Source: Arthrobacter sp. AQ5-05 (GTDB taxonomy: Bacteria > Actinomycetota > Actinomycetes > Actinomycetales > Micrococcaceae). Taken from it: 64,000 nucleotides of DNA. The stretch lies in contig NZ_QMKQ01000004.1 of NCBI RefSeq assembly GCF_003287975.1, positions 124,001-188,000 of the forward strand. Reading direction: 5' to 3'. Position 1 is the first letter of the stretch, and each line of letters starts with the position of its first letter. Made by a program: the position numbers and the translations under genes. The notes below the pieces were generated by a model, which was not told the DNA's origin, ran no database searches, and saw only the letters and a program-made list of their open reading frames with translations. Below, piece after piece: positions 1-64,000 of this stretch.

Positions 1-1111
1 CCCCGTGCACCGCGGTGACCTGCTTGGCGGCAAACGTCGACACCGACAGCAGCAACGTCACACCCAGGAGCACGAGGTTGACGGGCGTTTCGGCCAGCAC
101 GACGGACTGGCCGGTGAGCATGCCGATGACCAGGACCGCGGGAATGGTCAGGCCGACGGTTGAGACCAGGGCCCCGTGGCAGAGGTTGCCGACCCGCTGG
201 ATCTCCCCGTTCAGGGCCGCCCGCACCGAGGTGATCGACTCGGGCAGGAAGACGATCATGGCGATGAGGATGCCCGAGAGCGCCACCGGCGCACCGACCC
301 GGTCCAAGCCGTCGTCGAGCAGCGTGGCCATGTCGTGCGAGAGCAGCACGATGGGCAGGACCGTCACGACAAGCAGGCCCATCCGCAGCCCGATCTCGGT
401 ACGGTGTTCGGCGATGACAGCGGTGATGCGTGTGCGCTGCACCGCGGGGTCCGCGCCGGCGGGCGAATCGGCGGCCGGCGCCACCCGCGGGTCGACTTCC
501 CGGAAGTCGTCGGCCTGCCGGCCCATCTGCTGGATGAGGAAGAAGCCGTAGAGGCCCAGGGTCAGCACGACGATGGGGATTTCCTGCCCCCGGGTGTAGG
601 TGCCGGCCTTCCCGATCAGCGCCGGCAGGGCGAAGGCCAGCGAGGACAGGACGATGAGCATTCCCAGATAGGCGGAGGTGCCGGTGCGGTTGTGCCCCAG
701 TCCGCCGTGCTTGAGGCCCCCGGCCAGCAGGGACAGCCCGATCACGGCGTTGAGGATGATCATCGACACCGCCATCACCGAGTCCCGGGCGATGGTGGCG
801 TGCTCGCCGGGCCCGAGCATGACGGCGGAAATGAGCACCACCTCGATCAGCACGATCGAGAGTGTGAGCACCAGGGACCCGTAGGGGTCGCCCAGCCGGC
901 GGGCGAGGTGTTCGGCCTCGTGGACCACCCCGAAGGCGCACAGCAGGATGACGCCGATGATCAGGACCAACGATCCGACCAGCAGCGGTGCGCTGGTGGG
1001 CGGCTCAAGCAGGGGGCCGGCCAGGAACAGGCCGAGGACGGTGCCCCAGCCGACGACGAGGCGCACGATGGCGGGGCGTGCGAGGATGGAGCGTGCTGTG
1101 GGGGAAACCAC
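1..1111 (-). CDS. chaA: Ca2+(Na+,K+)/H+ antiporter ChaA, C-terminus cut by window edge
   Basis: Predicted inner-membrane cation/proton antiporter of the CaCA superfamily that exports Ca2+ (and Na+/K+) in exchange for protons. The reading frame is open from a GTG at 1111 to position 1, about 370 codons, close to the full length of E. coli ChaA, so only a short C-terminal piece is missing. It is almost entirely hydrophobic helices. The family signature is visible near residues 75-95 (GDPYGSLVLTLSIVLIEV, with the exchange-site glutamate), and the second alpha repeat carries FLPESITSVRAALNGE. A TAGGGT -10 box ends 7 nt before this GTG, so the start is probably leaderless. The gene is divergent from the ybbN-like gene. 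The family call is confident; ion preference is not visible in sequence. Confidence 0.85.
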   Translation of the reverse strand, partial: MVSPTARSILARPAIVRLVVGWGTVLGLFLAGPLLEPPTSAPLLVGSLVLIIGVILLCAFGVVHEAEHLARRLGDPYGSLVLTLSIVLIEVVLISAVMLGPGEHATIARDSVMAVSMIILNAVIGLSLLAGGLKHGGLGHNRTGTSAYLGMLIVLSSLAFALPALIGKAGTYTRGQEIPIVVLTLGLYGFFLIQQMGRQADDFREVDPRVAPAADSPAGADPAVQRTRITAVIAEHRTEIGLRMGLLVVTVLPIVLLSHDMATLLDDGLDRVGAPVALSGILIAMIVFLPESITSVRAALNGEIQRVGNLCHGALVSTVGLTIPAVLVIGMLTGQSVVLAETPVNLVLLGVTLLLSVSTFAAKQVTAVHG

Positions 1112-1407
1112 GGGATGGACCCTATTCCACGGGGCCGTCCCCGTGTTCGATCGATCGAACGGGCCGTCCCGTCCGCAACTGGGCTGCCACGCTGCCCTGA
1201 GGATGGGCCGTGACGCGGGCCCCGGTGCAGCGGGAGATTTCCAGTCACTAGGATATGCCACCGGTACTGCCCGGGGGCATTTGGCGTGTGGGGCCCCATC
1301 CGGGACCTCCCCGCGGCGCCGCCAACGGGAGGCGCCGCACCGGTGTGCTTGTCAGCGGGAAGCGGACGGGTTTTCCACCCGGGCACCAAGCGGCCTAAAG
1401 TAGAGGA
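1112..1407. promoter_or_regulatory. Divergent promoter region chaA / ybbN-like gene
   Basis: This 296-nt stretch between two divergent genes contains no coding frame I can support. On the minus strand TAGGGT (1119-1124) lies 7 nt before the chaA GTG. On the plus strand TAAAGT (1396-1401) lies 6 nt before the ybbN-like ATG at 1408. Both spacings leave no room for a Shine-Dalgarno site, so both transcripts are likely leaderless. No other structure was noticed. Confidence 0.5.
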
Positions 1408-2337
1408 ATGACCACCAGCATGCCTGAACCCACTGCACCCTCCTCGCGCGGCGCCATTGATCTGGCAGCCTTCAAGACGCCCCACCCGGAGCCGGTCAAC
1501 GGCCCGGTGGACGCCGGGGCCCCGACCTGGGTGCGCTCCGTCAACCAGGAACTCTTCCCGGAAATCGTTGCGCTCTCGCAACAGGTGCCGGTGATCGTCT
1601 CGCTGGGCAGCCCGCGTTCCCCGGCCTCGGTCCAGCTCGATGCGACGCTCGCCTCGCTGGTCGACGCGAAGGGCGGAACGCTCGCGCTGGCCACCGTGGA
1701 CGCGGAGGCCGAGGCCGCCATCGCCCAGGCCTTCCAGGTCACGCAGGTGCCTGCGGTCATCGCGTTGGTCAACGGCCAGCCGGTGCCGCTCTTCCAAGGC
1801 AGCGCCGAGGTCTCGCAGATCCAGTCGCTGATCGAGGAATTGCTGGGCCTGGGTGTCCAGCACGGGGTCGCCGGAACCATCGCGCCGCTGGGCACCACCG
1901 CTGCTGCGGCAGCCCCGGCCCCGTTGCCTCCGCTGCACCAGGCGGCGTTGGAGGCCATCGAATCCGGCGACCTGCCGGCGGCGGAGACCGCCTACAAGCA
2001 GGCGCTGAATGAGAAGCCCAACGACAACGACGCGGCCATCGGCCTGAACCAGGTGCGCCTGCTGATGCGCACCCAGGACAAGGACCTGGCCGCGGTGCGT
2101 GCCGCCGGGGCTGCGAACCCCGAGGACCTGGCCGCGCAGCTGGACGTTGCCGACATGGACCTGATTGGCGGGCACGTCGAGGACGCCTTCTCCCGGCTGG
2201 TGGGCTTCATCGGCCGCCACGCCGGTGACGAGAAGGAGGCCGCCCGGGCCCGCTTGGTCGAGCTGTACTCGGTGGTCGGGGTGGCCGACCAGCGGGTGGT
2301 TGCCTCGCGCCAGAAGCTGGCCCGCGTCCTGTTCTAG
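1408..2337 (+). CDS. YbbN/CnoX-like thioredoxin-fold + TPR co-chaperone
   Basis: 309 residues. Residues about 42-150 form a thioredoxin-like fold including the cis-proline loop (QVPAV, P115), but the redox CXXC is replaced by a serine/proline stretch (PRSPAS, about 69-74), so it cannot act as a disulfide reductase. Residues about 165-309 are helical and TPR-like. This architecture is that of YbbN/CnoX co-chaperones, cytoplasmic holdases that pass clients to DnaK or GroEL. Mycobacterial Rv1324 is similar. The ATG at 1408 is preceded by a TAAAGT -10 at 6 nt (leaderless). The Lys/Arg-poor, Ala/Pro-rich first 35 residues are a flexible leader. The family is confident; client range is not inferable. 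Confidence 0.85.
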   Translation: MTTSMPEPTAPSSRGAIDLAAFKTPHPEPVNGPVDAGAPTWVRSVNQELFPEIVALSQQVPVIVSLGSPRSPASVQLDATLASLVDAKGGTLALATVDAEAEAAIAQAFQVTQVPAVIALVNGQPVPLFQGSAEVSQIQSLIEELLGLGVQHGVAGTIAPLGTTAAAAAPAPLPPLHQAALEAIESGDLPAAETAYKQALNEKPNDNDAAIGLNQVRLLMRTQDKDLAAVRAAGAANPEDLAAQLDVADMDLIGGHVEDAFSRLVGFIGRHAGDEKEAARARLVELYSVVGVADQRVVASRQKLARVLF

Positions 2338-2586
2338 GATCCGGGGCCCCACGGGTCCCGTCCCGCGCGTTGCCGCCCGCTGCACCGGCGGGAAATCAAC
2401 CAGGGAGTGTCTCCGCGGCCCGTCGGGGTCCGTGGCGGCGCTCCCTTCGGCGTCCCGCGGACGCGCAGTTTCCGAAGGCCGGCCGCGCGCACATCGCGGC
2501 ACCCCATCCCCGCGGGCGGAGCGCTTGGCGGGATTAGTCCGCAGGGATGACGGCAAAACCACGTGCCGACTGCTAATTTCGATTGC

Positions 2587-3366
2587 ATGAGCAACTCCAT
2601 TGAGGAACCCGGCACCCCGGCCCTGTCGATCCGATCGCTGGGCAAGCGCTTCGGCGAGAAGGTCGCGGTCAACGGCATTTCCCTCGACGTCCCCGCCGGG
2701 TCGTTCTTTGGCCTGGTCGGACCCAACGGCGCCGGCAAGACCACCACGCTGTCCATGGCCACCGGGCTGCTGCGCCCCGACGCGGGCCAGGTGTGGCTCA
2801 ACGGGATCGATGTCTGGGCCGAACCGTTGAAGGCCAAGGCCGCCATGGGTGTGCTCGCCGACGGGGTGCGGCTCTTCGACCGGCTCTCCGGACGCCAGCT
2901 GGTCACCTACTCCGGCCTGCTGCGCGGCATGGACCGCGCCACGGTCGTCGAACGCACCGAGGACCTGCTGCGCGTGCTGGACCTGGAGGATGCCGGGGCC
3001 AAGCTGGTCGTGGACTACTCCGCGGGCATGGCCAAGAAGATCGCGCTGGCCACCGCGTTGATCCACTCCCCGCGGGTGCTGGTGCTCGATGAGCCCTTCG
3101 AGGCCGTGGACCCGGTCTCCGCGGCCAACATCCGCGAGATCCTCACGGACTACGTCACCCACGGCGGCACCGTCATCGTCTCCTCGCACGTCATGGACCT
3201 GGTCCAGCGCATGTGCAGCCACGTGGCGGTCATCGCCGAGGGCAACCTGCTGGCCGCGGGCACCGTGGATCAGGTGCGCGGCCCGGTCTCCCTGGAGGAA
3301 CGCTTCGTGCAATTGGTTGGCGGGCGCGGGAACAGCGAGGGGCTCTCATGGTTGCACACCTCCTGA
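2587..3366 (+). CDS. ABC transporter ATP-binding protein
   Basis: 259-residue ATPase of an ABC-2-type exporter. It has a Walker A (GPNGAGKTT, about residue 44), a non-canonical signature (YSAGMAKKI in place of LSGGQ), Walker B (VLVLDEPFEAVDP) and an H-loop (VSSH). The start at 2587 was chosen over an upstream ATG at 2563 because TAATTT (2574-2579) lies exactly 7 nt before it, indicating leaderless transcription from this ATG. The permease ORF begins 19 nt before this gene ends, so the two are translationally coupled and form one exporter. The cargo is unknown. Confidence 0.9.
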   Translation: MSNSIEEPGTPALSIRSLGKRFGEKVAVNGISLDVPAGSFFGLVGPNGAGKTTTLSMATGLLRPDAGQVWLNGIDVWAEPLKAKAAMGVLADGVRLFDRLSGRQLVTYSGLLRGMDRATVVERTEDLLRVLDLEDAGAKLVVDYSAGMAKKIALATALIHSPRVLVLDEPFEAVDPVSAANIREILTDYVTHGGTVIVSSHVMDLVQRMCSHVAVIAEGNLLAAGTVDQVRGPVSLEERFVQLVGGRGNSEGLSWLHTS

Positions 3367-4916
3367 GGTTGAAGCTGGCGCTGCTGCGCAACTCCTTCCG
3401 GCGCAGCCCCTGGCAGTTGGTGGGCGTGTGCATCGGCGGCCTCTACGGGCTGGGCATGGTCGTCTTCGCCGTCTCCGGAACGGCGTTGCTGGCCGATGCG
3501 GACGTCGCGCTGGCCAACACCATCCTGGTCTGTGCGGTTTCGCTGATCACCCTGGGCTGGGCCATCGTCCCGCTGGTCGCCTTCGGCGTTGACTTGACCC
3601 TTGACCCGGCACGCTTCACCACCTTCACGATCTCCCGGCCCAGGCTGGCGACGGGCCTGCTGCTCTCGGGCTTCATCGGCGTCCCGGGGCTGCTGACGCT
3701 GCTGCTGCTCGGCAGCCAGTTCCTGGCCTGGCGCCGCGATCCGCTGGCCCTGCTCGCGGCACTGGCCGGGGGCGTTGCAGGTACCTTGATGTGCCTGGCA
3801 CTGGCGCGGCTGACCACCACCTCGATGGCCCGGCTGACCGGCTCGCGGCGCTTCCGCGACGTCGCCGGGATCATCGCGATCATCCCGCTGATCCTGCTGG
3901 GCCCGATCATCGGCTCGGCTGCCGAGGGCATCGAGACGGTGCTTGACTGGCTGCCGCGCCTGGCCGCGGTATTGGGGTTCACCCCGCTGGGCGTCTTCGC
4001 GGCGCTGCCCGGGGACCTGGCCGCCGGGGCCTTTGGGCTGGGCGCGGCACGCCTGGTCCTGGGGCTGGCGTACCTGGGCGCGGTGCTCTGGGCGTGGGAG
4101 CGCGGGCTGCACAAGTCCATGGAAAACCCGCTGGCGCCGCACACCGGCTCCAGGTCCGTGGGCATGGGCGCCTTCGACATCTTCCCCGCCACCCCGCGCG
4201 GCGCGGTGGCCGCCCGCGCCCTGACCTACTGGCTCAAGGACCCCCGCTACGCCGCCTCCATCGTGGTCGTCCCGCTGATGCCGGTGCTGATCTGGTTCAC
4301 CTCGACCAACGCCGGGAACCCGCAGCTGATGCTGGTCCTGGGGCCGCTGCTGGGGATCCTGATGGCGTTCGCGATCTCCGCCGACGTCTCCTACGACTCC
4401 ACCGCGTTCTCGCTGCACGTGCTCACCGGGGTGCGCGGGGTGGACGACCGGGCCGGGCGCGTGTTGGCCTGTGCCGTGTTCGCGCTGCCGGTGACACTGC
4501 TGGCAGCGATCCTGCCGCCGGTGTTCCTGGGCCGCACGGACCTGTTGCCGGCGATCCTGGGCATCTCGCTGTGCGGCTTGCTGGCCGGGCTCGGTGTGGC
4601 CTCGGTGGCCTCGGCGCGCTTCACCTATGCCGTCCCGCTGCCGGGGGAGAGCCCGTTCAAGACGCCCCCGGGCGCCGGGGCGCGGATGGCCGTGGTGCAA
4701 TTGGCGACGTTCACGATCATGTCGGTGCTGCTGCTGCCGGCCCTGGGGTTGCTGGTTGCCCAGGTCTTCACACACCAGGCGCTCTTCGGCTGGCTCGCCC
4801 TGGTGGTGGGCGTGGCCGAGGGTGCGGGGCTGCTGGTGGCCGGAATCCGCATCGGCGGGCGCTGGCTCGATGCCCGGGCCCCGGAGCTGATGCAGGCGGT
4901 CGCGGCGAACCGCTGA
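3348..4916 (+). CDS. ABC transporter permease
   Basis: 522-residue, strongly hydrophobic protein with about 12 membrane helices, an ABC-2-type permease partner of the overlapping upstream ATPase. It starts at ATG 3348 (MVAHLLRLKLALLRNSFRR), a basic amphipathic N-terminus typical of these subunits. The 19-nt overlap with the ATPase stop implies coupled translation. No substrate-defining motif is visible; relatives are annotated as generic multidrug or lipid exporters. A GC-rich hairpin follows at 4933-4966. Confidence 0.85.
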   Translation: MVAHLLRLKLALLRNSFRRSPWQLVGVCIGGLYGLGMVVFAVSGTALLADADVALANTILVCAVSLITLGWAIVPLVAFGVDLTLDPARFTTFTISRPRLATGLLLSGFIGVPGLLTLLLLGSQFLAWRRDPLALLAALAGGVAGTLMCLALARLTTTSMARLTGSRRFRDVAGIIAIIPLILLGPIIGSAAEGIETVLDWLPRLAAVLGFTPLGVFAALPGDLAAGAFGLGAARLVLGLAYLGAVLWAWERGLHKSMENPLAPHTGSRSVGMGAFDIFPATPRGAVAARALTYWLKDPRYAASIVVVPLMPVLIWFTSTNAGNPQLMLVLGPLLGILMAFAISADVSYDSTAFSLHVLTGVRGVDDRAGRVLACAVFALPVTLLAAILPPVFLGRTDLLPAILGISLCGLLAGLGVASVASARFTYAVPLPGESPFKTPPGAGARMAVVQLATFTIMSVLLLPALGLLVAQVFTHQALFGWLALVVGVAEGAGLLVAGIRIGGRWLDARAPELMQAVAANR

Positions 4917-4932
4917 TGTGCCCCACACGACC

Positions 4933-4966
4933 TGCCCCGGCACCCGGGTTCGACCGACCCGGGGCA
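4933..4966 (+). terminator. Hairpin after the ABC permease gene
   Basis: TGCCCCGG (4933-4940) pairs with CCGGGGCA (4959-4966), with the palindrome ACCCGGGT inside the loop. There is no real U-tract, so it may be a weak or Rho-assisted terminator. It sits between the permease stop and the promoter of the DUF3039 gene. Confidence 0.4.
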
Positions 4967-4988
4967 TTAGCTTGTTAGACTGGAGGAC

Positions 4989-5285
4989 ATGAGCATGCCC
5001 CTAGATCCGTTCCGCAATGATCCCCGCACCACCTCCGGCGGCGGTGCCACCACCATCGAGCGCACCGAAGCGGCCCAGGACGTCGAGGCCGGGGACCACG
5101 AACGCTTTTCGCACTATGTGCGCAAGGAAAAGATCATGGAGTCGGCGCTCTCCGGGGACCCCGTGATCGCCCTGTGCGGGAAGGTCTGGATTCCGGGCCG
5201 CGACCCGCAGAAGTTCCCCGTGTGCCCCGAGTGCAAGGAAATCTATGAGGGCCTGACCGGCGGCGGCGACAAGGACAAGAAGTAG
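4989..5285 (+). CDS. DUF3039 domain protein
   Basis: 98-residue actinobacterial protein of unknown function. The conserved core runs from about residue 38 to 90 (HYVRKEKIMES...VIALCGKVWIP...CPECKEIYEGL); the isolated Cys and the CPEC pair suggest a small zinc-ribbon-like site. A TAGACT -10 (4976-4981) ends 7 nt before the ATG, and GGAGG lies between them. It lies 94 nt upstream of the helicase gene in the same direction; the two are often neighbours in Arthrobacter-like genomes, so a functional link is plausible but unproven. Confidence 0.85.
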   Translation: MSMPLDPFRNDPRTTSGGGATTIERTEAAQDVEAGDHERFSHYVRKEKIMESALSGDPVIALCGKVWIPGRDPQKFPVCPECKEIYEGLTGGGDKDKK

Positions 5286-5379
5286 TTCCTTCCACGCAAC
5301 ACGTCTTGACCCGAACCCGCCCGGGAGCGCCGGCACGCGCCCTGGCGGGGAAGATTTTTAGCGCCGTGGAGGTGTATGC

Positions 5380-7176
5380 ATGACCGATACCTTGTTCTCA
5401 CTTGCAGACAAGCTGCCCATGGAGGACCGGCTTCCTCCCGCCTACCCCGAACGGGCGGCCTGGGGCACCGGACCGAAGCTGCGCGCCTGGCAGGCAGAGG
5501 CGCTGGACAAGTACTTCACCGGCAACCCGCGCGACTTCATGGCCGTGGCCACCCCCGGCGCAGGCAAGACCACCTTCGCCCTGCGCCTGGCCAAGGTGCT
5601 GGTCGACGCGAAGACCATCAACCGCATCATCGTGGTCGCCCCCACCGACCACCTCAAGAAGCAGTGGGCCGACGCCGCAGGGCGCGTGGGCCTGGCCCTT
5701 GACCCGAACTTCAAGAACTCCGACGGCCGCCACGGCGCCGACTACATCGGCGTCGTGGTGACCTACGCCCAGGTCGCCTCCAAGCCGATGCTGCACCGGG
5801 CCAAGGTCGAGGCGGCCCGCACCCTGGTGATCCTCGACGAGATCCACCACGGCGGCGACGCCCTGTCCTGGGGCGAGGGCATCCGCGAGGCATTCGAGCC
5901 CGCGACCCGCCGCCTGGCGCTGACCGGCACCCCGTTCCGCTCGGACACCGCGGCGATCCCCTTCGTCGAATACGCCGAGGGCACCGACGGCATCCGCCGC
6001 TCCAAGGCCGACTACACCTACGGCTACGGCCAGGCGCTGCGCGACCACGTGGTGCGCCCGGTGCTGTTCATGGCCTATTCCGGGTACATGCGCTGGAAGA
6101 CCAGCGGCGGCGAGGAGATGGAGGCCCAGCTCGGCGAGGGCTTCACCAAGGACATCACCGCCCACGCCTGGCGCACCGCGCTCGACCCGGCGGGCGACTG
6201 GATCCCCTCGGTGCTCCAGGCCGCCGACAAGCGACTGACCCAGGTCCGCCGCACCGTGCCCGATGCGGGCGCCCTGGTGATCGCCACCGACCACGAGGAC
6301 GCGCGCGGCTACGCCGAGCAGCTGGAGAAGATCTGCGGCGAGAAGGTCACCGTGATCCTCTCCGACGACGCGGGCGCCTCGAAGAAGATCGACGAGTTCT
6401 CCGCCGGGGACTCGCGCTGGATGGTCGCGGTGCGCATGGTGTCCGAGGGCGTGGACGTGCCCCGGCTCTGCGTGGGGGTCTACGCGACCTCGACCTCCAC
6501 CCCGCTGTTCTTCGCCCAGGCCATCGGCCGCTACGTGCGAAGCCGCAAGCGCGGGGAGGTCGCCTCGATCTTCCTGCCCTCGGTGCCGATCCTGATGGCC
6601 CTGGCCAACGAGATGGAGACCGAGCGGGACCACGCGCTGGACCGCCCGGAGAAGCACTTCCAGGACCCGGACTACAACCCCGAGGACGAGCTTGTCGCCG
6701 CGGCCAACCGCGAGGAGAAGGCCAGCGACGAGCTGAACAAGCAGAAGTTCGAGGCGCTGAACTCCAACGCCTCCTTCGACAGGGTGCTCTTCGACGGCGG
6801 CGAATTCGGCACCGGCGGCGCCGTGGGCTCCGAAGAGGAAGAGGACTTCCTGGGCATCCCGGGGCTGCTGGACGCCGACCAGGTGGGCGTGCTGCTGCGC
6901 CAGCGCCAGGCCGAGCAGGTCTCGCGGCGCAAGGTGCGCAAGGCGCACGAGGAGAGCGCCGAGGCGCCGGTCATGGACCACCGGGCGCTGATGGAGATGC
7001 GCTCGACGCTGTCCAAGAACGTTTCGGCGTGGAGCGCGCGCACCGGGACCCCGCACGGGGTCATCCACACCAAGCTGCGCGAGGTCTGCGGCGGGCCCGC
7101 GGTGGCCCAGGCCAACGCCGAGCAGCTGCAGACGCGGCTGAACAAGCTGCAGGGCTGGTTCATCGGCAAGAAGTAG
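5380..7176 (+). CDS. DEAD/DEAH-box superfamily 2 helicase
   Basis: 598 residues. Walker A ATPGAGKTT (57-65), DEIH box (153-156), motif III-like TGTPFRSD (about 190) and a motif VI-like QAIGRYVRSR in the second RecA-like domain (about 380) define an SF2 ATP-dependent nucleic-acid translocase. A charged C-terminal region of about 170 residues (EE-rich, then basic) has no recognised domain. The start has a GGAGG-type ribosome site. The convergent pncA gene is separated by a perfect 15-bp hairpin. It is probably involved in DNA repair or RNA metabolism; the precise role is unknown. Confidence 0.85.
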   Translation: MTDTLFSLADKLPMEDRLPPAYPERAAWGTGPKLRAWQAEALDKYFTGNPRDFMAVATPGAGKTTFALRLAKVLVDAKTINRIIVVAPTDHLKKQWADAAGRVGLALDPNFKNSDGRHGADYIGVVVTYAQVASKPMLHRAKVEAARTLVILDEIHHGGDALSWGEGIREAFEPATRRLALTGTPFRSDTAAIPFVEYAEGTDGIRRSKADYTYGYGQALRDHVVRPVLFMAYSGYMRWKTSGGEEMEAQLGEGFTKDITAHAWRTALDPAGDWIPSVLQAADKRLTQVRRTVPDAGALVIATDHEDARGYAEQLEKICGEKVTVILSDDAGASKKIDEFSAGDSRWMVAVRMVSEGVDVPRLCVGVYATSTSTPLFFAQAIGRYVRSRKRGEVASIFLPSVPILMALANEMETERDHALDRPEKHFQDPDYNPEDELVAAANREEKASDELNKQKFEALNSNASFDRVLFDGGEFGTGGAVGSEEEEDFLGIPGLLDADQVGVLLRQRQAEQVSRRKVRKAHEESAEAPVMDHRALMEMRSTLSKNVSAWSARTGTPHGVIHTKLREVCGGPAVAQANAEQLQTRLNKLQGWFIGKK

Positions 7177-7226
7177 CCGACCGCCTCCCCGCCGTGGTGC
7201 GGGGGAAACCGGCGCGGGGGACGACG

Positions 7227-7272
7227 AAGGCGCGGTGCCTGGCCGGGGGAATCCGGACAGGCACCGCGCCTT
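7227..7272. terminator. Bidirectional terminator helicase / pncA
   Basis: AAGGCGCGGTGCCTG (7227-7241) and its exact reverse complement (7258-7272) make a 15-bp perfect stem with a 16-nt loop; the flanks (ACGAAGG / CCTTgCTTCGT) extend it with one bulge. It lies between two convergent genes. Confidence 0.85.
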
Positions 7273-7292
7273 GCTTCGTGCGGGGCCGGGTG

Positions 7293-7925
7293 TCAGCCGA
7301 GGGCCAGCACCGTCACGCCCGCGGCCCGCAGCTGCTCGAAGACCGCGTCGTTGTCCTGCGGATGCACCGCGGCGGTGAGCGGGGCGATGACGGTTGTCTC
7401 GAAACCCTGGGTGCGGGCGTCGAGCGCGGTGGCCCGCACACAGTGGTCGGTGGCGATCCCCGCCACGTCCAGGGAGGTGATGCCGTGCTCACGCAGCCAA
7501 TCACCGAGCAGCGGCCCGGACTCGTCCTCCACTGACGCACCCTCGAGGGCCAGCCGGCCCTCGAAACCGGAGTAGGCCGCGGAGAAGCGGCCCTTGCGGA
7601 ACGCCGCGTGCAGGTGGGTCGTGGCCGGGGCGAGGTTGGGGTGCAAGGCCGCGCCGGGGGTCTCGGCCACGCAGTGCACGGGCCAGGAGTCGATGAAGTC
7701 GGGTGCCTCGGAAAAGTGGCTTCCCGGGTCGATGTGCCAGTCCTGGGTGGCGACAAGCACCGCGTAGCTTTCGTGCCGCGCGGCCACCAGCTCGGCGATG
7801 GCCGTTGCCACGGCGGCTCCGCCGGCCACGGCCAGCGGGCCGCCCTCGCAGAAGTCGTTCTGCACATCGACGATGATCAGGGCACGCGTCGAGGCGTTTT
7901 CCGGTGTGCTGGTTGGTTCGCTCAT
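7293..7925 (-). CDS. pncA: Nicotinamidase (isochorismatase-like fold)
   Basis: 210 residues. It converts nicotinamide to nicotinate for NAD salvage. The catalytic triad is visible as D20 (VDVQNDF), K111 (FRKG) and C162 (TDHCVRA). The metal site is D62, H64 and H70 (QDWH....SH). The DHCVRATALDA stretch is typical of true nicotinamidases rather than isochorismatases. It lies 21 nt downstream of pncB with its own GAGGAGAAG ribosome site, so pncB-pncA form an operon that feeds nicotinate to the phosphoribosyltransferase. Confidence 0.93.
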   Translation of the reverse strand: MSEPTSTPENASTRALIIVDVQNDFCEGGPLAVAGGAAVATAIAELVAARHESYAVLVATQDWHIDPGSHFSEAPDFIDSWPVHCVAETPGAALHPNLAPATTHLHAAFRKGRFSAAYSGFEGRLALEGASVEDESGPLLGDWLREHGITSLDVAGIATDHCVRATALDARTQGFETTVIAPLTAAVHPQDNDAVFEQLRAAGVTVLALG

Positions 7926-7946
7926 GGGGGGTGCTTCTCCTCGTGG

Positions 7947-9260
7947 TCAGTTTTCGTCGATGAAACGTGTGGGGATCACCGGTTCGCCGCGCTGCAGCCG
8001 CCGCGAGCTGCCGGGCATCTCCAGGATCGAGTCGCGGTGGCGTTTCGCCGCGCGGCGCACGCCGGCGGCGCCGGTGAATGCCTCGTCGATCCGGCCCCCG
8101 GCCACGAATTGTTCCAGCAGCGCGCGGTCGTTGGCATCGGTCGCGGGCACCTCGCCCACTCCGATGAGTTCCTCGGTGGCACGGCCGCGTTCGTTGAGCC
8201 GGCGCACCGCGTACTTGCGTCCGCCCACCGAGACCTTGTTCTTCGCGGCCTTCGCGACGTCGACGAAGTTTCCGGCGTCGTCGTGGCGCGAGACCAGCTT
8301 GTAGACCATCGAGGCGGTGGGGTGCCCGGAGCCGGTGACCAGCGAGGTGCCCACGCCGTATGCGTCGACCGGGGCCGAGCCCAGGGCGGCAATCGCGTAT
8401 TCGTCCAGGTCCGAGGTGACCATGATGCGGGTGTTCTCGTTGCCCAGGTCATCGAGCAGGGTGCGGACCCAGCGGGCCTGCTCGACCAGGTCCCCGGAGT
8501 CCAGGCGCACCGCGCCCAGCCCGGGCCCGGCGACCTCCACGGCGGTGCGCACCCCGGCCTCCACGTCGTAGGTGTCGACCAGCAGCGTGGTGTCGGCGCC
8601 CATGGAGGCGACCTGGGCCTCGAAGGCGGCCCGCTCGGTGTCGTGCAGCAGTGTGAAGGAGTGGGCGGCGGTGCCCACGGTCTTGATCCCGTAGCGGTGC
8701 CCGGCCTCGAGGTTCGAGGTCGCCTCGAACCCGGCGATGACCGAGGCGCGGGCCGCGGCCACCGCGGATTCCTCGTGGGTGCGCCGCGAACCCATCTCGA
8801 TGCACGGGCGGGTGCCTGCCGAGGCGATCATGCGCGAGGCCGCCGAGGCGATGGCCGAGTCGTGGTTCAGCGCGGAGAGGATGAAGGTCTCCAGCACGCA
8901 GGCCTCGGCGAACGTCGATTCGACGATGAGCACGGGGGAGTAGGGGAAGTAGATTTCCCCCTCGGCGTAGCCGTACACGTTTCCGCCGAAGGAGAAGTTC
9001 TCCAGGTACTTGATCGTGGTGGCGTCCACGACCTTGGTGTCGGACAGGAACCGCAGCTGCCCATCGTCGAAGCGGAACTCCTTGATCCCCGCCAGGATCC
9101 GGCCGGTGCCGGCGACCACTCCGTAGCGCCGGCCCTCGGGCAGGCGGCGGGCGAAGGCCTCGAAAACGCTGGGGCGGTGCGCGGCCCCGGAGTGCAGGGA
9201 CGCCTGCAGCATCGTCAATTCGTAGTGGTCGGTGAACAGTGAGGTGGGCTGCTGCCACAT
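7947..9260 (-). CDS. pncB: Nicotinate phosphoribosyltransferase
   Basis: 437 residues. It makes nicotinate mononucleotide from nicotinate and PRPP, the first committed step of the Preiss-Handler NAD salvage route. The N-terminus TSLFTDHYELTML is diagnostic, and the central region has GSRRTHEE and the phosphoribosyl-handling LDSGDL. The frame is open upstream, but ATG 9260 is preceded by GAGGAG at 10 nt and matches the family N-terminus. It is divergent from clpS, the same arrangement as pncB1/clpS in mycobacteria, and forms an operon with pncA. Confidence 0.93.
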   Translation of the reverse strand: MWQQPTSLFTDHYELTMLQASLHSGAAHRPSVFEAFARRLPEGRRYGVVAGTGRILAGIKEFRFDDGQLRFLSDTKVVDATTIKYLENFSFGGNVYGYAEGEIYFPYSPVLIVESTFAEACVLETFILSALNHDSAIASAASRMIASAGTRPCIEMGSRRTHEESAVAAARASVIAGFEATSNLEAGHRYGIKTVGTAAHSFTLLHDTERAAFEAQVASMGADTTLLVDTYDVEAGVRTAVEVAGPGLGAVRLDSGDLVEQARWVRTLLDDLGNENTRIMVTSDLDEYAIAALGSAPVDAYGVGTSLVTGSGHPTASMVYKLVSRHDDAGNFVDVAKAAKNKVSVGGRKYAVRRLNERGRATEELIGVGEVPATDANDRALLEQFVAGGRIDEAFTGAAGVRRAAKRHRDSILEMPGSSRRLQRGEPVIPTRFIDEN

Positions 9261-9544
9261 GGCCGGTGGGCTCCTCGCGAGGGGTGTCGGGGGGGTGAAG
9301 TATGCGTGTTCGGGCGGTTTGCACCGGCGTCGGGAGCCTGGGCGCCGGGGCCCGCCCCGCCGCAGGTGGCGGCGCAATGGGCCGGCAACGGCGGTGCAAA
9401 CGTTAGTAGATACTCTAGACCCGGCATCGGCCCCTTGCCGCCTTCGGGCCGGCCCGGCGCGCGCCGTCGTTGGGCGCCCGTTGCCCGAACCGCCCAACGG
9501 TGGCCCGGTTCGCTTCGGCGGCCCACCGTCGTAGAATGGGAGGT
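9261..9544. promoter_or_regulatory. Divergent promoter region pncB / clpS
   Basis: 284 nt without a supportable gene. On the plus strand TAGAAT (9532-9537) ends 7 nt before the clpS ATG. A less GC-rich patch, TTAGTAGATACTCTAG (about 9403-9418), is the likely core promoter or regulator site for pncB and contains the imperfect dyad TAGnnnATnnnCTA. No NAD riboswitch was recognised. Confidence 0.4.
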
Positions 9545-9850
9545 ATGCCAACCATGACTGCGATGCCCGATGTGCTTGAACACGTGGAGCAGGCACAAGC
9601 ACACGAACTGGACCAGCCCTACGTCCTGATCATCTGGAACGACCCGGTCAACCTGATGAGCTACGTCAGTTTTGTCTTCCGCTCCTACTTCGGGTACCCC
9701 GAGACCAAGGCGGAGAAACTGATGATGCAGGTCCACCAGGAGGGACGCAGCGTCGTCGCCACCGGCAACCGCGAAAAGATCGAGGCCGACGTGTCCGCGA
9801 TGCACGGCTTCGGCCTGTGGGCCACCTTGTCGAAGGCGGACGCAGCCTAA
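9545..9850 (+). CDS. clpS: ATP-dependent Clp protease adaptor ClpS
   Basis: 101 residues. This adaptor delivers N-degron substrates to ClpA/ClpC-ClpP. The family core is clear: YVLIIWNDPVNLMSYV (substrate-binding NDPVN), the FRSYFGY helix, AEKLMMQVHQEGRSVVATGNREKIE and the C-terminal ADVSAMHGFGLWATL. TAGAAT ends 7 nt upstream of ATG 9545, so a leaderless start is favoured over ATG 9554, whose GGGAGG would lie upstream of the transcript start. It is followed 2 nt later by the DUF2017 gene. Confidence 0.95.
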   Translation: MPTMTAMPDVLEHVEQAQAHELDQPYVLIIWNDPVNLMSYVSFVFRSYFGYPETKAEKLMMQVHQEGRSVVATGNREKIEADVSAMHGFGLWATLSKADAA

Positions 9851-9852
9851 CC

Positions 9853-10422
9853 GTGGCACGAGCATTCAAGAACACCATGCGCGGTTTTTCCGCCTCCCTG
9901 GAAACCGCCGAGCGCAAGTTGCTGCGCGGCCTGTTCCAGGACGTCATCACCCTGCTTGAGCCGGAGCGCGCCGCGGACGAGGATCCGCTGTGGGCCATGG
10001 TCGGGCTGGACCCCAACGCCCACCGCGCGGACTTCGCGGCCCCGGCCGACCCCGCCACCAAGCGGCTGCTGCCGGATGCGGATCCGGACGACGCCGCCGC
10101 GTCGCTGGAATTCCGCAGGCTCTCGGAGCGCGGGATCCGCGAACGCAAGATCGGGGCGCTGCGCGAGGCTGCGCTATTGATGGAATCCGGGTCGATCCTG
10201 CTGTCCGTCGAGACCGCACCGCGCTTCGCCGCAGCGGTCAACGACGTACGCCTGGTGCTGGCCGAGCGGCTGGGGCTGGCGAGCGAGGAAGACGCCGAGC
10301 GGATCCATGCCCAGGACGACTGGTCGAAGGCCGAATCCGTCGATGAATACCTGGCACTGGTCTACAACTTCGTCACCTGGCTGCAGGAATCCCTGATGCA
10401 GGCCATGCTCAAGTCTTTGTGA
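9853..10422 (+). CDS. DUF2017 domain protein
   Basis: 189 residues from a GTG 2 nt after the clpS stop (VARAFKNTMRGFSASLETAERKLL). It is a helical protein with the DUF2017 pattern: an ALREAALLMESG-type helix, then AVNDVRLVLAERLGL, and a YNFVTWLQESLM C-terminus. It follows clpS in many actinobacteria, so it probably belongs to the same proteolysis-adaptor operon; no biochemical role is established that I know of. The frame extends upstream to 9817, but that start would overlap clpS. Confidence 0.88.
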   Translation: MARAFKNTMRGFSASLETAERKLLRGLFQDVITLLEPERAADEDPLWAMVGLDPNAHRADFAAPADPATKRLLPDADPDDAAASLEFRRLSERGIRERKIGALREAALLMESGSILLSVETAPRFAAAVNDVRLVLAERLGLASEEDAERIHAQDDWSKAESVDEYLALVYNFVTWLQESLMQAMLKSL

Positions 10423-10487
10423 GCTGGGATACAGTGTGTCGCGCGTGCTGGCCGTTCGCGCGCAAAACCACGTAGGCTTCGTACACC

Positions 10488-11417
10488 ATGACAAGTGCGT
10501 CCTCCAGCGATAAGCGACCATCCGAGCGGCCCCGGGCAAACGCCCCGTTGGGAATCTTCGACTCCGGGGTCGGCGGCCTGACCGTTTCACGTGCCATCAT
10601 TGACCAGCTTCCCGGTGAATCGACGATGTACGTCGGGGACACCGCGAACTCGCCCTACGGGCCGCTTCCCATCGCCGAGGTCCGGGCCAACGCGCTGGGG
10701 GTGATGGACGAACTGGTCGACGCCGGGGTCAAGCTGCTGGTCATTGCCTGCAACTCCGCCTCCGCCGCGGTGCTGCGCGACGCCCGCGAACGCTACACCG
10801 CCCGCTACGGCATCCCCGTGGTCGAGGTCATCCAGCCGGCGGTCCGCCGCGCCGTCTCCGCCACCCGCAACGGCAAGATCGGGGTCATCGGCACCGTGGC
10901 CACCATCGGCTCGCGCGCCTACGAGGACGCCTTCGCCGCGGCCCCGCACTACTCGATCACCTCGGTGGCGTGCCCGCGCTTCGTCGAGTTCGTCGAGAAC
11001 GGCATCACCACCGGCGCCGAGCTGATGGACACCGCCGAGGAATACCTGGCCCCGCTCAAGGCCGCCGGTGTGGACACGCTGGTGCTGGGCTGCACGCACT
11101 ACCCGCTGCTGACCGGGGTGATCTCCTACGTCATGGGCGAGGACGTCACCCTCGTCTCCAGCGCCGAGGAGACCGCGAAGGACGTCTACCGCGCGCTGGT
11201 GGGCCACGACCTGGCACGCACCGCCGACGCGGCCCCCACGCACCAGTTCCTCGCCACCGGCGATGCGGCAAGCTTTGAGATCCTGGCCCGACGCTTCCTG
11301 GGGCCCGAGGTCCTCGCGGTCGAGCAGGTCGAGAACGTGGCCGCCCACTACCCGACCGGCTCCATCGCGATGGTTACCCCGCAGATGGTGGCCCTTTCGA
11401 AAGCGAGTGCCTCATGA
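10488..11417 (+). CDS. murI: Glutamate racemase
   Basis: 309 residues. It interconverts L- and D-glutamate for peptidoglycan. The two catalytic cysteines are in ACNSAS (C88) and GCTHYPLL (C202), and the substrate-binding [10 protein letters not shown] loop contains D25. The N-terminal 20 residues (Ser/Arg-rich) are longer than in most homologues. The downstream hydrolase start overlaps its stop (ATGA), giving coupled translation. The conserved actinobacterial order murI - hydrolase - rph - rdgB follows. Confidence 0.95.
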
Positions 11418-12325
11418 AGCTGACCATCATCGGCTGCACCGGCTCGTTCCCCGGCCCGGGGTCGCCCGCCTCCTGCTACCTGGTCACCGCGTTCGACGGG
11501 ACACGCGACTGGAAGATCCTGCTGGATTTGGGCTCCGGCGCGTTGGGCGTGCTGCAGCGCTACGTCGACATCAAGGACCTGGACGGGATCTTCATCTCCC
11601 ACCTGCACCCGGACCACTGCATGGATCTGTGCGGCATGCACGTGGCGATCCGCTGGGATCCCAACGGGTGGGGCCGCGAGCGGATGCTGGTGCACGGCCC
11701 GGCGGCCACCGCCGACAGGATGGCCACCGCCTACGGGCTGCCGCTGGAGGAGGGCATGCACCCGGACTACGACTTCCAGCACTGGAAATCCCGGACGCCG
11801 GTGAAGATCGGCCCGTTCTCCATCACCCCCTACCCGGTGCTGCACCCCATCGAGGAGTCCTACGCGCTGCGCGTGGAGGCCACCGAGCCGGTCGCCGACG
11901 GGTCCCTGCGCACTTCCGTGCTGACCTATTCGGGCGACACCGACTCCTGCCCCGAACTCATCGAGGCGGCGGCCGGCGCGGACATGTTCCTGTGCGAGGC
12001 CGCGTTCGAGGAGGGCCGCGACGACGCGATCACCGGCGTGCACCTGACCGGCAAGCGGGCCGGGCAGGCCGCCACCGAGGCCGGGGTCGAGCGCCTGCTG
12101 CTGACCCACATCCCGGTGTGGACCGACATCAACACCGTGGTCAACGAGGCCAAGGAAACCTACGACGGCGGCATCGCCGTGGCGGTCTCCGGGGTCACCT
12201 ACGGGGTGTTCTCCGGCTCGCAGCTGGGCACCCCGAAGTCGCTGCCCACCGCGCCGGTGTCCATCGTGCGCTCGGCGCCGAACCGCGAATGGCCCGGGAC
12301 CAAGTCCAAGAGCCCGCGCAGGTAG
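11414..12325 (+). CDS. Rv1339-like metallo-beta-lactamase-fold hydrolase (putative cAMP phosphodiesterase)
   Basis: 303 residues, cytoplasmic, with no signal peptide. The metal motif HLHPDH (H63, H65, D67, H68) and the [19 protein letters not shown]-terminus place it in the RNase Z/Atsf-like branch. In Mycobacterium tuberculosis the gene at the same place (between murI and rph) is Rv1339, reported as an atypical class II cAMP phosphodiesterase; this assignment here is by synteny and motif only. Later metal ligands are seen at HPIEES, SGDTDSC and THIPVW. It overlaps murI by 4 nt. Confidence 0.82.
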
Positions 12326-12397
12326 GCGCGGACGCGGGCTCGCTGCGGTGCCGTGGACGTGCCTGGCCCTGGCCGCGCGCCGACTAGACTTGAAGCC

Positions 12398-13147
12398 ATG
12401 ACTTCAGCATCCACCACAGCAGCAGTGCGCGCCGACGGGCGCGGCCTCGACCAACTCCGTGAGATCACCATTACCCGTGGCTGGTCCAAGCAGGCCGAGG
12501 GATCGGCCCTGATCGAATTCGGCAACACCAAGGTGCTGTGCACCGCCTCCTTCACCGAGGGCGTGCCGCGCTGGCTCAAGGGCCAAGGCGCCGGCTGGGT
12601 CACCGCCGAGTACGCGATGCTGCCGCGGGCCACCAACACCCGCAACGGCCGCGAATCGGTCAAGGGCAAGATCGGCGGCCGCACCCATGAGATCTCGCGC
12701 TTGATCGGCCGCTCGCTGCGCGCCATCATCGACACCAAGGCGCTGGGCGAGAACACCATCGTGCTTGACTGCGACGTTCTGCAGGCCGACGGCGGCACCC
12801 GCACCGCGGCGATCACCGGCGCCTACGTCGCGCTGGCCGAGGCCATCGAGTGGGCCCGGGCCAACAACCTGGTGAAGAAGAACGCGATCGTGCTCACCGA
12901 CTCGGTGGCAGCGATCTCCGTGGGCATCATCGACGGGGTCCCGATGCTGGATCTTCCCTACGAGGAGGACGTGCGCGCCGAGACCGACATGAACGTCGTG
13001 GTCACCGGCACCGGCGACTTCGTCGAGGTGCAGGGCACCGCCGAGGGCGTGCCGTTCAAGCGCGCCGAACTGGACTCCCTGCTTGACCTGGCCCTGCTGG
13101 GCACCGTGGAGCTGACCCGCATCCAGCGCGAAACCCTGGGACGCTGA
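12398..13147 (+). CDS. rph: Ribonuclease PH
   Basis: 249 residues. A phosphorolytic 3'-5' exoribonuclease that trims tRNA 3' ends. Recognised by [31 protein letters not shown], the phosphate-binding [26 protein letters not shown] and [27 protein letters not shown] 12398 was chosen over an upstream in-frame start at 12353 because TAGACT (12385-12390) ends 7 nt before it (leaderless). rdgB begins 2 nt after its stop. Confidence 0.96.
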
Positions 13148-13149
13148 GC

Positions 13150-13785
13150 ATGGGCGCCACCCCGCGGTTGGTGCTGGCCACCCACAACCAGGGCAAGCTG
13201 CGCGAGTTGCGCGAGCTGCTGCGCGGGCAGGTCCCCGGGCTGGACGTGGACACGCAGGTCGTCGACGCCGGGGCCGTCGGTGCGCCGGATGTCGTCGAGG
13301 ACGAGGTGACCTTTCAGGGCAACGCCCTGCTCAAGGCCCGCGCGGTGTGCGAGGCGACCGGACTGGTTGCCATCGCCGACGACTCGGGGCTGGCGGTCGA
13401 CGTGCTCGGCGGGGCACCGGGGATCTTCTCGGCGCGCTGGGCCGGCAGACACGGCGACGATGAGGCCAACATCGACCTGCTGCTGGCCCAGCTCGGCGAC
13501 ATCGCCGAGGAGCACCGCGGCGCCTCCTTCGTGTGCGCCGCGGCACTGGCCGCCCCGGGCGGCTACGTCGCCCTGGAAATGGGACACTTGGCCGGCACGC
13601 TGCTGCACGAGCGCCGGGGGAACGGCGGCTTCGGCTACGACCCGATCCTGCGTCCCGAGGGCTATGGGATCTCCGTGGCGGAGCTGAGCAGCGAGGAAAA
13701 GAACGCGATCAGCCACCGCGGGCGCGCATTCCGCGGCCTGCTGCCGCAGATCGTCAAGGCGCTGGCGGACCAGGACGCCAGGTAG
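13150..13785 (+). CDS. rdgB: RdgB/HAM1-type non-canonical purine NTP pyrophosphatase
   Basis: 211 residues. Hydrolyses dITP, ITP and XTP to monophosphates, keeping hypoxanthine and xanthine out of DNA. Markers: LVLATHNQGKLREL (phosphate-binding N-terminus), ADDSGLAVDVLGGAPGIFSARWAG, GGFGYDPIL and the C-terminal SHRGRAF. It is expressed from the rph transcript (2-nt gap). Confidence 0.95.
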   Translation: MGATPRLVLATHNQGKLRELRELLRGQVPGLDVDTQVVDAGAVGAPDVVEDEVTFQGNALLKARAVCEATGLVAIADDSGLAVDVLGGAPGIFSARWAGRHGDDEANIDLLLAQLGDIAEEHRGASFVCAAALAAPGGYVALEMGHLAGTLLHERRGNGGFGYDPILRPEGYGISVAELSSEEKNAISHRGRAFRGLLPQIVKALADQDAR

Positions 13786-13875
13786 GCGCCGGCTCGCTTG
13801 CGGCACGGCCCCACAGGGTGGTCTTCTTCCGGCATTGTGCCGCAGGGAGGGCCGCCCCCTTGCGGTGCCCGGGCC

Positions 13876-13903
13876 GCAGATCGTGCGATGCAGATCGTGC
13901 GAT
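13876..13903 (+). repeat. Perfect tandem duplication of a 14-mer
   Basis: GCAGATCGTGCGAT occurs twice back to back in the 201-nt spacer after rdgB. The arrangement could be a paired protein-binding site or a slippage product; it lies about 85 nt upstream of the next gene start. Confidence 0.8.
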
Positions 13904-13986
13904 GCGGTCCGGCCGTCCCGGGCCGACGGCGGCCCAGCGCATAGAGTGGAAGCAAGACAAACCTACCGAGAACGAACGGAGCAAGA

Positions 13987-14541
13987 GTGGACACCTTTAT
14001 CAAGGGGCCGTCAAAGCGCGATGTTGCGGGCATGAAGGCCGCCTTCGCGCTGGTTGGGAGCACGGAGGTGGTGTCCGTCCTGTTCAAGAATGCGCGTTAC
14101 GGCAACTTCCTGGTCACCGGGGCCGCGCACCTGACAGTGCTCGATGACCTGATGGTCGGCGGGCTGAACGCCGCGGCCGCGGCGAAGGCGACCAAGTCCG
14201 CGGAGGGCGAGCCGCTGCGGCAGCGCCAGCCGGACTCGGATGTCCGCGCCTTCCCGGCGGTATTCGAGGGGGACTTCGACCCGACGCCGATTGCCGCGGA
14301 CAAGGTGGCGCACGGCGACCTGGTGGTCGCTTCGTTCACGCAGGCGCCCTACGGCGACTTCGTGGTCACCGGCGTGGCCACCGCGGCCGAGGGCGATGCC
14401 GCCTATCTCATGGTCGGGCCGTGGATCCTTCACTCCGCCGACGGACCTGCACCGCGGTTGAACGAAGTGGAGCTGGTGGCCGCTGCCGGCGGCCACATCG
14501 CTCCGGTCCCGCCGCGCCGCGGACAGGTGGACTTCGAGTAG
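13987..14541 (+). CDS. Conserved hypothetical protein
   Basis: 184 residues from a GTG at 13987, with GGAGC 7-12 nt upstream. No family recognised. The sequence contains an internal echo: RYGNFLVTGAAHLTVLDDLMVGG (about 38-60) and PYGDFVVTGVATAAEGDAAYLMVGP (about 119-143), suggesting two copies of a small beta-rich domain separated by a charged linker. No signal peptide, membrane segment or cysteines. A TAGAGT sequence lies about 40 nt upstream as a possible -10. It ends before a strong bidirectional terminator. Confidence 0.75.
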   Translation: MDTFIKGPSKRDVAGMKAAFALVGSTEVVSVLFKNARYGNFLVTGAAHLTVLDDLMVGGLNAAAAAKATKSAEGEPLRQRQPDSDVRAFPAVFEGDFDPTPIAADKVAHGDLVVASFTQAPYGDFVVTGVATAAEGDAAYLMVGPWILHSADGPAPRLNEVELVAAAGGHIAPVPPRRGQVDFE

Positions 14542-14570
14542 TCGCCTCGGCTTCTCGCCGCTGCACCGCG

Positions 14571-14619
14571 AACGACCCTGCACGTTGATCCCGATCCGGA
14601 TCGAACGCGCAGGGTCGTT
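14571..14619. terminator. Bidirectional terminator with internal palindrome
   Basis: AACGACCCTGC (14571-14581) pairs with GCAGGGTCGTT (14609-14619); between them sits the 12-nt perfect palindrome CGATCCGGATCG (14592-14603). It separates two convergent genes. The plus-strand side is followed by GTCATT rather than a pure U-tract. Confidence 0.75.
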
Positions 14620-14631
14620 GTCATTGGTGGC

Positions 14632-16488
14632 CTAGAACAGGGGCGGGCGGGGAGTGCGCCAGTAGGTGTTGCGCCTCGGTTTTTGCTCGGGGTCCATGAA
14701 CTTGGGCAGGATGACGGAGAAGAGCCCGTCCTCGTCGCGCACGACCTTGAAGAGCCCGGTGTGGAAGCCGTGGTGCGCACTGGTGCACCCCGGGCACCCC
14801 TGGTTGACCTCGGTCTTGCCGCCGTTGGCGAAGCCGTCGAAGTGGTGGATCTCGCAATGCTCCGGGGGCACGGTGCAGCCGGGCATGATGCAGCCGCCGT
14901 AGATCCCCAGGATGATCTCGCGCATGTAGTCGGGGAAGAACCGCTCCTCCTGGCCGAGGTCCAGGATCTGGGACTTGCCACCCATGACCGCGGGCACGAC
15001 CCCGCCGTTGCACAGGCCCTGGCGCAGTTCCGCCGGGGTGAGTTCCTGGCCACGGGAGGTGATGCCGTGCGTGTCGGCCAGCCCGCGCAATTCGTCCAGG
15101 GTGGCGATGACCAGTGTCTTGGGGGAGGGCAGGCCGATGGTCTTTTTCCCGGAGCGTGGTTGGCCTGCCGCCCTGATCAGGTTCAGCAGTCCCTGCAGAT
15201 GTCGTTGCGGCGGGGTGAGCCCGTCGCCTCCATAGGAGGTGGAGTTCATGCTTCCCGGATCGAATAGCCCGTTCCGGGTGCCTACACCGTTGCCGTTGTT
15301 GCCGTTGTTGCCGTTGGTTCCGGTTGCCCCGGTGAACAGGTTGCCGAGGATGCCGAGGCCCTCGGGATCCAGCGACAGCTTCCGGATGGCGGCCGGGTCG
15401 GTGAGCGGGGTGCCGGTGGCGGGGTCGATGAGGAAATCGGGAACCCCGGAACCCTCGCGGGCGTGTGCTGCGGTGCCGGACAGGCCATCGGAGGAGTTGT
15501 TGCCGGTGCCGGCAGCCTCGGCGACGTCTGTATCCGCACCCGGGCCGCTGGTGGCCAGGGCCTGGGCGAGCAGCCCGTCGCGGTCCCCGGCCTTGGTCCT
15601 GGGGTTGTCGGTGCTGGCGCACAGGGCCAGCAGGGCCTCGGTGTCCCGCGGCAGGGTGCGCAGCAGGAATTCGCCCAGCCCGCCGGTGGTGCCGCGGTAG
15701 AACAGTCCGGTCTTGGACCGCAGGATCTCCTCGGGCAGGTCCTCGGGTCCCTTCTCGAGTGATGTTTGGATCCCGGCCAGCAGCTTCGCGGTGGTGCGGG
15801 GATCCTGGGTGCGCACGGATTCGGCGACTTGGTCCTCGAGCGTGCCCGCCAGGGTGGCCGCGTCGGGGTGCCGGTCGATCTGCGGGACGAGGGACTCGAG
15901 CTTGCGGGCTGCGGCCCCGATCTGGCCGGGGTCGGCGGTCCCGTCGGCCAGGTCCCGAGCCAGGACGGGGAAGCGCGCCGGGGCCAACTGGCCGTGGATA
16001 TCGGTGCCGGGCAGCAGCCTGTCGATGGACCTGACCCGTTCGCGGGCCTCGAAGAAGGAAATGTGCAGGAATCCGGACAGGAATGCGGTGGTGTCCTTGA
16101 AGACCGGCCGCCCGGTGGGGACCGTGGCCGGGTCCGCCGGAAGCACCGTGGTGCCCGCGAGGTATCCGGCCGGGTCGCGGTGGATGGCGTCGAGGTCGTC
16201 GAGCGTGGCCTCGGGAAGTTCGTGGACCAGGGTGCGCCGGGCGGTCTCGGCGGCCAGCAGCCGGGCGTGGGCAGCGGTGCGGTGTCCGTCTTCGGCCGTC
16301 CGGGCGAACAGCGCGGCATGGACCGGGGAGCTGGTGTGCGCGGCGACACGCCGGGACAGGTCGCGGCCCAGGGCCTGGACCTCGAGCAGGGCGCGCAGTT
16401 CATCGTCCGGCGACACGTGGTGTCCCGGGGCACCGCGGGTGCCCGCGGTGAGGCTGATGAACCGGTCCGTCTCCATGTCCACCAGCAT
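14632..16488 (-). CDS. DUF222 / HNH-endonuclease (13E12-type) protein
   Basis: 618 residues. An N-terminal helical DUF222 region and a C-terminal HNH nuclease module near residues 530-590 (GGCIMPGCTVPPEHCEIHHFDGFANGGKTEVNQGCPGCTSAHH), with zinc-type CxxxxC pairs and the EIHH nuclease core. The architecture is that of the 13E12 repeat family, present in multiple copies in actinobacterial genomes, often suspected to be mobile or phage-defence related; the function is unproven. Residues about 390-415 form a low-complexity Asn/Gly linker coded by a 9-nt repeat. ATG 16488 was taken; ATG 16476 is an alternative. Confidence 0.85.
   Translation of the reverse strand: MLVDMETDRFISLTAGTRGAPGHHVSPDDELRALLEVQALGRDLSRRVAAHTSSPVHAALFARTAEDGHRTAAHARLLAAETARRTLVHELPEATLDDLDAIHRDPAGYLAGTTVLPADPATVPTGRPVFKDTTAFLSGFLHISFFEARERVRSIDRLLPGTDIHGQLAPARFPVLARDLADGTADPGQIGAAARKLESLVPQIDRHPDAATLAGTLEDQVAESVRTQDPRTTAKLLAGIQTSLEKGPEDLPEEILRSKTGLFYRGTTGGLGEFLLRTLPRDTEALLALCASTDNPRTKAGDRDGLLAQALATSGPGADTDVAEAAGTGNNSSDGLSGTAAHAREGSGVPDFLIDPATGTPLTDPAAIRKLSLDPEGLGILGNLFTGATGTNGNNGNNGNGVGTRNGLFDPGSMNSTSYGGDGLTPPQRHLQGLLNLIRAAGQPRSGKKTIGLPSPKTLVIATLDELRGLADTHGITSRGQELTPAELRQGLCNGGVVPAVMGGKSQILDLGQEERFFPDYMREIILGIYGGCIMPGCTVPPEHCEIHHFDGFANGGKTEVNQGCPGCTSAHHGFHTGLFKVVRDEDGLFSVILPKFMDPEQKPRRNTYWRTPRPPLF
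15284..15314 (-). repeat. 9-nt tandem repeat coding an Asn-Gly linker
   Basis: About three copies of GGCAACAAC (minus strand) inside the HNH gene encode GNNGNNGNG between the DUF222 and HNH regions. Because the unit is a multiple of three, slippage would change linker length without a frameshift. Confidence 0.75.
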
Positions 16489-16606
16489 GCGCCGAACCGG
16501 GGTGCAGCGGGGGCGGAAGAAGGAATCTGTGGATAACTATTTTCCGGGGCCGGGACTCCGCGGGGCCAAGCGATGAGGCCGAGGCCGTGGTCGACGCGGG
16601 CCACGC

Positions 16607-17365
16607 TCAGGCCTCGCGGCCGTCCCGCGGGCCGAACATGGTCAGTGCCTCGGCGTCGCTCGCGGCCGAACCGATGAAGTACTCGGCCCATTTCCGGCGG
16701 CCCGGGTACGTCGAACCCGCGACCACCTGGGCGATGGCCTCCTCGACGTCGATGATGCTGCGGTGCAGGGACACTGCGCCGTCGCGCAGCAGCGCCCAGT
16801 TGCCGCCCGCCCGGCCATAGGGCATGCCCACGCTGCCGGGGTTGATCACCAGCCGGCGGTCCACCAGCCGCACGAAGGGCATGTGGGTGTGCCCGCAGAC
16901 CACGGTCTGGACCCGAGCGGGCAGCTCGGCGAAGGCCTCGGCCCAGCGCTCCAGCCGCGTGTCCACCAGCACGACCTCCTCGTCGTCGCGCGGGGTGCCG
17001 TGGCAGAACACCACGGGGCCGAAGCCCTCCAGCTCGAGGGTGACCGGATGCGGCAGCTGTTCCAGCATTGTGAGGTGCTCCGGACCCAGCTGCGCGGCGG
17101 CCCAGGGAACGACCTCGTCGGGAACCTCGATCGAGGCGCCCCGGGCGACGGCCGCCAGCTCGCGGTCGGCATTGCCGCGAACCAGCACGGCCCGCTCGCC
17201 CAGGGCCGCCAGCCGGTCCAGGACCTCGACGGGTTGTGGCCCGGCGGCGTGGTCCCCGGTGACGACGATGAGGTCGGCGGCCGCCACGTCGGGCTCGGCC
17301 AGGATCGCCTCGAGCACCGGCAGGACGCCGTGGATGTCGGACAGGACGGCGGCGCTTCGAATCAT
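16607..17365 (-). CDS. Metallophosphoesterase family protein
   Basis: 252 residues. Calcineurin-like dinuclear metal fold: SDIHG (D9, H11), VTGDHAAG, VRGNAD, CHGTPRDDEE and CGHTHMPF supply the metal ligands and catalytic histidines in the expected order. Likely a cytoplasmic phosphodiesterase of the YfcE/Metallophos_2 type. The substrate is not inferable. It is followed upstream (in its direction) by a DUF6458 gene, not obviously linked. Confidence 0.85.
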   Translation of the reverse strand: MIRSAAVLSDIHGVLPVLEAILAEPDVAAADLIVVTGDHAAGPQPVEVLDRLAALGERAVLVRGNADRELAAVARGASIEVPDEVVPWAAAQLGPEHLTMLEQLPHPVTLELEGFGPVVFCHGTPRDDEEVVLVDTRLERWAEAFAELPARVQTVVCGHTHMPFVRLVDRRLVINPGSVGMPYGRAGGNWALLRDGAVSLHRSIIDVEEAIAQVVAGSTYPGRRKWAEYFIGSAASDAEALTMFGPRDGREA

Positions 17366-17428
17366 GCCCCGAGTATGCCCGTCGCGCGGGACGGGAACAA
17401 GGGCTGCGGGGGGGGGGTGATGCGGCGA

Positions 17429-17686
17429 CTAGAGGCCGGGGTCGTCCACTTCGCGGGTTGTCCGGGTGACTCCATCGACCTCGCCCGGTCCGCCGACGGT
17501 CCGCCGCGTGGAGACGGTCCGGCGGCGGCGGAACGTGAAGACCAGTCCGAGCACAAAGACCAGGACGCCGGCACCCATGAGCAGGTTTCCGACCAGTGGA
17601 ACGTCCAGCCAGCCCACTTCGACGTTCAATGCGAAGCGAAGGACCGCACCAACGACAAAAAGAAATACTCCGGCACCGATACTCAT
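17429..17686 (-). CDS. DUF6458 small membrane protein
   Basis: 85 residues. Two hydrophobic helices (GAGVFLFVVGAVLRFAL and LVGNLLMGAGVLVFVLGLVF) joined by a VEVGWLDV turn, then an Arg/Thr-rich cytoplasmic tail. The pattern is that of the actinobacterial DUF6458 family of unknown function. A GGGAAGG ribosome site precedes the ATG. A run of ten G residues (17408-17417) lies just past its stop. Confidence 0.8.
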   Translation of the reverse strand: MSIGAGVFLFVVGAVLRFALNVEVGWLDVPLVGNLLMGAGVLVFVLGLVFTFRRRRTVSTRRTVGGPGEVDGVTRTTREVDDPGL

Positions 17687-17791
17687 AATGATTCCGCCTT
17701 CCCGGGCGACCTATGCATTAGCGAATGTCTTGATTCGTGCTTCCAGCGTACTCATGTTCGCCTCCCACGGCACCCATTGGGGGATGCAGCA

Positions 17792-20911
<3,120 letters not shown>

Positions 20912-21268
20912 ATGAAGAAGTTTTCGCTCACCGCCATGGCCCGCACCCAGATGCAGCTTGCCGCGAAGGCCTCCAGCGGGCGCAGCGCCAACACGGTTTT
21001 CGGCGGGCACGAACACACGCTGCGCCAGACGGTGATCGGCCTGGCCGCGGGGACGGAATTGAAGGAGCACATCAACCCCGGGGAGGCGACGATCATGGTG
21101 CTCAGCGGGCGGATCAGGCTGACCTCGGGCCAAGAGCACTGGGAGGGGCGGACCGGGGACCTGCTGGTGCTGCCGGCCGGGTACTCGCAGATCACGGCGC
21201 TGGAGGAATCCAGCCTGCTGCTGAACGTGGCGAAGATCGACCGGCTGGAAGCGGCCGGAAACGACTGA
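20912..21268 (+). CDS. Cupin-domain protein
   Basis: 118 residues forming one RmlC-like cupin barrel. The first cupin motif is recognisable (GTELKEHINPGEATIMVLSGRIRL) with His and Glu metal-ligand candidates; the second motif is weak (GDLLVLPAGYSQITALEES, lacking the usual His in PxxxxH). Such short proteins are often small-molecule binding or redox-stress responsive. Its role is unknown. Ribosome site AGAGGA at 6 nt. Confidence 0.8.
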   Translation: MKKFSLTAMARTQMQLAAKASSGRSANTVFGGHEHTLRQTVIGLAAGTELKEHINPGEATIMVLSGRIRLTSGQEHWEGRTGDLLVLPAGYSQITALEESSLLLNVAKIDRLEAAGND

Positions 21269-21344
21269 ACCTGGATTCGCGGGCGGCCTGCTTCGGCTGC
21301 CGGTGTCCTGCCACGGGAGCGTGTGGCCGTGGAAGACTGGAGCC

Positions 21345-21805
21345 TTGAAGAAGCTGCCCGACACCCGCTCGATTTCTCCCTTGGTCCGCCTCGATTTCAC
21401 CGACCAGGCGGCCTGGGAGCGCCTGCTTGCGGCCGTGGGGCAAGCGAGCGGGGAAGGGGTCGTGGCGAACCTGTCCCTCGTCGACGATCCGGCATTCGAA
21501 GAGGCGGTCCCGAAGCTCCTGCGCGCGGCGGTCGTCCCCAACCGGTTCGGCCCGATGGTGTTTTTTGCCGTTGGCCGGCGCAGCCCGGCCGACCGCGGGA
21601 CCCGGTCTTGGTGATCGACCTGATGGAAGGACGGCCGGAATTCCGGTGCGCGGCCTCGGAATGGTGGGCGGTGGAGAGCAACTTGAACATCGCCAACATG
21701 GATTGGGAGGGTTTCGTGCGCGCGTCCGACGCGTCAGGGGTCTTTCGGGGATTAGCCTGGCCATGCGACCGGGACCGCCGCGGTTGCGCGTGGCCGCGCG
21801 CGTGA
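21345..21805 (+). pseudogene. DUF6924-family gene interrupted by a one-base frameshift
   Basis: Reads as two pieces of one DUF6924-type protein. The first frame (from TTG 21345) gives KKLPDTRSISPLVRLDFTDQ, AWERLLAAV, VDDPAFEEAVPKLL and GPMVFFAVG, then a premature stop at 21612. The -1 frame continues with PVLVIDLMEGRPEF, SEWWAVESNLNIANMDWEGF and SGVFRGL, stopping at 21805. The switch lies between about 21560 and 21590, next to a T6 run; restoring one base would rejoin the frames. Either real decay or a homopolymer base-call error. Function unknown. Confidence 0.75.
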
Positions 21806-21871
21806 GGCCTTGGACACATTGAGCCGATCCACCCGGCGCATTTCCAGCCCGTTAAGAGACACTGATGGGTA

Positions 21872-22573
21872 ATGACTACTTTGATTGCGCTACAGGCCGC
21901 TGCCGCCGATCCCTCCGGCGGAAGCCTGATCACCCGATTCGCCGACTGGGCCGTGCACCTGATGGAGGTCATCGGGGCGCCCGGCGCCGCGCTGGCCATC
22001 GCGCTGGAGAACCTCTTTCCCCCGCTGCCCTCCGAGGTCATCCTGCCGCTTGCCGGATTCACCGCCAGCCGCGGGTCCTTCTCGCTGTTCGAGGCGCTGC
22101 TGTGGACCACGATCGGGTCGATCTTCGGCGCCTACGCGCTGTACTGGGTGGGCCGGGCACTGGGCCGCACGCGCACCCGCGCGATCTTCGGCTGGCTGCC
22201 GCTGGTGGACCTTCAGGACGTGGACAAGGTCGAGGGCTGGTTTGACCGCAACGGTTCCAAGGCCGTGTTCTTCGGCCGGATGATCCCGATCTTCCGCTCG
22301 CTGATATCCATCCCCGCCGGGGTCACCAAGATGAACCAGGCCAAGTTCCTGGGCCTGACCGCGGCCGGGTCGTTGATCTGGAACTCCATCTTCGTGCTCT
22401 CCGGGTACTACCTGGGGGAGAACTGGCACGTGGTGGAGACCTATGCCGGTATCTTCCAGAAGGTCGTGATCGTGGTGGTCGCCGCGCTGATCGTGCTCTG
22501 GGCCGTGCTCAAGGTCCGCAAGTCGAGGGCGAAGAAGAGCGCTGCCCTGCAGGACGCGGACGCCGCCAAGTAG
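21872..22573 (+). CDS. DedA-family membrane protein
   Basis: 233 residues with five or six membrane segments. DedA/SNARE-associated hallmarks: ALENLFPPLPSEVILPLAG (re-entrant loop with the conserved ExxxPxPSE), ALYWVGRALGR, FFGRMIPIFRSLISIPAG (conserved FxGRxxPxxRxxxxxPAG arginines) and the final basic tail KVRKSRAKKS. The family includes undecaprenyl-phosphate and phospholipid translocases and affects envelope homeostasis; the substrate here is not visible. A long terminator hairpin follows. Confidence 0.92.
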   Translation: MTTLIALQAAAADPSGGSLITRFADWAVHLMEVIGAPGAALAIALENLFPPLPSEVILPLAGFTASRGSFSLFEALLWTTIGSIFGAYALYWVGRALGRTRTRAIFGWLPLVDLQDVDKVEGWFDRNGSKAVFFGRMIPIFRSLISIPAGVTKMNQAKFLGLTAAGSLIWNSIFVLSGYYLGENWHVVETYAGIFQKVVIVVVAALIVLWAVLKVRKSRAKKSAALQDADAAK

Positions 22574-22597
22574 CCGCACCGCCGAACCGAGCCCTGG

Positions 22598-22659
22598 GCC
22601 CGGTCGCATTTCCCTGGTTTCGAGAAATACGAAGCAGGGGACGTGCGGCCGGGCTTTTT
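22598..22659 (+). terminator. Large rho-independent terminator of dedA
   Basis: GCCCGGTCGCA (22598-22608) pairs with TGCGGCCGGGC (22644-22654; one G-U), with an inner stem CCCTGGTTTCG / CGAAGCAGGG, followed directly by TTTTT (22655-22659). One of the strongest terminators in the window. Confidence 0.9.
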
Positions 22660-24818
22660 GCTGACCGGCGAGGGATGGCGAGCAGGCCCGTGCCTGAATG
22701 ATCCCCCCCCCCGGGTTCCTGGAGACAGCGGTCTCGTGCGGCCGGAGGCTGGCGACGTGGGTCAGGGAGAAACCGACCAAGAGGTCTCGAGGTCTCTGTG
22801 CGGTCCGAGAGCGGCGGGTCGTCGTAGGTGCCAACGCTGATTCCCGGGCGATCTTCTTTCAGGTTGCGGGGCTCGCCGAACCCGTGAGCGTGGCCGACAC
22901 CATGGCCGTAGAGACCCTGGACCCCTCGATCAACGGTTTCTCCTGCTGCCGCATGAACGATGCGACCATGGCCCAGGGCGTGAACCTCTTGGCTGCACGA
23001 TGGATCCTGGACGGGAATCGAGGCGGTGGCACCTATGCCGCCACCGGGGACCGCGGCCACTTGCTTGAACGGATGGACAGCGCGTTCATTGCCCAAGACA
23101 TCAAACCGCTGGTCAGTGAGGCGAATAGGCAGGCATTGATGCCGAGACGCAGGAACGGGAAGGTCCGCCGGCCACTGGCTGCCGACGCGCCCGAAAGGCG
23201 TGTCCGATCATGAAGACGACCCCTCGCCGACCCCCGAGCTGCGCAGCCCTACCAAGAACTACCGCAACGGCTGCGCACTGGACTCGGATGCCTTGTCCCC
23301 GAATCATGACGTCCCCGGGGGGAAGTCCGGAAACAAGGAATGCGGGGCAGCCGTGGCATCGGCAGGACCACCCCGGGAAGAATCTTCGGGGTTGGGGATT
23401 CCCGACCAACGGCGAGGCACTGGCCCACGGACTGTCTCCGTACAAAGCCGGCGAGACGCCGTATGGATCTGCTTCACCCTCCAATCGCAGGAGCCTTCCG
23501 ACGACTTCGGCGCGCGTCAAGCTTTCCAGGCCGGCCGGGGAATCTGTCTTCCTGGATTGTGGCGGGCGCGAGGATGGTGCCCATGCCGTCCTCAAGGGCC
23601 AGGATCGTCGCCTGAATTCGGAGCAGTGAGGCCGCCACCAGCGCCAAGGACTCGCCCCGCTGATGCGCAGCGTCCGGCGTCGTACCGTGCGCTGAGAGTC
23701 CGAAGAGGGCGCATGGGCACGTGGGGCGGGGGTTCCGCGAAGCGGTGACACGGCGATGTTACGCCGGCCGGAGGCCAAAGCCACTGATGATGCCCTGGGC
23801 CTGTTCGCTGTCACGGTGGAAACCAGTCCGGTTGGCCCCGCGAGGCGCTCCAGCTGCAAGCGGCGCCAGTTCACCCTGCCACAGCCGAGGAAAGCGTCAC
23901 GGATCGTGGCCGGGGCGGCGAAGGTGGCCTTCAGGGAGCTGGAATCGATCGGAGAAGTCAGGACTTGAGGTTGACGTGGCCGCACCGGGGCATCCGGCAC
24001 GATGGCGACCTTGGCGCTCCAAGACGGTGGCTCGGCGCAAAATGCCATGCGCGGGGCGCTGGAGCTGGCCGGTGGCACAGCCAAGCCGTTCCCGTACCTG
24101 TGGGGTGCGCAGCTTGGCCGGGGCACGGAGACTGGGCGGACGATGGCCCCGCCAGGCCGGCGAGAAGCCGCTGCTGTCCAAGGAAATCGACGGCACTCGC
24201 GCACCGCCGTATGGACACAACGCGGTGTAGGCGAACGACTGGCAACGCAAGCCGGCAGCGGACCTCGATGCGTGCGTGGTGTGTGTCCAGGGTTGACCGG
24301 GCCCCGCCGCCACACTGTTGGTTGGATCCAGGCGCCGCATGCCCATGGGCGGGGGCTGCGAGGCGGTGCGCGAAGACCTCCCGTCGGCCCGCGGCCGGCG
24401 AAGAAGGCCTGCAGCGCAGAGCCGGCTGCTCGGGGTGTTGGCTGCCGCCCGGCGGCGGATAGCCGAGCGCCTCGAAGACGTCGGTGGCAATGCGAATGCC
24501 GGTGTCCTCCCTGCCGCCGGGCCTCACAGAAGGCCATTGGCATGAATTGGCCATCGGTGAGGGTTCTGCCAGACCCCGACCCGGGTGGATGGAAATGCCA
24601 GACGGCCCGCGGCTTATGCGGAACGAGCTGTCGCAACAAGGCGTCTTGCCCTTCAAGGTGCGTGGCACAAATCGTTTCACCCTGTTTGGTGGCCGAGGCG
24701 ACAAGGAGACCGTCGACGGACCGAACCATTCTTCAAGCTGATTCAAGGACTGCTTGCCAGCTGACCACGGGGCGCTGAACGGTTGCGGCCGGAAGGATCG
24801 ACGACGTTGCCGGGAACG
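22660..24818. other. 2.1-kb stretch without a convincing gene
   Basis: Six-frame reading gives several long open frames (for example plus 22698-23213 and minus 23113-24729), but their products are Arg/Pro/Ser-rich, match no family, and hold no signal, membrane or catalytic motif. Local pieces look more protein-like (minus strand near 24.6-24.7 kb, VDGLLVASATKQGE; near 23.8-23.9 kb, GRVNWRRLQLERLAGP) but in interrupted frames, consistent with decayed genes. A C10 run is at 22703-22712. No transposase, tRNA or repeat boundary was found. Confidence 0.5.
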
Positions 24819-25076
24819 CTAGGCCAGTGAGAGGAAGAGCTTTTCCAGGTCGGCGCGGTCGGCTGTTGGGTCCTCGCTCTTCAGGCACTGCTCCAACCCG
24901 GTGGCGATGATGGAGAAGCCGGCGCGGTCGATGGCCTTGGAGGCCGCGGACAGCTGGGTGACGACCGTGCGGCAGTCGCTGCCTTCCTCGAGCATGCGAA
25001 TCACCGCGTTGAGCTGTCCTTGGGCGCGCTTGAGCCTGTTGATTGCGGGCTTCAGGGTGTCCGCTTCAAGTTCCAT
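24819..25076 (-). CDS. cstR: CstR-type persulfide-sensing repressor (CsoR/DUF156 family)
   Basis: 85-residue all-helical DNA-binding regulator. Two cysteines only: C35 (EEGSDCRTVVTQLSA) and C64 (LEQCLKS). The copper ligand His of CsoR, four residues before the second Cys, is Gly here, so this is the CstR branch, which forms di- or trisulfide cross-links with persulfides and leaves DNA, rather than the Cu(I) sensor branch. ATG 25076 was chosen over an upstream frame extension because GGAAGGAACC precedes it and the family starts here. It is divergent from the Cys-rich gene, with two GC-core palindromes between them, so autoregulation is likely. Confidence 0.9.
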   Translation of the reverse strand: MELEADTLKPAINRLKRAQGQLNAVIRMLEEGSDCRTVVTQLSAASKAIDRAGFSIIATGLEQCLKSEDPTADRADLEKLFLSLA

Positions 25077-25113
25077 GGTGGGTTCCTTCCGGGTGCTGGC
25101 TTTCTCCAAGTGT

Positions 25114-25127
25114 ATACCCCCGGGGGT
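25114..25127. promoter_or_regulatory. CstR operator-like site 1
   Basis: ATACCCCCGGGGGT: one complete half-site and a shortened right half (GGGGGTTT instead of GGGGGTAT). It lies 37 nt upstream of the cstR start, overlapping the likely -10 (TATACA on the minus strand). Inferred autoregulatory site. Confidence 0.7.
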
Positions 25128-25155
25128 TTCTTTGGGTGTCGACACAGCCAATTCC

Positions 25156-25175
25156 ACATACCCCCGGGGGTATGT
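25156..25175. promoter_or_regulatory. CstR operator-like site 2 (perfect palindrome)
   Basis: ACATACCCCCGGGGGTATGT is a perfect 20-nt palindrome with the GC core flanked by AT ends typical of CsoR/CstR operators. It lies 64 nt upstream of the Cys-rich protein start, just before a possible -10 (CATACT, 25178-25183). Confidence 0.85.
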
Positions 25176-25239
25176 GCCATACTTGAGCCCAGGGGGGTGG
25201 TCACGCCCCCTCGATCACCTAAGACCGAAAGAGAACCAC

Positions 25240-25416
25240 ATGTGCCGAACGACCAAATGCCGCAAGTGCCAGAAGACCACCTGGGCCGGATGCGGCCAGC
25301 ACGTCAAGCAGGTCATGGCCAATGTGCCGCGCAGTGAACGCTGCTCCTGCGATCCAAATGCCCCGAAAGCACCCAGCAGCGAAGGCGGGTTCTTCGCGCG
25401 CCTCTTTGGCCGCTAG
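25240..25416 (+). CDS. Small six-cysteine protein in the persulfide locus
   Basis: 58 residues: C2, C7, C10, C18, C35 and C37. The N-terminal KCRKCQKTTWAGCGQHV resembles a small family often found encoded beside CstR/CsoR-type repressors in actinobacteria; the C-terminal tail GGFFARLFGR is amphipathic. It could be a zinc-ribbon or a sulfane-sulfur/metal carrier; there is no experimental role I know of. It has its own operator upstream and a strong terminator 23 nt after the stop, so it can be made as a separate short transcript. Ribosome site AAGAGAA. Confidence 0.85.
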   Translation: MCRTTKCRKCQKTTWAGCGQHVKQVMANVPRSERCSCDPNAPKAPSSEGGFFARLFGR

Positions 25417-25438
25417 GCCCGGCCGCTCCGTGCCGTGC

Positions 25439-25479
25439 GGCGGTCGGCGCCAGCTTGAATGGTGCCGACCGCCCTTTTT
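25439..25479 (+). terminator. Rho-independent terminator of the Cys-rich gene
   Basis: GGCGGTCGGCGCC (25439-25451) pairs with GGTGCCGACCGCC (25461-25473; one G-U), followed by CTTTTTG. It separates the small gene from the downstream persulfide operon promoter. Confidence 0.9.
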
Positions 25480-25517
25480 GCAGGGCAAACGATCCCGGGT
25501 ACCGGGCAATGGATGAC

Positions 25518-25546
25518 TTGACGCATACCCCCAGGGGTATTATTGT
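25518..25546 (+). promoter_or_regulatory. Promoter of the cstB operon with operator inside the spacer
   Basis: TTGACG (-35, 25518-25523) and TATTGT (-10, 25541-25546) are separated by exactly 17 nt. The palindrome ATACCCCCAGGGGTAT (25525-25540) fills that spacer, so a bound repressor would exclude RNA polymerase. Confidence 0.8.
25525..25540. promoter_or_regulatory. CstR operator-like site 3
   Basis: ATACCCCCAGGGGTAT, identical to site 4 which begins 36 nt downstream. It is located between the -35 and -10 boxes of the cstB promoter. Confidence 0.85.
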
Positions 25547-25560
25547 TTGAAGTGGAGCTG

Positions 25561-25576
25561 ATACCCCCAGGGGTAT
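25561..25576. promoter_or_regulatory. CstR operator-like site 4
   Basis: Second exact copy of ATACCCCCAGGGGTAT, in the untranslated leader about 15 nt after the expected transcript start and 34 nt before the cstB-like ATG. The 36-nt start-to-start spacing is near 3.5 helical turns. Confidence 0.85.
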
Positions 25577-25609
25577 GAAGCGCAAGCAGACCAACAACAA
25601 GGAGAACCA

Positions 25610-27007
25610 ATGCTTCTCGAACGCATCTATGACGAGGACCTCGCACAGGCCAGCTACCTCATTGGCTGCCAGGCCAAGGGCGAGGCCGTCGTGGTGGACG
25701 CCCGCCGCGACATCCAGGTGTACCAGGATCTTGCCGCAAAAAACGGCATGGAGATTGTCGCAGTCACCGAAACCCATATCCACGCGGACTACCTTTCGGG
25801 AACCCGGGAGCTGGCCGCGGCAACCGGTGCAAAGATCTTCGTCTCGGGCGAGGGCGGGACGGACTGGCAGTACGAGTTCGAGGCCGAACGCCTCCTCGAC
25901 CAGTCCACCATCACCCTGGGCAACATCACCGTCACCGCCCTGCACACCCCCGGACACACCCCCGAACACCTTTCCTTCCTGGTCACCGACGGCGCCTTCA
26001 GCGACAAGCCCGGCTTCCTGCTCTCGGGCGACTTCGTCTTCTCCGGCGACCTGGGCCGCCCGGACCTGCTCGACGAGGCCGCTGGCGGAATCGACACCCG
26101 CTTCGCCGGGGCCCACGACCTGTTCACTTCCCTGAAGGAAAAGTTCCTGACCCTGCCCGACTACGTGCAGGTTTACCCGGGCCACGGCGCCGGCAGCGCC
26201 TGCGGCAAGGCGCTGGGCGCGATCCCGTCCTCCACGGTCGGGTACGAACGCAACTTTGCCTGGTGGGGCCCCTACCTGGAGCCAAACGACGAGGCCGGTT
26301 TCGTCGAGGCCCTACTTGACGGGCAGCCCGACGCCCACGCCTACTTCGGCCGCATGAAGCGCGAAAACCGCCAGGGCCCGGCCGTCCTGGGCGATCGTGC
26401 ACCGCTGGCCGAGCTGGCCACCGGGGATGTCGCCGCCGCCCTGGCCGCCGACGAAATCGGCGTGGTCGACACCCGCCACCACACCCTGGTCCACGAGGGC
26501 ACCGCCGCCGGGGCACTGAACATCCCCGCCGGGACCAAGGCCGCCAGCTACGGTGCCTGGGCCGTGGACCCGGAAACGGACCAGCGCCCGCTGGTGCTCT
26601 TGGCTCCGGACAGCGAGAGCGCCACCGAGATGTGGGACCACCTCATCCGTGTGGGCATAGACAAGGTTGCCGGATACATCACGTCCCTGGACGGCCTGCC
26701 GGTCTACGTGCCTCGCACGATCTCCCCTGCCGAGCTGGCAGGGTTCGATGCCACCCTGCTGCTGGATGTGCGCAACAAGACCGAGCACGCCGCCGGGCAC
26801 GTGCCGGGTTCCGAGCAGCTCAGCGCCGGCCGCGTGCTCTGGAACACCGACAACCTTCCATCCGACGGCGTGATCGTGAGCTACTGCCAGTCCGGGGTGC
26901 GCAACTCCGTGGCTGCCTCCGCCCTGCGCCGTGCCGGGTTCGACATCGTCGAGGTCGAGGGCAGCTACGCCGGATGGGCCAACTGGAAGCAGCTGCAGGA
27001 CGCCTAG
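25610..27007 (+). CDS. cstB: CstB-like persulfide dioxygenase - rhodanese fusion
   Basis: 465 residues. An N-terminal metallo-beta-lactamase persulfide dioxygenase domain (1 to about 230) has the metal site H56-x-H58-x-D60 (THIHADYLSG), H116 (HTPGHTPEH), D147 (FSGDLGRPDLL) and H192 (YPGHGAGSACG). A first rhodanese domain (about 280-360) lacks the catalytic Cys (LLAPDSES) and is a pseudo-domain. A second rhodanese domain (about 375-465) carries the active Cys C426 (SYCQSGVRNS). The same three-module order occurs in S. aureus CstB, which oxidises low-molecular-weight persulfides to thiosulfate and sulfite products. It is first gene of the operon under two CstR-type operators. Confidence 0.92.
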   Translation: MLLERIYDEDLAQASYLIGCQAKGEAVVVDARRDIQVYQDLAAKNGMEIVAVTETHIHADYLSGTRELAAATGAKIFVSGEGGTDWQYEFEAERLLDQSTITLGNITVTALHTPGHTPEHLSFLVTDGAFSDKPGFLLSGDFVFSGDLGRPDLLDEAAGGIDTRFAGAHDLFTSLKEKFLTLPDYVQVYPGHGAGSACGKALGAIPSSTVGYERNFAWWGPYLEPNDEAGFVEALLDGQPDAHAYFGRMKRENRQGPAVLGDRAPLAELATGDVAAALAADEIGVVDTRHHTLVHEGTAAGALNIPAGTKAASYGAWAVDPETDQRPLVLLAPDSESATEMWDHLIRVGIDKVAGYITSLDGLPVYVPRTISPAELAGFDATLLLDVRNKTEHAAGHVPGSEQLSAGRVLWNTDNLPSDGVIVSYCQSGVRNSVAASALRRAGFDIVEVEGSYAGWANWKQLQDA

Positions 27008-27050
27008 CGTTCTCCACCGCCCATCCCTCCCCCATAAATTCCACCTATTC

Positions 27051-27086
27051 CCGGTCCCGCATCCCCCTTTCCGGATGCGGGACCGG
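27051..27086 (+). other. Perfect 14-bp intercistronic hairpin
   Basis: CCGGTCCCGCATCC (27051-27064) pairs exactly with GGATGCGGGACCGG (27073-27086) over an 8-nt loop. No U-tract follows and the next gene starts 37 nt later, so it looks like an RNA-processing or 3'-end-stabilising element (or partial attenuator) rather than a full terminator. Confidence 0.75.
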
Positions 27087-27122
27087 CCGGGCGCCATGCC
27101 CGGCAGAAAGGGCCCACAAGCC

Positions 27123-27707
27123 ATGAACCCCATTCCCCAGACCACCAGCCCCGAAGAACTCAAGGACTGGATCGCCACCGGCTCCGACGTCGTGGTGCTT
27201 GACGTGCGCTCCGCCGCCGAATTCGAATCCCTGCACATCTCGGGCTCCTACAACGTCCCCCTCCCGTTGTTGGCCGAACACACCGAGGAACTTGCTTCGA
27301 AGCTCGACACCAAGGTGGTGCTGGTCTGCCAATCCGGCGTGCGCGCCACCGAAGCCAAGACAAACCTCGCGTCGGTCGGATTCGGCAACGCCCACGTCCT
27401 GGCCGGCGGCGTCCCCGCCTACAAGCAGGCCGGCGGCCGGACCGTTGAAGGTTCCAAGCGCTGGGACCTGGAACGCCAGGTGCGCATGGCCGCCGGTTCC
27501 CTGGTGATCGCCGGACTGGCCGGGGGCAAGTTCCTCTCCCCGCAGATCCGCACCGTTGCCGGGGTCATCGGGGCGGGACTGACCTTCTCCGCGGCCACCA
27601 ACACCTGCGCCATGGGCAAGGCCCTGGCCAAGATGCCGTGGAACAAGACCGGCAACGAACCGACCCGCGCGTCGGTCCTCGCCCAGCTTCCGCCCAAGAA
27701 GTCCTAG
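27123..27707 (+). CDS. Rhodanese with C-terminal membrane hairpin (YgaP-like)
   Basis: 194 residues. N-terminal rhodanese domain (about 5-110) with active cysteine C69 (LVCQSGVRAT). The C-terminal part (about 118-165) has two hydrophobic segments (MAAGSLVIAGLAGGKFLS and VAGVIGAGLTFSAATNTCAMG), a DUF2892-like membrane anchor. This matches YgaP, a membrane sulfurtransferase. ATG 27123 has AAAGGG upstream. It likely moves sulfane sulfur at the membrane for the upstream dioxygenase. Second gene of the persulfide operon. Confidence 0.88.
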   Translation: MNPIPQTTSPEELKDWIATGSDVVVLDVRSAAEFESLHISGSYNVPLPLLAEHTEELASKLDTKVVLVCQSGVRATEAKTNLASVGFGNAHVLAGGVPAYKQAGGRTVEGSKRWDLERQVRMAAGSLVIAGLAGGKFLSPQIRTVAGVIGAGLTFSAATNTCAMGKALAKMPWNKTGNEPTRASVLAQLPPKKS

Positions 27708-27714
27708 CACACAC

Positions 27715-27784
27715 CCGGTTGGCCCGCCGCCAACCGGATTCCTCCCGGTTTCCGGGCCCGGGTCGCGTTGATCCGGGCCCGGAA
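27715..27784 (+). other. Two consecutive perfect hairpins between rhodanese genes
   Basis: CCGGTTGG / CCAACCGG (27715-27737) and TTCCGGGCCCGG / CCGGGCCCGGAA (27750-27784) are both perfect stems. Neither ends in a U-tract. Together with the hairpin at 27051 they segment the operon mRNA. Confidence 0.75.
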
Positions 27785-27827
27785 GGCACCCACATACCGC
27801 TTGAACACGCCCCCGAAGGAGCAGACC

Positions 27828-28124
27828 ATGCCCGAAATCACCATCACCGACACCGACCAGCGACGCGCCACGGACCAGCTCATTGACGTCCGCGAAGACT
27901 TCGAAATCACCGAGGGCATGATCCCCGAAGCCATCCACATCCCCATGGGCGAGCTCAACACCCGCCTGGGCGAGATCGACCGGACCCGCCCCGTCATCGT
28001 CATCTGCCGCAGCGGCAACCGCAGCGCCCGTGTCGCCGATGCCCTCACCGGGGCCGGATTCACCGCCGACACCATGGCCGGCGGCATGACCGCCTGGCAA
28101 CGCGCCGGCCTGCCCGTCACCTAA
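27828..28124 (+). CDS. Single-domain rhodanese
   Basis: 98-residue sulfurtransferase. One rhodanese domain with active C60 in the loop CRSGNRS, preceded by the DVRED acidic motif and followed by GGMTAWQRAGLP. It is cytoplasmic with no anchor. AAGGAG lies 7 nt before ATG 27828. The R-S-G-N-R-S active loop is of the GlpE/PspE type and could pass persulfide sulfur to cyanide, thiols or the CstB-like protein. Third gene of the persulfide operon. Confidence 0.9.
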   Translation: MPEITITDTDQRRATDQLIDVREDFEITEGMIPEAIHIPMGELNTRLGEIDRTRPVIVICRSGNRSARVADALTGAGFTADTMAGGMTAWQRAGLPVT

Positions 28125-28186
28125 AGCCACGCACCGGCGCCACCCCGCACGCACTCCTCCCTTCCTCCCCAGACAAGGCCCCTTCC

Positions 28187-29083
28187 ATGACCCTCACCCT
28201 CGTACTGACCCTCCTGTTTTCGGTGCTGATCGGGCTCTCGCTCGGCCTGCTCGGCGGGGGCGGGTCCATCCTCACCGTCCCGATCCTCACCTACGTTGCA
28301 GGCATGAACCCCAAGGAAGCCATCGCCGCCTCGCTCTTCGTCGTCGGCGCGACCTCCGCCGTCAGTGCGGTGACCCACGCCCGCAAGAAGCGCGTCAAAT
28401 GGCGCACCGGGCTCGTCTTCGGGGCCGCCGGCATGGCCGGGGCCTTCGGCGGCGGCCTCCTGGGGGGCCATATTCCCGGAACGATCCTCATGATCGCGTT
28501 TGCCCTCATGATGGTCGCCACCTCCCTGGCCATGATCCGCGGCCGCAAGGACCGCACCACCGTGGCCCACGACGGTGAACTCCCCGTGCTCAAGGTCATC
28601 CTCGAGGGCCTGGTCGTGGGCCTGGTCACCGGGCTCGTCGGCGCCGGCGGCGGTTTCCTCGTCGTTCCGGCACTCGCCCTGCTCGGTGGCTTGTCGATGC
28701 CCGTCGCGGTCGGCACCTCGCTGGTGGTTATCGCCATGAAGTCCTTCGCCGGACTTGGCGGCTACCTCACCACCGTCTCCCTGGACTGGGCATTGGTCGG
28801 CGGGGTCACGGCCGCCGCGATCCTTGGTTCCTTCCTCGGCGCCCGGCTGGCCGGACGGATCCCCGAAGCGGCCCTGCGCAAGGGCTTTGGCTTCTTCGTC
28901 CTGGCCATGGGCGTCTTCGTCCTCGTCCAGGAACTGCCCTCCCCGGCCAACCTCATCCTGGGCATCACCGCCGGCGCAGCCGCGGCGGTTGCGGCGCTGT
29001 GCTGGTTCGTGATCCCCGCCTGCCCCCTGCGGCGCAAATCGCCCACACCCCCTGCCGCCAACATGGCAACCGAAGCCCGCTAG
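28187..29083 (+). CDS. TauE/SafE sulfite exporter family protein
   Basis: 298 residues with about eight membrane helices. TauE/SafE signatures: LGLLGGGGSILTVPIL and its repeat GLVGAGGGFLVVPAL (the two inverted repeats, each with the glycine-rich turn). In cst-type loci such proteins are thought to export sulfite or related sulfur anions formed by the dioxygenase. Fourth gene of the operon, 62 nt after the rhodanese. Confidence 0.92.
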   Translation: MTLTLVLTLLFSVLIGLSLGLLGGGGSILTVPILTYVAGMNPKEAIAASLFVVGATSAVSAVTHARKKRVKWRTGLVFGAAGMAGAFGGGLLGGHIPGTILMIAFALMMVATSLAMIRGRKDRTTVAHDGELPVLKVILEGLVVGLVTGLVGAGGGFLVVPALALLGGLSMPVAVGTSLVVIAMKSFAGLGGYLTTVSLDWALVGGVTAAAILGSFLGARLAGRIPEAALRKGFGFFVLAMGVFVLVQELPSPANLILGITAGAAAAVAALCWFVIPACPLRRKSPTPPAANMATEAR

Positions 29084-29138
29084 TCTCCGGCTCCCCGCCG
29101 TGTTGCCCCTCCCGCCCCGGCACCCCTGGAGTCCGCGC

Positions 29139-30467
29139 ATGAAACCGTCCACCACCAAGATCCTCCCCGTCCTGGGCCTGCGCGCCAACGCGGCCCAGTT
29201 CGCCTTGCTTGTCGCGGTCAACGCGCTGGTCGGCGGGATGGTCGGGCAACAGCAAACCGTCCTTCCGCTGCTGGCCCACGCGGAGTTCGGCCTGAGCGGA
29301 TACACGTTCCTCTTCGCCTACGTGGCCGCCTTCGGGATCGCCAAGGCAGCCTCCAACTGGTTCGCCGGGACCCTCTCGGACCGCTACGGACGCAAACCCG
29401 TGCTGCTGGCCGGCTGGCTCTTCGCCATTCCGGTGCCGCTGATGCTCATCTTCGCCCCGGACTGGGGCTGGGTCGTCGCGGCGAACGTGCTGCTGGGCAT
29501 CAACCAGGGCCTGACCTGGTCGACCACCGTCATCATGAAGATCGACCTGGTGGGTCCGGCGCAGCGCGGCCTGGCCATGGGCCTGAATGAGGCCGCCGGG
29601 TACGGGGCCGTGGCAGCCACCTCCCTGCTGGCCGGATACCTCGCCGAGCAGTACGGGCTGCGCCCCGCACCCTTCCTCCTGGGCCTGGCCTACACGGCCC
29701 TGGCCCTGCTGCTGTCGGGGGTGTTCGTCCGGGAGACCCGCCCCCACGCACTCCTGGATGCCGGAAACATGGCATCCCGCGGCACCTCCGTGAGCCATGG
29801 CATGGACTCCGACCCGACCAACCGCCAGGTCTTTGCCCTGGCCAGCTTCCGGGAACCGGCCTTGTCTTCGGCGAGCCTGGCCGGATTGGTGAACAACCTG
29901 AATTTCGGACTTTCCTGGGGCCTGTTCCCGCTCCTGTTCGCCACCGCGGACCTCGGCACCAGCCAGATCGGCCTGCTCTTCGCCCTGTATCCCGGGGTGT
30001 GGGGCATTGGCCAAATGTTCACCGGTGCCCTCTCGGACCGGATCGGGCGCAAACACCTCATCACCGCCGGCATGTTGGTCCAAGCCACAGCCCTTGCCCT
30101 CATCGCCCTCGGAAACGGCTTTGGCGCCTGGGCATCGGGAACCGTATTGCTCGGCGCGGGAACCGCCATGGTCTACCCCACGCTGCTGGCCGCCGTCGGC
30201 GACGTCGCACACCCCGTGTGGCGGGGACGGGCAGTGGGCGTCTACCGGGTGTGGCGTGATCTCGGATATGCCGTCGGCGCCATCGCCGGCGGGATCATTG
30301 CCGACCTCATGGGGATGCACGCGGCCATCTGGATGGCAGCGACCCTCAGCGCAGCCGCGGCCCTGGTTGTCGCGATCCGCATGTATGAAACACACCTGCC
30401 GCATCCCCGGCCGGACCACGCGGTCGATACCGCCGCAATGCTTCCGCCCGATCGACCCAACACGTAG
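29139..30467 (+). CDS. MFS transporter
   Basis: 442 residues, 12 predicted helices. MFS motif A is present in both halves (GTLSDRYGRKPVLL and GALSDRIGRKHLI), and NQGLTWSTTVIMKIDLVGPAQRGLAMGLNEAAGYG is typical of the drug/solute branch. ATG 29139 (GGAG 8 nt upstream) was preferred over the frame start at 29100. It lies 55 nt after the TauE/SafE gene and is probably the same transcript; the substrate is unknown, perhaps a sulfur compound. Confidence 0.85.
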   Translation: MKPSTTKILPVLGLRANAAQFALLVAVNALVGGMVGQQQTVLPLLAHAEFGLSGYTFLFAYVAAFGIAKAASNWFAGTLSDRYGRKPVLLAGWLFAIPVPLMLIFAPDWGWVVAANVLLGINQGLTWSTTVIMKIDLVGPAQRGLAMGLNEAAGYGAVAATSLLAGYLAEQYGLRPAPFLLGLAYTALALLLSGVFVRETRPHALLDAGNMASRGTSVSHGMDSDPTNRQVFALASFREPALSSASLAGLVNNLNFGLSWGLFPLLFATADLGTSQIGLLFALYPGVWGIGQMFTGALSDRIGRKHLITAGMLVQATALALIALGNGFGAWASGTVLLGAGTAMVYPTLLAAVGDVAHPVWRGRAVGVYRVWRDLGYAVGAIAGGIIADLMGMHAAIWMAATLSAAAALVVAIRMYETHLPHPRPDHAVDTAAMLPPDRPNT

Positions 30468-30554
30468 CATGGGCACGGAGCCGAGGGATCCTGCCATGGC
30501 GGACCCCGCAGCCGCCCAGGCAGGCCTCCGCACCACGAGCCCAGGAGAAACACC

Positions 30555-30965
30555 ATGACGTACACCCACGCCATCACCGTCCCGCTGTCATGGCGAGATG
30601 CCGTCGCCAGGACCCGCGGCGCCCTTGCAGAACAGGGATTCGGTGTCCTGACGGAAATCGACGTGAAGGAGACCTTCACCCGGAAGCTGGGCCAGGAAGC
30701 AGGGGACGCCGTGGGGGACTACATCATCCTCGGGGCCTGCAACCCGCAATTGGCCCAACGCGGCATCACCGCCGAACCACAGTTGGGCGCGCTGCTCCCA
30801 TGCAACGTCGTCGTGCGTCGCGCCCCCGAGGCCACGGAAACCACCATCGAGGCCATCGACCCGCAAACCCTGGTCCAACTCAGCCCGGGCGATGCGACAC
30901 GCGAGGTCGCCAACGATGCCGACGCCAGAATCCAGGCGGCACTGAAGGAAATCTCAGGCAGTTAG
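30555..30965 (+). CDS. DUF302 domain protein
   Basis: 136 residues. DUF302 core: ALAEQGFGVLTEIDVKETFTRKLG, ILGACNPQLAQRGITAEPQLGALLPCNVVV and a C-terminal ATREVANDADARIQ helix; the conserved ACNP cysteine is C60 or thereabouts. DUF302 proteins are commonly encoded with rhodanese, persulfide-dioxygenase and DsrE-like genes, so it likely belongs functionally to this locus. Function not established. A Shine-Dalgarno AGGAGAAA lies 6 nt upstream. Confidence 0.9.
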   Translation: MTYTHAITVPLSWRDAVARTRGALAEQGFGVLTEIDVKETFTRKLGQEAGDAVGDYIILGACNPQLAQRGITAEPQLGALLPCNVVVRRAPEATETTIEAIDPQTLVQLSPGDATREVANDADARIQAALKEISGS

Positions 30966-31469
30966 GGCCCCGAGGCCGACCCGGACGGCGGTGGTCGAGG
31001 ACGGTGCTGTCGGAACGCCGCGGATGCACTGTTCCGTGCGCAGGCCGGATTCCCGCGTGCGAATGATTCCCGTGGGCGTGAACCGGCCGCTTTCCAAGAG
31101 CCAGACGGTGGTGGGCACATCACCTGTGTCGCCCATCGAATGCAGGGCGAATGAACGGTGCGGAGCGTTGGTGCCCGCGTGGCGTCCGGTTGGGCGCAAA
31201 GGCCCCGGCCGGACCGTCTGGAATGCCCACTGGTCTTCACCACACCGAATTGGACGGGCCCCGGCCGAAAATCGCCTGCATGCGCCGCCGGCTGTCCACC
31301 GTGCGGGCAGCCGGCGGGTGGATCTGCCCACGGGTCCGGGCCGGCGTGCCTGGTCGGCCGCGCGGCCCTCGACGGTTCCCCCCAAGACGAAGACCACGGC
31401 AACCTGCCGTGCTTGCTGCCGGCGGGGAAGGACGCGGAGCATGGGTGGAGGCTTCGGGAAGATATCTGT
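30966..31469. other. Region without a supportable gene
   Basis: About 500 nt between the DUF302 gene and a decayed oxidase fragment. Open frames exist on both strands (for example minus 30954-31442) but none shows a family motif. A short protein-like stretch (minus strand, HSMGDTGDVPTTVWLLESGRF near 31.1 kb) has no assignable identity. Confidence 0.4.
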
Positions 31470-31700
31470 TCATCGCTCTTTGGCCACCGCGTGCAAGCCC
31501 GTGTCCTCGTGGGGCAGCATGTGGCAGTGGTGGACGGACTTCGGTGAAATCGTCGAAGGCGAACCGTACGACGCCGCCGGTGCCGACCGGAACAATGACC
31601 GGGTCCTGCCATTGGCGGGGTTCCGGCACGGCCCGCCCGCTCGAAGATCTGCGTATGCCGCACGTGTGGATGCCCTGGGTGGGTGACGGCGCAGGTGTTG
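31470..31700 (-). pseudogene. Decayed C-terminal fragment of a multicopper oxidase
   Basis: In three different minus-strand frames one reads, in order, HPGHPHVRHTQIFERAGR (corrupted HPxHxHG type region), QDPVIVPVGTGGVVRFAFDDFTE, then VHHCHMLPHEDTGLHAV, the type 1 copper motif HCHxxxHxxxG. Together they match the last ~80 residues of a periplasmic multicopper oxidase, but with at least two frame changes, a damaged first motif and no upstream partner. Relic only; no function expected. Its place beside the sulfur/metal-stress locus suggests a former copper-detoxification module. Confidence 0.65.
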
Positions 31701-31986
31701 CCCCGCACCCGTTCCCCGATACGTCAGGAGAAACAGCCGCAACGAGGATTGCCCTGTCGAGGATTTGCCCCTGATGGCCACCGGGTCATCCCGGCACCCG
31801 GAACCGCGCCGGTTGCGGAGAACACTTCGCACCGGCCCGCGGCCCAGGCACCGGTCGAACCCGGCGGGGAGGCGAAGCGGCAAGCCTCCCCGCGGGGGGT
31901 TCGCCGTGCCGTGTGCGGTGTCATTCGCGACACATGCGGGCGTCGCGGTGCCCAAGGTGCGTGGGATCGACGGTATCCTTTGGTGC

Positions 31987-32985
31987 GTGGCCCTGGACTT
32001 TACATCGATCGACTTTGAAACCGCCAACGGATTCCGTGGCTCCGCCTGCAGCGTCGGGCTCAGCCGGGTCCGCAACGGCACCATCGTCGAGGAAGCCTCC
32101 TGGCTGATGCGCCCGCCGGAGGGCTTTGACCACTTCGATCCACGCAACGTGATGATCCACCGCATCACCGCGGACATGGTCGCCGACGCCCCGCGGTTTG
32201 GCGAACTATTCACCCCGATGGCCAACTTCATCGGCACCGACACCCTCGTGGCGCACAACGCCGCCTTCGACCTGGGCGTGATCCGCTCCGCCCTGGAGGT
32301 CTCCGGGCTCGCCGGACCGGCGTTCGACTACGCCTGCACCGTGAAGATGTCCCGGCGCACCTACGAGCTCTCCTCCTACTCGCTGCCTTTTGTGGCGCAG
32401 GAGGCCGGCTCGCCGATGGAAAACCACCATGATGCGCTGGCCGATGCCCGGGCCTGCGCGAACATCATGATCGACATCGCCCGCCGCCAGGAAGCCGACG
32501 CGGTGGCCGCGGCCGCCGAGTCGCTGAAGGTGAAGATGGGCTTCGCCCCGGCCTACGTGCCGGGCGACGAACTGTCCAAGGCCACCCGCGACGCCCAGGG
32601 CTGGGCCGCCAGCGGGAACCGCGTGCCGATGCAGCCCGAATGGGCCGCGTGGCCGCAGGAGGGCGAGGACCGCACCGCGGTGCCCGGGGCCGACCCCGCG
32701 CACCCGCTGTTCGGCGAGACGGTGGTGTTCACCGGAAACCTGCGCATCTCGCGGCAAATCGCCAAGGACCGCTCCGCCGAGCGCGGGGCCAACACCGCCA
32801 GCCGGGTCACCCGCGCGACCACTGTGCTGGTGGTCGGCGACGGCTTCGTGCCCGAGGACCTGTCCACCGGCCGGCTCACCGGCAAGGCCAAGCGGGTGCT
32901 GCGCCTGCAGGAGGCCGGGCAACGCGTGGCGATCCTTTCCGAGGGCGAATTCCTGCAGCTGATCGACGGCTTCGACGCCGCCTGA
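31987..32985 (+). CDS. DEDDh 3'-5' exonuclease with C-terminal BRCT domain
   Basis: 332 residues from GTG 31987. N-terminal DnaQ-like exonuclease (about 3-175): D9/E11 (SIDFETANG), D in VAHNAAFDLG, and HDALADARA completing the DEDDh set. C-terminal BRCT-like domain (about 245-330; HPLFGETVVFTGNLRISRQIA...VLVVGDGF). The combination resembles epsilon-like proofreading or repair exonucleases of actinobacteria. The frame is open upstream to 31765, but TATCCT (31974-31979) ends 7 nt before this GTG, so a leaderless start here is favoured. Confidence 0.88.
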   Translation: MALDFTSIDFETANGFRGSACSVGLSRVRNGTIVEEASWLMRPPEGFDHFDPRNVMIHRITADMVADAPRFGELFTPMANFIGTDTLVAHNAAFDLGVIRSALEVSGLAGPAFDYACTVKMSRRTYELSSYSLPFVAQEAGSPMENHHDALADARACANIMIDIARRQEADAVAAAAESLKVKMGFAPAYVPGDELSKATRDAQGWAASGNRVPMQPEWAAWPQEGEDRTAVPGADPAHPLFGETVVFTGNLRISRQIAKDRSAERGANTASRVTRATTVLVVGDGFVPEDLSTGRLTGKAKRVLRLQEAGQRVAILSEGEFLQLIDGFDAA

Positions 32986-33033
32986 GCAAGCCGGCACGGC
33001 CTCGCGCGCGGACGCTCGCGGGCCACGGCCGCC

Positions 33034-35130
33034 CTAGCGCCGTCCGCGCAACGCGCCGAAGCCCTCGCGGGCCAGCTGCCCCACGCTGGCCTCTGGCAGG
33101 TACGCCCGGGCCAGTGCACCGGCGATCCGCGGCAAGTCCGACTCGTCGCGGTACACCAGGTACATCGGCACGATGCGCGGGGAAAACTTCGCCTTGAACG
33201 CGTGCAGCGACCCGAACCCGTAGAGCGGTTCCAGGGCCCTGGCCAGGGCGGCGAGCACCCGGTCCACCGGTTCGGTCCCCGCGCCATGCACGGCATGGGC
33301 CAGCGGGGCCCCGGAGAGCGAGGCGAAGGCCGCTCCCTCGTCGGAAAACGTGCGCAGCGAGGAGGCGATGAGGAACTCCATGACCGGCCCGAAGCCGCCC
33401 TCGCGCCGGCGCATCAAATCCAGCGTCCACCCGCTCACGGTTCCTCCGGCGCAATACACCGGCAGCCAGGACAGGAATCCCTGGATGGTTCCGCTGCGGT
33501 CCTGTGCCAGGGCCACGCGCACCGCCGGGTCCGCGGCTTCCGCCAAGGTGCCCAGGGTGAAGCGCATCGGCGGCAGCGACCTGTCCCCGGCCCAGGAGTC
33601 GGAGATTTCCTCCAGCGCCGCGCGCACCGGCTCCGGCTCGTCGATCAGCGCCGTCAGCCGGAAGGACACCTCTTCCCGGGCCGCGCGGTTCAGCGCCGTG
33701 CGCACATCGGACCATGCCTTCCCGGCGAAGGCCAGATCCGGCAGGTCAACGATGGTGTCCTCGGCGACCTGCATGAAGCGCCACGCATCGGTCGGCGCCA
33801 CCGGGGGTCCGGTGACGGAGAAGAAGCAGGGGACAAGCCCGGCTGCCTCGGCCGCGTGCGCGAAGTCGGCCATTGCCGCATCCCGGTCACCGGCCGGGCC
33901 CACAGGGTCGCCGAGGGCGACCGCGCACCCGGAGTGGACCTGGTAGGCCAGCAGCGAACCGCCGGGGGTGTGGCGGTGCTGGTTGGGGGCCCAGGTGCCC
34001 ATCCAGGACAGCGTGCCGCCCCCGTGTGTCTTAAGTGCCGTGACGATCTCGGCCCGGTCGGCCGGTGGACGGGGCGTGTCCGCGGGCAACCGCTTGGCCA
34101 CACGCACCCGGAAGGCCCGCCAGCAGATCAGCAGGTAGGCCAGCATCAGCACCCAAAGCCCCGCCACCGCTGCGGCCAGCGAGGCGAAGCCGTGGTGCGG
34201 AAGCTGCGGGCCGATGGTCACAACCAGCGTGATGCCCGCGGCCCCGCGCAGCACGTTGAGCACCGCCAGCGCCAGCGCGCCGGCCCAGGCCAGGCGCCGT
34301 CCGGAACGCAGCCCGCGGGCCAGGGCGATGGCCAGGGCCGCATCGATGAGCACCGCCCAGTGCCCCCCTCCGGCCTGCGTGGGGCCGAAGGGCCCGTGCG
34401 TGGGCACGATGATGGTCAGGATCTGCACCGCAACCAGCCCCACCAGCCCCACCCAGGCCACGTAGCGCTGCTCGCGCAAGTTCGGAAGGGTGATGCTGCG
34501 GTGCCTGAACACCAGCACCAGCAGGATCGCTGCACAATGCTGCAGATCGCCGACCTCGCCAAAGAGCATGACCGAAAGCACCGCGAAGGCCAGCAGCAGG
34601 AACTGCCAGCGTCCGCGCCAGGGCTGGCGCACGTGGCAGGCGGCCATCGTGAGGCAGGCGAAGACCCCGCCGGAAGGCCCGGTATCGATGTCGGTGGCCA
34701 ACCCGTCGATCCAGCCCGAGCCCAGGTCGCGGAAGAGCAACAGGGCCCCGGCGGTGAGCAGGAAGGCACCGAGCTGCCCGCCGAGGAACGCGAGCACCGC
34801 CGTGCGCGTGCCGCGGGTGGCTTCCAGCCAGCCAACACCCAGCGGCAGCAGCAGCAGCACCGAAATGTAGGCCAGCGGCTCGGTGAGGATGACGATCCCG
34901 GCAAAGGCCCCGGCCCAGGTCCCGCCCTCGCCGGTGGGCAGCGGGAAGCCGATGGCGTCGAACCAGTTGTTGCGCGACCCGGCGCCGAAGATCGTGCCGG
35001 TGAGGATCCCTGCAAGCAGCACCACCAGCCACAGCACCGCGGTGAACGGGGCCGCGGCGATGGCAGCGCGCACCGCGCGCAGCATCGAAGCCCACCGGGT
35101 GGTCAGCGGGGCGCGGCGTGTTCCGGGCAT
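33034..35130 (-). CDS. MprF-like membrane protein with DUF2156 aminoacyltransferase domain
   Basis: 698 residues. Residues about 20-330 are membrane helices; about 345-690 is a soluble DUF2156 domain of the phosphatidylglycerol lysyltransferase class (SLLAYQVHSGCAVALGDPVGP, FAGKAWSDVRTALNRAAREEVSF, GWTLDLMRRREGGFGPVMEFLIA, ALEPLYGFGSLHAFKAKFSP). It probably transfers an amino acid from tRNA to a lipid, changing surface charge. The first helices carry GPSG (S153) and a later H198, a rhomboid-like pair. The unknown gene upstream ends 10 nt before ATG 35130, so they form an operon. Confidence 0.82.
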   Translation of the reverse strand: MPGTRRAPLTTRWASMLRAVRAAIAAAPFTAVLWLVVLLAGILTGTIFGAGSRNNWFDAIGFPLPTGEGGTWAGAFAGIVILTEPLAYISVLLLLPLGVGWLEATRGTRTAVLAFLGGQLGAFLLTAGALLLFRDLGSGWIDGLATDIDTGPSGGVFACLTMAACHVRQPWRGRWQFLLLAFAVLSVMLFGEVGDLQHCAAILLVLVFRHRSITLPNLREQRYVAWVGLVGLVAVQILTIIVPTHGPFGPTQAGGGHWAVLIDAALAIALARGLRSGRRLAWAGALALAVLNVLRGAAGITLVVTIGPQLPHHGFASLAAAVAGLWVLMLAYLLICWRAFRVRVAKRLPADTPRPPADRAEIVTALKTHGGGTLSWMGTWAPNQHRHTPGGSLLAYQVHSGCAVALGDPVGPAGDRDAAMADFAHAAEAAGLVPCFFSVTGPPVAPTDAWRFMQVAEDTIVDLPDLAFAGKAWSDVRTALNRAAREEVSFRLTALIDEPEPVRAALEEISDSWAGDRSLPPMRFTLGTLAEAADPAVRVALAQDRSGTIQGFLSWLPVYCAGGTVSGWTLDLMRRREGGFGPVMEFLIASSLRTFSDEGAAFASLSGAPLAHAVHGAGTEPVDRVLAALARALEPLYGFGSLHAFKAKFSPRIVPMYLVYRDESDLPRIAGALARAYLPEASVGQLAREGFGALRGRR

Positions 35131-35140
35131 CGGTGTTCGG

Positions 35141-36109
35141 CTACTGCCCGGCGGTGAGGGCCATCCAGCGCTCGTGCATGGCATCGAGGATCGGGTCGAT
35201 CTCCGAGGCCGGGCGGTGGGCCACCGCGTCGGTGCCCTGCACCGCCGCCAGCAGCGTGGTGGCAAACGCGGCGGTCTCCACGTCGGGTTCCTCGCCCAGC
35301 GCGTCAAAGAGTGCGTCGTAGGCGGCCTTCGGTTCGGTGTGTGACAGCGCGTTGCGCACGTGGCCGACGGCCCGGAAGAGCCCGGCCCCGGCCGTGCACT
35401 GCGGTTCCCGGCCCGGCGTTTCACCGGTGTGTTCGTCGGTGTCCGCCTCGGTGGCCTCCGCCGCATCGTGGGCGGGTTCCTCGATGGCGAATTCCTGCAC
35501 CAGGGCGGCCCAGCGGTCCACGGAGTCGGTCCCGGATTCCAGTGCGGCGCGCACCACCAGGGCCGCGGCCCCGGCCGCGCGGTGCGCACTCGGTGCGCCG
35601 TGGGTCAGCGCAGCGGCATCCGTGGCGATCTTGGCCGTGGTGGCCTCATCGACCCGCGGCAGCAACGCCACGAACGCGGCGCGGGTGAGCACCCCCGTGG
35701 TGTCGGCCTGCGGGAACAACGGGCGGCCCACCGAGGCCATGTCGCGGTTGTCCAGGGCCAGCAGGTTCTGCGAGTCGCCCGGGGCCAGGGCCGGAGCACC
35801 GGCGAAGGCCGTATCGATCCAGCGCGGCTGCGGCTCGGGTGCGCCCTCCGGGTAGGACTTGTTCACCAGCTTGTACCAGCGCAGCGCGGCCAGCCACATG
35901 CAGGCCGCCTCGTCGGAGGCCACGCCGTCGTGGGCCCATTCCAGGGCCTCGAGCAGCCCGTCGAGCAGGTACAGGGCCAGGGTCTCGGTTTCGCCGGGCT
36001 CCTGCGCATCGCGGGCATGGGCCGCGCCGTCGGCCGCGGCCAGCAGGACCCCGAAGACACGGTCGGAAAAATCGGCGGGAAGCGCGTACTGATCAGTTGA
36101 TTCACTCAC
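35141..36109 (-). CDS. Hypothetical protein, operon partner of the MprF-like gene
   Basis: 322 residues from GTG 36109 (VSESTDQYALPADFSDRVFG). Helical, acidic, with no membrane segments or recognised domain; a His/Arg-poor middle and a Glu/Ala/Thr-rich low-complexity stretch (about 225-250) separate two helical parts. The start is set by TAGACT (36117-36122 on the minus strand) ending 7 nt upstream, a leaderless promoter back to back with that of sbcD. The frame extends further upstream but without this signal. Function unknown. Confidence 0.75.
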   Translation of the reverse strand: MSESTDQYALPADFSDRVFGVLLAAADGAAHARDAQEPGETETLALYLLDGLLEALEWAHDGVASDEAACMWLAALRWYKLVNKSYPEGAPEPQPRWIDTAFAGAPALAPGDSQNLLALDNRDMASVGRPLFPQADTTGVLTRAAFVALLPRVDEATTAKIATDAAALTHGAPSAHRAAGAAALVVRAALESGTDSVDRWAALVQEFAIEEPAHDAAEATEADTDEHTGETPGREPQCTAGAGLFRAVGHVRNALSHTEPKAAYDALFDALGEEPDVETAAFATTLLAAVQGTDAVAHRPASEIDPILDAMHERWMALTAGQ

Positions 36110-36188
36110 GGAAGCAAGTCTAGTGGTTTTGCACAGGCAGGCAGGGCCGAATACCAACCAGTGGCCGCCGCTGGCTACTGTGGAACCC
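36110..36188. promoter_or_regulatory. Back-to-back leaderless promoters (unknown gene / sbcD)
   Basis: In only 79 nt, TAGACT (36117-36122, minus strand) ends 7 nt before the GTG at 36109, and TACTGT (36176-36181, plus strand) ends 7 nt before the sbcD ATG at 36189. Confidence 0.65.
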
Positions 36189-37355
36189 ATGCGTATCTTG
36201 CACACCTCCGACTGGCACCTGGGCCGCTCCTTCCACCAGGCCTCGCTGCTTGAGGCCCAACGTGAATTCGTCGACCGGCTCGTTGCGACCATCGAGGCCG
36301 AGGCCGTCGATGTGCTGCTGGTATCCGGGGACGTCTATGACCGGGCGCTGCCCTCGGTGGACGCGGTGAAGCTCTTCGACGACTCCCTGGTGCGGCTGCG
36401 GGATACCGGGGTGGCGATGGTCATCACCAGCGGGAACCACGACTCGGCGCTGCGCCTGGGCTTCGGCTCGGCACTGCTGGAGCACGCGGGGCTGCACCTG
36501 CGCACCCGGGTCGCGGACATCGCCAAGCCCGCGGTGTTCGCCGGCGACGGGTTTGAGGTGGCCGTCTACGGGCTGCCCTACCTGGAGCCGCGCATGGTCG
36601 CCGAGTCCCTGGGTGTCACCGAGCCCGGGCACCCGCCGGTGGTTTCCGCCGCGCTTCAGCGGGTCCGCGCGGACCTGGCCGCCCGGCAGGAAGCCGCGAG
36701 CCTCCCCGTGCACGGGATCGTGCTGGCGCACGTCTTTGCCGCCGGGGGCGCCGGCTCCGATTCCGAGCGCGAGCTGAGCATCGGCGGGCTGGACATCGTG
36801 CCCACCTCGTTCTTCGCCGATTTCACCTATGCGGCCCTCGGGCACCTGCACGGCCGCCAGGTACTGGGCCAGAACGTGCGCTACTCCGGTTCCCCGATCC
36901 CGTACTCCTTCTCCGAGGCCGGGCACTCCAAGGGTGCCTGGCTGCTGGAGCTGGGCCCCGGGGGACTGGGGGAGGTGCGCGGCATCGACTGGCCCGCATC
37001 CAAGGAGCTGCGCATCCTCAAGGGCAAGATCGAGGCGCTGCTCACCGACCCGGCCTACGCCGCGGCGCAGGACGCCTGGTGCCAGATCACCCTGACCGAC
37101 ACCCACCGGCCCGCCGGGGCCATGGAGCGGCTGCGCGGACGCTTCCCGGACACCCTGGTGCTGAACTTCGAGCCCGAGGACCGAGCGGAGGATCCACACC
37201 ATTCCTACGCGCAGCGGCTGGCCGCTGCCACTTCGCCGGTCCAGGTCTGTGCCGGGTTCGTCGACCATGTGCGGATGCGGCCCCTGAGCGAGGCCGAGGA
37301 AGAACTGGTGGTCTCGGTGCTGGACCAGGTCAAGAGCGAAAAGGTGCAGGCATGA
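36189..37355 (+). CDS. sbcD: Exonuclease SbcCD subunit D
   Basis: 388-residue Mre11-type nuclease subunit. Metal motifs in order: HTSDWHLGR (D8, H10), SGDVYDRALP, TSGNHDSALR, and GHLHGRQ, then the C-terminal capping region. With SbcC it cuts hairpins and protein-blocked DNA ends. Stop and sbcC start overlap (ATGA). Leaderless start at ATG 36189. Confidence 0.95.
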   Translation: MRILHTSDWHLGRSFHQASLLEAQREFVDRLVATIEAEAVDVLLVSGDVYDRALPSVDAVKLFDDSLVRLRDTGVAMVITSGNHDSALRLGFGSALLEHAGLHLRTRVADIAKPAVFAGDGFEVAVYGLPYLEPRMVAESLGVTEPGHPPVVSAALQRVRADLAARQEAASLPVHGIVLAHVFAAGGAGSDSERELSIGGLDIVPTSFFADFTYAALGHLHGRQVLGQNVRYSGSPIPYSFSEAGHSKGAWLLELGPGGLGEVRGIDWPASKELRILKGKIEALLTDPAYAAAQDAWCQITLTDTHRPAGAMERLRGRFPDTLVLNFEPEDRAEDPHHSYAQRLAAATSPVQVCAGFVDHVRMRPLSEAEEELVVSVLDQVKSEKVQA

Positions 37356-40300
37356 GGGTCCATTCGCTTCAGCTCCAGGCCTTTGGCCCCTTCGCCAAGC
37401 GGGCAACCATCGACTTCGATGCGCTCTCCGAGGCCGGGATCTTCCTGCTCAACGGGGAGACCGGCGCCGGGAAGACCAGCGTGCTGGACGGGATCTGCTA
37501 CGCGCTCTACGGCTCGCTGCCCGGGGTGCGGACCGGGTCCAAGTCGCTGCGCAGCGACCACGCGGTCCCCGATGCGGTGCCGGAGGTCATCTGCGAATTC
37601 TCCACCGGCGGGCGGCGCTTCGAGGTCACCCGCTCCCCGGCCTGGGACAAGCCTTCAAAGCGCAGCAAAAAAGGCTTCACCACGGAGAACGCCCAATCCC
37701 GGCTGCGTGAACGCATCGACGGGGCGTGGGTGGAGAAATCCACGCGCAACGACGAGGTCGGCGACACGCTCAAGGGGATCCTGGGCCTGGACAGGGAACA
37801 GTTCACCAAGGTCGCGATGCTGCCGCAGGGCGCCTTTGCCGCGTTCCTGCGCGCCAAGGACAAGGAACGCGAGGACCTGTTGCGTTCGCTCTTCGACACC
37901 AGCGACTACGCGGCGACCGAGCGGATCCTGGGCGAGCGGCTCAACGCCGCCCGCGCCGAGGCCGAGGAGGCCGCGCGTGCCCGGACCACCACGTTGCAGA
38001 CGCTGGTGGCCGACGCCGAGACCACGCTGTTCGCACAGGTCCGCGACGCCGAGGCCGGGGAAACCGGCGAGGACAACGAGGACGACCCCGGGCAGGGCAT
38101 GGCAGCGGAGTCCGGATTGCCGCCCGAGGCCCGCGAACACCTGCAGGCCGGGGATGATGCCGGGCTTGGCACCGTGCTGCGCGAACACGTCGCCGCCACC
38201 CGCACCGCGCTGGGCGAGGCACGCAGTTCGGCCGAGGCGGAGCTCGCCGCGGCCCGGGATTCGCGGACCGCATTGGATGAGCGGGCCGCCCGGCACCGCC
38301 AGCTGGCCGAACTGGGAACCCTTCGCGCATCCCACGAGAACCGCGCCGAAGAGATTGCCGCACTCGGGGCGTTGCTGGAGGCCGATGCCCGCGCCGTCGG
38401 GCTGCGCCCGTACCACCAGCAATTGCTCGATGCCCGGACCAAGGCCGATGCGGCCCATCGCCGGCTGGCCGAGGCCATGGCCGCGATCGAATCCGGCGAG
38501 GCCCGGGCGGCACTGGATGCCCGGGACCCCGGCATCGAGACCCTGCTGGCCGCCGCGCGCAGTGCGGAGCCCGATCCCACGGCACTTGAGGCCCTGGGTG
38601 GGCATGCCGGCGAAGCGGCCAAGGCCTCCCGGGCCGCCGCCGCCCTGATCGAGGCCGCGCTGCCCGAGGAAGCCGAACTGGCCCAGGCCCGCAAGGACAT
38701 CGACGCCCTGCAGGAGGACATCGAGGCCGGCACGCAACGGCAGGCCGAGCGATCCGCCCGCATCCACGCCCTCGGGGAACAACTCCCGGTCCTGCGCACC
38801 CGGAACGCGGAACTGGCCGCGCTCGCCGAATCCGCACCGGGCCTGGAATCCGCGGTGCACGCTGCCACCGAGCGCCGCGACGCGGTGGCCGCCCGCAGCA
38901 AGGCGGAGAAGGCGCAGCTGACCGCGCACAGCGCCTGGAACAAGGCGCGCACCGGAACCCTTGAAGCCAAGGAACGGGTCGCCGCACTGGTCGCGCTGCG
39001 CCTGGAGCAGTCTGCCGCGGTCCTGGCCCAGGAGCTGGTTGACGGGGACCCGTGCCTGGTGTGCGGATCCACCACGCACCCGGAACCTGCCGCCCTGCCC
39101 GACGGCGAGCTGATCGGGGTCCGGGACATCGAGGCAGCCCAGGGCGTGCTGGCCGCGGCGGAAAAGACCGAAGAGAAACACCGTGCGGCGCTGAAGAAGG
39201 CGGACACGGCACTGGATGTCGGCCGCGGCAAGATCGGCGAGCTCTCGACCGAGGAGGCGGAGGCCGAGCTGTCGAGGGCCTCCGACGCGTTGGCAAAGGC
39301 GCGGGCCTCGGGGGCCGAATCCGCCGCCGCGGCCCTGACACTGGAAACGGCCGAAACCGAGCTCGAAACCCTGAACGCGGCACTGGCCTCGGCCGCCACC
39401 GCACTTGAGGTTGCGGCCGCCAAGAAGCAGGCCGAGGAGGCCAAGGCCATCAAGCTTGCCGCGCGCCTGGCAAGGCTGGGCAGGGACGGCCAGTCCCTGG
39501 CCGAACGCCACGCGGACCTTTCCGCCGCCGCCACCGACCTGGAAACCCTGGCCGGTGCGGTGCACGCATGCCTCGACGCGGGCACCGCACTGGAGGGTGC
39601 GCGGCTCCTGTGGGCGGGCAAGCTGGCCGGCATCGGGGCGGCGGACACCGCCGCCTGGCAGGAACAACTCCTGGACGATGCCCGGCGCACCGCCGAGCAG
39701 GCACGCGTGCGCGGGCACAACGACGCGGCCGTGCGCATCAAGACCCTGGCCGAGGCGCCGGGCATCGAACTGGCCCGCAACGAAGCGGCCGCAGGGCTTG
39801 GGGCCCCGGGCGAAGACGACATCGAGGCCGCCGGCCAGGCCGTGGACCGGGGCGCGGCGGCACGCGACGGCCTGCTGGCCCGCGACGCGGTGCTTGCCAG
39901 CTACGCCGCACGCCTGGAAGCCGCCCTTGAACGCCTCGCCGCGCTGGCCGTGGAAGCCGGCCCGGTCATCGAACGCTTCGAGACCCTCAAGGGCATTGCC
40001 GACCTGGCCCGCGGCGCGGGGGAGAACCGGTTGAAGATGACGCTGAGCACCTACGTGCTCGCCGCGCGACTGGAATCGGTGGCGCTGGCGGCAACCGAGC
40101 GGCTGCTGGCGATGACCGGGCAGCGCTACTCGCTGGTCCACGACGACACCCCGCGCGGCAACAACAAATCGGGTCTGGGCCTGCAGATCCTTGACTCCTG
40201 GACCGGGGTGCGGCGCGACACCCAGACGCTCTCCGGCGGCGAGTCGTTCATGGCCTCGCTGTCCCTGGCCCTGGGACTGGCCGATGTCATCCAGCACTCC

Positions 40301-40525
40301 TCCGGCGGCATCGACATCGAGACGCTCTTCGTCGACGAGGGCTTCGGCTCCCTGGATGCCGAGACGCTCGAGGAGGTCATGGACGCGCTGGAGAACCTGC
40401 GCAGCGGCGGACGGGTCATCGGGGTCGTCTCGCACGTGGCGGACATGAAGCAGCGCATCACCACCCAGCTGAATGTGCACAAGTCACGCACGGGTTCCAC
40501 GGTGTCGATGCAGGCGGGGGTGTGA
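37352..40525 (+). CDS. sbcC: Exonuclease SbcCD subunit C
   Basis: 1057-residue Rad50/SMC-like ATPase. Walker A in NGETGAGKTSVLDG (about residue 34), long Ala/Glu-rich coiled-coil arms, a zinc hook CLVC (C568, C571), signature LSGGESFMASLSLALGLAD and Walker B TLFVDEGFGSLD at the C-terminus. It bridges DNA ends and powers the SbcD nuclease. The 3.2-kb reading frame is intact, which is useful evidence that base calling in the window is good. It overlaps sbcD by 4 nt. Confidence 0.96.
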   Translation: MRVHSLQLQAFGPFAKRATIDFDALSEAGIFLLNGETGAGKTSVLDGICYALYGSLPGVRTGSKSLRSDHAVPDAVPEVICEFSTGGRRFEVTRSPAWDKPSKRSKKGFTTENAQSRLRERIDGAWVEKSTRNDEVGDTLKGILGLDREQFTKVAMLPQGAFAAFLRAKDKEREDLLRSLFDTSDYAATERILGERLNAARAEAEEAARARTTTLQTLVADAETTLFAQVRDAEAGETGEDNEDDPGQGMAAESGLPPEAREHLQAGDDAGLGTVLREHVAATRTALGEARSSAEAELAAARDSRTALDERAARHRQLAELGTLRASHENRAEEIAALGALLEADARAVGLRPYHQQLLDARTKADAAHRRLAEAMAAIESGEARAALDARDPGIETLLAAARSAEPDPTALEALGGHAGEAAKASRAAAALIEAALPEEAELAQARKDIDALQEDIEAGTQRQAERSARIHALGEQLPVLRTRNAELAALAESAPGLESAVHAATERRDAVAARSKAEKAQLTAHSAWNKARTGTLEAKERVAALVALRLEQSAAVLAQELVDGDPCLVCGSTTHPEPAALPDGELIGVRDIEAAQGVLAAAEKTEEKHRAALKKADTALDVGRGKIGELSTEEAEAELSRASDALAKARASGAESAAAALTLETAETELETLNAALASAATALEVAAAKKQAEEAKAIKLAARLARLGRDGQSLAERHADLSAAATDLETLAGAVHACLDAGTALEGARLLWAGKLAGIGAADTAAWQEQLLDDARRTAEQARVRGHNDAAVRIKTLAEAPGIELARNEAAAGLGAPGEDDIEAAGQAVDRGAAARDGLLARDAVLASYAARLEAALERLAALAVEAGPVIERFETLKGIADLARGAGENRLKMTLSTYVLAARLESVALAATERLLAMTGQRYSLVHDDTPRGNNKSGLGLQILDSWTGVRRDTQTLSGGESFMASLSLALGLADVIQHSSGGIDIETLFVDEGFGSLDAETLEEVMDALENLRSGGRVIGVVSHVADMKQRITTQLNVHKSRTGSTVSMQAGV

Positions 40526-40632
40526 CCGGGACCCTTGTGGCCCTCCGATAGACTGTTCGGTGGTTGCAAAGGGTTTTGTGTAGCGGGAGGCAGGGACGGT
40601 ACACGCGTGTATGTGGAGTGCCCGTCATCACC

Positions 40633-41904
40633 ATGAGTAATTCCGTTTCCAGGAAATCAACACCCCAGACCTCGCCCTATGCGGCGCTTCCGCCGCTGGT
40701 CGGCTGGGCCTTCTTCCCCCTGGGCTTCTTCGCCCGCCTGCCGCTGGCCATGTTGACCATCGGGTCGATGACCCTGCTGATCGACTCGACCGGCTCCTAC
40801 ACGGCCGGCGGCATGGCCGCTGCCATGGTCGGGATCGGTTCGGCCGTGGGAGGGCCCACCATCGGCTACCTCTCGGACCGCTTCGGCCAGCGCCGCGTGC
40901 TGGTCCCGGTGGCAGTGGCCCAGGCGATCCTGATCACCGCGCTGCTCTGGTTCGGGGGCGCCGGCCCGCTGGCGCCGCTGGGCGTCATCGTGCTGCTGGC
41001 CATCCTGGCCGGGGCCACCGGCCCGCAGGTCGGCCCGCTGGCCCGCGTGCGCTGGATGGCGCTGACCCGCAAGCGCGAAACCGGGGGACGAGAGCTATCC
41101 GCGGCCCTGAGCTACGAATCGATGGTCGACGAACTGGGCTTCGTGCTCGGTCCGGCGGCCGTGGGCCTGTTTGCCGCATTGGTTGCACCCTGGCTGCCGC
41201 TGGCGATCGCAGCGGTCCTGACCATCGTCCTGGTCCCGCTCTTCGCGGTGCACCGCACCGAAAAGGCCGTGCTGCCCGCGGTGAAGAACGCCGTGAAGAC
41301 GAAGCTGGGCGCGCAGCAGGTCACCGGGATTTCCTTCGCCGTGGCCGGCATGATCGGCATGGGCACCTTCTTCGGGGCCAGCGCCGCCGGAACCCTGGCC
41401 TTTGCCGGGGCACTGGGCAACGCCAACATCGGCGGGCTGCTGTACGCCGCGGTCGGGTTCACCTCCGCGATCGCCGCGCTCTCGGTGGCCTTCTGGCCCA
41501 GCGGGTGGCCGCAAGCCAGCCGCTGGCTGGCCGCGGGGATCTTCATGGTTCCTGCCGCCCTGGCCCTGCAGCTTCCCGGGGATCTTGTCCCGATGATCGC
41601 CGCCCTGCTGCTTGTGGGCATCCCCGTGGGCCCGGTGCTGGTCACGATCTTCACCCTCGGCGGGGAAATCGCCCCGCGTGAGCGCCTGTCCACGGTCATG
41701 ACGCTGCTGTCCTCGGGGATCGTGGTGGGCACCGCCATCGGCAACTCGTTGGCCGGGCTGCTGGCCGATTCCCACGGCTATGCCGGCGCCTACGCGGTGG
41801 CTGCCGGGGCCGCCGGGTTGATCCTGGCTGCCGGCATCGCGATGGCGCTCCTGCGCCAGCACCAGCGCCGCACCATGCTCGCTGGCAACGGCCCGCGCGC
41901 CTGA
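40633..41904 (+). CDS. MFS transporter
   Basis: 423 residues, about 12 helices; first-half motif GYLSDRFGQRRVL. No substrate signature recognised; the EmrB- or sugar-type residues are absent. ATG 40633 was preferred over upstream in-frame starts because the N-terminal basic leader (MSNSVSRKSTPQTSPYAALPPLVGWAF) is typical. A TAGACT lies about 80 nt upstream as a possible -10. A strong bidirectional terminator follows. Confidence 0.83.
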   Translation: MSNSVSRKSTPQTSPYAALPPLVGWAFFPLGFFARLPLAMLTIGSMTLLIDSTGSYTAGGMAAAMVGIGSAVGGPTIGYLSDRFGQRRVLVPVAVAQAILITALLWFGGAGPLAPLGVIVLLAILAGATGPQVGPLARVRWMALTRKRETGGRELSAALSYESMVDELGFVLGPAAVGLFAALVAPWLPLAIAAVLTIVLVPLFAVHRTEKAVLPAVKNAVKTKLGAQQVTGISFAVAGMIGMGTFFGASAAGTLAFAGALGNANIGGLLYAAVGFTSAIAALSVAFWPSGWPQASRWLAAGIFMVPAALALQLPGDLVPMIAALLLVGIPVGPVLVTIFTLGGEIAPRERLSTVMTLLSSGIVVGTAIGNSLAGLLADSHGYAGAYAVAAGAAGLILAAGIAMALLRQHQRRTMLAGNGPRA

Positions 41905-41926
41905 CCGCAACCGCGCGGAACCAACG

Positions 41927-41975
41927 GCGGGTGCCGGCACCGAGGAAGTGCTCCTCGTGCCGGCGCCCGCTTTTT
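41927..41975. terminator. Bidirectional terminator MFS / IclR gene
   Basis: GCGGGTGCCGGCACCGAGGA (41927-41946) pairs with TCCTCGTGCCGGCGCCCGC (41952-41970) with one bulge, followed by TTTTT (41971-41975). It separates two convergent genes. Confidence 0.9.
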
Positions 41976-41992
41976 CGCTTTCCGGGGCGGGA

Positions 41993-42724
41993 TCAGGCCA
42001 GTTCGGCCTCGATGGCCAGCGCCGCGGCCTTCATCCGGGCGCCGATGGCAGGGACCTCGCTGGTGTTCGATCCGGTGCTGTAGACCACCGCGACGGCCGC
42101 CGGAAGCCGGCCGGGTACGTTGATGGGAGCGGCCACGGAGGACAGTCCCGGGATGACCTCGTCGATGCTGGTGGCGTAGCCCTGGGCCCGGGCCACTGCG
42201 GCGTTCTGCCGGTACGGGGTCTCGTGGTTCAGGGCGTTCCACTGGGCCTGGGTAAGCGTGGACTGCATGGCGATGCCCGGCGCCCCGTGCCCGAAGGGGT
42301 GCCGGGTGCCGGGGTGCTGGACCACCGCGGCATGCACGTGGCGCGGCTCGACCGTCACCAGCGTGGTGCAGTCGGGCTGGTCCCACACGGCAATGAAGGC
42401 ACACATTTTCAGTTCGTTGGCCAGCACCGTCAGCTCGGGCAGCGCCGCGCTTTGCAGGTCGCGCTGCACCCCGCGGGCCAGCACCGCCAGCCCGGGGGCC
42501 CCGTGCACCCGGCCGGACTCGTCGCGGGTGACCAGGCGGTGGGATTCGAGGGTGCGCAGAATCCGGTAGGCAATCGAGCGGTGCACACCCATGTCGGCTG
42601 CCAGCTCCGCAATGGTCCGCGGGCCGTCGGCCTCGGCCAGGATCTCGAGCATGCGGATGCCGCGGGACAGGGTCTGCGATGCCGGGGCGGGGGTGCTGGG
42701 GGCAGTCATGGGTTTGGTGGCCAT
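41993..42724 (-). CDS. IclR-family transcriptional regulator
   Basis: 243 residues. N-terminal winged helix (about 20-85; TLSRGIRMLEILAEADGPRTIAELAADMGVHRSIAYRILRTLESHRLV) and C-terminal IclR effector domain (about 95-240; GTRHPFGHGAPGIAMQ, IPGLSSVAAPI). Divergent from hpaC, with an inverted repeat of the IclR type between them, so it probably controls the HPA hydroxylase genes in response to an aromatic acid. Confidence 0.9.
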   Translation of the reverse strand: MATKPMTAPSTPAPASQTLSRGIRMLEILAEADGPRTIAELAADMGVHRSIAYRILRTLESHRLVTRDESGRVHGAPGLAVLARGVQRDLQSAALPELTVLANELKMCAFIAVWDQPDCTTLVTVEPRHVHAAVVQHPGTRHPFGHGAPGIAMQSTLTQAQWNALNHETPYRQNAAVARAQGYATSIDEVIPGLSSVAAPINVPGRLPAAVAVVYSTGSNTSEVPAIGARMKAAALAIEAELA

Positions 42725-42807
42725 CCTCTGGGGAATCGTGCGACGTGGCGTGCCGGGTCCCGGCGGGGGTTGTTGGGCAACCGGTGCTGGGCTATGGTGC
42801 AGATACA

Positions 42808-42842
42808 GTTCTTTATTGGAACCATACGTTCGATATTAGAAC
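42808..42842. promoter_or_regulatory. Putative IclR operator upstream of hpaC
   Basis: An AT-rich patch with outer arms GTTCT / AGAAC (42808-42812 and 42838-42842) and inner arms GGAAC / GTTCG (42818-42822, 42828-42832), i.e. nested inverted repeats of the TGGAAnnnTTCCA type. It sits in the 174-nt gap between the divergent IclR and hpaC genes. Confidence 0.6.
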
Positions 42843-42898
42843 ATTTCCTCCTTCGTTGCGAGGAATCGAACGGCCGGAAATGAATGCAGGGGCACGCC

Positions 42899-43438
42899 AT
42901 GATCGTTCCGCGCAACCGGGAAGCCGCAGAGGGCGGCATTCCGCGCAGGATCGATGCCTCAACATTGCCACATTTCCGCGGCAGCCTCGGGCGTTTTGCC
43001 ACAGGAGTCGCCATCGTGACCTTTGACGGGGCAACCCGCCGGCACGGGATCACCGTCAATTCCTTCACCTCCGTCTCCATGGACCCACCGCTGGTGCTGG
43101 TGTCCATCGCCCGCAAGTCCAGGGCCCACGACGAACTGGCCAACAACCCATTCACCGTGAACATCCTGGGTGCCGAGCAAAAGGAGCTGGCCCTTCACTT
43201 CGCCGGCCGCCCGAGCCACGATCCTGCCTGGATCGAGGGGGAGATTGCCCCGCGGCTGGCCGGGGTCCTCGCTTATTTCTCGTGCACCCCGTGGGCCGCC
43301 TACGACGGCGGGGACCACACCCTGTACCTGGGTCAGGTCCAGGATTTCAACTACCGCCGTGGCGACGCACTGGCCTTCGCCAACTCCGCCTTCACCACCA
43401 TCCCCGAAAGCCAACTGGGCGTCGAGGAGCTGCTCTAG
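42899..43438 (+). CDS. hpaC: Flavin reductase, HpaC-like component of HPA monooxygenase
   Basis: 179 residues. Flavin reductase-like, FMN/FAD-binding split-barrel: FRGSLGRFATGVAIVTFDG, GITVNSFTSVSMDPPLVLVSIARKS, SHDPAWIEGE, and a final FNYRRGDALAF strand. It supplies FADH2 to the oxygenase component encoded next (HpaB, broken here). ATG 42899 (AGGGG 7 nt upstream) was preferred to ATG 42884. It might also serve other flavin-dependent oxygenases. Confidence 0.85.
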   Translation: MIVPRNREAAEGGIPRRIDASTLPHFRGSLGRFATGVAIVTFDGATRRHGITVNSFTSVSMDPPLVLVSIARKSRAHDELANNPFTVNILGAEQKELALHFAGRPSHDPAWIEGEIAPRLAGVLAYFSCTPWAAYDGGDHTLYLGQVQDFNYRRGDALAFANSAFTTIPESQLGVEELL

Positions 43439-43519
43439 GTCCGCGCGCCCCGCTGGGCCCTTCCCGCACAGCACCGCAACATCCGAAGATCGCCCACCAC
43501 GCAAGAAGCGGTCTTCACC

Positions 43520-44910
43520 ATGGGAATCCGAACCGGCCAACGGTTCAGGGACAAGCTCGATGCGATGAACCCACACCTCGTGATCGACGGGGAGGTGGTT
43601 TCGAAGAACCTCATGCAGCATCCCGCCTTCAAGAACCTGGCGCCGACCTACGCCAAGCTCTTTGACATGCAGCACGACCCGGCGTACCAGGACGCCCTGA
43701 CCTGCACCTCGCCCACCACCGGACAGAAGGTCAACGCCTCCTTCCCCCTCCCGCGCACCAAGGAGGACCCGGCCAACGCCGGGCCGCGACCAACACCTGG
43801 GCGCAGTACTCCAACGGATTTCTGGGCCGCACCGCCGACCACAGGAACTGGGCGCTCACCGCCCTGGCCGGCGCCAAGACCTGCTTCGCCCAGGCCGACC
43901 CGGTCTGCGGGGAACGCATCGAGGCGTACTGCCGGTTCGCGCGCGAAACGACCTGCTGGCCACCCGCACGCTGATCCCGCCGCGGGTCAACCGCCCGGTC
44001 TCCGGATCCGAGCAGCTCGGCGGGCAGCTCACCGCCCGCATCGTGGAGGAACGCTCCGACGGCGTGATCATCAACGGAGCCAGGATGCCGGCCACCATTG
44101 CCCCGATCTCCGACGAGCTTCTGGTCTTCCCCTCCACGGTGCTGCGCGGCACCCCGGAGGACGCCGCGCACCCCTTCGCCCTGGCGGTGCCCAACGATAC
44201 CCCGCGGCTGCGCTACCTTTGCCGCACCGGATTGCACAACGGCGGGAACACCCACGACGAGCCGCTTGCAGTGCGCTTCGACGAGATCGACGCGGTGGTG
44301 GCGTTCGACGACGTGTTCATGCCCAACGAGCGGATCTTCCTGCCCGGGCACGCCGAGCTGTGCAACGCCTGGTGGGTGGACACCGGTGCCGGAGCGCTGA
44401 TGACCCGCCAGGTCGTCACCCGCACCGTGGCCAAGTCCGCATTCTTCCCCGGGCTGGCCTCGGAGATCGGCAAGGCGCTGGTGGTGGCCGCCGAGGCGCA
44501 GGCCGCGCTGGGCGTCGACCGGGTGCTGCTGCCCGCCGGGACACGCTGAACGCGGCACGGAACCGGTACCCGAAGGTTTCCCAGCGCTTTCCGGAGATCA
44601 TTCGCATGATGTGCGCCTCGGGACTGGCGGCGCTGCCCGGGCAGACGGACCTGGAAGTGGCGGGCGAGGACATCGCCAAGTACCGGCAGGGCAAGCCGCT
44701 GACCGGCCCCGAGCGCATTGCGCTGTTCAAGCTGCCCTGCGACGCCTCGAGCACCGGGTTCGCCGGGCGCCAATCGCTCTACGAGTACTTCTTCTGCGGC
44801 GACCCGGTGCGCATGGCCGGGGCCATGGTCAACGGCCACGACCGCGAGCCGGTGCGTGCCAGGGTGCGCGAGTTCCTGGCCCGCGACCGGGACCCGCGTG
44901 CGCAGCCGAG
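43520..44910 (+). pseudogene. hpaB: Broken 4-hydroxyphenylacetate 3-monooxygenase oxygenase component
   Basis: Four consecutive segments of one HpaB read in shifting frames: MGIRTGQRFRDKLDAMNPHL to PRTKEDPANA; NTWAQYSNGFLGRTADH to YCRFARE; NDLLATRTLIPP to LLPAG; TLNAARNRYPK to the C-terminus (YEYFFCGDPVRMAGAMVNGHDREP). The joins lie near 43776 (missing C), 43946-43948 (A run one short) and 44538 (missing C); three single losses bring the last segment back to the first frame. About 25-40 residues are also missing after LASEI (near 44465). Together they rule out a functional full-length product. Flavin-dependent hydroxylation of HPA to homoprotocatechuate would fail unless another copy exists. 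Confidence 0.85.
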
Positions 44911-45008
44911 CTGTTGCGTCGCGGTCCTCCTGCGTGGTGTCGGGCGCCGGAGCGGTACGGATCCCGCGCCGAGCGGATGCGCGGACGCACCCCGGGCTGC
45001 GGGGCGAG

Positions 45009-45072
45009 GTGAGTTAACTCACGATCATGGGTTACCATGGTCACAGTCCAATACCGTCCGAACGGTCGGTAT
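45009..45072. promoter_or_regulatory. Three palindromes upstream of the MHS transporter
   Basis: GTGAGTTAACTCAC (45009-45022, perfect), GTTACCATGGTCAC (45031-45044, one mismatch) and ATACCGTCCGAACGGTCGGTAT (arms 45051-45061 and 45062-45072, 9 of 11 pairs) lie in series before a TATAAC -10 candidate at 45070-45075. They are likely sites for one or more dimeric regulators of transporter expression. Confidence 0.6.
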
Positions 45073-45116
45073 AACCACACTCACACCGCGCCTAGCGCCC
45101 AACGCTGGAGATCCCC

Positions 45117-46487
45117 ATGGCCCGCACCTCCCTGGCTGCAAGCAAGAAACGTTCCGAGGAACGTCGCGTCCTTGCCGGCACGCTGGTCGGCACCACCATC
45201 GAGTGGTACGACTTCTTCATTTTTGCCCAGCTCACCGCCACCTTGCTGAGCCCGCTGTTCCTGGAACCACTGAGCAAGTCGAACCCGGGCTTCGGCCAGA
45301 TCCTGGCCTTCGCCATGATCGGCATCTCCTTCCTTTTCCGCCCGCTGGGCGCCATCGTGGCCGGCCACCTGGGAGACAAATACGGGCGCAAGCGCATCCT
45401 TGTCGCCACCCTGATCATGATGGGCGCTGCAACCGCGCTGATCGGCCTGCTGCCGACCTACACCTCCATCGGCCTGGCGGCCCCGCTGCTGCTGGTGCTG
45501 CTGCGCATCGTCCAGGGCTTCTCCGCCGGCGGCGAATGGGGAGGCGCGGCCCTGATGGCCGTCGAGCACGCCCCGAAGAACAAGCGCGGCTACTTCGGTG
45601 CCTACCCGCAGATCGGCGTCCCGATCGGCATGATCCTGGCCACCGGCATGCTCTACATCCTGCGCACCTCGATGACCTCCGAGCAGTTCGCCGCCTGGGG
45701 CTGGCGCATCCCGTTCCTGCTCTCGGTCGTGCTGATCCTGGTCGGCTACATGATCCGCAAGGCCGTCGAGGAATCCCCGGTCTTCAAGCAGCTGGCGCTG
45801 CGCAAGGCCTCCGAGCACACCCCGCTGAAGCAGCTGTTCCAGACCAACACCAAGGAAGTCATCCAGGCCGCGCTGATCTTCATCTCCAACAACGCCGCCG
45901 GCTACCTGGTCATCGCGTTCTTCATCTCCTACACCACCAAGGTCCTGGGCATGCCGGTCGCACCGGTGCTGCTGGCCACCACCATCGGTGCTGTCGGCTG
46001 GCTGATCTTCACACTGGTCGGCGGCTGGCTCTCCGACATCCTGGGACGCCGGAACACCTTCCTGATCGGCTACGGCATCGTCTTTGTCTGGATGATCCCG
46101 ATGTTCATGCTCATCGACACCGGGTCCATCTTCCTCTACGGGCTCTCGGTCTTCGTGCTGACCACCGGCTTGGGCCTGTCCTACGGACCGCAGTCGGCCA
46201 TGTACGCCGAGATGTTCCCGGCGCACATCCGCTACTCGGGCATCTCCATCGGCTACGCCCTGGGTGCAATCCTTGGCGGTGCCTTCGCGGCGACCGTCGC
46301 CCAGATCCTGCTGGAGGAAACCGGCAAGTCGATCTCCATCGCCATCTACATCATGGTGCTTACCGTCATCTCGGTTGCCGCGGTGCTGTGGGTCGGGGAG
46401 ACCAAGGGCAACAACCTGCATGTCGAGGACGTGGACCCGGGGCTGCAGGCCGCCCACGACGCGGAGCAGCGCGACCAGCACGCCTAG
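45117..46487 (+). CDS. MHS-family MFS transporter (probable aromatic-acid importer)
   Basis: 456 residues, 12 helices. Metabolite:H+ symporter (MHS) marks: GTTIEWYDFFIFAQL at the first helix, FLFRPLGAIVAGHLGDKYGRKRILV, RIVQGFSAGGEWGGAALM, and EMFPAHIRYSGISIGYALGAI. MHS members carry shikimate, aromatic acids or proline betaine. Its position 200 nt after hpaB makes HPA or a related aromatic acid the best guess. Ribosome site GGAGA 5 nt before ATG. Confidence 0.85.
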   Translation: MARTSLAASKKRSEERRVLAGTLVGTTIEWYDFFIFAQLTATLLSPLFLEPLSKSNPGFGQILAFAMIGISFLFRPLGAIVAGHLGDKYGRKRILVATLIMMGAATALIGLLPTYTSIGLAAPLLLVLLRIVQGFSAGGEWGGAALMAVEHAPKNKRGYFGAYPQIGVPIGMILATGMLYILRTSMTSEQFAAWGWRIPFLLSVVLILVGYMIRKAVEESPVFKQLALRKASEHTPLKQLFQTNTKEVIQAALIFISNNAAGYLVIAFFISYTTKVLGMPVAPVLLATTIGAVGWLIFTLVGGWLSDILGRRNTFLIGYGIVFVWMIPMFMLIDTGSIFLYGLSVFVLTTGLGLSYGPQSAMYAEMFPAHIRYSGISIGYALGAILGGAFAATVAQILLEETGKSISIAIYIMVLTVISVAAVLWVGETKGNNLHVEDVDPGLQAAHDAEQRDQHA

Positions 46488-46538
46488 CCACCACACCCGG
46501 TGCGCACCGCGCGCACCACGCACGCGACCAACAAGCAA

Positions 46539-46596
46539 GGGGCCGAGCGGCTCCCGCTTCCCGAAAACCGGGGAACGGGAGCGGCTCGGCCCCTTT
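46539..46596. terminator. Bidirectional terminator MHS / phosphoribosyltransferase
   Basis: GGGGCCGAGCGGCTCCCGCT followed by TCCC (46539-46562) pairs with GGGAACGGGAGCGGCTCGGC followed by CCC (46571-46593), a stem of more than 20 bp, followed by TTT. It separates two convergent genes. Confidence 0.9.
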
Positions 46597-46631
46597 GCTG
46601 CCTGCACCCGGGCACTGCCCGGGGTTTCCGG

Positions 46632-47300
46632 CTACAGGTGCGGGACCAGGGCCAGGATCTCGTAGTCGGCCAGCGAGTCGAAGCGCGAGTAGAAGGCGCT
46701 GACCGAGTGGAAGACCCGCGGGGTGATGGCGCAGATGAATTCGTCGACCAGCGGTTCGACCGCCTTGCACGCCGGGGCCGGGGCCACCGGGACGGCCGTC
46801 ACGATGCGTCCGGCGCCGGCTTCGCGCATCAATTCCACCGCGGCGAGCATGGTAGCCCCGCTGGCCATCCCGTCGTCGACCAGGATGACGGTGCGCCCGG
46901 CCACCGGCAGCACTGACTGGCCCACCAGGCGGGCCCGCAGCTCGTCCAGCTCCTTGCGGGCGTCGGCCTCGACCTCGTCGAGGATCTCCTTCTCGAAGCG
47001 CAGCTGCGCCGAGTCCCAGACCCCATCGATGTACTTCAGCGAGGTGTGCTGCCCGTAGGCGGCCAGCGCGGCGAAGGCGATGTCGGTGCGTTCGGGCATC
47101 ACCAGGCGGCGCACCGCCAGGGCGTCCAGCGGCAGCCCCAGCCGCGCGGCGATTTCCGCAGCCACCGGGACCCCGCCGCGCAGCAGGCCGAGCACCAGCG
47201 CGTTCGGGTCCCGGGCGTACTTCTGCAGGTCGACCGCCAGGAATTCGCCGGCGGCCGTGCGGTCCGCGAAGCGGTTGGGGGCAATGTGTTCGGGTGTCAT
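46632..47300 (-). CDS. Phosphoribosyltransferase family protein (paralogue A)
   Basis: 222 residues, type I PRTase fold. The PRPP loop VILVDDGMASGATM lies at about 128-141. The first-strand motif is LGLLRGGVPVAAEIA. The hood region DALAVRRLVMPERTDIAFAA is typical of the stand-alone PRTase group found beside erythromycin-esterase or dienelactone genes. No nucleobase specificity can be read. A close paralogue is at 51307-51978. ATG 47300 was chosen from a GGAG 5 nt upstream. Confidence 0.8.
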   Translation of the reverse strand: MTPEHIAPNRFADRTAAGEFLAVDLQKYARDPNALVLGLLRGGVPVAAEIAARLGLPLDALAVRRLVMPERTDIAFAALAAYGQHTSLKYIDGVWDSAQLRFEKEILDEVEADARKELDELRARLVGQSVLPVAGRTVILVDDGMASGATMLAAVELMREAGAGRIVTAVPVAPAPACKAVEPLVDEFICAITPRVFHSVSAFYSRFDSLADYEILALVPHL

Positions 47301-47402
47301 GTCTCCAAGTCTGCACCCCCGCGTGTCCGGGCGGGAGCCAAGCCACGACTTGGGCGCCGCTTTGGCCGCCGATTGCCCATTGTTGCGTACTACGATGTGC
47401 TC

Positions 47403-47861
47403 ATGAAGCGATCTCCAGCCCTCGTCCTGGCCGCGGTGCTCGCCCTGGTGCTGGCCGGATGCTCGGGCGGGCCCGGTGGCGGGCAAGAATCGCCGCCAAC
47501 CGCCAGCTCTCCTACGGCAACCATGCCGCAGCCGACACCGGGCAGGGACCCCGGCGGGCAGGGCGAAGCGGATCCTGTGGGTCAGTGGGGAGGGGCCACC
47601 GAGGGGTCCCCGGTGCTGTGGTTCGCCTCCGGCGGGCATTTCAACGGCAACGACGGCTGCAACACGCTCGGAGGCACCTGGGTGGCCAACGGGGAGCGCA
47701 TCGAGCTGAAGGACATGACGATGACCCTGGTGGCCTGCCTCGGGATGGACACCTGGCTCTCTTCGGCGGCAGCGGTGCGGGTGAAGGGCGACACGCTCCA
47801 CGTCACCGACGCGGACGGCCAGGAGATCGGCACGCTGGGGCGCCTCAACGTCGCCTACTGA
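47403..47861 (+). CDS. META-domain (HslJ-like) lipoprotein
   Basis: 152 residues. N-terminal signal peptide MKRSPALVLAAVLALVLAGC with lipobox LAGC (lipidated C20), a Gly/Pro/Ser/Thr linker to about residue 55, then a META domain with NGNDGCNTLGGTW and MTLVACLGMDTWLSSA. An envelope lipoprotein of the heat-shock HslJ type; the role is unknown. TACGAT (47391-47396) ends 6 nt before ATG 47403 (leaderless). Confidence 0.85.
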   Translation: MKRSPALVLAAVLALVLAGCSGGPGGGQESPPTASSPTATMPQPTPGRDPGGQGEADPVGQWGGATEGSPVLWFASGGHFNGNDGCNTLGGTWVANGERIELKDMTMTLVACLGMDTWLSSAAAVRVKGDTLHVTDADGQEIGTLGRLNVAY

Positions 47862-47869
47862 CCATGGGG

Positions 47870-49071
47870 GCTCGGGCCGGGAGGCGCGAGGCCGATTCGA
47901 ACAGGTCGGCTCCGGTGATTTCCGGCTCCCCGGCCACTGCACGATCCTCCCGTTTCCGGGTGGATGCGGCACCCGGCAAACCCCGACCGCAGTGCCCGGT
48001 CGTGGCTGACCAGCACGACGGTGCCGGCGAAGGCATCCAGGGCCCGCTCGAGGTCATCGGCCGGCGCGGGGGACAGATGGTTGGTCGGGTCATCGAGCAG
48101 CAGCAGGTCCGCGGGCCGGCGACGGGAAACGGGCCGGGGTGAAGCGCAGCGGCTCGACGGGAACCGCAACCTCGTTGGCCTGTAGCCGGGCTTCCCAGCC
48201 TTCCGGGGATCGCAGCCACCGCGATCGCGGAGCGGAACCCCATGCGCGCGGCCTGCGCCAGGTCTTTTTCCCACCGCTCCCGGGAGAAGATGATGGCCCG
48301 GCGTGCGGCGGCCTTGGCCCGAAGGCATCCGACGTAGCCATCGGCATGGCGGGCGGGCGCACCGCCGTCGAGCTCAACGATTGCCTCGGCGATCCGCCCC
48401 GGGAAGACGGTCGTGCGTGCAGAACACCACGGCCCCGCGGCGGGTGGCAAGCCGCTGCTCCAGCCAGTTCAGGCCCGCCGTGTCCAGGTTGTTGATGGGC
48501 CCGTCGTGCAGCAGCACCACGGGGTTGGCTGCCAAGCTGGCCGCCGGCGACAACCGATGCTCCCCGCCGCGGAGCGATGAGCTCGGCTTGCCGCCCGGGA
48601 TCCGGCCCAGGCCCGGCCGGTGCGCCGGTGCGCCGAGGCGGCAAGGCGCCGGGGTGCACCTGCGCCGTCGCGGGATTCGAAAAGAGCGGTCAGGCGGGCG
48701 TATTCCCCGAGCAGGGCAGGCAGGCGTTCATTGGTGGCGCGCGCCAGCACTTCGGCCCGGGCGCCGATGCGGGATTCGAGTTCCCGGACTCCGGCCAACA
48801 CGTGGGCCCGGAAGCCGTCCACCATCCTGCACGGCTCGAAGGTTGGTTGCTGCGGCAGGTAGCCGATCCCTCCGGCGGACTGACGGATGGCGGTCCCGCG
48901 CTCCGGGGTGAGCCCGCCTCCCAGCAAACGAAGCTACGTGGCCTTGCCGGCACCGTTCCAGCCGATGACGCCCAGCCGTTCGCCGGGGCGCACCGCGAGG
49001 TCCGGTCCGCGGAAGACGACGCGTCCGGGATGGGAAAAGGTGATCCCCTGCAGGGAAAGTCGGGTCCTCAT
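47870..49071 (-). pseudogene. Degenerate ABC-F (dual ATPase) gene
   Basis: The start (ATG 49071) reads MRTRLSLQGITFSHPGRVVF and GERLGVIGWNGAGKAT, a Walker A whose Ser is changed to Ala. Next codon is TAG (48934-48936) exactly where Leu is expected, and the same frame continues LRLLGGGLTPERGTAI. Further on, the frame shifts near 48.6 kb and 48.4 kb; remnants include SSLRGGEHRLSPAASL (broken signature), VVLLHDGPINNLD (Walker B Glu lost) and, in a third frame, LLLLDDPTNHL and VLVSHD of the second ATPase. Several independent lesions make this a true pseudogene. Confidence 0.85.
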
Positions 49072-49210
49072 GTTCGGTGTTCCCAGGTTTCTGCGCGCAG
49101 CTTCCCGTTGCGGTCCGGGAGCGCTGCGCTTGCCGGCATCGGGGGGGGAGGATGCGCGGCCGCGGATGCCAGGACCGCCGTTACGGCCAGGTGCCGGGAA
49201 CCGACCGGGG

Positions 49211-49477
49211 CTAGCGATCCAGGCGCCGTTGGCGGATGGCACCGTAGATGCCTGCGACAATCACCGCGCCAACAATGGACAGCACCCAGGTGCGCAGGTT
49301 GAAGAGCCCGCCGAGCCCGGTGTGGAAGATGAGGCTGCCGATCCAGCCGCCGACGATGGCGCCTGCCACCCCCAGGGCCAGCGAGGTGAACCAGCCGCCG
49401 TTGACGCGCCCGGGCATGATGTTCTTGATCAGGGCGCCGACGACCAGGCCCAGGATGATCCAGCCAACCAGCCCCAT
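49211..49477 (-). CDS. GlsB/YeaQ/YmgE family small membrane protein
   Basis: 88 residues with three hydrophobic segments rich in glycine: MGLVGWIILGLVVGALIKNI, LALGVAGAIVGGWIGSLIF and TWVLSIVGAVIVAGIYGAI, ending RQRRLDR. The PF04226 (transglycosylase-associated) pattern. Associated with general stress in other bacteria. AAGGAG lies 7 nt before ATG 49477. Confidence 0.9.
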   Translation of the reverse strand: MGLVGWIILGLVVGALIKNIMPGRVNGGWFTSLALGVAGAIVGGWIGSLIFHTGLGGLFNLRTWVLSIVGAVIVAGIYGAIRQRRLDR

Positions 49478-49816
49478 CGGGTGCTCCTTCGAGACATCGG
49501 GCGCCCGGGTCCCGGGCCGTCCGTGCGGACGATCCCCAACCCCGGATGAGCAACAATTTACGGCCCAAACCGTCGGGACGCAATGCATCGGCCTGCGCGG
49601 AGGTTCCTTTCTGAGGCAACGTATCAACCTTCCCGGAGGTATTGACATGACGCAACAGGTGCACGGCGGGCGGCGAATCCGGCGCGGGAGTCCGCACCAA
49701 GGCACCCGCAGCCGCGCCGGTGTCGAGGACCGGCATCAATCCCCGGTGTGGTGCGGGCCGTTGGCAGGGATGCCGGCAGCGCGTATGAATAGAGGAAGAA
49801 GCAAAAGGGGGAAGCG
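49478..49816. other. Intergenic region, GlsB gene / DHA2 transporter
   Basis: 339 nt between divergent genes. A good ribosome site (GGAGGT, 49636-49641) precedes an ATG at 49647 whose frame runs into the transporter gene, but the peptide is Arg/Gly-rich without motif and was not called. No other element was recognised. Confidence 0.4.
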
Positions 49817-51310
49817 ATGCGCGGCGAGGAACCGGATGCGGGGAACCCCGTGCCCGACCCCGGACGCTGGCGCATCCTGACGGTCCTGCTGGTCACCATG
49901 TTCATGTCGCTCATCGGCGTGTCCATCGTCAACGTCGTGCTCCCTGCGGTCCAGTCAAGCCTCGGTGCCTCGCAATCGGACATCCAGTGGGTGCTCTCCG
50001 GGTACGCGCTGACCTTCGGGGTCGTGCTGGTGGCAGCCGGGCGCGCCGGGGACGTCTTTGGCCGCGGCGCCCTGTTCATCGCCGGGGTCGCGGTCTTCAC
50101 CCTGTCCTCGGTGGCCGCGGGACTGGCACCGGATCCGCTGGGCCTGAACATCGCGCGCTTCATCCAGGGCGTGGGATCGGGGTTGATCAACCCCCAGGTG
50201 CTGGGCATGATCCAGCAATACTTCCGCGGGACCGAGCGCGGGCGGGCCTATGGCGCCATGGGCACCGTGGTCGGGTTCTCGGTGGCGATCGGCCCGCTGC
50301 TCGGCGGGGTGCTCATCGCGTTGCTGGGGCCGGATGCCGGATGGCGGGCGACGTTCCTGGTCAACGTGCCGGTCGGGGCGCTGGCCATCGTGCTGGCGTT
50401 GCGCTGGTTCCCGCGGCCGATGTTCACCCGGGCAGCGCGCCCGGAACCGCAACCGGCGCCCGTCGCCGGGCACCGCACCAGCCGCGGAACCGACCTGGAC
50501 CCGATCGGCAGCACGCTGCTGGGACTCGGCGTGCTGGGCATGCTGCTGCCCTTCGTGCAGGGACGCGAGAGCGCCCGGGTGTGGTGGCTGCTGCCCGCAG
50601 GTCTGGCGGTGATCGCCGGCTGGGTGTTCTGGGAGCGGAACTACGCGGCCCGCGGCAACTCCCCGATGGTCGACCTGGAGCTGTTCCGCATCGGTTCCTT
50701 CACCTTCGGCACGCTGATCGCCGGGCTGTACTTCGTGGGGATCTCCAGCGTGTGGGTGCTGGTGGCCATCTACGTCCAGGACGGGCAGGGGTTCACGGCG
50801 CTGGATGCCGGGCTGCTCGGGTTGCCGGCGGCGCTGTGCGCGGCGGCCGGTTCGCACCTGGCCGGGCTGCGGGTCATGGAGTACGGACGCAAGATCGTGA
50901 TCCTCGGGATCCTGTGCGCGCTGTTCGGGCTGCTGACCAGCATCGTGGTCATCGAGCTGCACGCGAGCGGGCGCGTGGGGCTGTGGTGGCTGCTGGGCAC
51001 GCTCGCGTTCGTGGGCATCGCCCAGGGCGCGATCATCGCCCCGAACCAGGCGCTGACGATGCTCGAGGTTCCCGCCGAGCACTCCGGCAGCGCCGGGGGA
51101 GTCATGCAGACCTCCCAGCGCATCGGCACCGCGGTGGGCATCGCGATGATGACCGCCGTCTTCTTCGCCACGCTCTCCGCCACGGCCTGGGACACCGCCA
51201 TGAGCGTGGGCCTGGCCTCGATCGCCGCGGTCGTGCTCGTCACGCTGCTGGTGGCGCTCGCCGACCAGCGCCGGCGCACCCGGCAGGATCCGGCGGCCGG
51301 GGACGGCTAG
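49817..51310 (+). CDS. DHA2-type MFS drug/solute exporter
   Basis: 497 residues, 14 predicted helices. EmrB/QacA-like signatures: NVVLPAVQSSLGASQSDIQWVLSGYALTFGVVLVAAGRAGDVFGRGALF (motif A) and the proline-rich motif C region GFSVAIGPLLGG. A cytoplasmic insertion (about 205-235) is basic. Likely proton-driven export of drugs or metabolites. AAAAGGGGG ribosome site. Its stop overlaps the convergent paralogue B by 4 nt, so no terminator separates them. Confidence 0.88.
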   Translation: MRGEEPDAGNPVPDPGRWRILTVLLVTMFMSLIGVSIVNVVLPAVQSSLGASQSDIQWVLSGYALTFGVVLVAAGRAGDVFGRGALFIAGVAVFTLSSVAAGLAPDPLGLNIARFIQGVGSGLINPQVLGMIQQYFRGTERGRAYGAMGTVVGFSVAIGPLLGGVLIALLGPDAGWRATFLVNVPVGALAIVLALRWFPRPMFTRAARPEPQPAPVAGHRTSRGTDLDPIGSTLLGLGVLGMLLPFVQGRESARVWWLLPAGLAVIAGWVFWERNYAARGNSPMVDLELFRIGSFTFGTLIAGLYFVGISSVWVLVAIYVQDGQGFTALDAGLLGLPAALCAAAGSHLAGLRVMEYGRKIVILGILCALFGLLTSIVVIELHASGRVGLWWLLGTLAFVGIAQGAIIAPNQALTMLEVPAEHSGSAGGVMQTSQRIGTAVGIAMMTAVFFATLSATAWDTAMSVGLASIAAVVLVTLLVALADQRRRTRQDPAAGDG

Positions 51311-51978
51311 GCCTCCGGGTTCCGCGCACCGCGCAGCAGGGCCGCCACGGTGTCCTCCTGGACCTGGGAGAAGTCCTCGTAGTGGGCGCCGACGGCGGAG
51401 AATTCGTGCGGGGAGTGCAGGGCGATGATCGCCGACGCCCCCTCCATGGCGTGCACCCGGTCCCGCGGGGCCACCGGGACCGCGACGATGACCTGCCCCG
51501 CCCCGCACCGTGTGATTACGTCGAGGGACGCGTGCATCGTGGCACCGGTGGCCAGTCCGTCGTCGCACAGCACCACGGTCCGCCCCGCCACCGACGGCGC
51601 GAAGTCGGCGAAGCGCGCGGCCAGCAGTTCCAGCTCGGCGGCGGCCCGGTCTTCCACGGCCCGAAGTTCGGTCTTCCCGACCGAGGCCAGCGCGTGGCGG
51701 TGGACCGCGGGCACCAGGTACCGGCCGGTGACGGAACGGTAGGAGGCGATGGCGCCGAAGGCGACCTCCGCATGGCCCGGAACCCCGAGCTTGCGCACGG
51801 CCAGCGCACCGAGCCCGGCACCCAGCCTTTGGGCCAGCGGGGCGGCGATCGGCAACCCGCCGCGCAGCAGCCCGAGCACCACTGTGTCGGCGCCCAGGCC
51901 CTGTGCGGCCAGGACCTCGCCGAGCAACGCGCCGGCCTGCGCCCGGTCGTGGAACTTCACCGCTGAGTGCCTGCCCAT
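51307..51978 (-). CDS. Phosphoribosyltransferase family protein (paralogue B)
   Basis: 223 residues, paralogue of the protein at 46632. PRPP loop VVLCDDGLATGATM, first-strand motif LGLLRGGLPIAAPLA and a matching KLGVPGHAEVAFGAIA. It shares about the same domain order and length but differs in the hood and C-terminus (DFSQVQEDTVAALL). The convergent MFS gene overlaps its stop by 4 nt. Role unknown. Confidence 0.78.
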   Translation of the reverse strand: MGRHSAVKFHDRAQAGALLGEVLAAQGLGADTVVLGLLRGGLPIAAPLAQRLGAGLGALAVRKLGVPGHAEVAFGAIASYRSVTGRYLVPAVHRHALASVGKTELRAVEDRAAAELELLAARFADFAPSVAGRTVVLCDDGLATGATMHASLDVITRCGAGQVIVAVPVAPRDRVHAMEGASAIIALHSPHEFSAVGAHYEDFSQVQEDTVAALLRGARNPEA

Positions 51979-52089
51979 GACTCCAGTGTGCCCGCGATTG
52001 GCGACCGGGTGAATACCGGGCGGCGACTCCGGCCGCCCGATATGGCGCCGCTGACGGCCCGGGTCTGCACGCGTGCCCGGAGAACCCGG

Positions 52090-52908
52090 TCACTTGAAGG
52101 GGTTCCACCCGGCGGTGGGAAACAGGAACGCCAACGAGGAGCGGGCCATCAGGAACCCGAGGATGCCCACGATCCACGGCAGCCACTGTGGCGACGACTT
52201 GGCCAGCCAGGCGGAGAGCCGCACCAGCGGGCCCTGGAACCTCGGTCCGGCCACCGCCCGGATGCCGATGACCGCCGCTCCCGGAAGCAGCATCACCAGG
52301 CAGTAGAGCACCAGCAGCCCGGATTGCACCGGCAGGGAGTAGGGGCTTTGGGGCAGCAGCCCGATGGCCCCCGGATAGGGAAGCATGGTGGGCAGCTCCA
52401 GCAGCCCGGCGGTGACGCCCAGCCCCGCAATGCCCCACGGACTGGCCAGAGCCGTGTCCAGCCGACGTGCCCAGCGGCCCTCGGCGCCCTGCCCCGCCTG
52501 GCATGCGGTGCCCTGTGCGGGAGCCGGTGCGCGGCCGGTATCCGCGGCCGACCGGCCCGCACCCGCGGGCACGGCCCCGGATGCCGCCCTGGCGTTGTCC
52601 GGGTTTTTCCTGAAGGACCAGGCCAGCATCCCGGCGCCAAGCAGCAGCACCGCCCACCGAAAGGTCCAAGAGCCCAGCAACGCGCCGGTGAATTCCCTGC
52701 TGACCAGATCGACACCGCCGAGCAGCAGCAGCCCGACGGCCAGGTAGAAGCTCCCCAAGACACCCAGGTAGGCCAGTGCCGAGCGCAGATCCCCGCGCGG
52801 CTTCGCCCGCAGCACCAGCCACACCGGGATCACCAGGGTGCCGATGCTGGTGGCATCGATCAGGGCCAGCACGGCCAGGGAAGCGAACAATCCGGTGGTT
52901 CCAAGCAT
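52090..52908 (-). CDS. GAP-family (SfLAP-like) membrane protein
   Basis: 272 residues with six membrane helices split by a Pro/Ala/Gly-rich loop (about 105-155). The first helix LFASLAVLALIDATSIGTLVIPVWLVL and the C-terminal half (GIAGLGVTAGLLELPTMLPYPGAIGLL) match the actinobacterial GAP / sulfolipid-addressing family. It was implicated in lipid transport in mycobacteria; function here is unknown. Second ATG of an ATGATG pair (52908) preferred because GGAAG is 4 nt before it. Confidence 0.8.
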   Translation of the reverse strand: MLGTTGLFASLAVLALIDATSIGTLVIPVWLVLRAKPRGDLRSALAYLGVLGSFYLAVGLLLLGGVDLVSREFTGALLGSWTFRWAVLLLGAGMLAWSFRKNPDNARAASGAVPAGAGRSAADTGRAPAPAQGTACQAGQGAEGRWARRLDTALASPWGIAGLGVTAGLLELPTMLPYPGAIGLLPQSPYSLPVQSGLLVLYCLVMLLPGAAVIGIRAVAGPRFQGPLVRLSAWLAKSSPQWLPWIVGILGFLMARSSLAFLFPTAGWNPFK

Positions 52909-53159
52909 CATGCTTCCAGCACCCCCCGGGCACCGGCGTATGGGCGTCGACCAAGGGGAACATCCGGTGTCATCCCTTCGTAGGACACCGGGCGCCGACA
53001 CCAAGGCGCAGCGCCCCGCATCCGCCGCATCCGCCGCATCCGCCGCTTCCGCTGCCCCCCCGCAGCCACGGGCCTCGCGGGCCGCCCGCGAGGGACCGGG
53101 CAGCGGCATGTGGTGGTGTCGCCCTTGGTAAAAGCGCCCCGACGTACCACGATGAAAGG
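52909..53159. other. Divergent spacer with a 9-nt tandem repeat
   Basis: 251 nt between the GAP gene and the kinase. It holds four copies of the 9-mer CGCATCCGC (53017-53052, the last with one change), which would translate to Ala-Ser-Ala triplets if read. No promoter box clear enough to call. A poor region with AAAGGGTG near 53155, probably serving the kinase start. Confidence 0.4.
53017..53052. repeat. Four-copy 9-nt tandem repeat
   Basis: CGCATCCGC is repeated at 53017, 53026, 53035 and, with A to T, 53044. It lies in the kinase promoter region, where copy-number change could alter expression. Confidence 0.85.
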
Positions 53160-54458
53160 GTGTTAGCCGATGACAACGCCACCGCGACGCCCGGGCCCGG
53201 CCATCTCGGACGAGTGCGACCCCAGGACCTGGCCCGGGCGCTGGGCTATGGGGGACTGACCTGGCTGCTGCACGCGCTGGTCATGAACAACGACGGGGTC
53301 TGGGGGCTGCAAAGGTACCTCGGGTGGTGGCCGCTGCCGCTGGCCATCGGTTGCCTGGCCGTCGCCCTGAGGCAGCTCCAGGTCGTGGCCACGTCGGCCA
53401 CCATGGCGGTGGCCGGGATCGTGCTGTTGCTGGTGGGCAGCAGCGGAGGGTTCTTCCTGGTCTTCGAGTCCGTCTTCACGTTGGTGCTCTGGGGTGGTGC
53501 CAGGGTTTCGCGGGCCGCCGAGCACGGCTCGCTGGTTCTCACGGCGCTGCTGACGATCGTGATGTACTTCGTGACCGGTTCCGCCGCGATCAGCGTGACC
53601 CTCGCCCTGGTTGCGGCGATGGTCCTGATGATGCCCGCGCAATGGGCGGGAAACCTCCGCCACGCCCGGGAACTGGCGGCCAGCGAGGCACGCACCGCGG
53701 CAGCCATGGACGAGGCAGCGGCGGCGCGCTCGGCGGCGCAAGCGGCCGAACACGAACGGATGCTGGTGACCGAGCGCACCACCATGGCCCGCGAGGTCCA
53801 CGACGTGCTCTCCGCCCGGCTTGCCGCGATTGCGCTGCAAAGCGGTGCGGCGCTGAATGCCCCGCAGAACCCGGCGCTGGCCGCCCGCGCCATGGACGAG
53901 ATCCGCGCACAGAGCGTCAACGGGATCGAGGAGCTGAACACCATGATCCGCATGCTGCACCGCGGCACCCCGCTCGCGCCGGCCGGGTCGCTGGGCGATG
54001 TCCCGGCCCTTCTCCAGACGTACAGCGGCTCGGGGCTCCGCGTCGCCTACCGCAACGAGCTGCCCGGACGGGGCAGCACCCTGGATGCCGTGACGCAGGC
54101 AACCATCTATCGGACCATCAACGAGTCCCTGGTCAACTTCGCCAAGCATGCCCCGGAGAGCGAACTCTCGCTCTCGCTGGTGCCTCGCGACGGGTCGGTG
54201 CTGTTTTCGGCGTCCAACCCGGTGGCCGCCGGTTCCCCTGGCGGGGCCGCCGGCGGCCACGGCACGGGCACGGGACTGCGGGGCATGCGGGCCCGGAGCG
54301 CCGAGCTGGGCGGATCGTTCCGGATTTCGACGGCCAACAACGCCTTCGCGGTGTCCATGTCGCTGCCGACGGGCCACCGCCCGCCGGCAGCGGCGCCGGG
54401 GGAGCCGGCCTTGCCCCTGGGCCACGCACCTGCCCAGCTCAACGAAGGAACCACGTGA
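53160..54458 (+). CDS. NarL-type sensor histidine kinase
   Basis: 432 residues from GTG 53160. N-terminal half has four or five membrane helices (about 30-160). A HisKA_3 helix follows with the phosphorylated His in TMAREVHDVLSARLAAIALQ (about residue 213), and an ATPase domain with TIYRTINESLVNFAKHA (N box) and GTGTGLRGMRARSAELGG (G box). Start uncertain: a different-frame ATG at 53170 has a better-placed AAAGG, hinting at a frameshift or a later start near GTG 53214. The kinase stop overlaps the regulator GTG. Confidence 0.8.
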   Translation: MLADDNATATPGPGHLGRVRPQDLARALGYGGLTWLLHALVMNNDGVWGLQRYLGWWPLPLAIGCLAVALRQLQVVATSATMAVAGIVLLLVGSSGGFFLVFESVFTLVLWGGARVSRAAEHGSLVLTALLTIVMYFVTGSAAISVTLALVAAMVLMMPAQWAGNLRHARELAASEARTAAAMDEAAAARSAAQAAEHERMLVTERTTMAREVHDVLSARLAAIALQSGAALNAPQNPALAARAMDEIRAQSVNGIEELNTMIRMLHRGTPLAPAGSLGDVPALLQTYSGSGLRVAYRNELPGRGSTLDAVTQATIYRTINESLVNFAKHAPESELSLSLVPRDGSVLFSASNPVAAGSPGGAAGGHGTGTGLRGMRARSAELGGSFRISTANNAFAVSMSLPTGHRPPAAAPGEPALPLGHAPAQLNEGTT

Positions 54459-55324
54459 GCGCACACCAGGGCCCCAAACCGGGCCCCGAACCCCGCGAAG
54501 CACCACCCCGGCGAGCGAGCACCGTGCTGCTGGCCGACGACCACGCCGCGGTCAGGCTCGGCATGCGCATGGTCGTGGAATCGGCACCGGGATTCACCGT
54601 CGTCGGCGAGGCCGAAAACGGTGCCACCGCGATATCCATGGCCCGCGCCCAGCGGCCGGACCTGGTGCTCATGGACCTGCGCATGCCCGTCATGGACGGG
54701 GTTGCGGCCACCGGGCGGATCGTGGCCGAGGCGCTGTCCAAGGTCCTGGTGCTCACCACGTTCGACCACGACGAGTACCTCTTCGGGGCGCTGGCCGCCG
54801 GTGCCCGGGGCTTCCTGCTCAAGAGCGCGTCCCCGCAGTCCATCATCGCCGCCATGGACGCGGTGCTCGGCGGCGACCAGGTGCTGGCCCCGGAAGTCAC
54901 CGCCAAGATCGTGCACGCGGCGCTCGGGGCGGCGCCCGCGCCCGCACCGCAGTTCCCGGGCATCGACCCGCGCACGGTGCTGACCGAGCGGGAACTGCAG
55001 GTCCTGCGGGAACTCGGCGCGGGCCACACCAACCACCTGATCGGGAGGAATCCGGGCATCGGCGAGACCACCGTGAAGACGCACGTTTCACGGCTCATGG
55101 GAAAGCTGGGCGTCGCCTCCAGGGTCCAGGCCGCCTTGGCCGCGCACCGTGCGTTCGCTGAAGCCCGTGCAACCGGCCCGCCACCAACCAACCACCGTCT
55201 CGCGGCCAGTCACGCGGTCGGCGTGCGGGAACGAATGCCCCACCATGGTGCGCCGGCGGAATCCGGCCGGTCTCGGGCACCGGCCACGCGCGGAACCGGT
55301 GACTTCCGGTCCGGCGGGGAGTAG
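54455..55324 (+). CDS. LuxR/NarL-family response regulator
   Basis: 289 residues from GTG 54455 (GTGA overlap with the kinase; GAAGGA 4 nt upstream). Receiver domain (about 24-140) with phosphoacceptor in VLMDLRMPVMDG; C-terminal helix-turn-helix (about 165-225; LTERELQVLRELGAGHTNHLIGRNPGIGETTVKTHVSRLMGKL). A tail of about 55 residues after the helix-turn-helix is Arg/Pro-rich and unlike the family, probably a read-through extension after loss of the normal stop. The cognate kinase is upstream; target genes unknown. Confidence 0.85.
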   Translation: MSAHQGPKPGPEPREAPPRRASTVLLADDHAAVRLGMRMVVESAPGFTVVGEAENGATAISMARAQRPDLVLMDLRMPVMDGVAATGRIVAEALSKVLVLTTFDHDEYLFGALAAGARGFLLKSASPQSIIAAMDAVLGGDQVLAPEVTAKIVHAALGAAPAPAPQFPGIDPRTVLTERELQVLRELGAGHTNHLIGRNPGIGETTVKTHVSRLMGKLGVASRVQAALAAHRAFAEARATGPPPTNHRLAASHAVGVRERMPHHGAPAESGRSRAPATRGTGDFRSGGE

Positions 55325-55397
55325 CCTGAACCCGACGCGCCGCAGGGCCCCGTCCACCATTCGGGGAAACCCGGGGCGCCGGGGAAAGGGGAACACC

Positions 55398-55957
55398 ATG
55401 GCCAAGCTGATCTACGCGTACCTCGCCTCGCTGGACGGGTATGTCGCCGACGCGTCGGGGGACTTCGGCTGGGCGTACCCGGGCGAGGAGGTCATGGACT
55501 TCATCAACGCCGCCGAGCGCGACGTGGGCACCTACCTCTACGGGCGCACCATGTACGAAATGATGGCCGGCTGGGAAACCGACCCCGAGTTTGCCGCCGG
55601 GTCGCCCGGGACGCCGAGTTCGCCCGGCTCTGGCAGGCCGCCGACAAGGTCGTCTTCTCGCGCAGCCTTCGGGCGGCGAGCACGAGGCGGACGCGGATCG
55701 AGCGCACCTTCGATGCCGGGACGGTGCGGGCACTGAAGGAAGATGCCGCAAAGGACCTCGGCGTTTCCGGCGCCGAGCTGGCAGCCGAGGCGTGGCGCGC
55801 GGGGCTCATCGACGAGTGCCAGGTCTTCGTGTCCCCGATGCTCGTCGGGGGAGGCAAGCGGATGTTCCCCGACGGGATCCGCCAACCGCTCGAGCTGCTC
55901 GAGGAGCGACGCTTCGACAACGGCATGGTCTTCATGCGCCACCGCGTGCTGCACTAG
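55398..55957 (+). pseudogene. RibD/DHFR-like dihydrofolate-reductase family gene with a frameshift
   Basis: First frame: MAKLIYAYLASLDGYVADASGDFGWAYPGEEV, TYLYGRTMYEMMAGWETDPEF, AAGSP. The other frame continues RDAEFARLWQAADKVVFSRSL, ERTFDAGTVRALKEDAAKDLGVSGAELAAEAWRAGLIDECQVFVSPMLVGGGKRMFP, to a stop at 55957. The break lies in a CCC run at 55605-55607; one added C would restore one 186-codon frame. Relatives are RibD C-terminal/DHFR-like reductases with unknown substrates. Ribosome site AAAGGGGAA. Confidence 0.82.
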
Positions 55958-56011
55958 CCGCCCCGGCGGCCGCGGGCCACGGAAACCTCGCTGGATCCTT
56001 CGAACGCCGAA

Positions 56012-56064
56012 GGGGCCGGCGCGCACGCACCATCGCCACGATGGTGCCATGCACGCCGGCCCCC
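56012..56064. terminator. Bidirectional hairpin, RibD-like / hpaD
   Basis: GGGGCCGGCG (56012-56021) pairs with CGCCGGCCCC (56054-56063), with an inner perfect stem GCACCATCG / CGATGGTGC. No U-tract. It separates convergent genes; a probable terminator or decay barrier. Confidence 0.7.
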
Positions 56065-56110
56065 GATCGAACGCGAAGGTCCGGTGGTGCGGCGGGTTGC
56101 GGGGTGCCGG

Positions 56111-57220
56111 CTAGAGCTGGTGGCCCATCTTGAAGCCGACTTCCTCGCCCGGGTCCCCGGTCAGCGCGTTTCCGGGTGCGCGGGTGTAGGAGAAGCCGTC
56201 GGCCCCCACCGTCACGGCCATCTCCGAGGAGTCGGTGCGCTTGACGACCTCGCGCGGGTTGCCGTCCAGGTCCAGCACCAGGGAGGCCTCGGTGTACCAG
56301 GACGGGACCACGGGGTTGCCCCACCAGTCGCGGCGCTGGTTGTCGTGCACGTCCCAGGTGATCACCGGGTTGTCCGGGTCCCCGGTGTAGTAGTCCTGGG
56401 TGTAGATCTCGATGCGGTGGTCATCGGGGTCCAGGATGTACAGGTAGAACGCGTTGGAGACGCCGTGGCGTCCGGGTCCGCGCTCGATGCGGTCGGACAT
56501 GCGCAGCGCGCCCATCTTGTCGCAGATCTGGATGATGTTGTGCTTCTCGTGGGTGGAGAAGGCCACGTGGTGCAGGCGCGGGCCGTCGCCGCCGGTCAGG
56601 GCGGTGTCGTGCACGGTGCCCTTGCGGTGCATCCACGCCGCGTAGGTGGTGCCCTTCTCGTCCTGGATGTCCTCGGTGACGCGGAAGCCCAGGTCCTCCA
56701 GGTAGGCCCGGCCGCGCGGCACGTCCGGGGTCACCTGGTTGAAGTGGTCCAGGCGGACCAGCTCGCCGGCCGAGTAGATGTCGTAGCGCTGGTGCAGGCG
56801 CTCGACGTGGGTGGTCTCGAAGAAGAACTCGTACGGGAATCCCAGCGGGTCCTCGACGCGGACCGCGTCGCCGATGCCCTTGACGAAGCCCCCGGTGCGG
56901 CGCTCGGTGCGGCAGCCCAGTTCCTTGTAGTACGCTTCGGCGGCATCCACGTCCGCGTTGGAGCGCACGCGGAAGGCCATGGCCTTCAGCGCTGCCACCG
57001 GGCCGAGGGTGAGCACCAGGTTGTGGTGGATGAACTCCTCGAAGGAGCGCAGGTAGATCTGCCGGTCGTCCTCGTAGGACACGTGCAGGCCCAGGACATC
57101 GACGTAGAACTTGCGCGATGCCGCCAGGTCGGTGACGACCAGCTCGGCGTAGGCGCAGCGCAGGATGTCCGGGGCCGGAACCGAGGGGGTGGGAACGGGG
57201 TTGGTGGGTGTCTTGGTCAT
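56111..57220 (-). CDS. hpaD: 3,4-dihydroxyphenylacetate (homoprotocatechuate) 2,3-dioxygenase
   Basis: 369 residues, type I extradiol dioxygenase, converting homoprotocatechuate to 5-carboxymethyl-2-hydroxymuconate semialdehyde. Metal ligands by alignment to Brevibacterium fuscum HPCD (numbers plus four): H159 (RLDHFNQ), H218 (LHHVAF), E271 (HRIEIYTQ). Active-site H204, W196, R247 and Y261 are also in place. The Arthrobacter MndD homologue is Mn-dependent; metal cannot be told from sequence. Last gene of the operon FAH-RraA, GntR, hpaE, hpaD (48-nt gap to hpaE). Confidence 0.95.
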   Translation of the reverse strand: MTKTPTNPVPTPSVPAPDILRCAYAELVVTDLAASRKFYVDVLGLHVSYEDDRQIYLRSFEEFIHHNLVLTLGPVAALKAMAFRVRSNADVDAAEAYYKELGCRTERRTGGFVKGIGDAVRVEDPLGFPYEFFFETTHVERLHQRYDIYSAGELVRLDHFNQVTPDVPRGRAYLEDLGFRVTEDIQDEKGTTYAAWMHRKGTVHDTALTGGDGPRLHHVAFSTHEKHNIIQICDKMGALRMSDRIERGPGRHGVSNAFYLYILDPDDHRIEIYTQDYYTGDPDNPVITWDVHDNQRRDWWGNPVVPSWYTEASLVLDLDGNPREVVKRTDSSEMAVTVGADGFSYTRAPGNALTGDPGEEVGFKMGHQL

Positions 57221-57268
57221 GACGGGGTTCGCTCCTTCGCGAATAAGGCTGGAAAGTTGTGGAAGTGC

Positions 57269-58774
57269 CTAGGCGCCGAACTTGGGGGTGTGGACCTCGC
57301 CGAGGGTGATGTGCACTGCCTGCTGGTCGGTGTAGAAGTCGATGGAGCGGTAGCCGCCCTCGTGTCCCAGGCCCGAGGCCTTCACGCCGCCGAACGGGCT
57401 GCGCAGGTCGCGCACATTGTGGCTGTTGAGCCAGACCATGCCGGCCTCGACGTCTTGGGCGAAGTTGTGCGCGCGCTTCAAATCGTTGGTCCACACGTAG
57501 GCGGCCAGGCCGTACTTGGTGTTGTTGGCCAGCGCCAGGGCCTCCTCGTCGGTGTCGAACGGGGTGATCGCCACGACGGGGCCGAAGATCTCCTCCTGGA
57601 AGATCCGGGCGTCCGGGGCGACATCGACGAACACGGTCGGGGCGACGTAGGAACCGTTTTCCTGGCCCTCGGGCAGGTTCTCCGGGCGGCCGCCGCCGGC
57701 CACGAGGCGGGCCTCGGTCTTGCCGATCTCCACGTAGCCCATGACCTTGGCGTAGTGCTCCGGGTGGACCAGCGCGCCGACCTGGGTTTCGGGATCGTGC
57801 GGGTCCCCGACCTTGATGTTCTTGGCACGTGCCGCATAGGCCTGGATGAACTTCTCGTAGATCGGGCGCTCGACCAGGATGCGCGAGCCGGCGGTGCAGC
57901 GCTCGCCGTTCAGCGAGAACACGCCGAAGAGGGTGGAGTCGATGGCTGCGTCGAAGTCCGCGTCGGCGAAGACGATGGCCGGGGACTTGCCGCCCAGTTC
58001 CATGGACATGCCCTTGAGGTTTTCGGCACAGTTGCGGAAGATCAGCTGGCCGGTGGAGGATTCGCCGGTGAAGGAGATCAGCGGAACCTTCGGGTGCTTG
58101 ACCAGCGCGTCGCCGGCTTCCTCGCCGATGCCGTTGACCAGGTTGAAGACGCCCACCGGCAGGCCCGCGTCCTCGAAGATGGCGGCCCACAGCGAGGCGG
58201 ACAGCGGGGTGAACTCGGCAGGCTTCAGCACCACGGTGCAGCCCGAGGCGATGGCCGGGGCGAGCTTCCAGGATTCGAGCATGAACGGGGTGTTCCACGG
58301 GGTGATCAGCCCGGCGACGCCGATCGGCTTGCGGTTGACGTAGTTCAGCTGGGAGCCGGGGACCTTCAGGGCGGTGTCGTGCTGGGCGACGATCAAGTCG
58401 GCGAAGAAGCGGAAGTTCTCCGCCGCGCGCTGGGCCTGGCCGCGGGCCTGGGTGATCGGAAGGCCGGTGTCGAAGGTTTCCATCTCCGCGAGGCGGTCTT
58501 CGGCGGCGACGACGGCGTCGGCGATCTTGTACAGCACCTTGGCGCGGGCCCGGGGGCTCATGGTCGGCCACGGGCCGTTCTTGAAGGCCTCGGTTGCGGC
58601 TGCGACCGCGGCGTCGATGTCTGCCTGCTGGCCGGCGGCTGCGGTGGCGTAGGTCGTGTTGGTCACCGGGTCCAGGACCTCGAAGGTCTCCCCGTTGATG
58701 GAATCGACGAACTTCCCGCCGATGTAGTGCTGGATTGTTGTCGGAAGGTTCTCGGGAACGAAGTGCTTGCTCAT
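57269..58774 (-). CDS. hpaE: 5-carboxymethyl-2-hydroxymuconate semialdehyde dehydrogenase
   Basis: 501 residues, aldehyde dehydrogenase superfamily, oxidising the hpaD ring-cleavage product with NAD. Marks: SITPWNTPFMLESWKLAPAIASGCTVVLKPAEFTP (in LITPWNTPFML), SFTGESSTGQ, SMELGGKSPAIVF (catalytic Glu), NGERCTAGSRI (catalytic Cys), and EEIFGPVVAITPF. The whole family fold is intact. Fifty-three nt separate it from the GntR gene and 48 nt from hpaD. Confidence 0.93.
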   Translation of the reverse strand: MSKHFVPENLPTTIQHYIGGKFVDSINGETFEVLDPVTNTTYATAAAGQQADIDAAVAAATEAFKNGPWPTMSPRARAKVLYKIADAVVAAEDRLAEMETFDTGLPITQARGQAQRAAENFRFFADLIVAQHDTALKVPGSQLNYVNRKPIGVAGLITPWNTPFMLESWKLAPAIASGCTVVLKPAEFTPLSASLWAAIFEDAGLPVGVFNLVNGIGEEAGDALVKHPKVPLISFTGESSTGQLIFRNCAENLKGMSMELGGKSPAIVFADADFDAAIDSTLFGVFSLNGERCTAGSRILVERPIYEKFIQAYAARAKNIKVGDPHDPETQVGALVHPEHYAKVMGYVEIGKTEARLVAGGGRPENLPEGQENGSYVAPTVFVDVAPDARIFQEEIFGPVVAITPFDTDEEALALANNTKYGLAAYVWTNDLKRAHNFAQDVEAGMVWLNSHNVRDLRSPFGGVKASGLGHEGGYRSIDFYTDQQAVHITLGEVHTPKFGA

Positions 58775-58827
58775 TTACTGGCTCCTTGTGGGGATTGCGG
58801 GGCGAAAGCGGTGTGCTGCGAAAGGGG

Positions 58828-59487
58828 CTAGATCGGGGAGGCCGGGAGGTTGGCCGCCGCGAGGTAGGCGTTCAGGGTGGTGGTGCGGTGGGCCCGGGCC
58901 GCCTGTTCGATTTGCGCGGCCGGGGCCCGGGTCTCGATCAGATCCAGCAGCCGGGCATGCTCGGCCACCGATTCCCGGGCGCGGCCCGGAATGTGGGTGA
59001 AGGAGGAGGTCCGCATCACGGCCAGGCGGTTCCAGCCGCGGTGCACCAGCTCCAGGATGTGCGGGTTGGGGCAGTTGCGGTAGAGCACCTGGTGGAACTC
59101 GTTGTTCAGTTCGGTGAAGCGCACCGCGTCGAAGTCGACCAACAGGTCGGCCATGGCCTGGTTGATGGCCCGGGCCGCGGCCAGCTGGTCGGCGTCGATG
59201 AACGGGGCGCTCAGCGCGGTGGCCGCGCCCTCGATGATCGCCAGGGTCTGCATGGTGTGCAGGTAGAGCGTGGTGTCCGCGGCGGCCACCATGGCCCCGA
59301 CGTTGCGTTCGAAGGTCACCAGTCCCTCGGCCTCCAGCCGGCGGATGGCCTCGCGGACCGGGACCACCGAGCAGCCAAGCTCGGCGGCGATGGTGCCCAG
59401 CACCAGCCGGTAGCCGGGGGTGAAGGTTCCCTCGGTGATCTTCTCGTGCAGCAGCCGGTAGGCCGACTCCGACTTGCTCGGTGCCAT
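58828..59487 (-). CDS. GntR-family (FCD) regulator of the homoprotocatechuate operon
   Basis: 219 residues. N-terminal winged helix (about 8-70: YRLLHEKITEGTFTPGYRLVLGTIAAELGCSVVPVREAIRRLEAEGLV), C-terminal all-helical FCD effector domain (about 85-215) with the metal-binding type pattern DADQLAAARAIN, FHQVLYRNCPN, and VAEHARLLDLIE. Encoded inside the operon between the FAH-RraA and hpaE genes, so it is likely autoregulated through the palindrome at the operon promoter. Gap 7 nt after the fusion gene. Confidence 0.9.
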   Translation of the reverse strand: MAPSKSESAYRLLHEKITEGTFTPGYRLVLGTIAAELGCSVVPVREAIRRLEAEGLVTFERNVGAMVAAADTTLYLHTMQTLAIIEGAATALSAPFIDADQLAAARAINQAMADLLVDFDAVRFTELNNEFHQVLYRNCPNPHILELVHRGWNRLAVMRTSSFTHIPGRARESVAEHARLLDLIETRAPAAQIEQAARAHRTTTLNAYLAAANLPASPI

Positions 59488-59494
59488 GGTGCGC

Positions 59495-61000
59495 CTAGAT
59501 TTCCGGTTCGCCGTCGGCGACCCACTGGTTGTACTTGGCCTTCCAGGGCGCGTTCATCGGGAACAGGCCCTCGATCTTGCTGCCCTTGGACACGTTCAGG
59601 AAGACGAAGGTGTCCTGGCGCTCGGATTCGACGACCTCCTCGGCGATCTCGGCGGCCAGGTGCGGCGGGATGACCAGGATGCCGTCGGCGTCGGCGATCA
59701 CGATGTCCCCGGGCACGACGGTGGTTCCTCCGCAGCCCACGGCCACGTCGGTGTCCCACGGCACGTGCTTGCGCCCCAGCACCGCCGGGTGCGCGCCGTT
59801 GTGGAAGGTGGGGATGTCCAGGGCGGCCACGGCATCCAGGTCGCGCACCCCGCCGTCGGTGATGATGGCCTCGGCGCCGCGGACCTGGGTGCGCATCGCC
59901 AGGATGTCGCCCAGGGTGCCCGAGCCCTTCTCGCCGCGGGCCTCCATGACCAGGATCTCGCCCGGGCCGATGTCGTCGATGACGCGTTTCTGTGCGTTGT
60001 AGCCGCCGCCGTGGGTCTTGAACAGGTCCTCGCGGCCCGGCACGTAGCGCAGCGTGCGCGCCGTGCCGATGACCTTTCTCATGCCCTTGGTGGCCTGCAG
60101 CCCGTCGACCGAGACATTGTTCAGTCCGCGCTTGCGCAGCGCTCCGGAGATGGTGGCGGTGGCCACCGACATGAGCTTTTCCTTGACTTCGTCGGTCAGT
60201 GCCTGCTTGCCGGTGATCGGCAGCTCGATGCCCGCGCCGGCGGCGGTGCCGAACGCGTCGATCCTGTCGGCGTCGGTGATCTTGGGCCGGTTGCCGAAGG
60301 CGGCGAAGTCTTGCGTGCCCTCGATGACGGTGGTGGACAGGCGTCCGGTGGTCAGGTTCGCGGCCTCGTCGTCGACCTGGACCTCGACCACGTCGCCCGG
60401 GTTGATCACCGAGGATCCTGCCGGGGTGCCGGTGAGGATCACGTCGCCTGGCTTCAGGGTCATCTGCTGCGAAAGGTCGGCGACGATCTGTGCGAAGGAG
60501 AAGATCAGCTCGCCGGTGGTGGCGTCCTGGGCAAGCTGGCCGTTGACCCAGGTGCGGATGCGCAGGGCCTCGGGGTTCACCGCGGCGGCCGGGAGCAGCA
60601 CCGGACCCAGCGGGGTGTAGCCGTCGCCGGACTTGGAGCGGATGTTCGATCCCTTGTCGGCGTACTTCATGTCGTACACGCCCAGGTCGTTGGAGGCGGT
60701 CACGTACCCGACGTGGCGCCAGGCGTCCTCGACACGGACGCGTCGGGCGTCGGTGCCGATGACCAGGGCGATCTCGCCCTCGAAGGCGAGCAGTTCGGTG
60801 CCGGCCGGGCGTTCGACGGTGGAACCGGAGGCTGCCAGCGAGGAGGAGGCCTTCATGAAGTAGGAGGGGAATGCCGGGGTGCGGCCGCGTTGGGCGGCGC
60901 GGGAGGAGTACGAGAGGTGCACTGCAAGAACCTTGCCGGCCTTGTCGAAGATGGACTGGTCGACCTGCACCGGCTCGGTGGCTGTGGCGTCGCTGCTCAC
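59495..61000 (-). CDS. FAH - RraA fusion: HPA-pathway isomerase/decarboxylase (HpaG-like)
   Basis: 501 residues from GTG 61000 with a consensus AGGAGG at 5 nt. Residues about 25-275: fumarylacetoacetate-hydrolase fold with metal Glu in LLAFEGEIALVIG, ASNDLGVYDMKYADKG and LIFSFAQIVADLSQQMTLKPGDVILTGTPAG (HpaG-type). Residues about 290-480: RraA / HMG-aldolase fold with ITDGGVRDLDAV (catalytic Arg and Asp) and GGTTVVPGDIVIADADGILVIP. E. coli HpaG is two FAH domains; here the second is RraA-like, a family with 4-hydroxy-2-oxo acid aldolase and oxaloacetate decarboxylase activity. It could supply decarboxylation or aldol cleavage. First gene of the operon. Confidence 0.9.
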   Translation of the reverse strand: MSSDATATEPVQVDQSIFDKAGKVLAVHLSYSSRAAQRGRTPAFPSYFMKASSSLAASGSTVERPAGTELLAFEGEIALVIGTDARRVRVEDAWRHVGYVTASNDLGVYDMKYADKGSNIRSKSGDGYTPLGPVLLPAAAVNPEALRIRTWVNGQLAQDATTGELIFSFAQIVADLSQQMTLKPGDVILTGTPAGSSVINPGDVVEVQVDDEAANLTTGRLSTTVIEGTQDFAAFGNRPKITDADRIDAFGTAAGAGIELPITGKQALTDEVKEKLMSVATATISGALRKRGLNNVSVDGLQATKGMRKVIGTARTLRYVPGREDLFKTHGGGYNAQKRVIDDIGPGEILVMEARGEKGSGTLGDILAMRTQVRGAEAIITDGGVRDLDAVAALDIPTFHNGAHPAVLGRKHVPWDTDVAVGCGGTTVVPGDIVIADADGILVIPPHLAAEIAEEVVESERQDTFVFLNVSKGSKIEGLFPMNAPWKAKYNQWVADGEPEI

Positions 61001-61023
61001 GGTTTCCTCCTGTTGTGTATGAA

Positions 61024-61035
61024 ATCGTATACGAT
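61024..61035. promoter_or_regulatory. GntR-family operator at the operon start site
   Basis: ATCGTATACGAT is a perfect 12-nt palindrome fitting the FadR/FCD type TnGTnnnACnA. It lies just 3 nt downstream of the -10 box, around the expected transcript start, so binding would block initiation. Confidence 0.75.
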
Positions 61036-61037
61036 CT

Positions 61038-61066
61038 AGTGTGATATCGATCTCCCGGCTTGTCAA
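61038..61066 (-). promoter_or_regulatory. Promoter of the homoprotocatechuate operon
   Basis: On the minus strand TTGACA (-35, 61061-61066) and CACACT (-10, 61038-61043) are 17 nt apart, close to the sigma-70 consensus. The GTG start of the fusion gene is 38 nt downstream, with AGGAGG between. Confidence 0.8.
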
Positions 61067-61578
61067 GGGTTGGTCCGCCCCAAGGGTGTCGGTATTGACG
61101 TGAAGTGCCCGATGCCCGCGGAACCATGCGGGAAATCGCCGGACCGCCCGACCCGTAAAGGATTTCTCGACATTCCCGCGAAATCGACGTCATGATCCCG
61201 GGCCCGCTGCCTCTTGATGTGTGAAACCAGCAAGGCGAACGCCCTTGCTGCTTTCAGAAGGGGTGCACGGAGCGCAACGGCGGGTTCTTGGGGAACCTGC
61301 CGCGGCCTGCGGGCACCGCTCAAGCGATGCCCGCTGGCGAATCGGCCGCTGCGTGTCTCGTCTCCTGGGGGGAGGAGGGGCACGCCATTGTGGCGACGCG
61401 CGACGTGGTGTGGCCGCGACACGGTCTTCAAGGAGGGGCCCGGATTCCTTGGGGGATTCCGAGATCCGCCGATGCCATACCCGGGGGGTGCCTCAGGGGC
61501 CGTGCGCCGAAACGTCGGTGCGCCGTGGAAGTGTATGCGGCAACTATCGTCCCCGTTGCACATCAGGAGCCAACCGCC
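61067..61578. other. Spacer between the HPA operon and an unknown gene
   Basis: About 510 nt, open frames on both strands but no motif or family pattern supported. It must contain the promoter of the 61579 gene; no clear box was seen. Confidence 0.35.
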
Positions 61579-62364
61579 ATGCCAGAAACCACAGACGCCT
61601 GCCAGCCATGGTGCAACAACCATTTTGGCGGTACCTGCGCCGCGGCGTTTCAACTGTATGAGAAGCCCTCGGCGCTTCGCGGCAGGGAGACCCTGTCGGG
61701 GATCGACCTGCAGGGAGCCGGTGGTGCCGCCGGCTGCAACGACCTGGAGCTTTCGGTGGGCAGTGAATTTGTGGACGACGAGGATGAAACCCCCGCGCTG
61801 TGGTGCATCCTGAATCTCGCCCTGATTGGTGACACCTACCGCGGGGAGCCGACGGCGTCGTTCCAAGCCAACGGCCCGGGCATGAAGAGCGTCCACGCGC
61901 AGCTGGGCAGGTTCCTGGCCCTGGTTCGCAGCGGGGAGGCGCACCGGGCCGAGCTGGAAGAAGGCATCGCCCCGGCCCGCGCCGGTTGGGCGGCCCGCAA
62001 CCGGGCCGACCAGCACCCGGACGACTGCCAGCCGTGGTGCCGGGACCACGGCGACGACGGCTGCCGGCTGACCATGACCCTGGGGTTGACCGCCGGGACC
62101 GGAGACCAGAACCTGGTCTACGGCGCCCCGGGGGAGGCTGCCGGGGCGGCCGACCTGCTGGCGGCACGGGCAATCTACACACCCGGCGCCGAAGGCAGCC
62201 GAGGCTCCTTCCACCTCGCCCTGGACTGCTGGAACACCGTCGGCCACGACCAGGATGGACACCGCACCAACCGCACCGCGTCGTTGCCGGTGACGATGCC
62301 TGCCCTGAAGCGCATCCACGCCCGGCTCGGCGACCTGTTGGTTCAGGTGGGAGCCGCCGGCTGA
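61579..62364 (+). CDS. Unknown protein with two internal repeats (possible DUF6907-like)
   Basis: 261 residues. Two copies of a ~125-residue unit: the first opens DACQPWCNNHFGGTC, the second DDCQPWCRDHGDDGC, each followed by an LxLxxG strand and ending with a KSVHAQLGRFL / KRIHARLGDLL helix. The CxPWC...C cluster could bind zinc or form disulfides. Resemblance to the actinobacterial DUF6907 type is a guess. No signal peptide. AGGAG lies 10 nt before ATG 61579; the frame extends upstream without support. Confidence 0.72.
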   Translation: MPETTDACQPWCNNHFGGTCAAAFQLYEKPSALRGRETLSGIDLQGAGGAAGCNDLELSVGSEFVDDEDETPALWCILNLALIGDTYRGEPTASFQANGPGMKSVHAQLGRFLALVRSGEAHRAELEEGIAPARAGWAARNRADQHPDDCQPWCRDHGDDGCRLTMTLGLTAGTGDQNLVYGAPGEAAGAADLLAARAIYTPGAEGSRGSFHLALDCWNTVGHDQDGHRTNRTASLPVTMPALKRIHARLGDLLVQVGAAG

Positions 62365-62462
62365 GAACCTTCGCGCAACCACCGGGCGCGGAAAGGTCCT
62401 TCGGGGCGTGGTCCGAGGCGGTGGCGATGGCCCGGGTCGACGGAGCCGGAGTGGGCGCGGGG

Positions 62463-63278
62463 CTACTTCCCGCCCAGGAAGGCGACCGCAGCGTTCCTGA
62501 ATTCCCGGCTGGTCACCGCGTTGGCATGGTCGCGTCCGGCCAGCCAGAGCACGGACTTCTCGGTCTCGCGGGTTGCCAGCAGCTCGGTGAGCCGCGGCAT
62601 CGTCGTGGCCAGCGCATCCCCGTCCCCGGCCACCAGCAGCGTGGGCATGGTGGGGATCATCTGCTCGGGGGAGAAGGGCTCGGTCTTGATGGCCTGGATC
62701 ATGCTCATGAGCGAGAACATGTCGTTGGATTCCACGGTCTGGGCCATCCGCAGCAAATCCGCCGTCGACTCGTCGGCGATCGAGGTGCCGTCGGCCAGGA
62801 ATTGCTGGGCGGCATTCAGGTCGAAGGCGGCCAACGGGTCGATGCTCGCCGGCCCGCCGAGCACCAGGCGGTTGACCAGCTGGGGCTGGGTGCCGCCGAA
62901 TTCCCAGGCCAGGCGCGCGCCCAGGGAGTAGCCGACCACGTCGATGCCGCTGAGCGGGTCGGTGGGCGACAGGGCCTTCACCCCGTGGTCCATCAACAGC
63001 TGCAGCAAGTCCGCGCGCATCCGGCTGGGGGTGTAGGCATCCAGGTCCTCGGGCGCCGGGGAGGTGCCGTGTCCGGGAAGATCGACGGCCAGCACCTTGC
63101 GTCCGGCCTCGGTGAGGGAGCGGATCCAGCCGGATTTCACCCAGTTCAGCTCGCTGGAGGAGGCAAAGCCGTGCAGCAGGACCACCGGGCGCAACGCGGT
63201 GGGGGAGCCTGGTTCGTAGACGGTCAGGCCCAGGGCGTTGGCGGTGCCTTCGACGAGGTGCTCGTGTGTGGATTCCAT
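62463..63278 (-). CDS. Alpha/beta-hydrolase
   Basis: 271 residues. Oxyanion HGFASSS (about 36-42), nucleophile elbow GYSLGAR (S118), and a C-terminal His in AGRDHANAV; a Gly-rich lid lies between (about 165-205). The AVDLPGHGTS stretch is typical of esterases, epoxide hydrolases and C-C hydrolases. It might act on an ester or lactone; no pathway link shown. AAAGGAT about 8 nt before ATG 63278. The frame extends upstream to 63359 without a ribosome site. Confidence 0.85.
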   Translation of the reverse strand: MESTHEHLVEGTANALGLTVYEPGSPTALRPVVLLHGFASSSELNWVKSGWIRSLTEAGRKVLAVDLPGHGTSPAPEDLDAYTPSRMRADLLQLLMDHGVKALSPTDPLSGIDVVGYSLGARLAWEFGGTQPQLVNRLVLGGPASIDPLAAFDLNAAQQFLADGTSIADESTADLLRMAQTVESNDMFSLMSMIQAIKTEPFSPEQMIPTMPTLLVAGDGDALATTMPRLTELLATRETEKSVLWLAGRDHANAVTSREFRNAAVAFLGGK

Positions 63279-63389
63279 GTGGCAGATCCTTTCAGATCCG
63301 GAAGGGCTTGGCGAATGTCCCGGCGTTGCGCAGGGCGTGGGGCCGGGGCGCTGCCACAATACGTGACGGTGGGCGGGGCGGTGGTTGGC

Positions 63390-63680
63390 GGTTCAACGGC
63401 CTGAAAGTGTTCGACCACCGGGAACGGATCGTGGAAGCGATGCAGCAGTCGTTTCCATTCGAGGTGGATCACCGAACCGCGGAAGCCGACGGTGGGCGCC
63501 TCGACGGATACCCGGGAGACCGGCAAACGGGAAGTGGTTGGGCGTTTCGATGCTGCGGGACAGCTGCAGGCCGAGGTGGCCCTCGGTGGCGGAAATCAGT
63601 GGCCGAGCCTGCTCGAACGCGGCCGTGAACTCGTCTTCCATGCCGCTGATGACGGGCAGCAACGCGTGTCCGGTGATCAT
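63390..63680 (-). pseudogene. Broken antibiotic-biosynthesis-monooxygenase-fold gene
   Basis: First frame, from ATG 63680: MITGHALLPVISGMEDEFTAAFEQARPLISATEGHLGLQLSRSIETPNHFPF, then lost. The neighbouring frame continues VGFRGSVIHLEWKRLLHRFHDPFPVVEHFQAV, the usual C-terminus of this ~95-residue ABM family. The switch lies near 63510-63530, and the residues around it (where LLLVEWDT is typical) have drifted. Frameshifted remnant of a small heme- or quinol-modifying monooxygenase-like protein. Confidence 0.75.
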
Positions 63681-64000
63681 GGTTCCCAGTGTGCACCATG
63701 CGGTGCTTCCGAGACGGAAGCGCGTCGTGCCAGGGACGCCTCGCTCCGCGTCGCCGCGGACGCAACGGCCGGCATGGCGCTGCCCGGCTGCCGGCACCGG
63801 CACGGCGGCAACCCGGTGGAATGCCGCCCCCGGACAGGGACTTGGGCTTCCCGGGTTGCTGCCCACGCCCCGGGGGTTCCGGGTGCCTCCTTCGGCGCGC
63901 CGCGACGTTCCGGCAGGTGAGGGCCACCAGGCGTTCGAGGCTGGCGGGCGGTGGCCAGTCCGACTTCTGCCGGCAGTCGCACGACTTGGGAGATGGCCGA
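63681..64000. other. Right edge without a supportable gene
   Basis: Only short or shadow frames are seen. The first 300 nt upstream of the broken ABM gene show no promoter I can place and no family motif; a gene running off the edge cannot be excluded. Confidence 0.3.

Follow-up and report, generated by a model that had tools for sequence, protein, structure and literature searches.

The window, that is the whole 64,000-nucleotide stretch of Arthrobacter sp. AQ5-05 DNA analysed here, contains a set of sulfur-detoxification genes in which a repressor gene, cstR, diverges from a small cysteine-rich gene, followed by a cstB-like gene and genes for two rhodaneses, a TauE/SafE exporter, an MFS transporter and a DUF302 protein (Table 1). 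A sequence-only reading of this DNA had already named the latter five, and Pfam agrees with it, down to the YgaP-like membrane segment of the first rhodanese. The 58-aa gene, which is the least explained part of the locus, was overlooked in that reading.

Table 1. Genes and control elements of the locus, with positions in the window.
Feature	Position	Strand	Basis
cstR, CstR-type DUF156 repressor, 85 aa	24819..25076	-	PF02583, E 4e-21
Near-perfect operator, cstR side, ATACCCCCGGGGGTTT, 13/14 match	25114..25129		read from sequence
Operator ATACCCCCGGGGGTAT, 66 bp ahead of small gene	25158..25173		exact pattern match
Small cysteine-rich gene, 58 aa	25240..25416	+	dN/dS, relatives in other genomes
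Terminator-like hairpin 3' of small gene, 14 pairs, T-rich tail	25439..25473	+	terminator scan
Promoter-like TTGACG-17-TATTGT of cstB operon, operator filling spacer	25518..25546	+	promoter scan
Operator ATACCCCCAGGGGTAT	25525..25540		exact pattern match
Operator ATACCCCCAGGGGTAT	25561..25576		exact pattern match
cstB-like persulfide dioxygenase-rhodanese fusion, 465 aa	25610..27007	+	Pfam Lactamase_B + rhodanese
Rhodanese with YgaP-like membrane segment, 194 aa	27123..27707	+	Pfam
Small rhodanese, 98 aa	27828..28124	+	Pfam
TauE/SafE exporter, 298 aa	28187..29083	+	Pfam
MFS transporter, 442 aa	29139..30467	+	Pfam
DUF302 protein, 136 aa	30555..30965	+	Pfam

The repressor has the DUF156 fold, with Cys35 and Cys64 as its only cysteines, no histidine at all, and Gly60 at the position of the copper-binding His of CsoR, as had been proposed from the sequence; its closest PDB chain is 7mq1 (E 4e-9). 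Together with operators that lie ahead of sulfur-detoxification genes, these features mark it as a CstR-type repressor and putative persulfide sensor. The predicted dioxygenase-rhodanese fusion was likewise borne out, as the protein carries both Pfam domains and aligns over nearly its full length with PDB 3tp9 (E 1e-101) and 3r2u (E 2e-79), the latter of which we take to be a staphylococcal protein. Its motifs THIHADY (at 55), ACGK (at 197) and CQSGVR (at 426) align with both chains, and the combination of an MBL fold and a rhodanese domain with the metal motif and the active-site cysteine points to a type III persulfide dioxygenase. The cst operon of Staphylococcus aureus also combines CstR, a DUF156 persulfide sensor, with a CstB-like fusion enzyme, but its gene set differs from that of this locus, and we know of no relative of the small protein in it.

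Three perfect operators and one near-perfect operator, each of 16 bp, were found at the locus. All four palindromes of the sequence-only reading are present where it placed them, three of them exactly, while the one nearest to cstR fits in only 13 of 14 positions. Exact matches numbered three at the locus versus none in 100 shuffles, and the search for further 16-mers that the same reading had suggested gave four perfect sites in the whole draft genome, the one outside the locus being located before a second copy of the small gene. One operator indeed lies exactly between a -35 and a -10 element, inside the 17-base spacer of the only promoter-like match in the scanned stretch (mean of the shuffles 0.2). 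Two terminator-like sites were detected (mean of the shuffles 0.8), of which the second is an operator palindrome and the first is the hairpin behind the small gene. The small gene sits between an operator and a terminator-like hairpin, inside the control region of the cassette, so that two divergent genes share the first control region. In loci where the small gene and cstR point away from each other, the operator may act on cstR only.

So what exactly is this small gene? Its dN/dS lies between 0.06 and 0.35 in ten comparisons, and relatives were found in 27 of 39 genomes, its own genome counted. The protein had no match in NCBIfam, PHROG or the sequences of the PDB, and its only Pfam hit, NRIP1_repr_3 (E 0.0028), scored 18.3 bits, short of the 27 that the cut-off requires; by the curated Pfam and NCBIfam cut-offs, PHROG and the PDB it belongs to no named family. 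In the best 40 of 76 plasmid records with a match, 38 had no gene listed at that place, in a gene table that is incomplete by design. A short cysteine-rich ORF with a terminator-like hairpin ahead of cstB could also be a leader peptide that attenuates cstB without yielding a working protein. However, all its dN/dS values are below 0.4, residues other than cysteine are conserved (K12, T14, W15, G17, G19 and H21 are invariant in a 58-row alignment), and cstB has a promoter-like site of its own. Moreover, the gene that comes next lies on the opposite strand for both further copies in this genome, and for 18 copies with an operator the examined stretch contains none of the neighbours that were tested for, all of which makes attenuation by a leader peptide very improbable.

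In all 119 peptides surveyed, C2, C7, C10, C18, H21 and C35 are kept, although C7, C10, C18 and H21 were demanded by the search motif, and each peptide has exactly one of C37 (57 peptides) or H38/H39 (62). This conserved ligand set, with its exchange of Cys for His, suggests a metal-binding protein, bearing in mind that four of the ligands were preset by the motif. Two structure models both give two strands and a helix, with a pLDDT of about 81-88 over residues 1-30, and a comparison of these folds against the PDB gave no significant match. The invariance of Cys2 would also suit a carrier that passes sulfane sulfur from rhodanese to dioxygenase through free cysteines without bound metal, and rhodaneses, dioxygenases and thioredoxin are frequent neighbours of the gene. 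In 62 of the 119 copies, however, His38 or His39 stands in for C37, an exchange that is easier to reconcile with a ligand of a metal than with a relaying cysteine, and we consider such a carrier unlikely. Our reading of the gene is that of a putative CstR-controlled small metal-thiolate protein.

Each of the three small-gene copies in this genome is preceded by a 16-bp operator, that of the third being a 13/14 match. Of the 119 surveyed copies, 65 carry an operator matching at 13-14/14 within 200 bp and 54 lack one; the shuffles gave such an operator in 0 of 1190 and the downstream windows in 0 of 114. In the 39 genomes, 22 of 70 perfect 16-mers lie within 200 bp upstream of a small-gene copy. 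Of 80 named loci, which are the best-scoring and hence a biased sample, 50 have an operator, another 25 directly follow a sulfur-defence gene and five show neither; a DUF156 gene is present within 6 kb in 49. A phylum-wide draw linked 16 of 30 copies to an operator (7) or a sulfur neighbour, with neither detected for 14. Furthermore, a perfect 16-mer is missing from 20 of 36 genomes in the phylum that carry the small gene, as is the small gene from 23 of 39 that carry the 16-mer. That the relatives in actinobacteria often neighbour sulfur-defence genes or follow a repressor site of this type suggests an uncharacterised component of the response to persulfide.

Mycobacterium tuberculosis, too, has a small protein rich in cysteine, MymT, that is controlled by a repressor of the CsoR family, RicR; the likeness to our locus is one of description, and the regulon there responds to copper. 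The small gene could likewise encode a metallothionein for copper or metals in general under a copper CsoR, being small and cysteine-rich, with conserved likely metal ligands, behind an operator of the CsoR-family type, and a copper ATPase lies within 6 kb in 4 of the 80 named loci. Copper CsoR operators share with our sites a TAC...GTA inverted repeat around G/C tracts, but the published motif is TAC-N9-GTA, a 17-mer (PMC3902906, available part), versus TAC-N8-GTA here. The spacer within the operators ahead of the small-gene copies is 2 nt in 62 (16-bp sites), 1 nt in three (15-bp) and 3 nt in none, so that the 17-bp copper spacing occurs before none of the 65 operator-bearing copies among the 119. 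In the 39 genomes, none of 46 perfect copper-type 17-mers lies within 10 kb of a small-gene copy, and those in this genome adjoin P-type ATPase and CsoR-type genes. Finally, the DUF156 proteins encoded nearby do not have the CsoR His: among 59 that were collected, a reading by eye found it only in the two copper-type proteins of this genome. A metallothionein under a copper CsoR is thus improbable.

The module itself is not new. The available part of one report describes the same gene set as the SUL module of the Antarctic Arthrobacter plasmids pA8H1, pA40H2 and pA58H2, discussed in terms of sulfur metabolism and possible energy gain (PMC6305408). It already includes two rhodaneses, the MFS and DUF302, which the sequence-only reading had regarded as additions; what is available of that account contains no operators, CstR assignment or analysis of the small protein. 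Over 6153 columns, pA8H1 is 88.9% identical to window positions 24818-30958, with the corresponding operators present. That the locus is an actinobacterial equivalent of cst holds in so far as CstR-type persulfide detoxification, a known kind of bacterial gene set, is its best reading, but an equivalent is already in print for Streptomyces coelicolor, with a two-Cys CsoR-like repressor (ScCsoR), which senses sulfane sulfur via Cys37/Cys66, a type III persulfide dioxygenase (ScPDO), a rhodanese and TauE (PMC7533328, available part). Its 16-bp sites read ATACCn6GGTAT, and the dioxygenase gene is preceded by two such sites. This circuit has four genes, and the available text does not mention a small cysteine-rich protein, MFS or DUF302.

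We infer that reduced CstR, bound to the 16-bp operators, would block three transcripts, namely cstR, the 58-aa gene as a separate transcript of its own, and the operon for dioxygenase, rhodaneses, TauE, MFS and DUF302. Judging from published ScCsoR, sulfane sulfur would modify Cys35/Cys64 and release CstR, upon which the CstB-like enzyme and the rhodaneses may convert persulfides to sulfite for export by TauE. The small protein is most likely a compact metal-thiolate protein, probably with zinc, in which C7, C10, C18 and H21 would be the ligands of a hairpin-helix core, and C2, C35 and either C37 or H38/39 a second set; removal of Met would leave C2 as a free cysteine at the N-terminus. When persulfides rise, the protein could act as a buffer for sulfane sulfur or take it up, or else shield metal thiolates.

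Taken as a whole, we put the probability at roughly 0.7 that a CstR-type repressor here controls a cassette for defence against persulfide and polysulfide, mobile in appearance, with the small cysteine-rich protein as part of the response. More tentatively, at somewhat short of even odds, the protein would stand for a family of tiny metal-thiolate proteins that is widespread in actinobacteria but undescribed, perhaps with a free Cys at the N-terminus; this family would be a core, sometimes distal, target of CstR-type persulfide sensors and a missing effector of the persulfide response, acting as buffer or as acceptor of sulfane sulfur. In the available parts of the published accounts, actinobacterial persulfide modules consist of a sensor, a dioxygenase, a rhodanese and an exporter; should the small family be targeted regularly, this picture omits a component often absent from gene tables. 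Moreover, an operator spacing of 16 versus 17 bp would in these genomes separate the sulfur regulons of CsoR-family proteins from the copper ones.

Between the first operator pair of the cassette, a probable CstR-type persulfide-defence locus, and cstB lies a gene of 58 codons that the sequence-only reading overlooked. Its dN/dS is 0.06-0.35 (ten comparisons over 37 codons, with dS high in several), and purifying selection looks to act on it, judging by these alignments. The family has no match in NCBIfam, PHROG or PDB sequences, and against Pfam gave one match only, below threshold. With the strain's own genome counted, the small gene was found in 27 of 39 related genomes and in 36 of 296 sampled across the phylum, and its confirmed places across the genome collection number at least 564. 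The gene is common among actinobacteria, and the plasmid matches, among those listed, belong to actinobacterial genera; two of the best 80 places, kept for locus study, are by label putative Acidobacteria MAGs. A relative also occurs on an unverified metagenomic record named 'Bacteriophage sp.', with no operator of at least 12/14 in the roughly 300 bp upstream.

Coordinates of the features discussed
Feature	Sequence	Position
Cassette	window	24819-30965
Region 88.9% identical to pA8H1	window	24818-30958
Operator copy with one mismatch	window	25114-25129
Small gene (+)	window	25240-25416
Terminator-like hairpin, 3' of small gene	window	25439-25473
Cassette flanks	window	22600-24800 and 31000-31700
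15-bp palindrome	own genome, contig 33 (L153)	4239-4253
Thioredoxin gene and third small-gene copy, divergent	own genome, contig 8 (L154)	4752-5363
Second CstR-type DUF156 gene	own genome, contig 6 (L156)	121912-122118
Small-gene relative	MT835623.1 (L162)	19139-19300

The gene is associated with the 16-mer, the CstR-type operator pattern scored out of 14. Of 70 perfect 16-mers in the 39 related genomes, 22 stand no more than 200 bp upstream of a small-gene copy and 26 within 700 bp past its start, which in the window is the position of the cstB promoter; a further six fall within 10 kb and 16 elsewhere, whereas none of 46 17-mers, the copper-CsoR-type spacing of the same repeat, lies within 10 kb of a copy. 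As judged from ORFs, several of the 16 adjoin DUF156, dioxygenase, rhodanese, thioredoxin or glutaredoxin-like genes, and others adjoin genes whose connection with sulfur is not obvious, for example an aquaporin-like, a helicase-like and an IclR-like one. Among the 119 distinct copies having enough upstream sequence, 65 carry a 13-14/14 operator at most 200 bp upstream (spacer of 2 nt in 62, of 1 nt in the other three) and 54 do not, as against 0/1190 shuffles and 0/114 windows placed 1 kb downstream. The small gene (36 genomes) and the perfect 16-mer (39) co-occur in 16 of the 296 genomes, which is above chance (Fisher p 5e-7, uncorrected for kinship); 20 genomes have only the gene and 23 only the 16-mer. 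One 2.9-Mb genome of the phylum, G115, holds 22 perfect 16-mers, which may be a candidate regulon of unusual size or else a repeat; a small-gene search there gave no match.

The 80 loci, biased as the best-scoring ones, carry an operator in 50 cases, a sulfur-defence gene within 600 bp upstream on the same strand in 25 more, and neither in five. A DUF156 gene stands within 6 kb at 49 of the loci, and a copper ATPase gene at four; by a rough estimate, DUF156 would fall within 6 kb of ~1% of random points (four full-length genes in 4.6 Mb). The CsoR histidine occurs in two of 59 collected DUF156 sequences (list read by eye), namely the two copper-type regulators of the own genome. Where no match to any of 26 reference proteins was found, 18 of 21 loci still carry the operator, so that these copies are, on sequence grounds, likely distal targets. 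The link is weaker in the phylum-wide draw, in which, of 30 fetched loci, the own included, seven carry an operator and 15 have a sulfur neighbour, making 16 with at least one of the two and 14 with neither.

A scan of the draft genome for further 16-mers, as the sequence-only reading had proposed, returned four perfect copies, three in the cassette and the fourth 66 bp upstream of a second small-gene copy. A third copy is divergent from a thioredoxin gene around a single 13/14 operator. The two perfect 17-mers of this genome lie directly 5' of a P-type ATPase gene and ~1.2 kb before another, and both CsoR-type genes are preceded by 13/14 17-mers. Elsewhere in it, a second CstR-type DUF156 gene, lacking the CsoR His, has a 12/14 site nearby; ~2-4 kb away are genes for two PLP enzymes, one with a CBS domain and one of Cys/Met metabolism, possibly H2S producers. 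The palindrome ATACCCCAGGGGTAT stands directly 5' of a 61-aa ORF that has no Pfam match.

The cassette itself adds one more member to a known kind. All genes listed earlier are present (Pfam: DUF156; Lactamase_B + rhodanese; rhodanese + YgaP-like TM; rhodanese; TauE; MFS; DUF302), and the repressor has, as described, two cysteines (35 and 64) and glycine in place of the CsoR His, with no histidine at all. Of the four operator copies claimed, three match exactly, versus none in shuffles, while the fourth deviates at one base; one copy does sit between -35 and -10, inside the 17-base spacer of the one promoter-like match that the scanned stretch gave. Control by a CstR-type repressor is likely. 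The accessible part of PMC6305408 describes this gene set as the SUL module, and its member on plasmid pA8H1 aligns over nearly exactly the interval first proposed. Against a 14.2-kb stretch of pA8H1, the window gives a single alignment at E 1e-10, with the ends of cstR and DUF302 as its limits, and none outside the cassette. A recombinase gene follows the pA8H1 module, so the unit looks mobile, and the cassette has the appearance of having moved horizontally. By a simple codon-position score, both its flanks look sparse in convincing genes and are possibly decayed sequence. In the portions available, the regulatory principle and a 16-bp site are already published for S. coelicolor (PMC7533328), TAC-N9-GTA of copper CsoR (PMC3902906) equals our 17-mer, and a Thermus thermophilus CsoR relative controlling sulfur oxidation has a different motif (PMC10318464).

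What, then, may the small protein be? C2, C7, C10, C18, H21 and C35 are present in all 119 copies, of which the search motif demanded C7, C10, C18 and H21, merely preferred C2, and left C35 and C37/H38 free; every copy has exactly one of C37 (57) or H38/H39 (62). A Cys-for-His exchange at one site is typical of metal ligands, and a cysteine at position 2 becomes N-terminal once Met is removed, as is usual. Two AlphaFold models (mean pLDDT 81-88 over the first 30 residues, tail low-confidence) have strands at 3-6 and 13-16, then a helix that begins at residue 19 or 22 and ends at 26, with no significant match among solved folds. Metal binding is plausible from this residue pattern. The literature searched gave no description of this protein, whether as a family or as a target of CstR, and its presence makes the cassette a variant deserving a specialist's attention.
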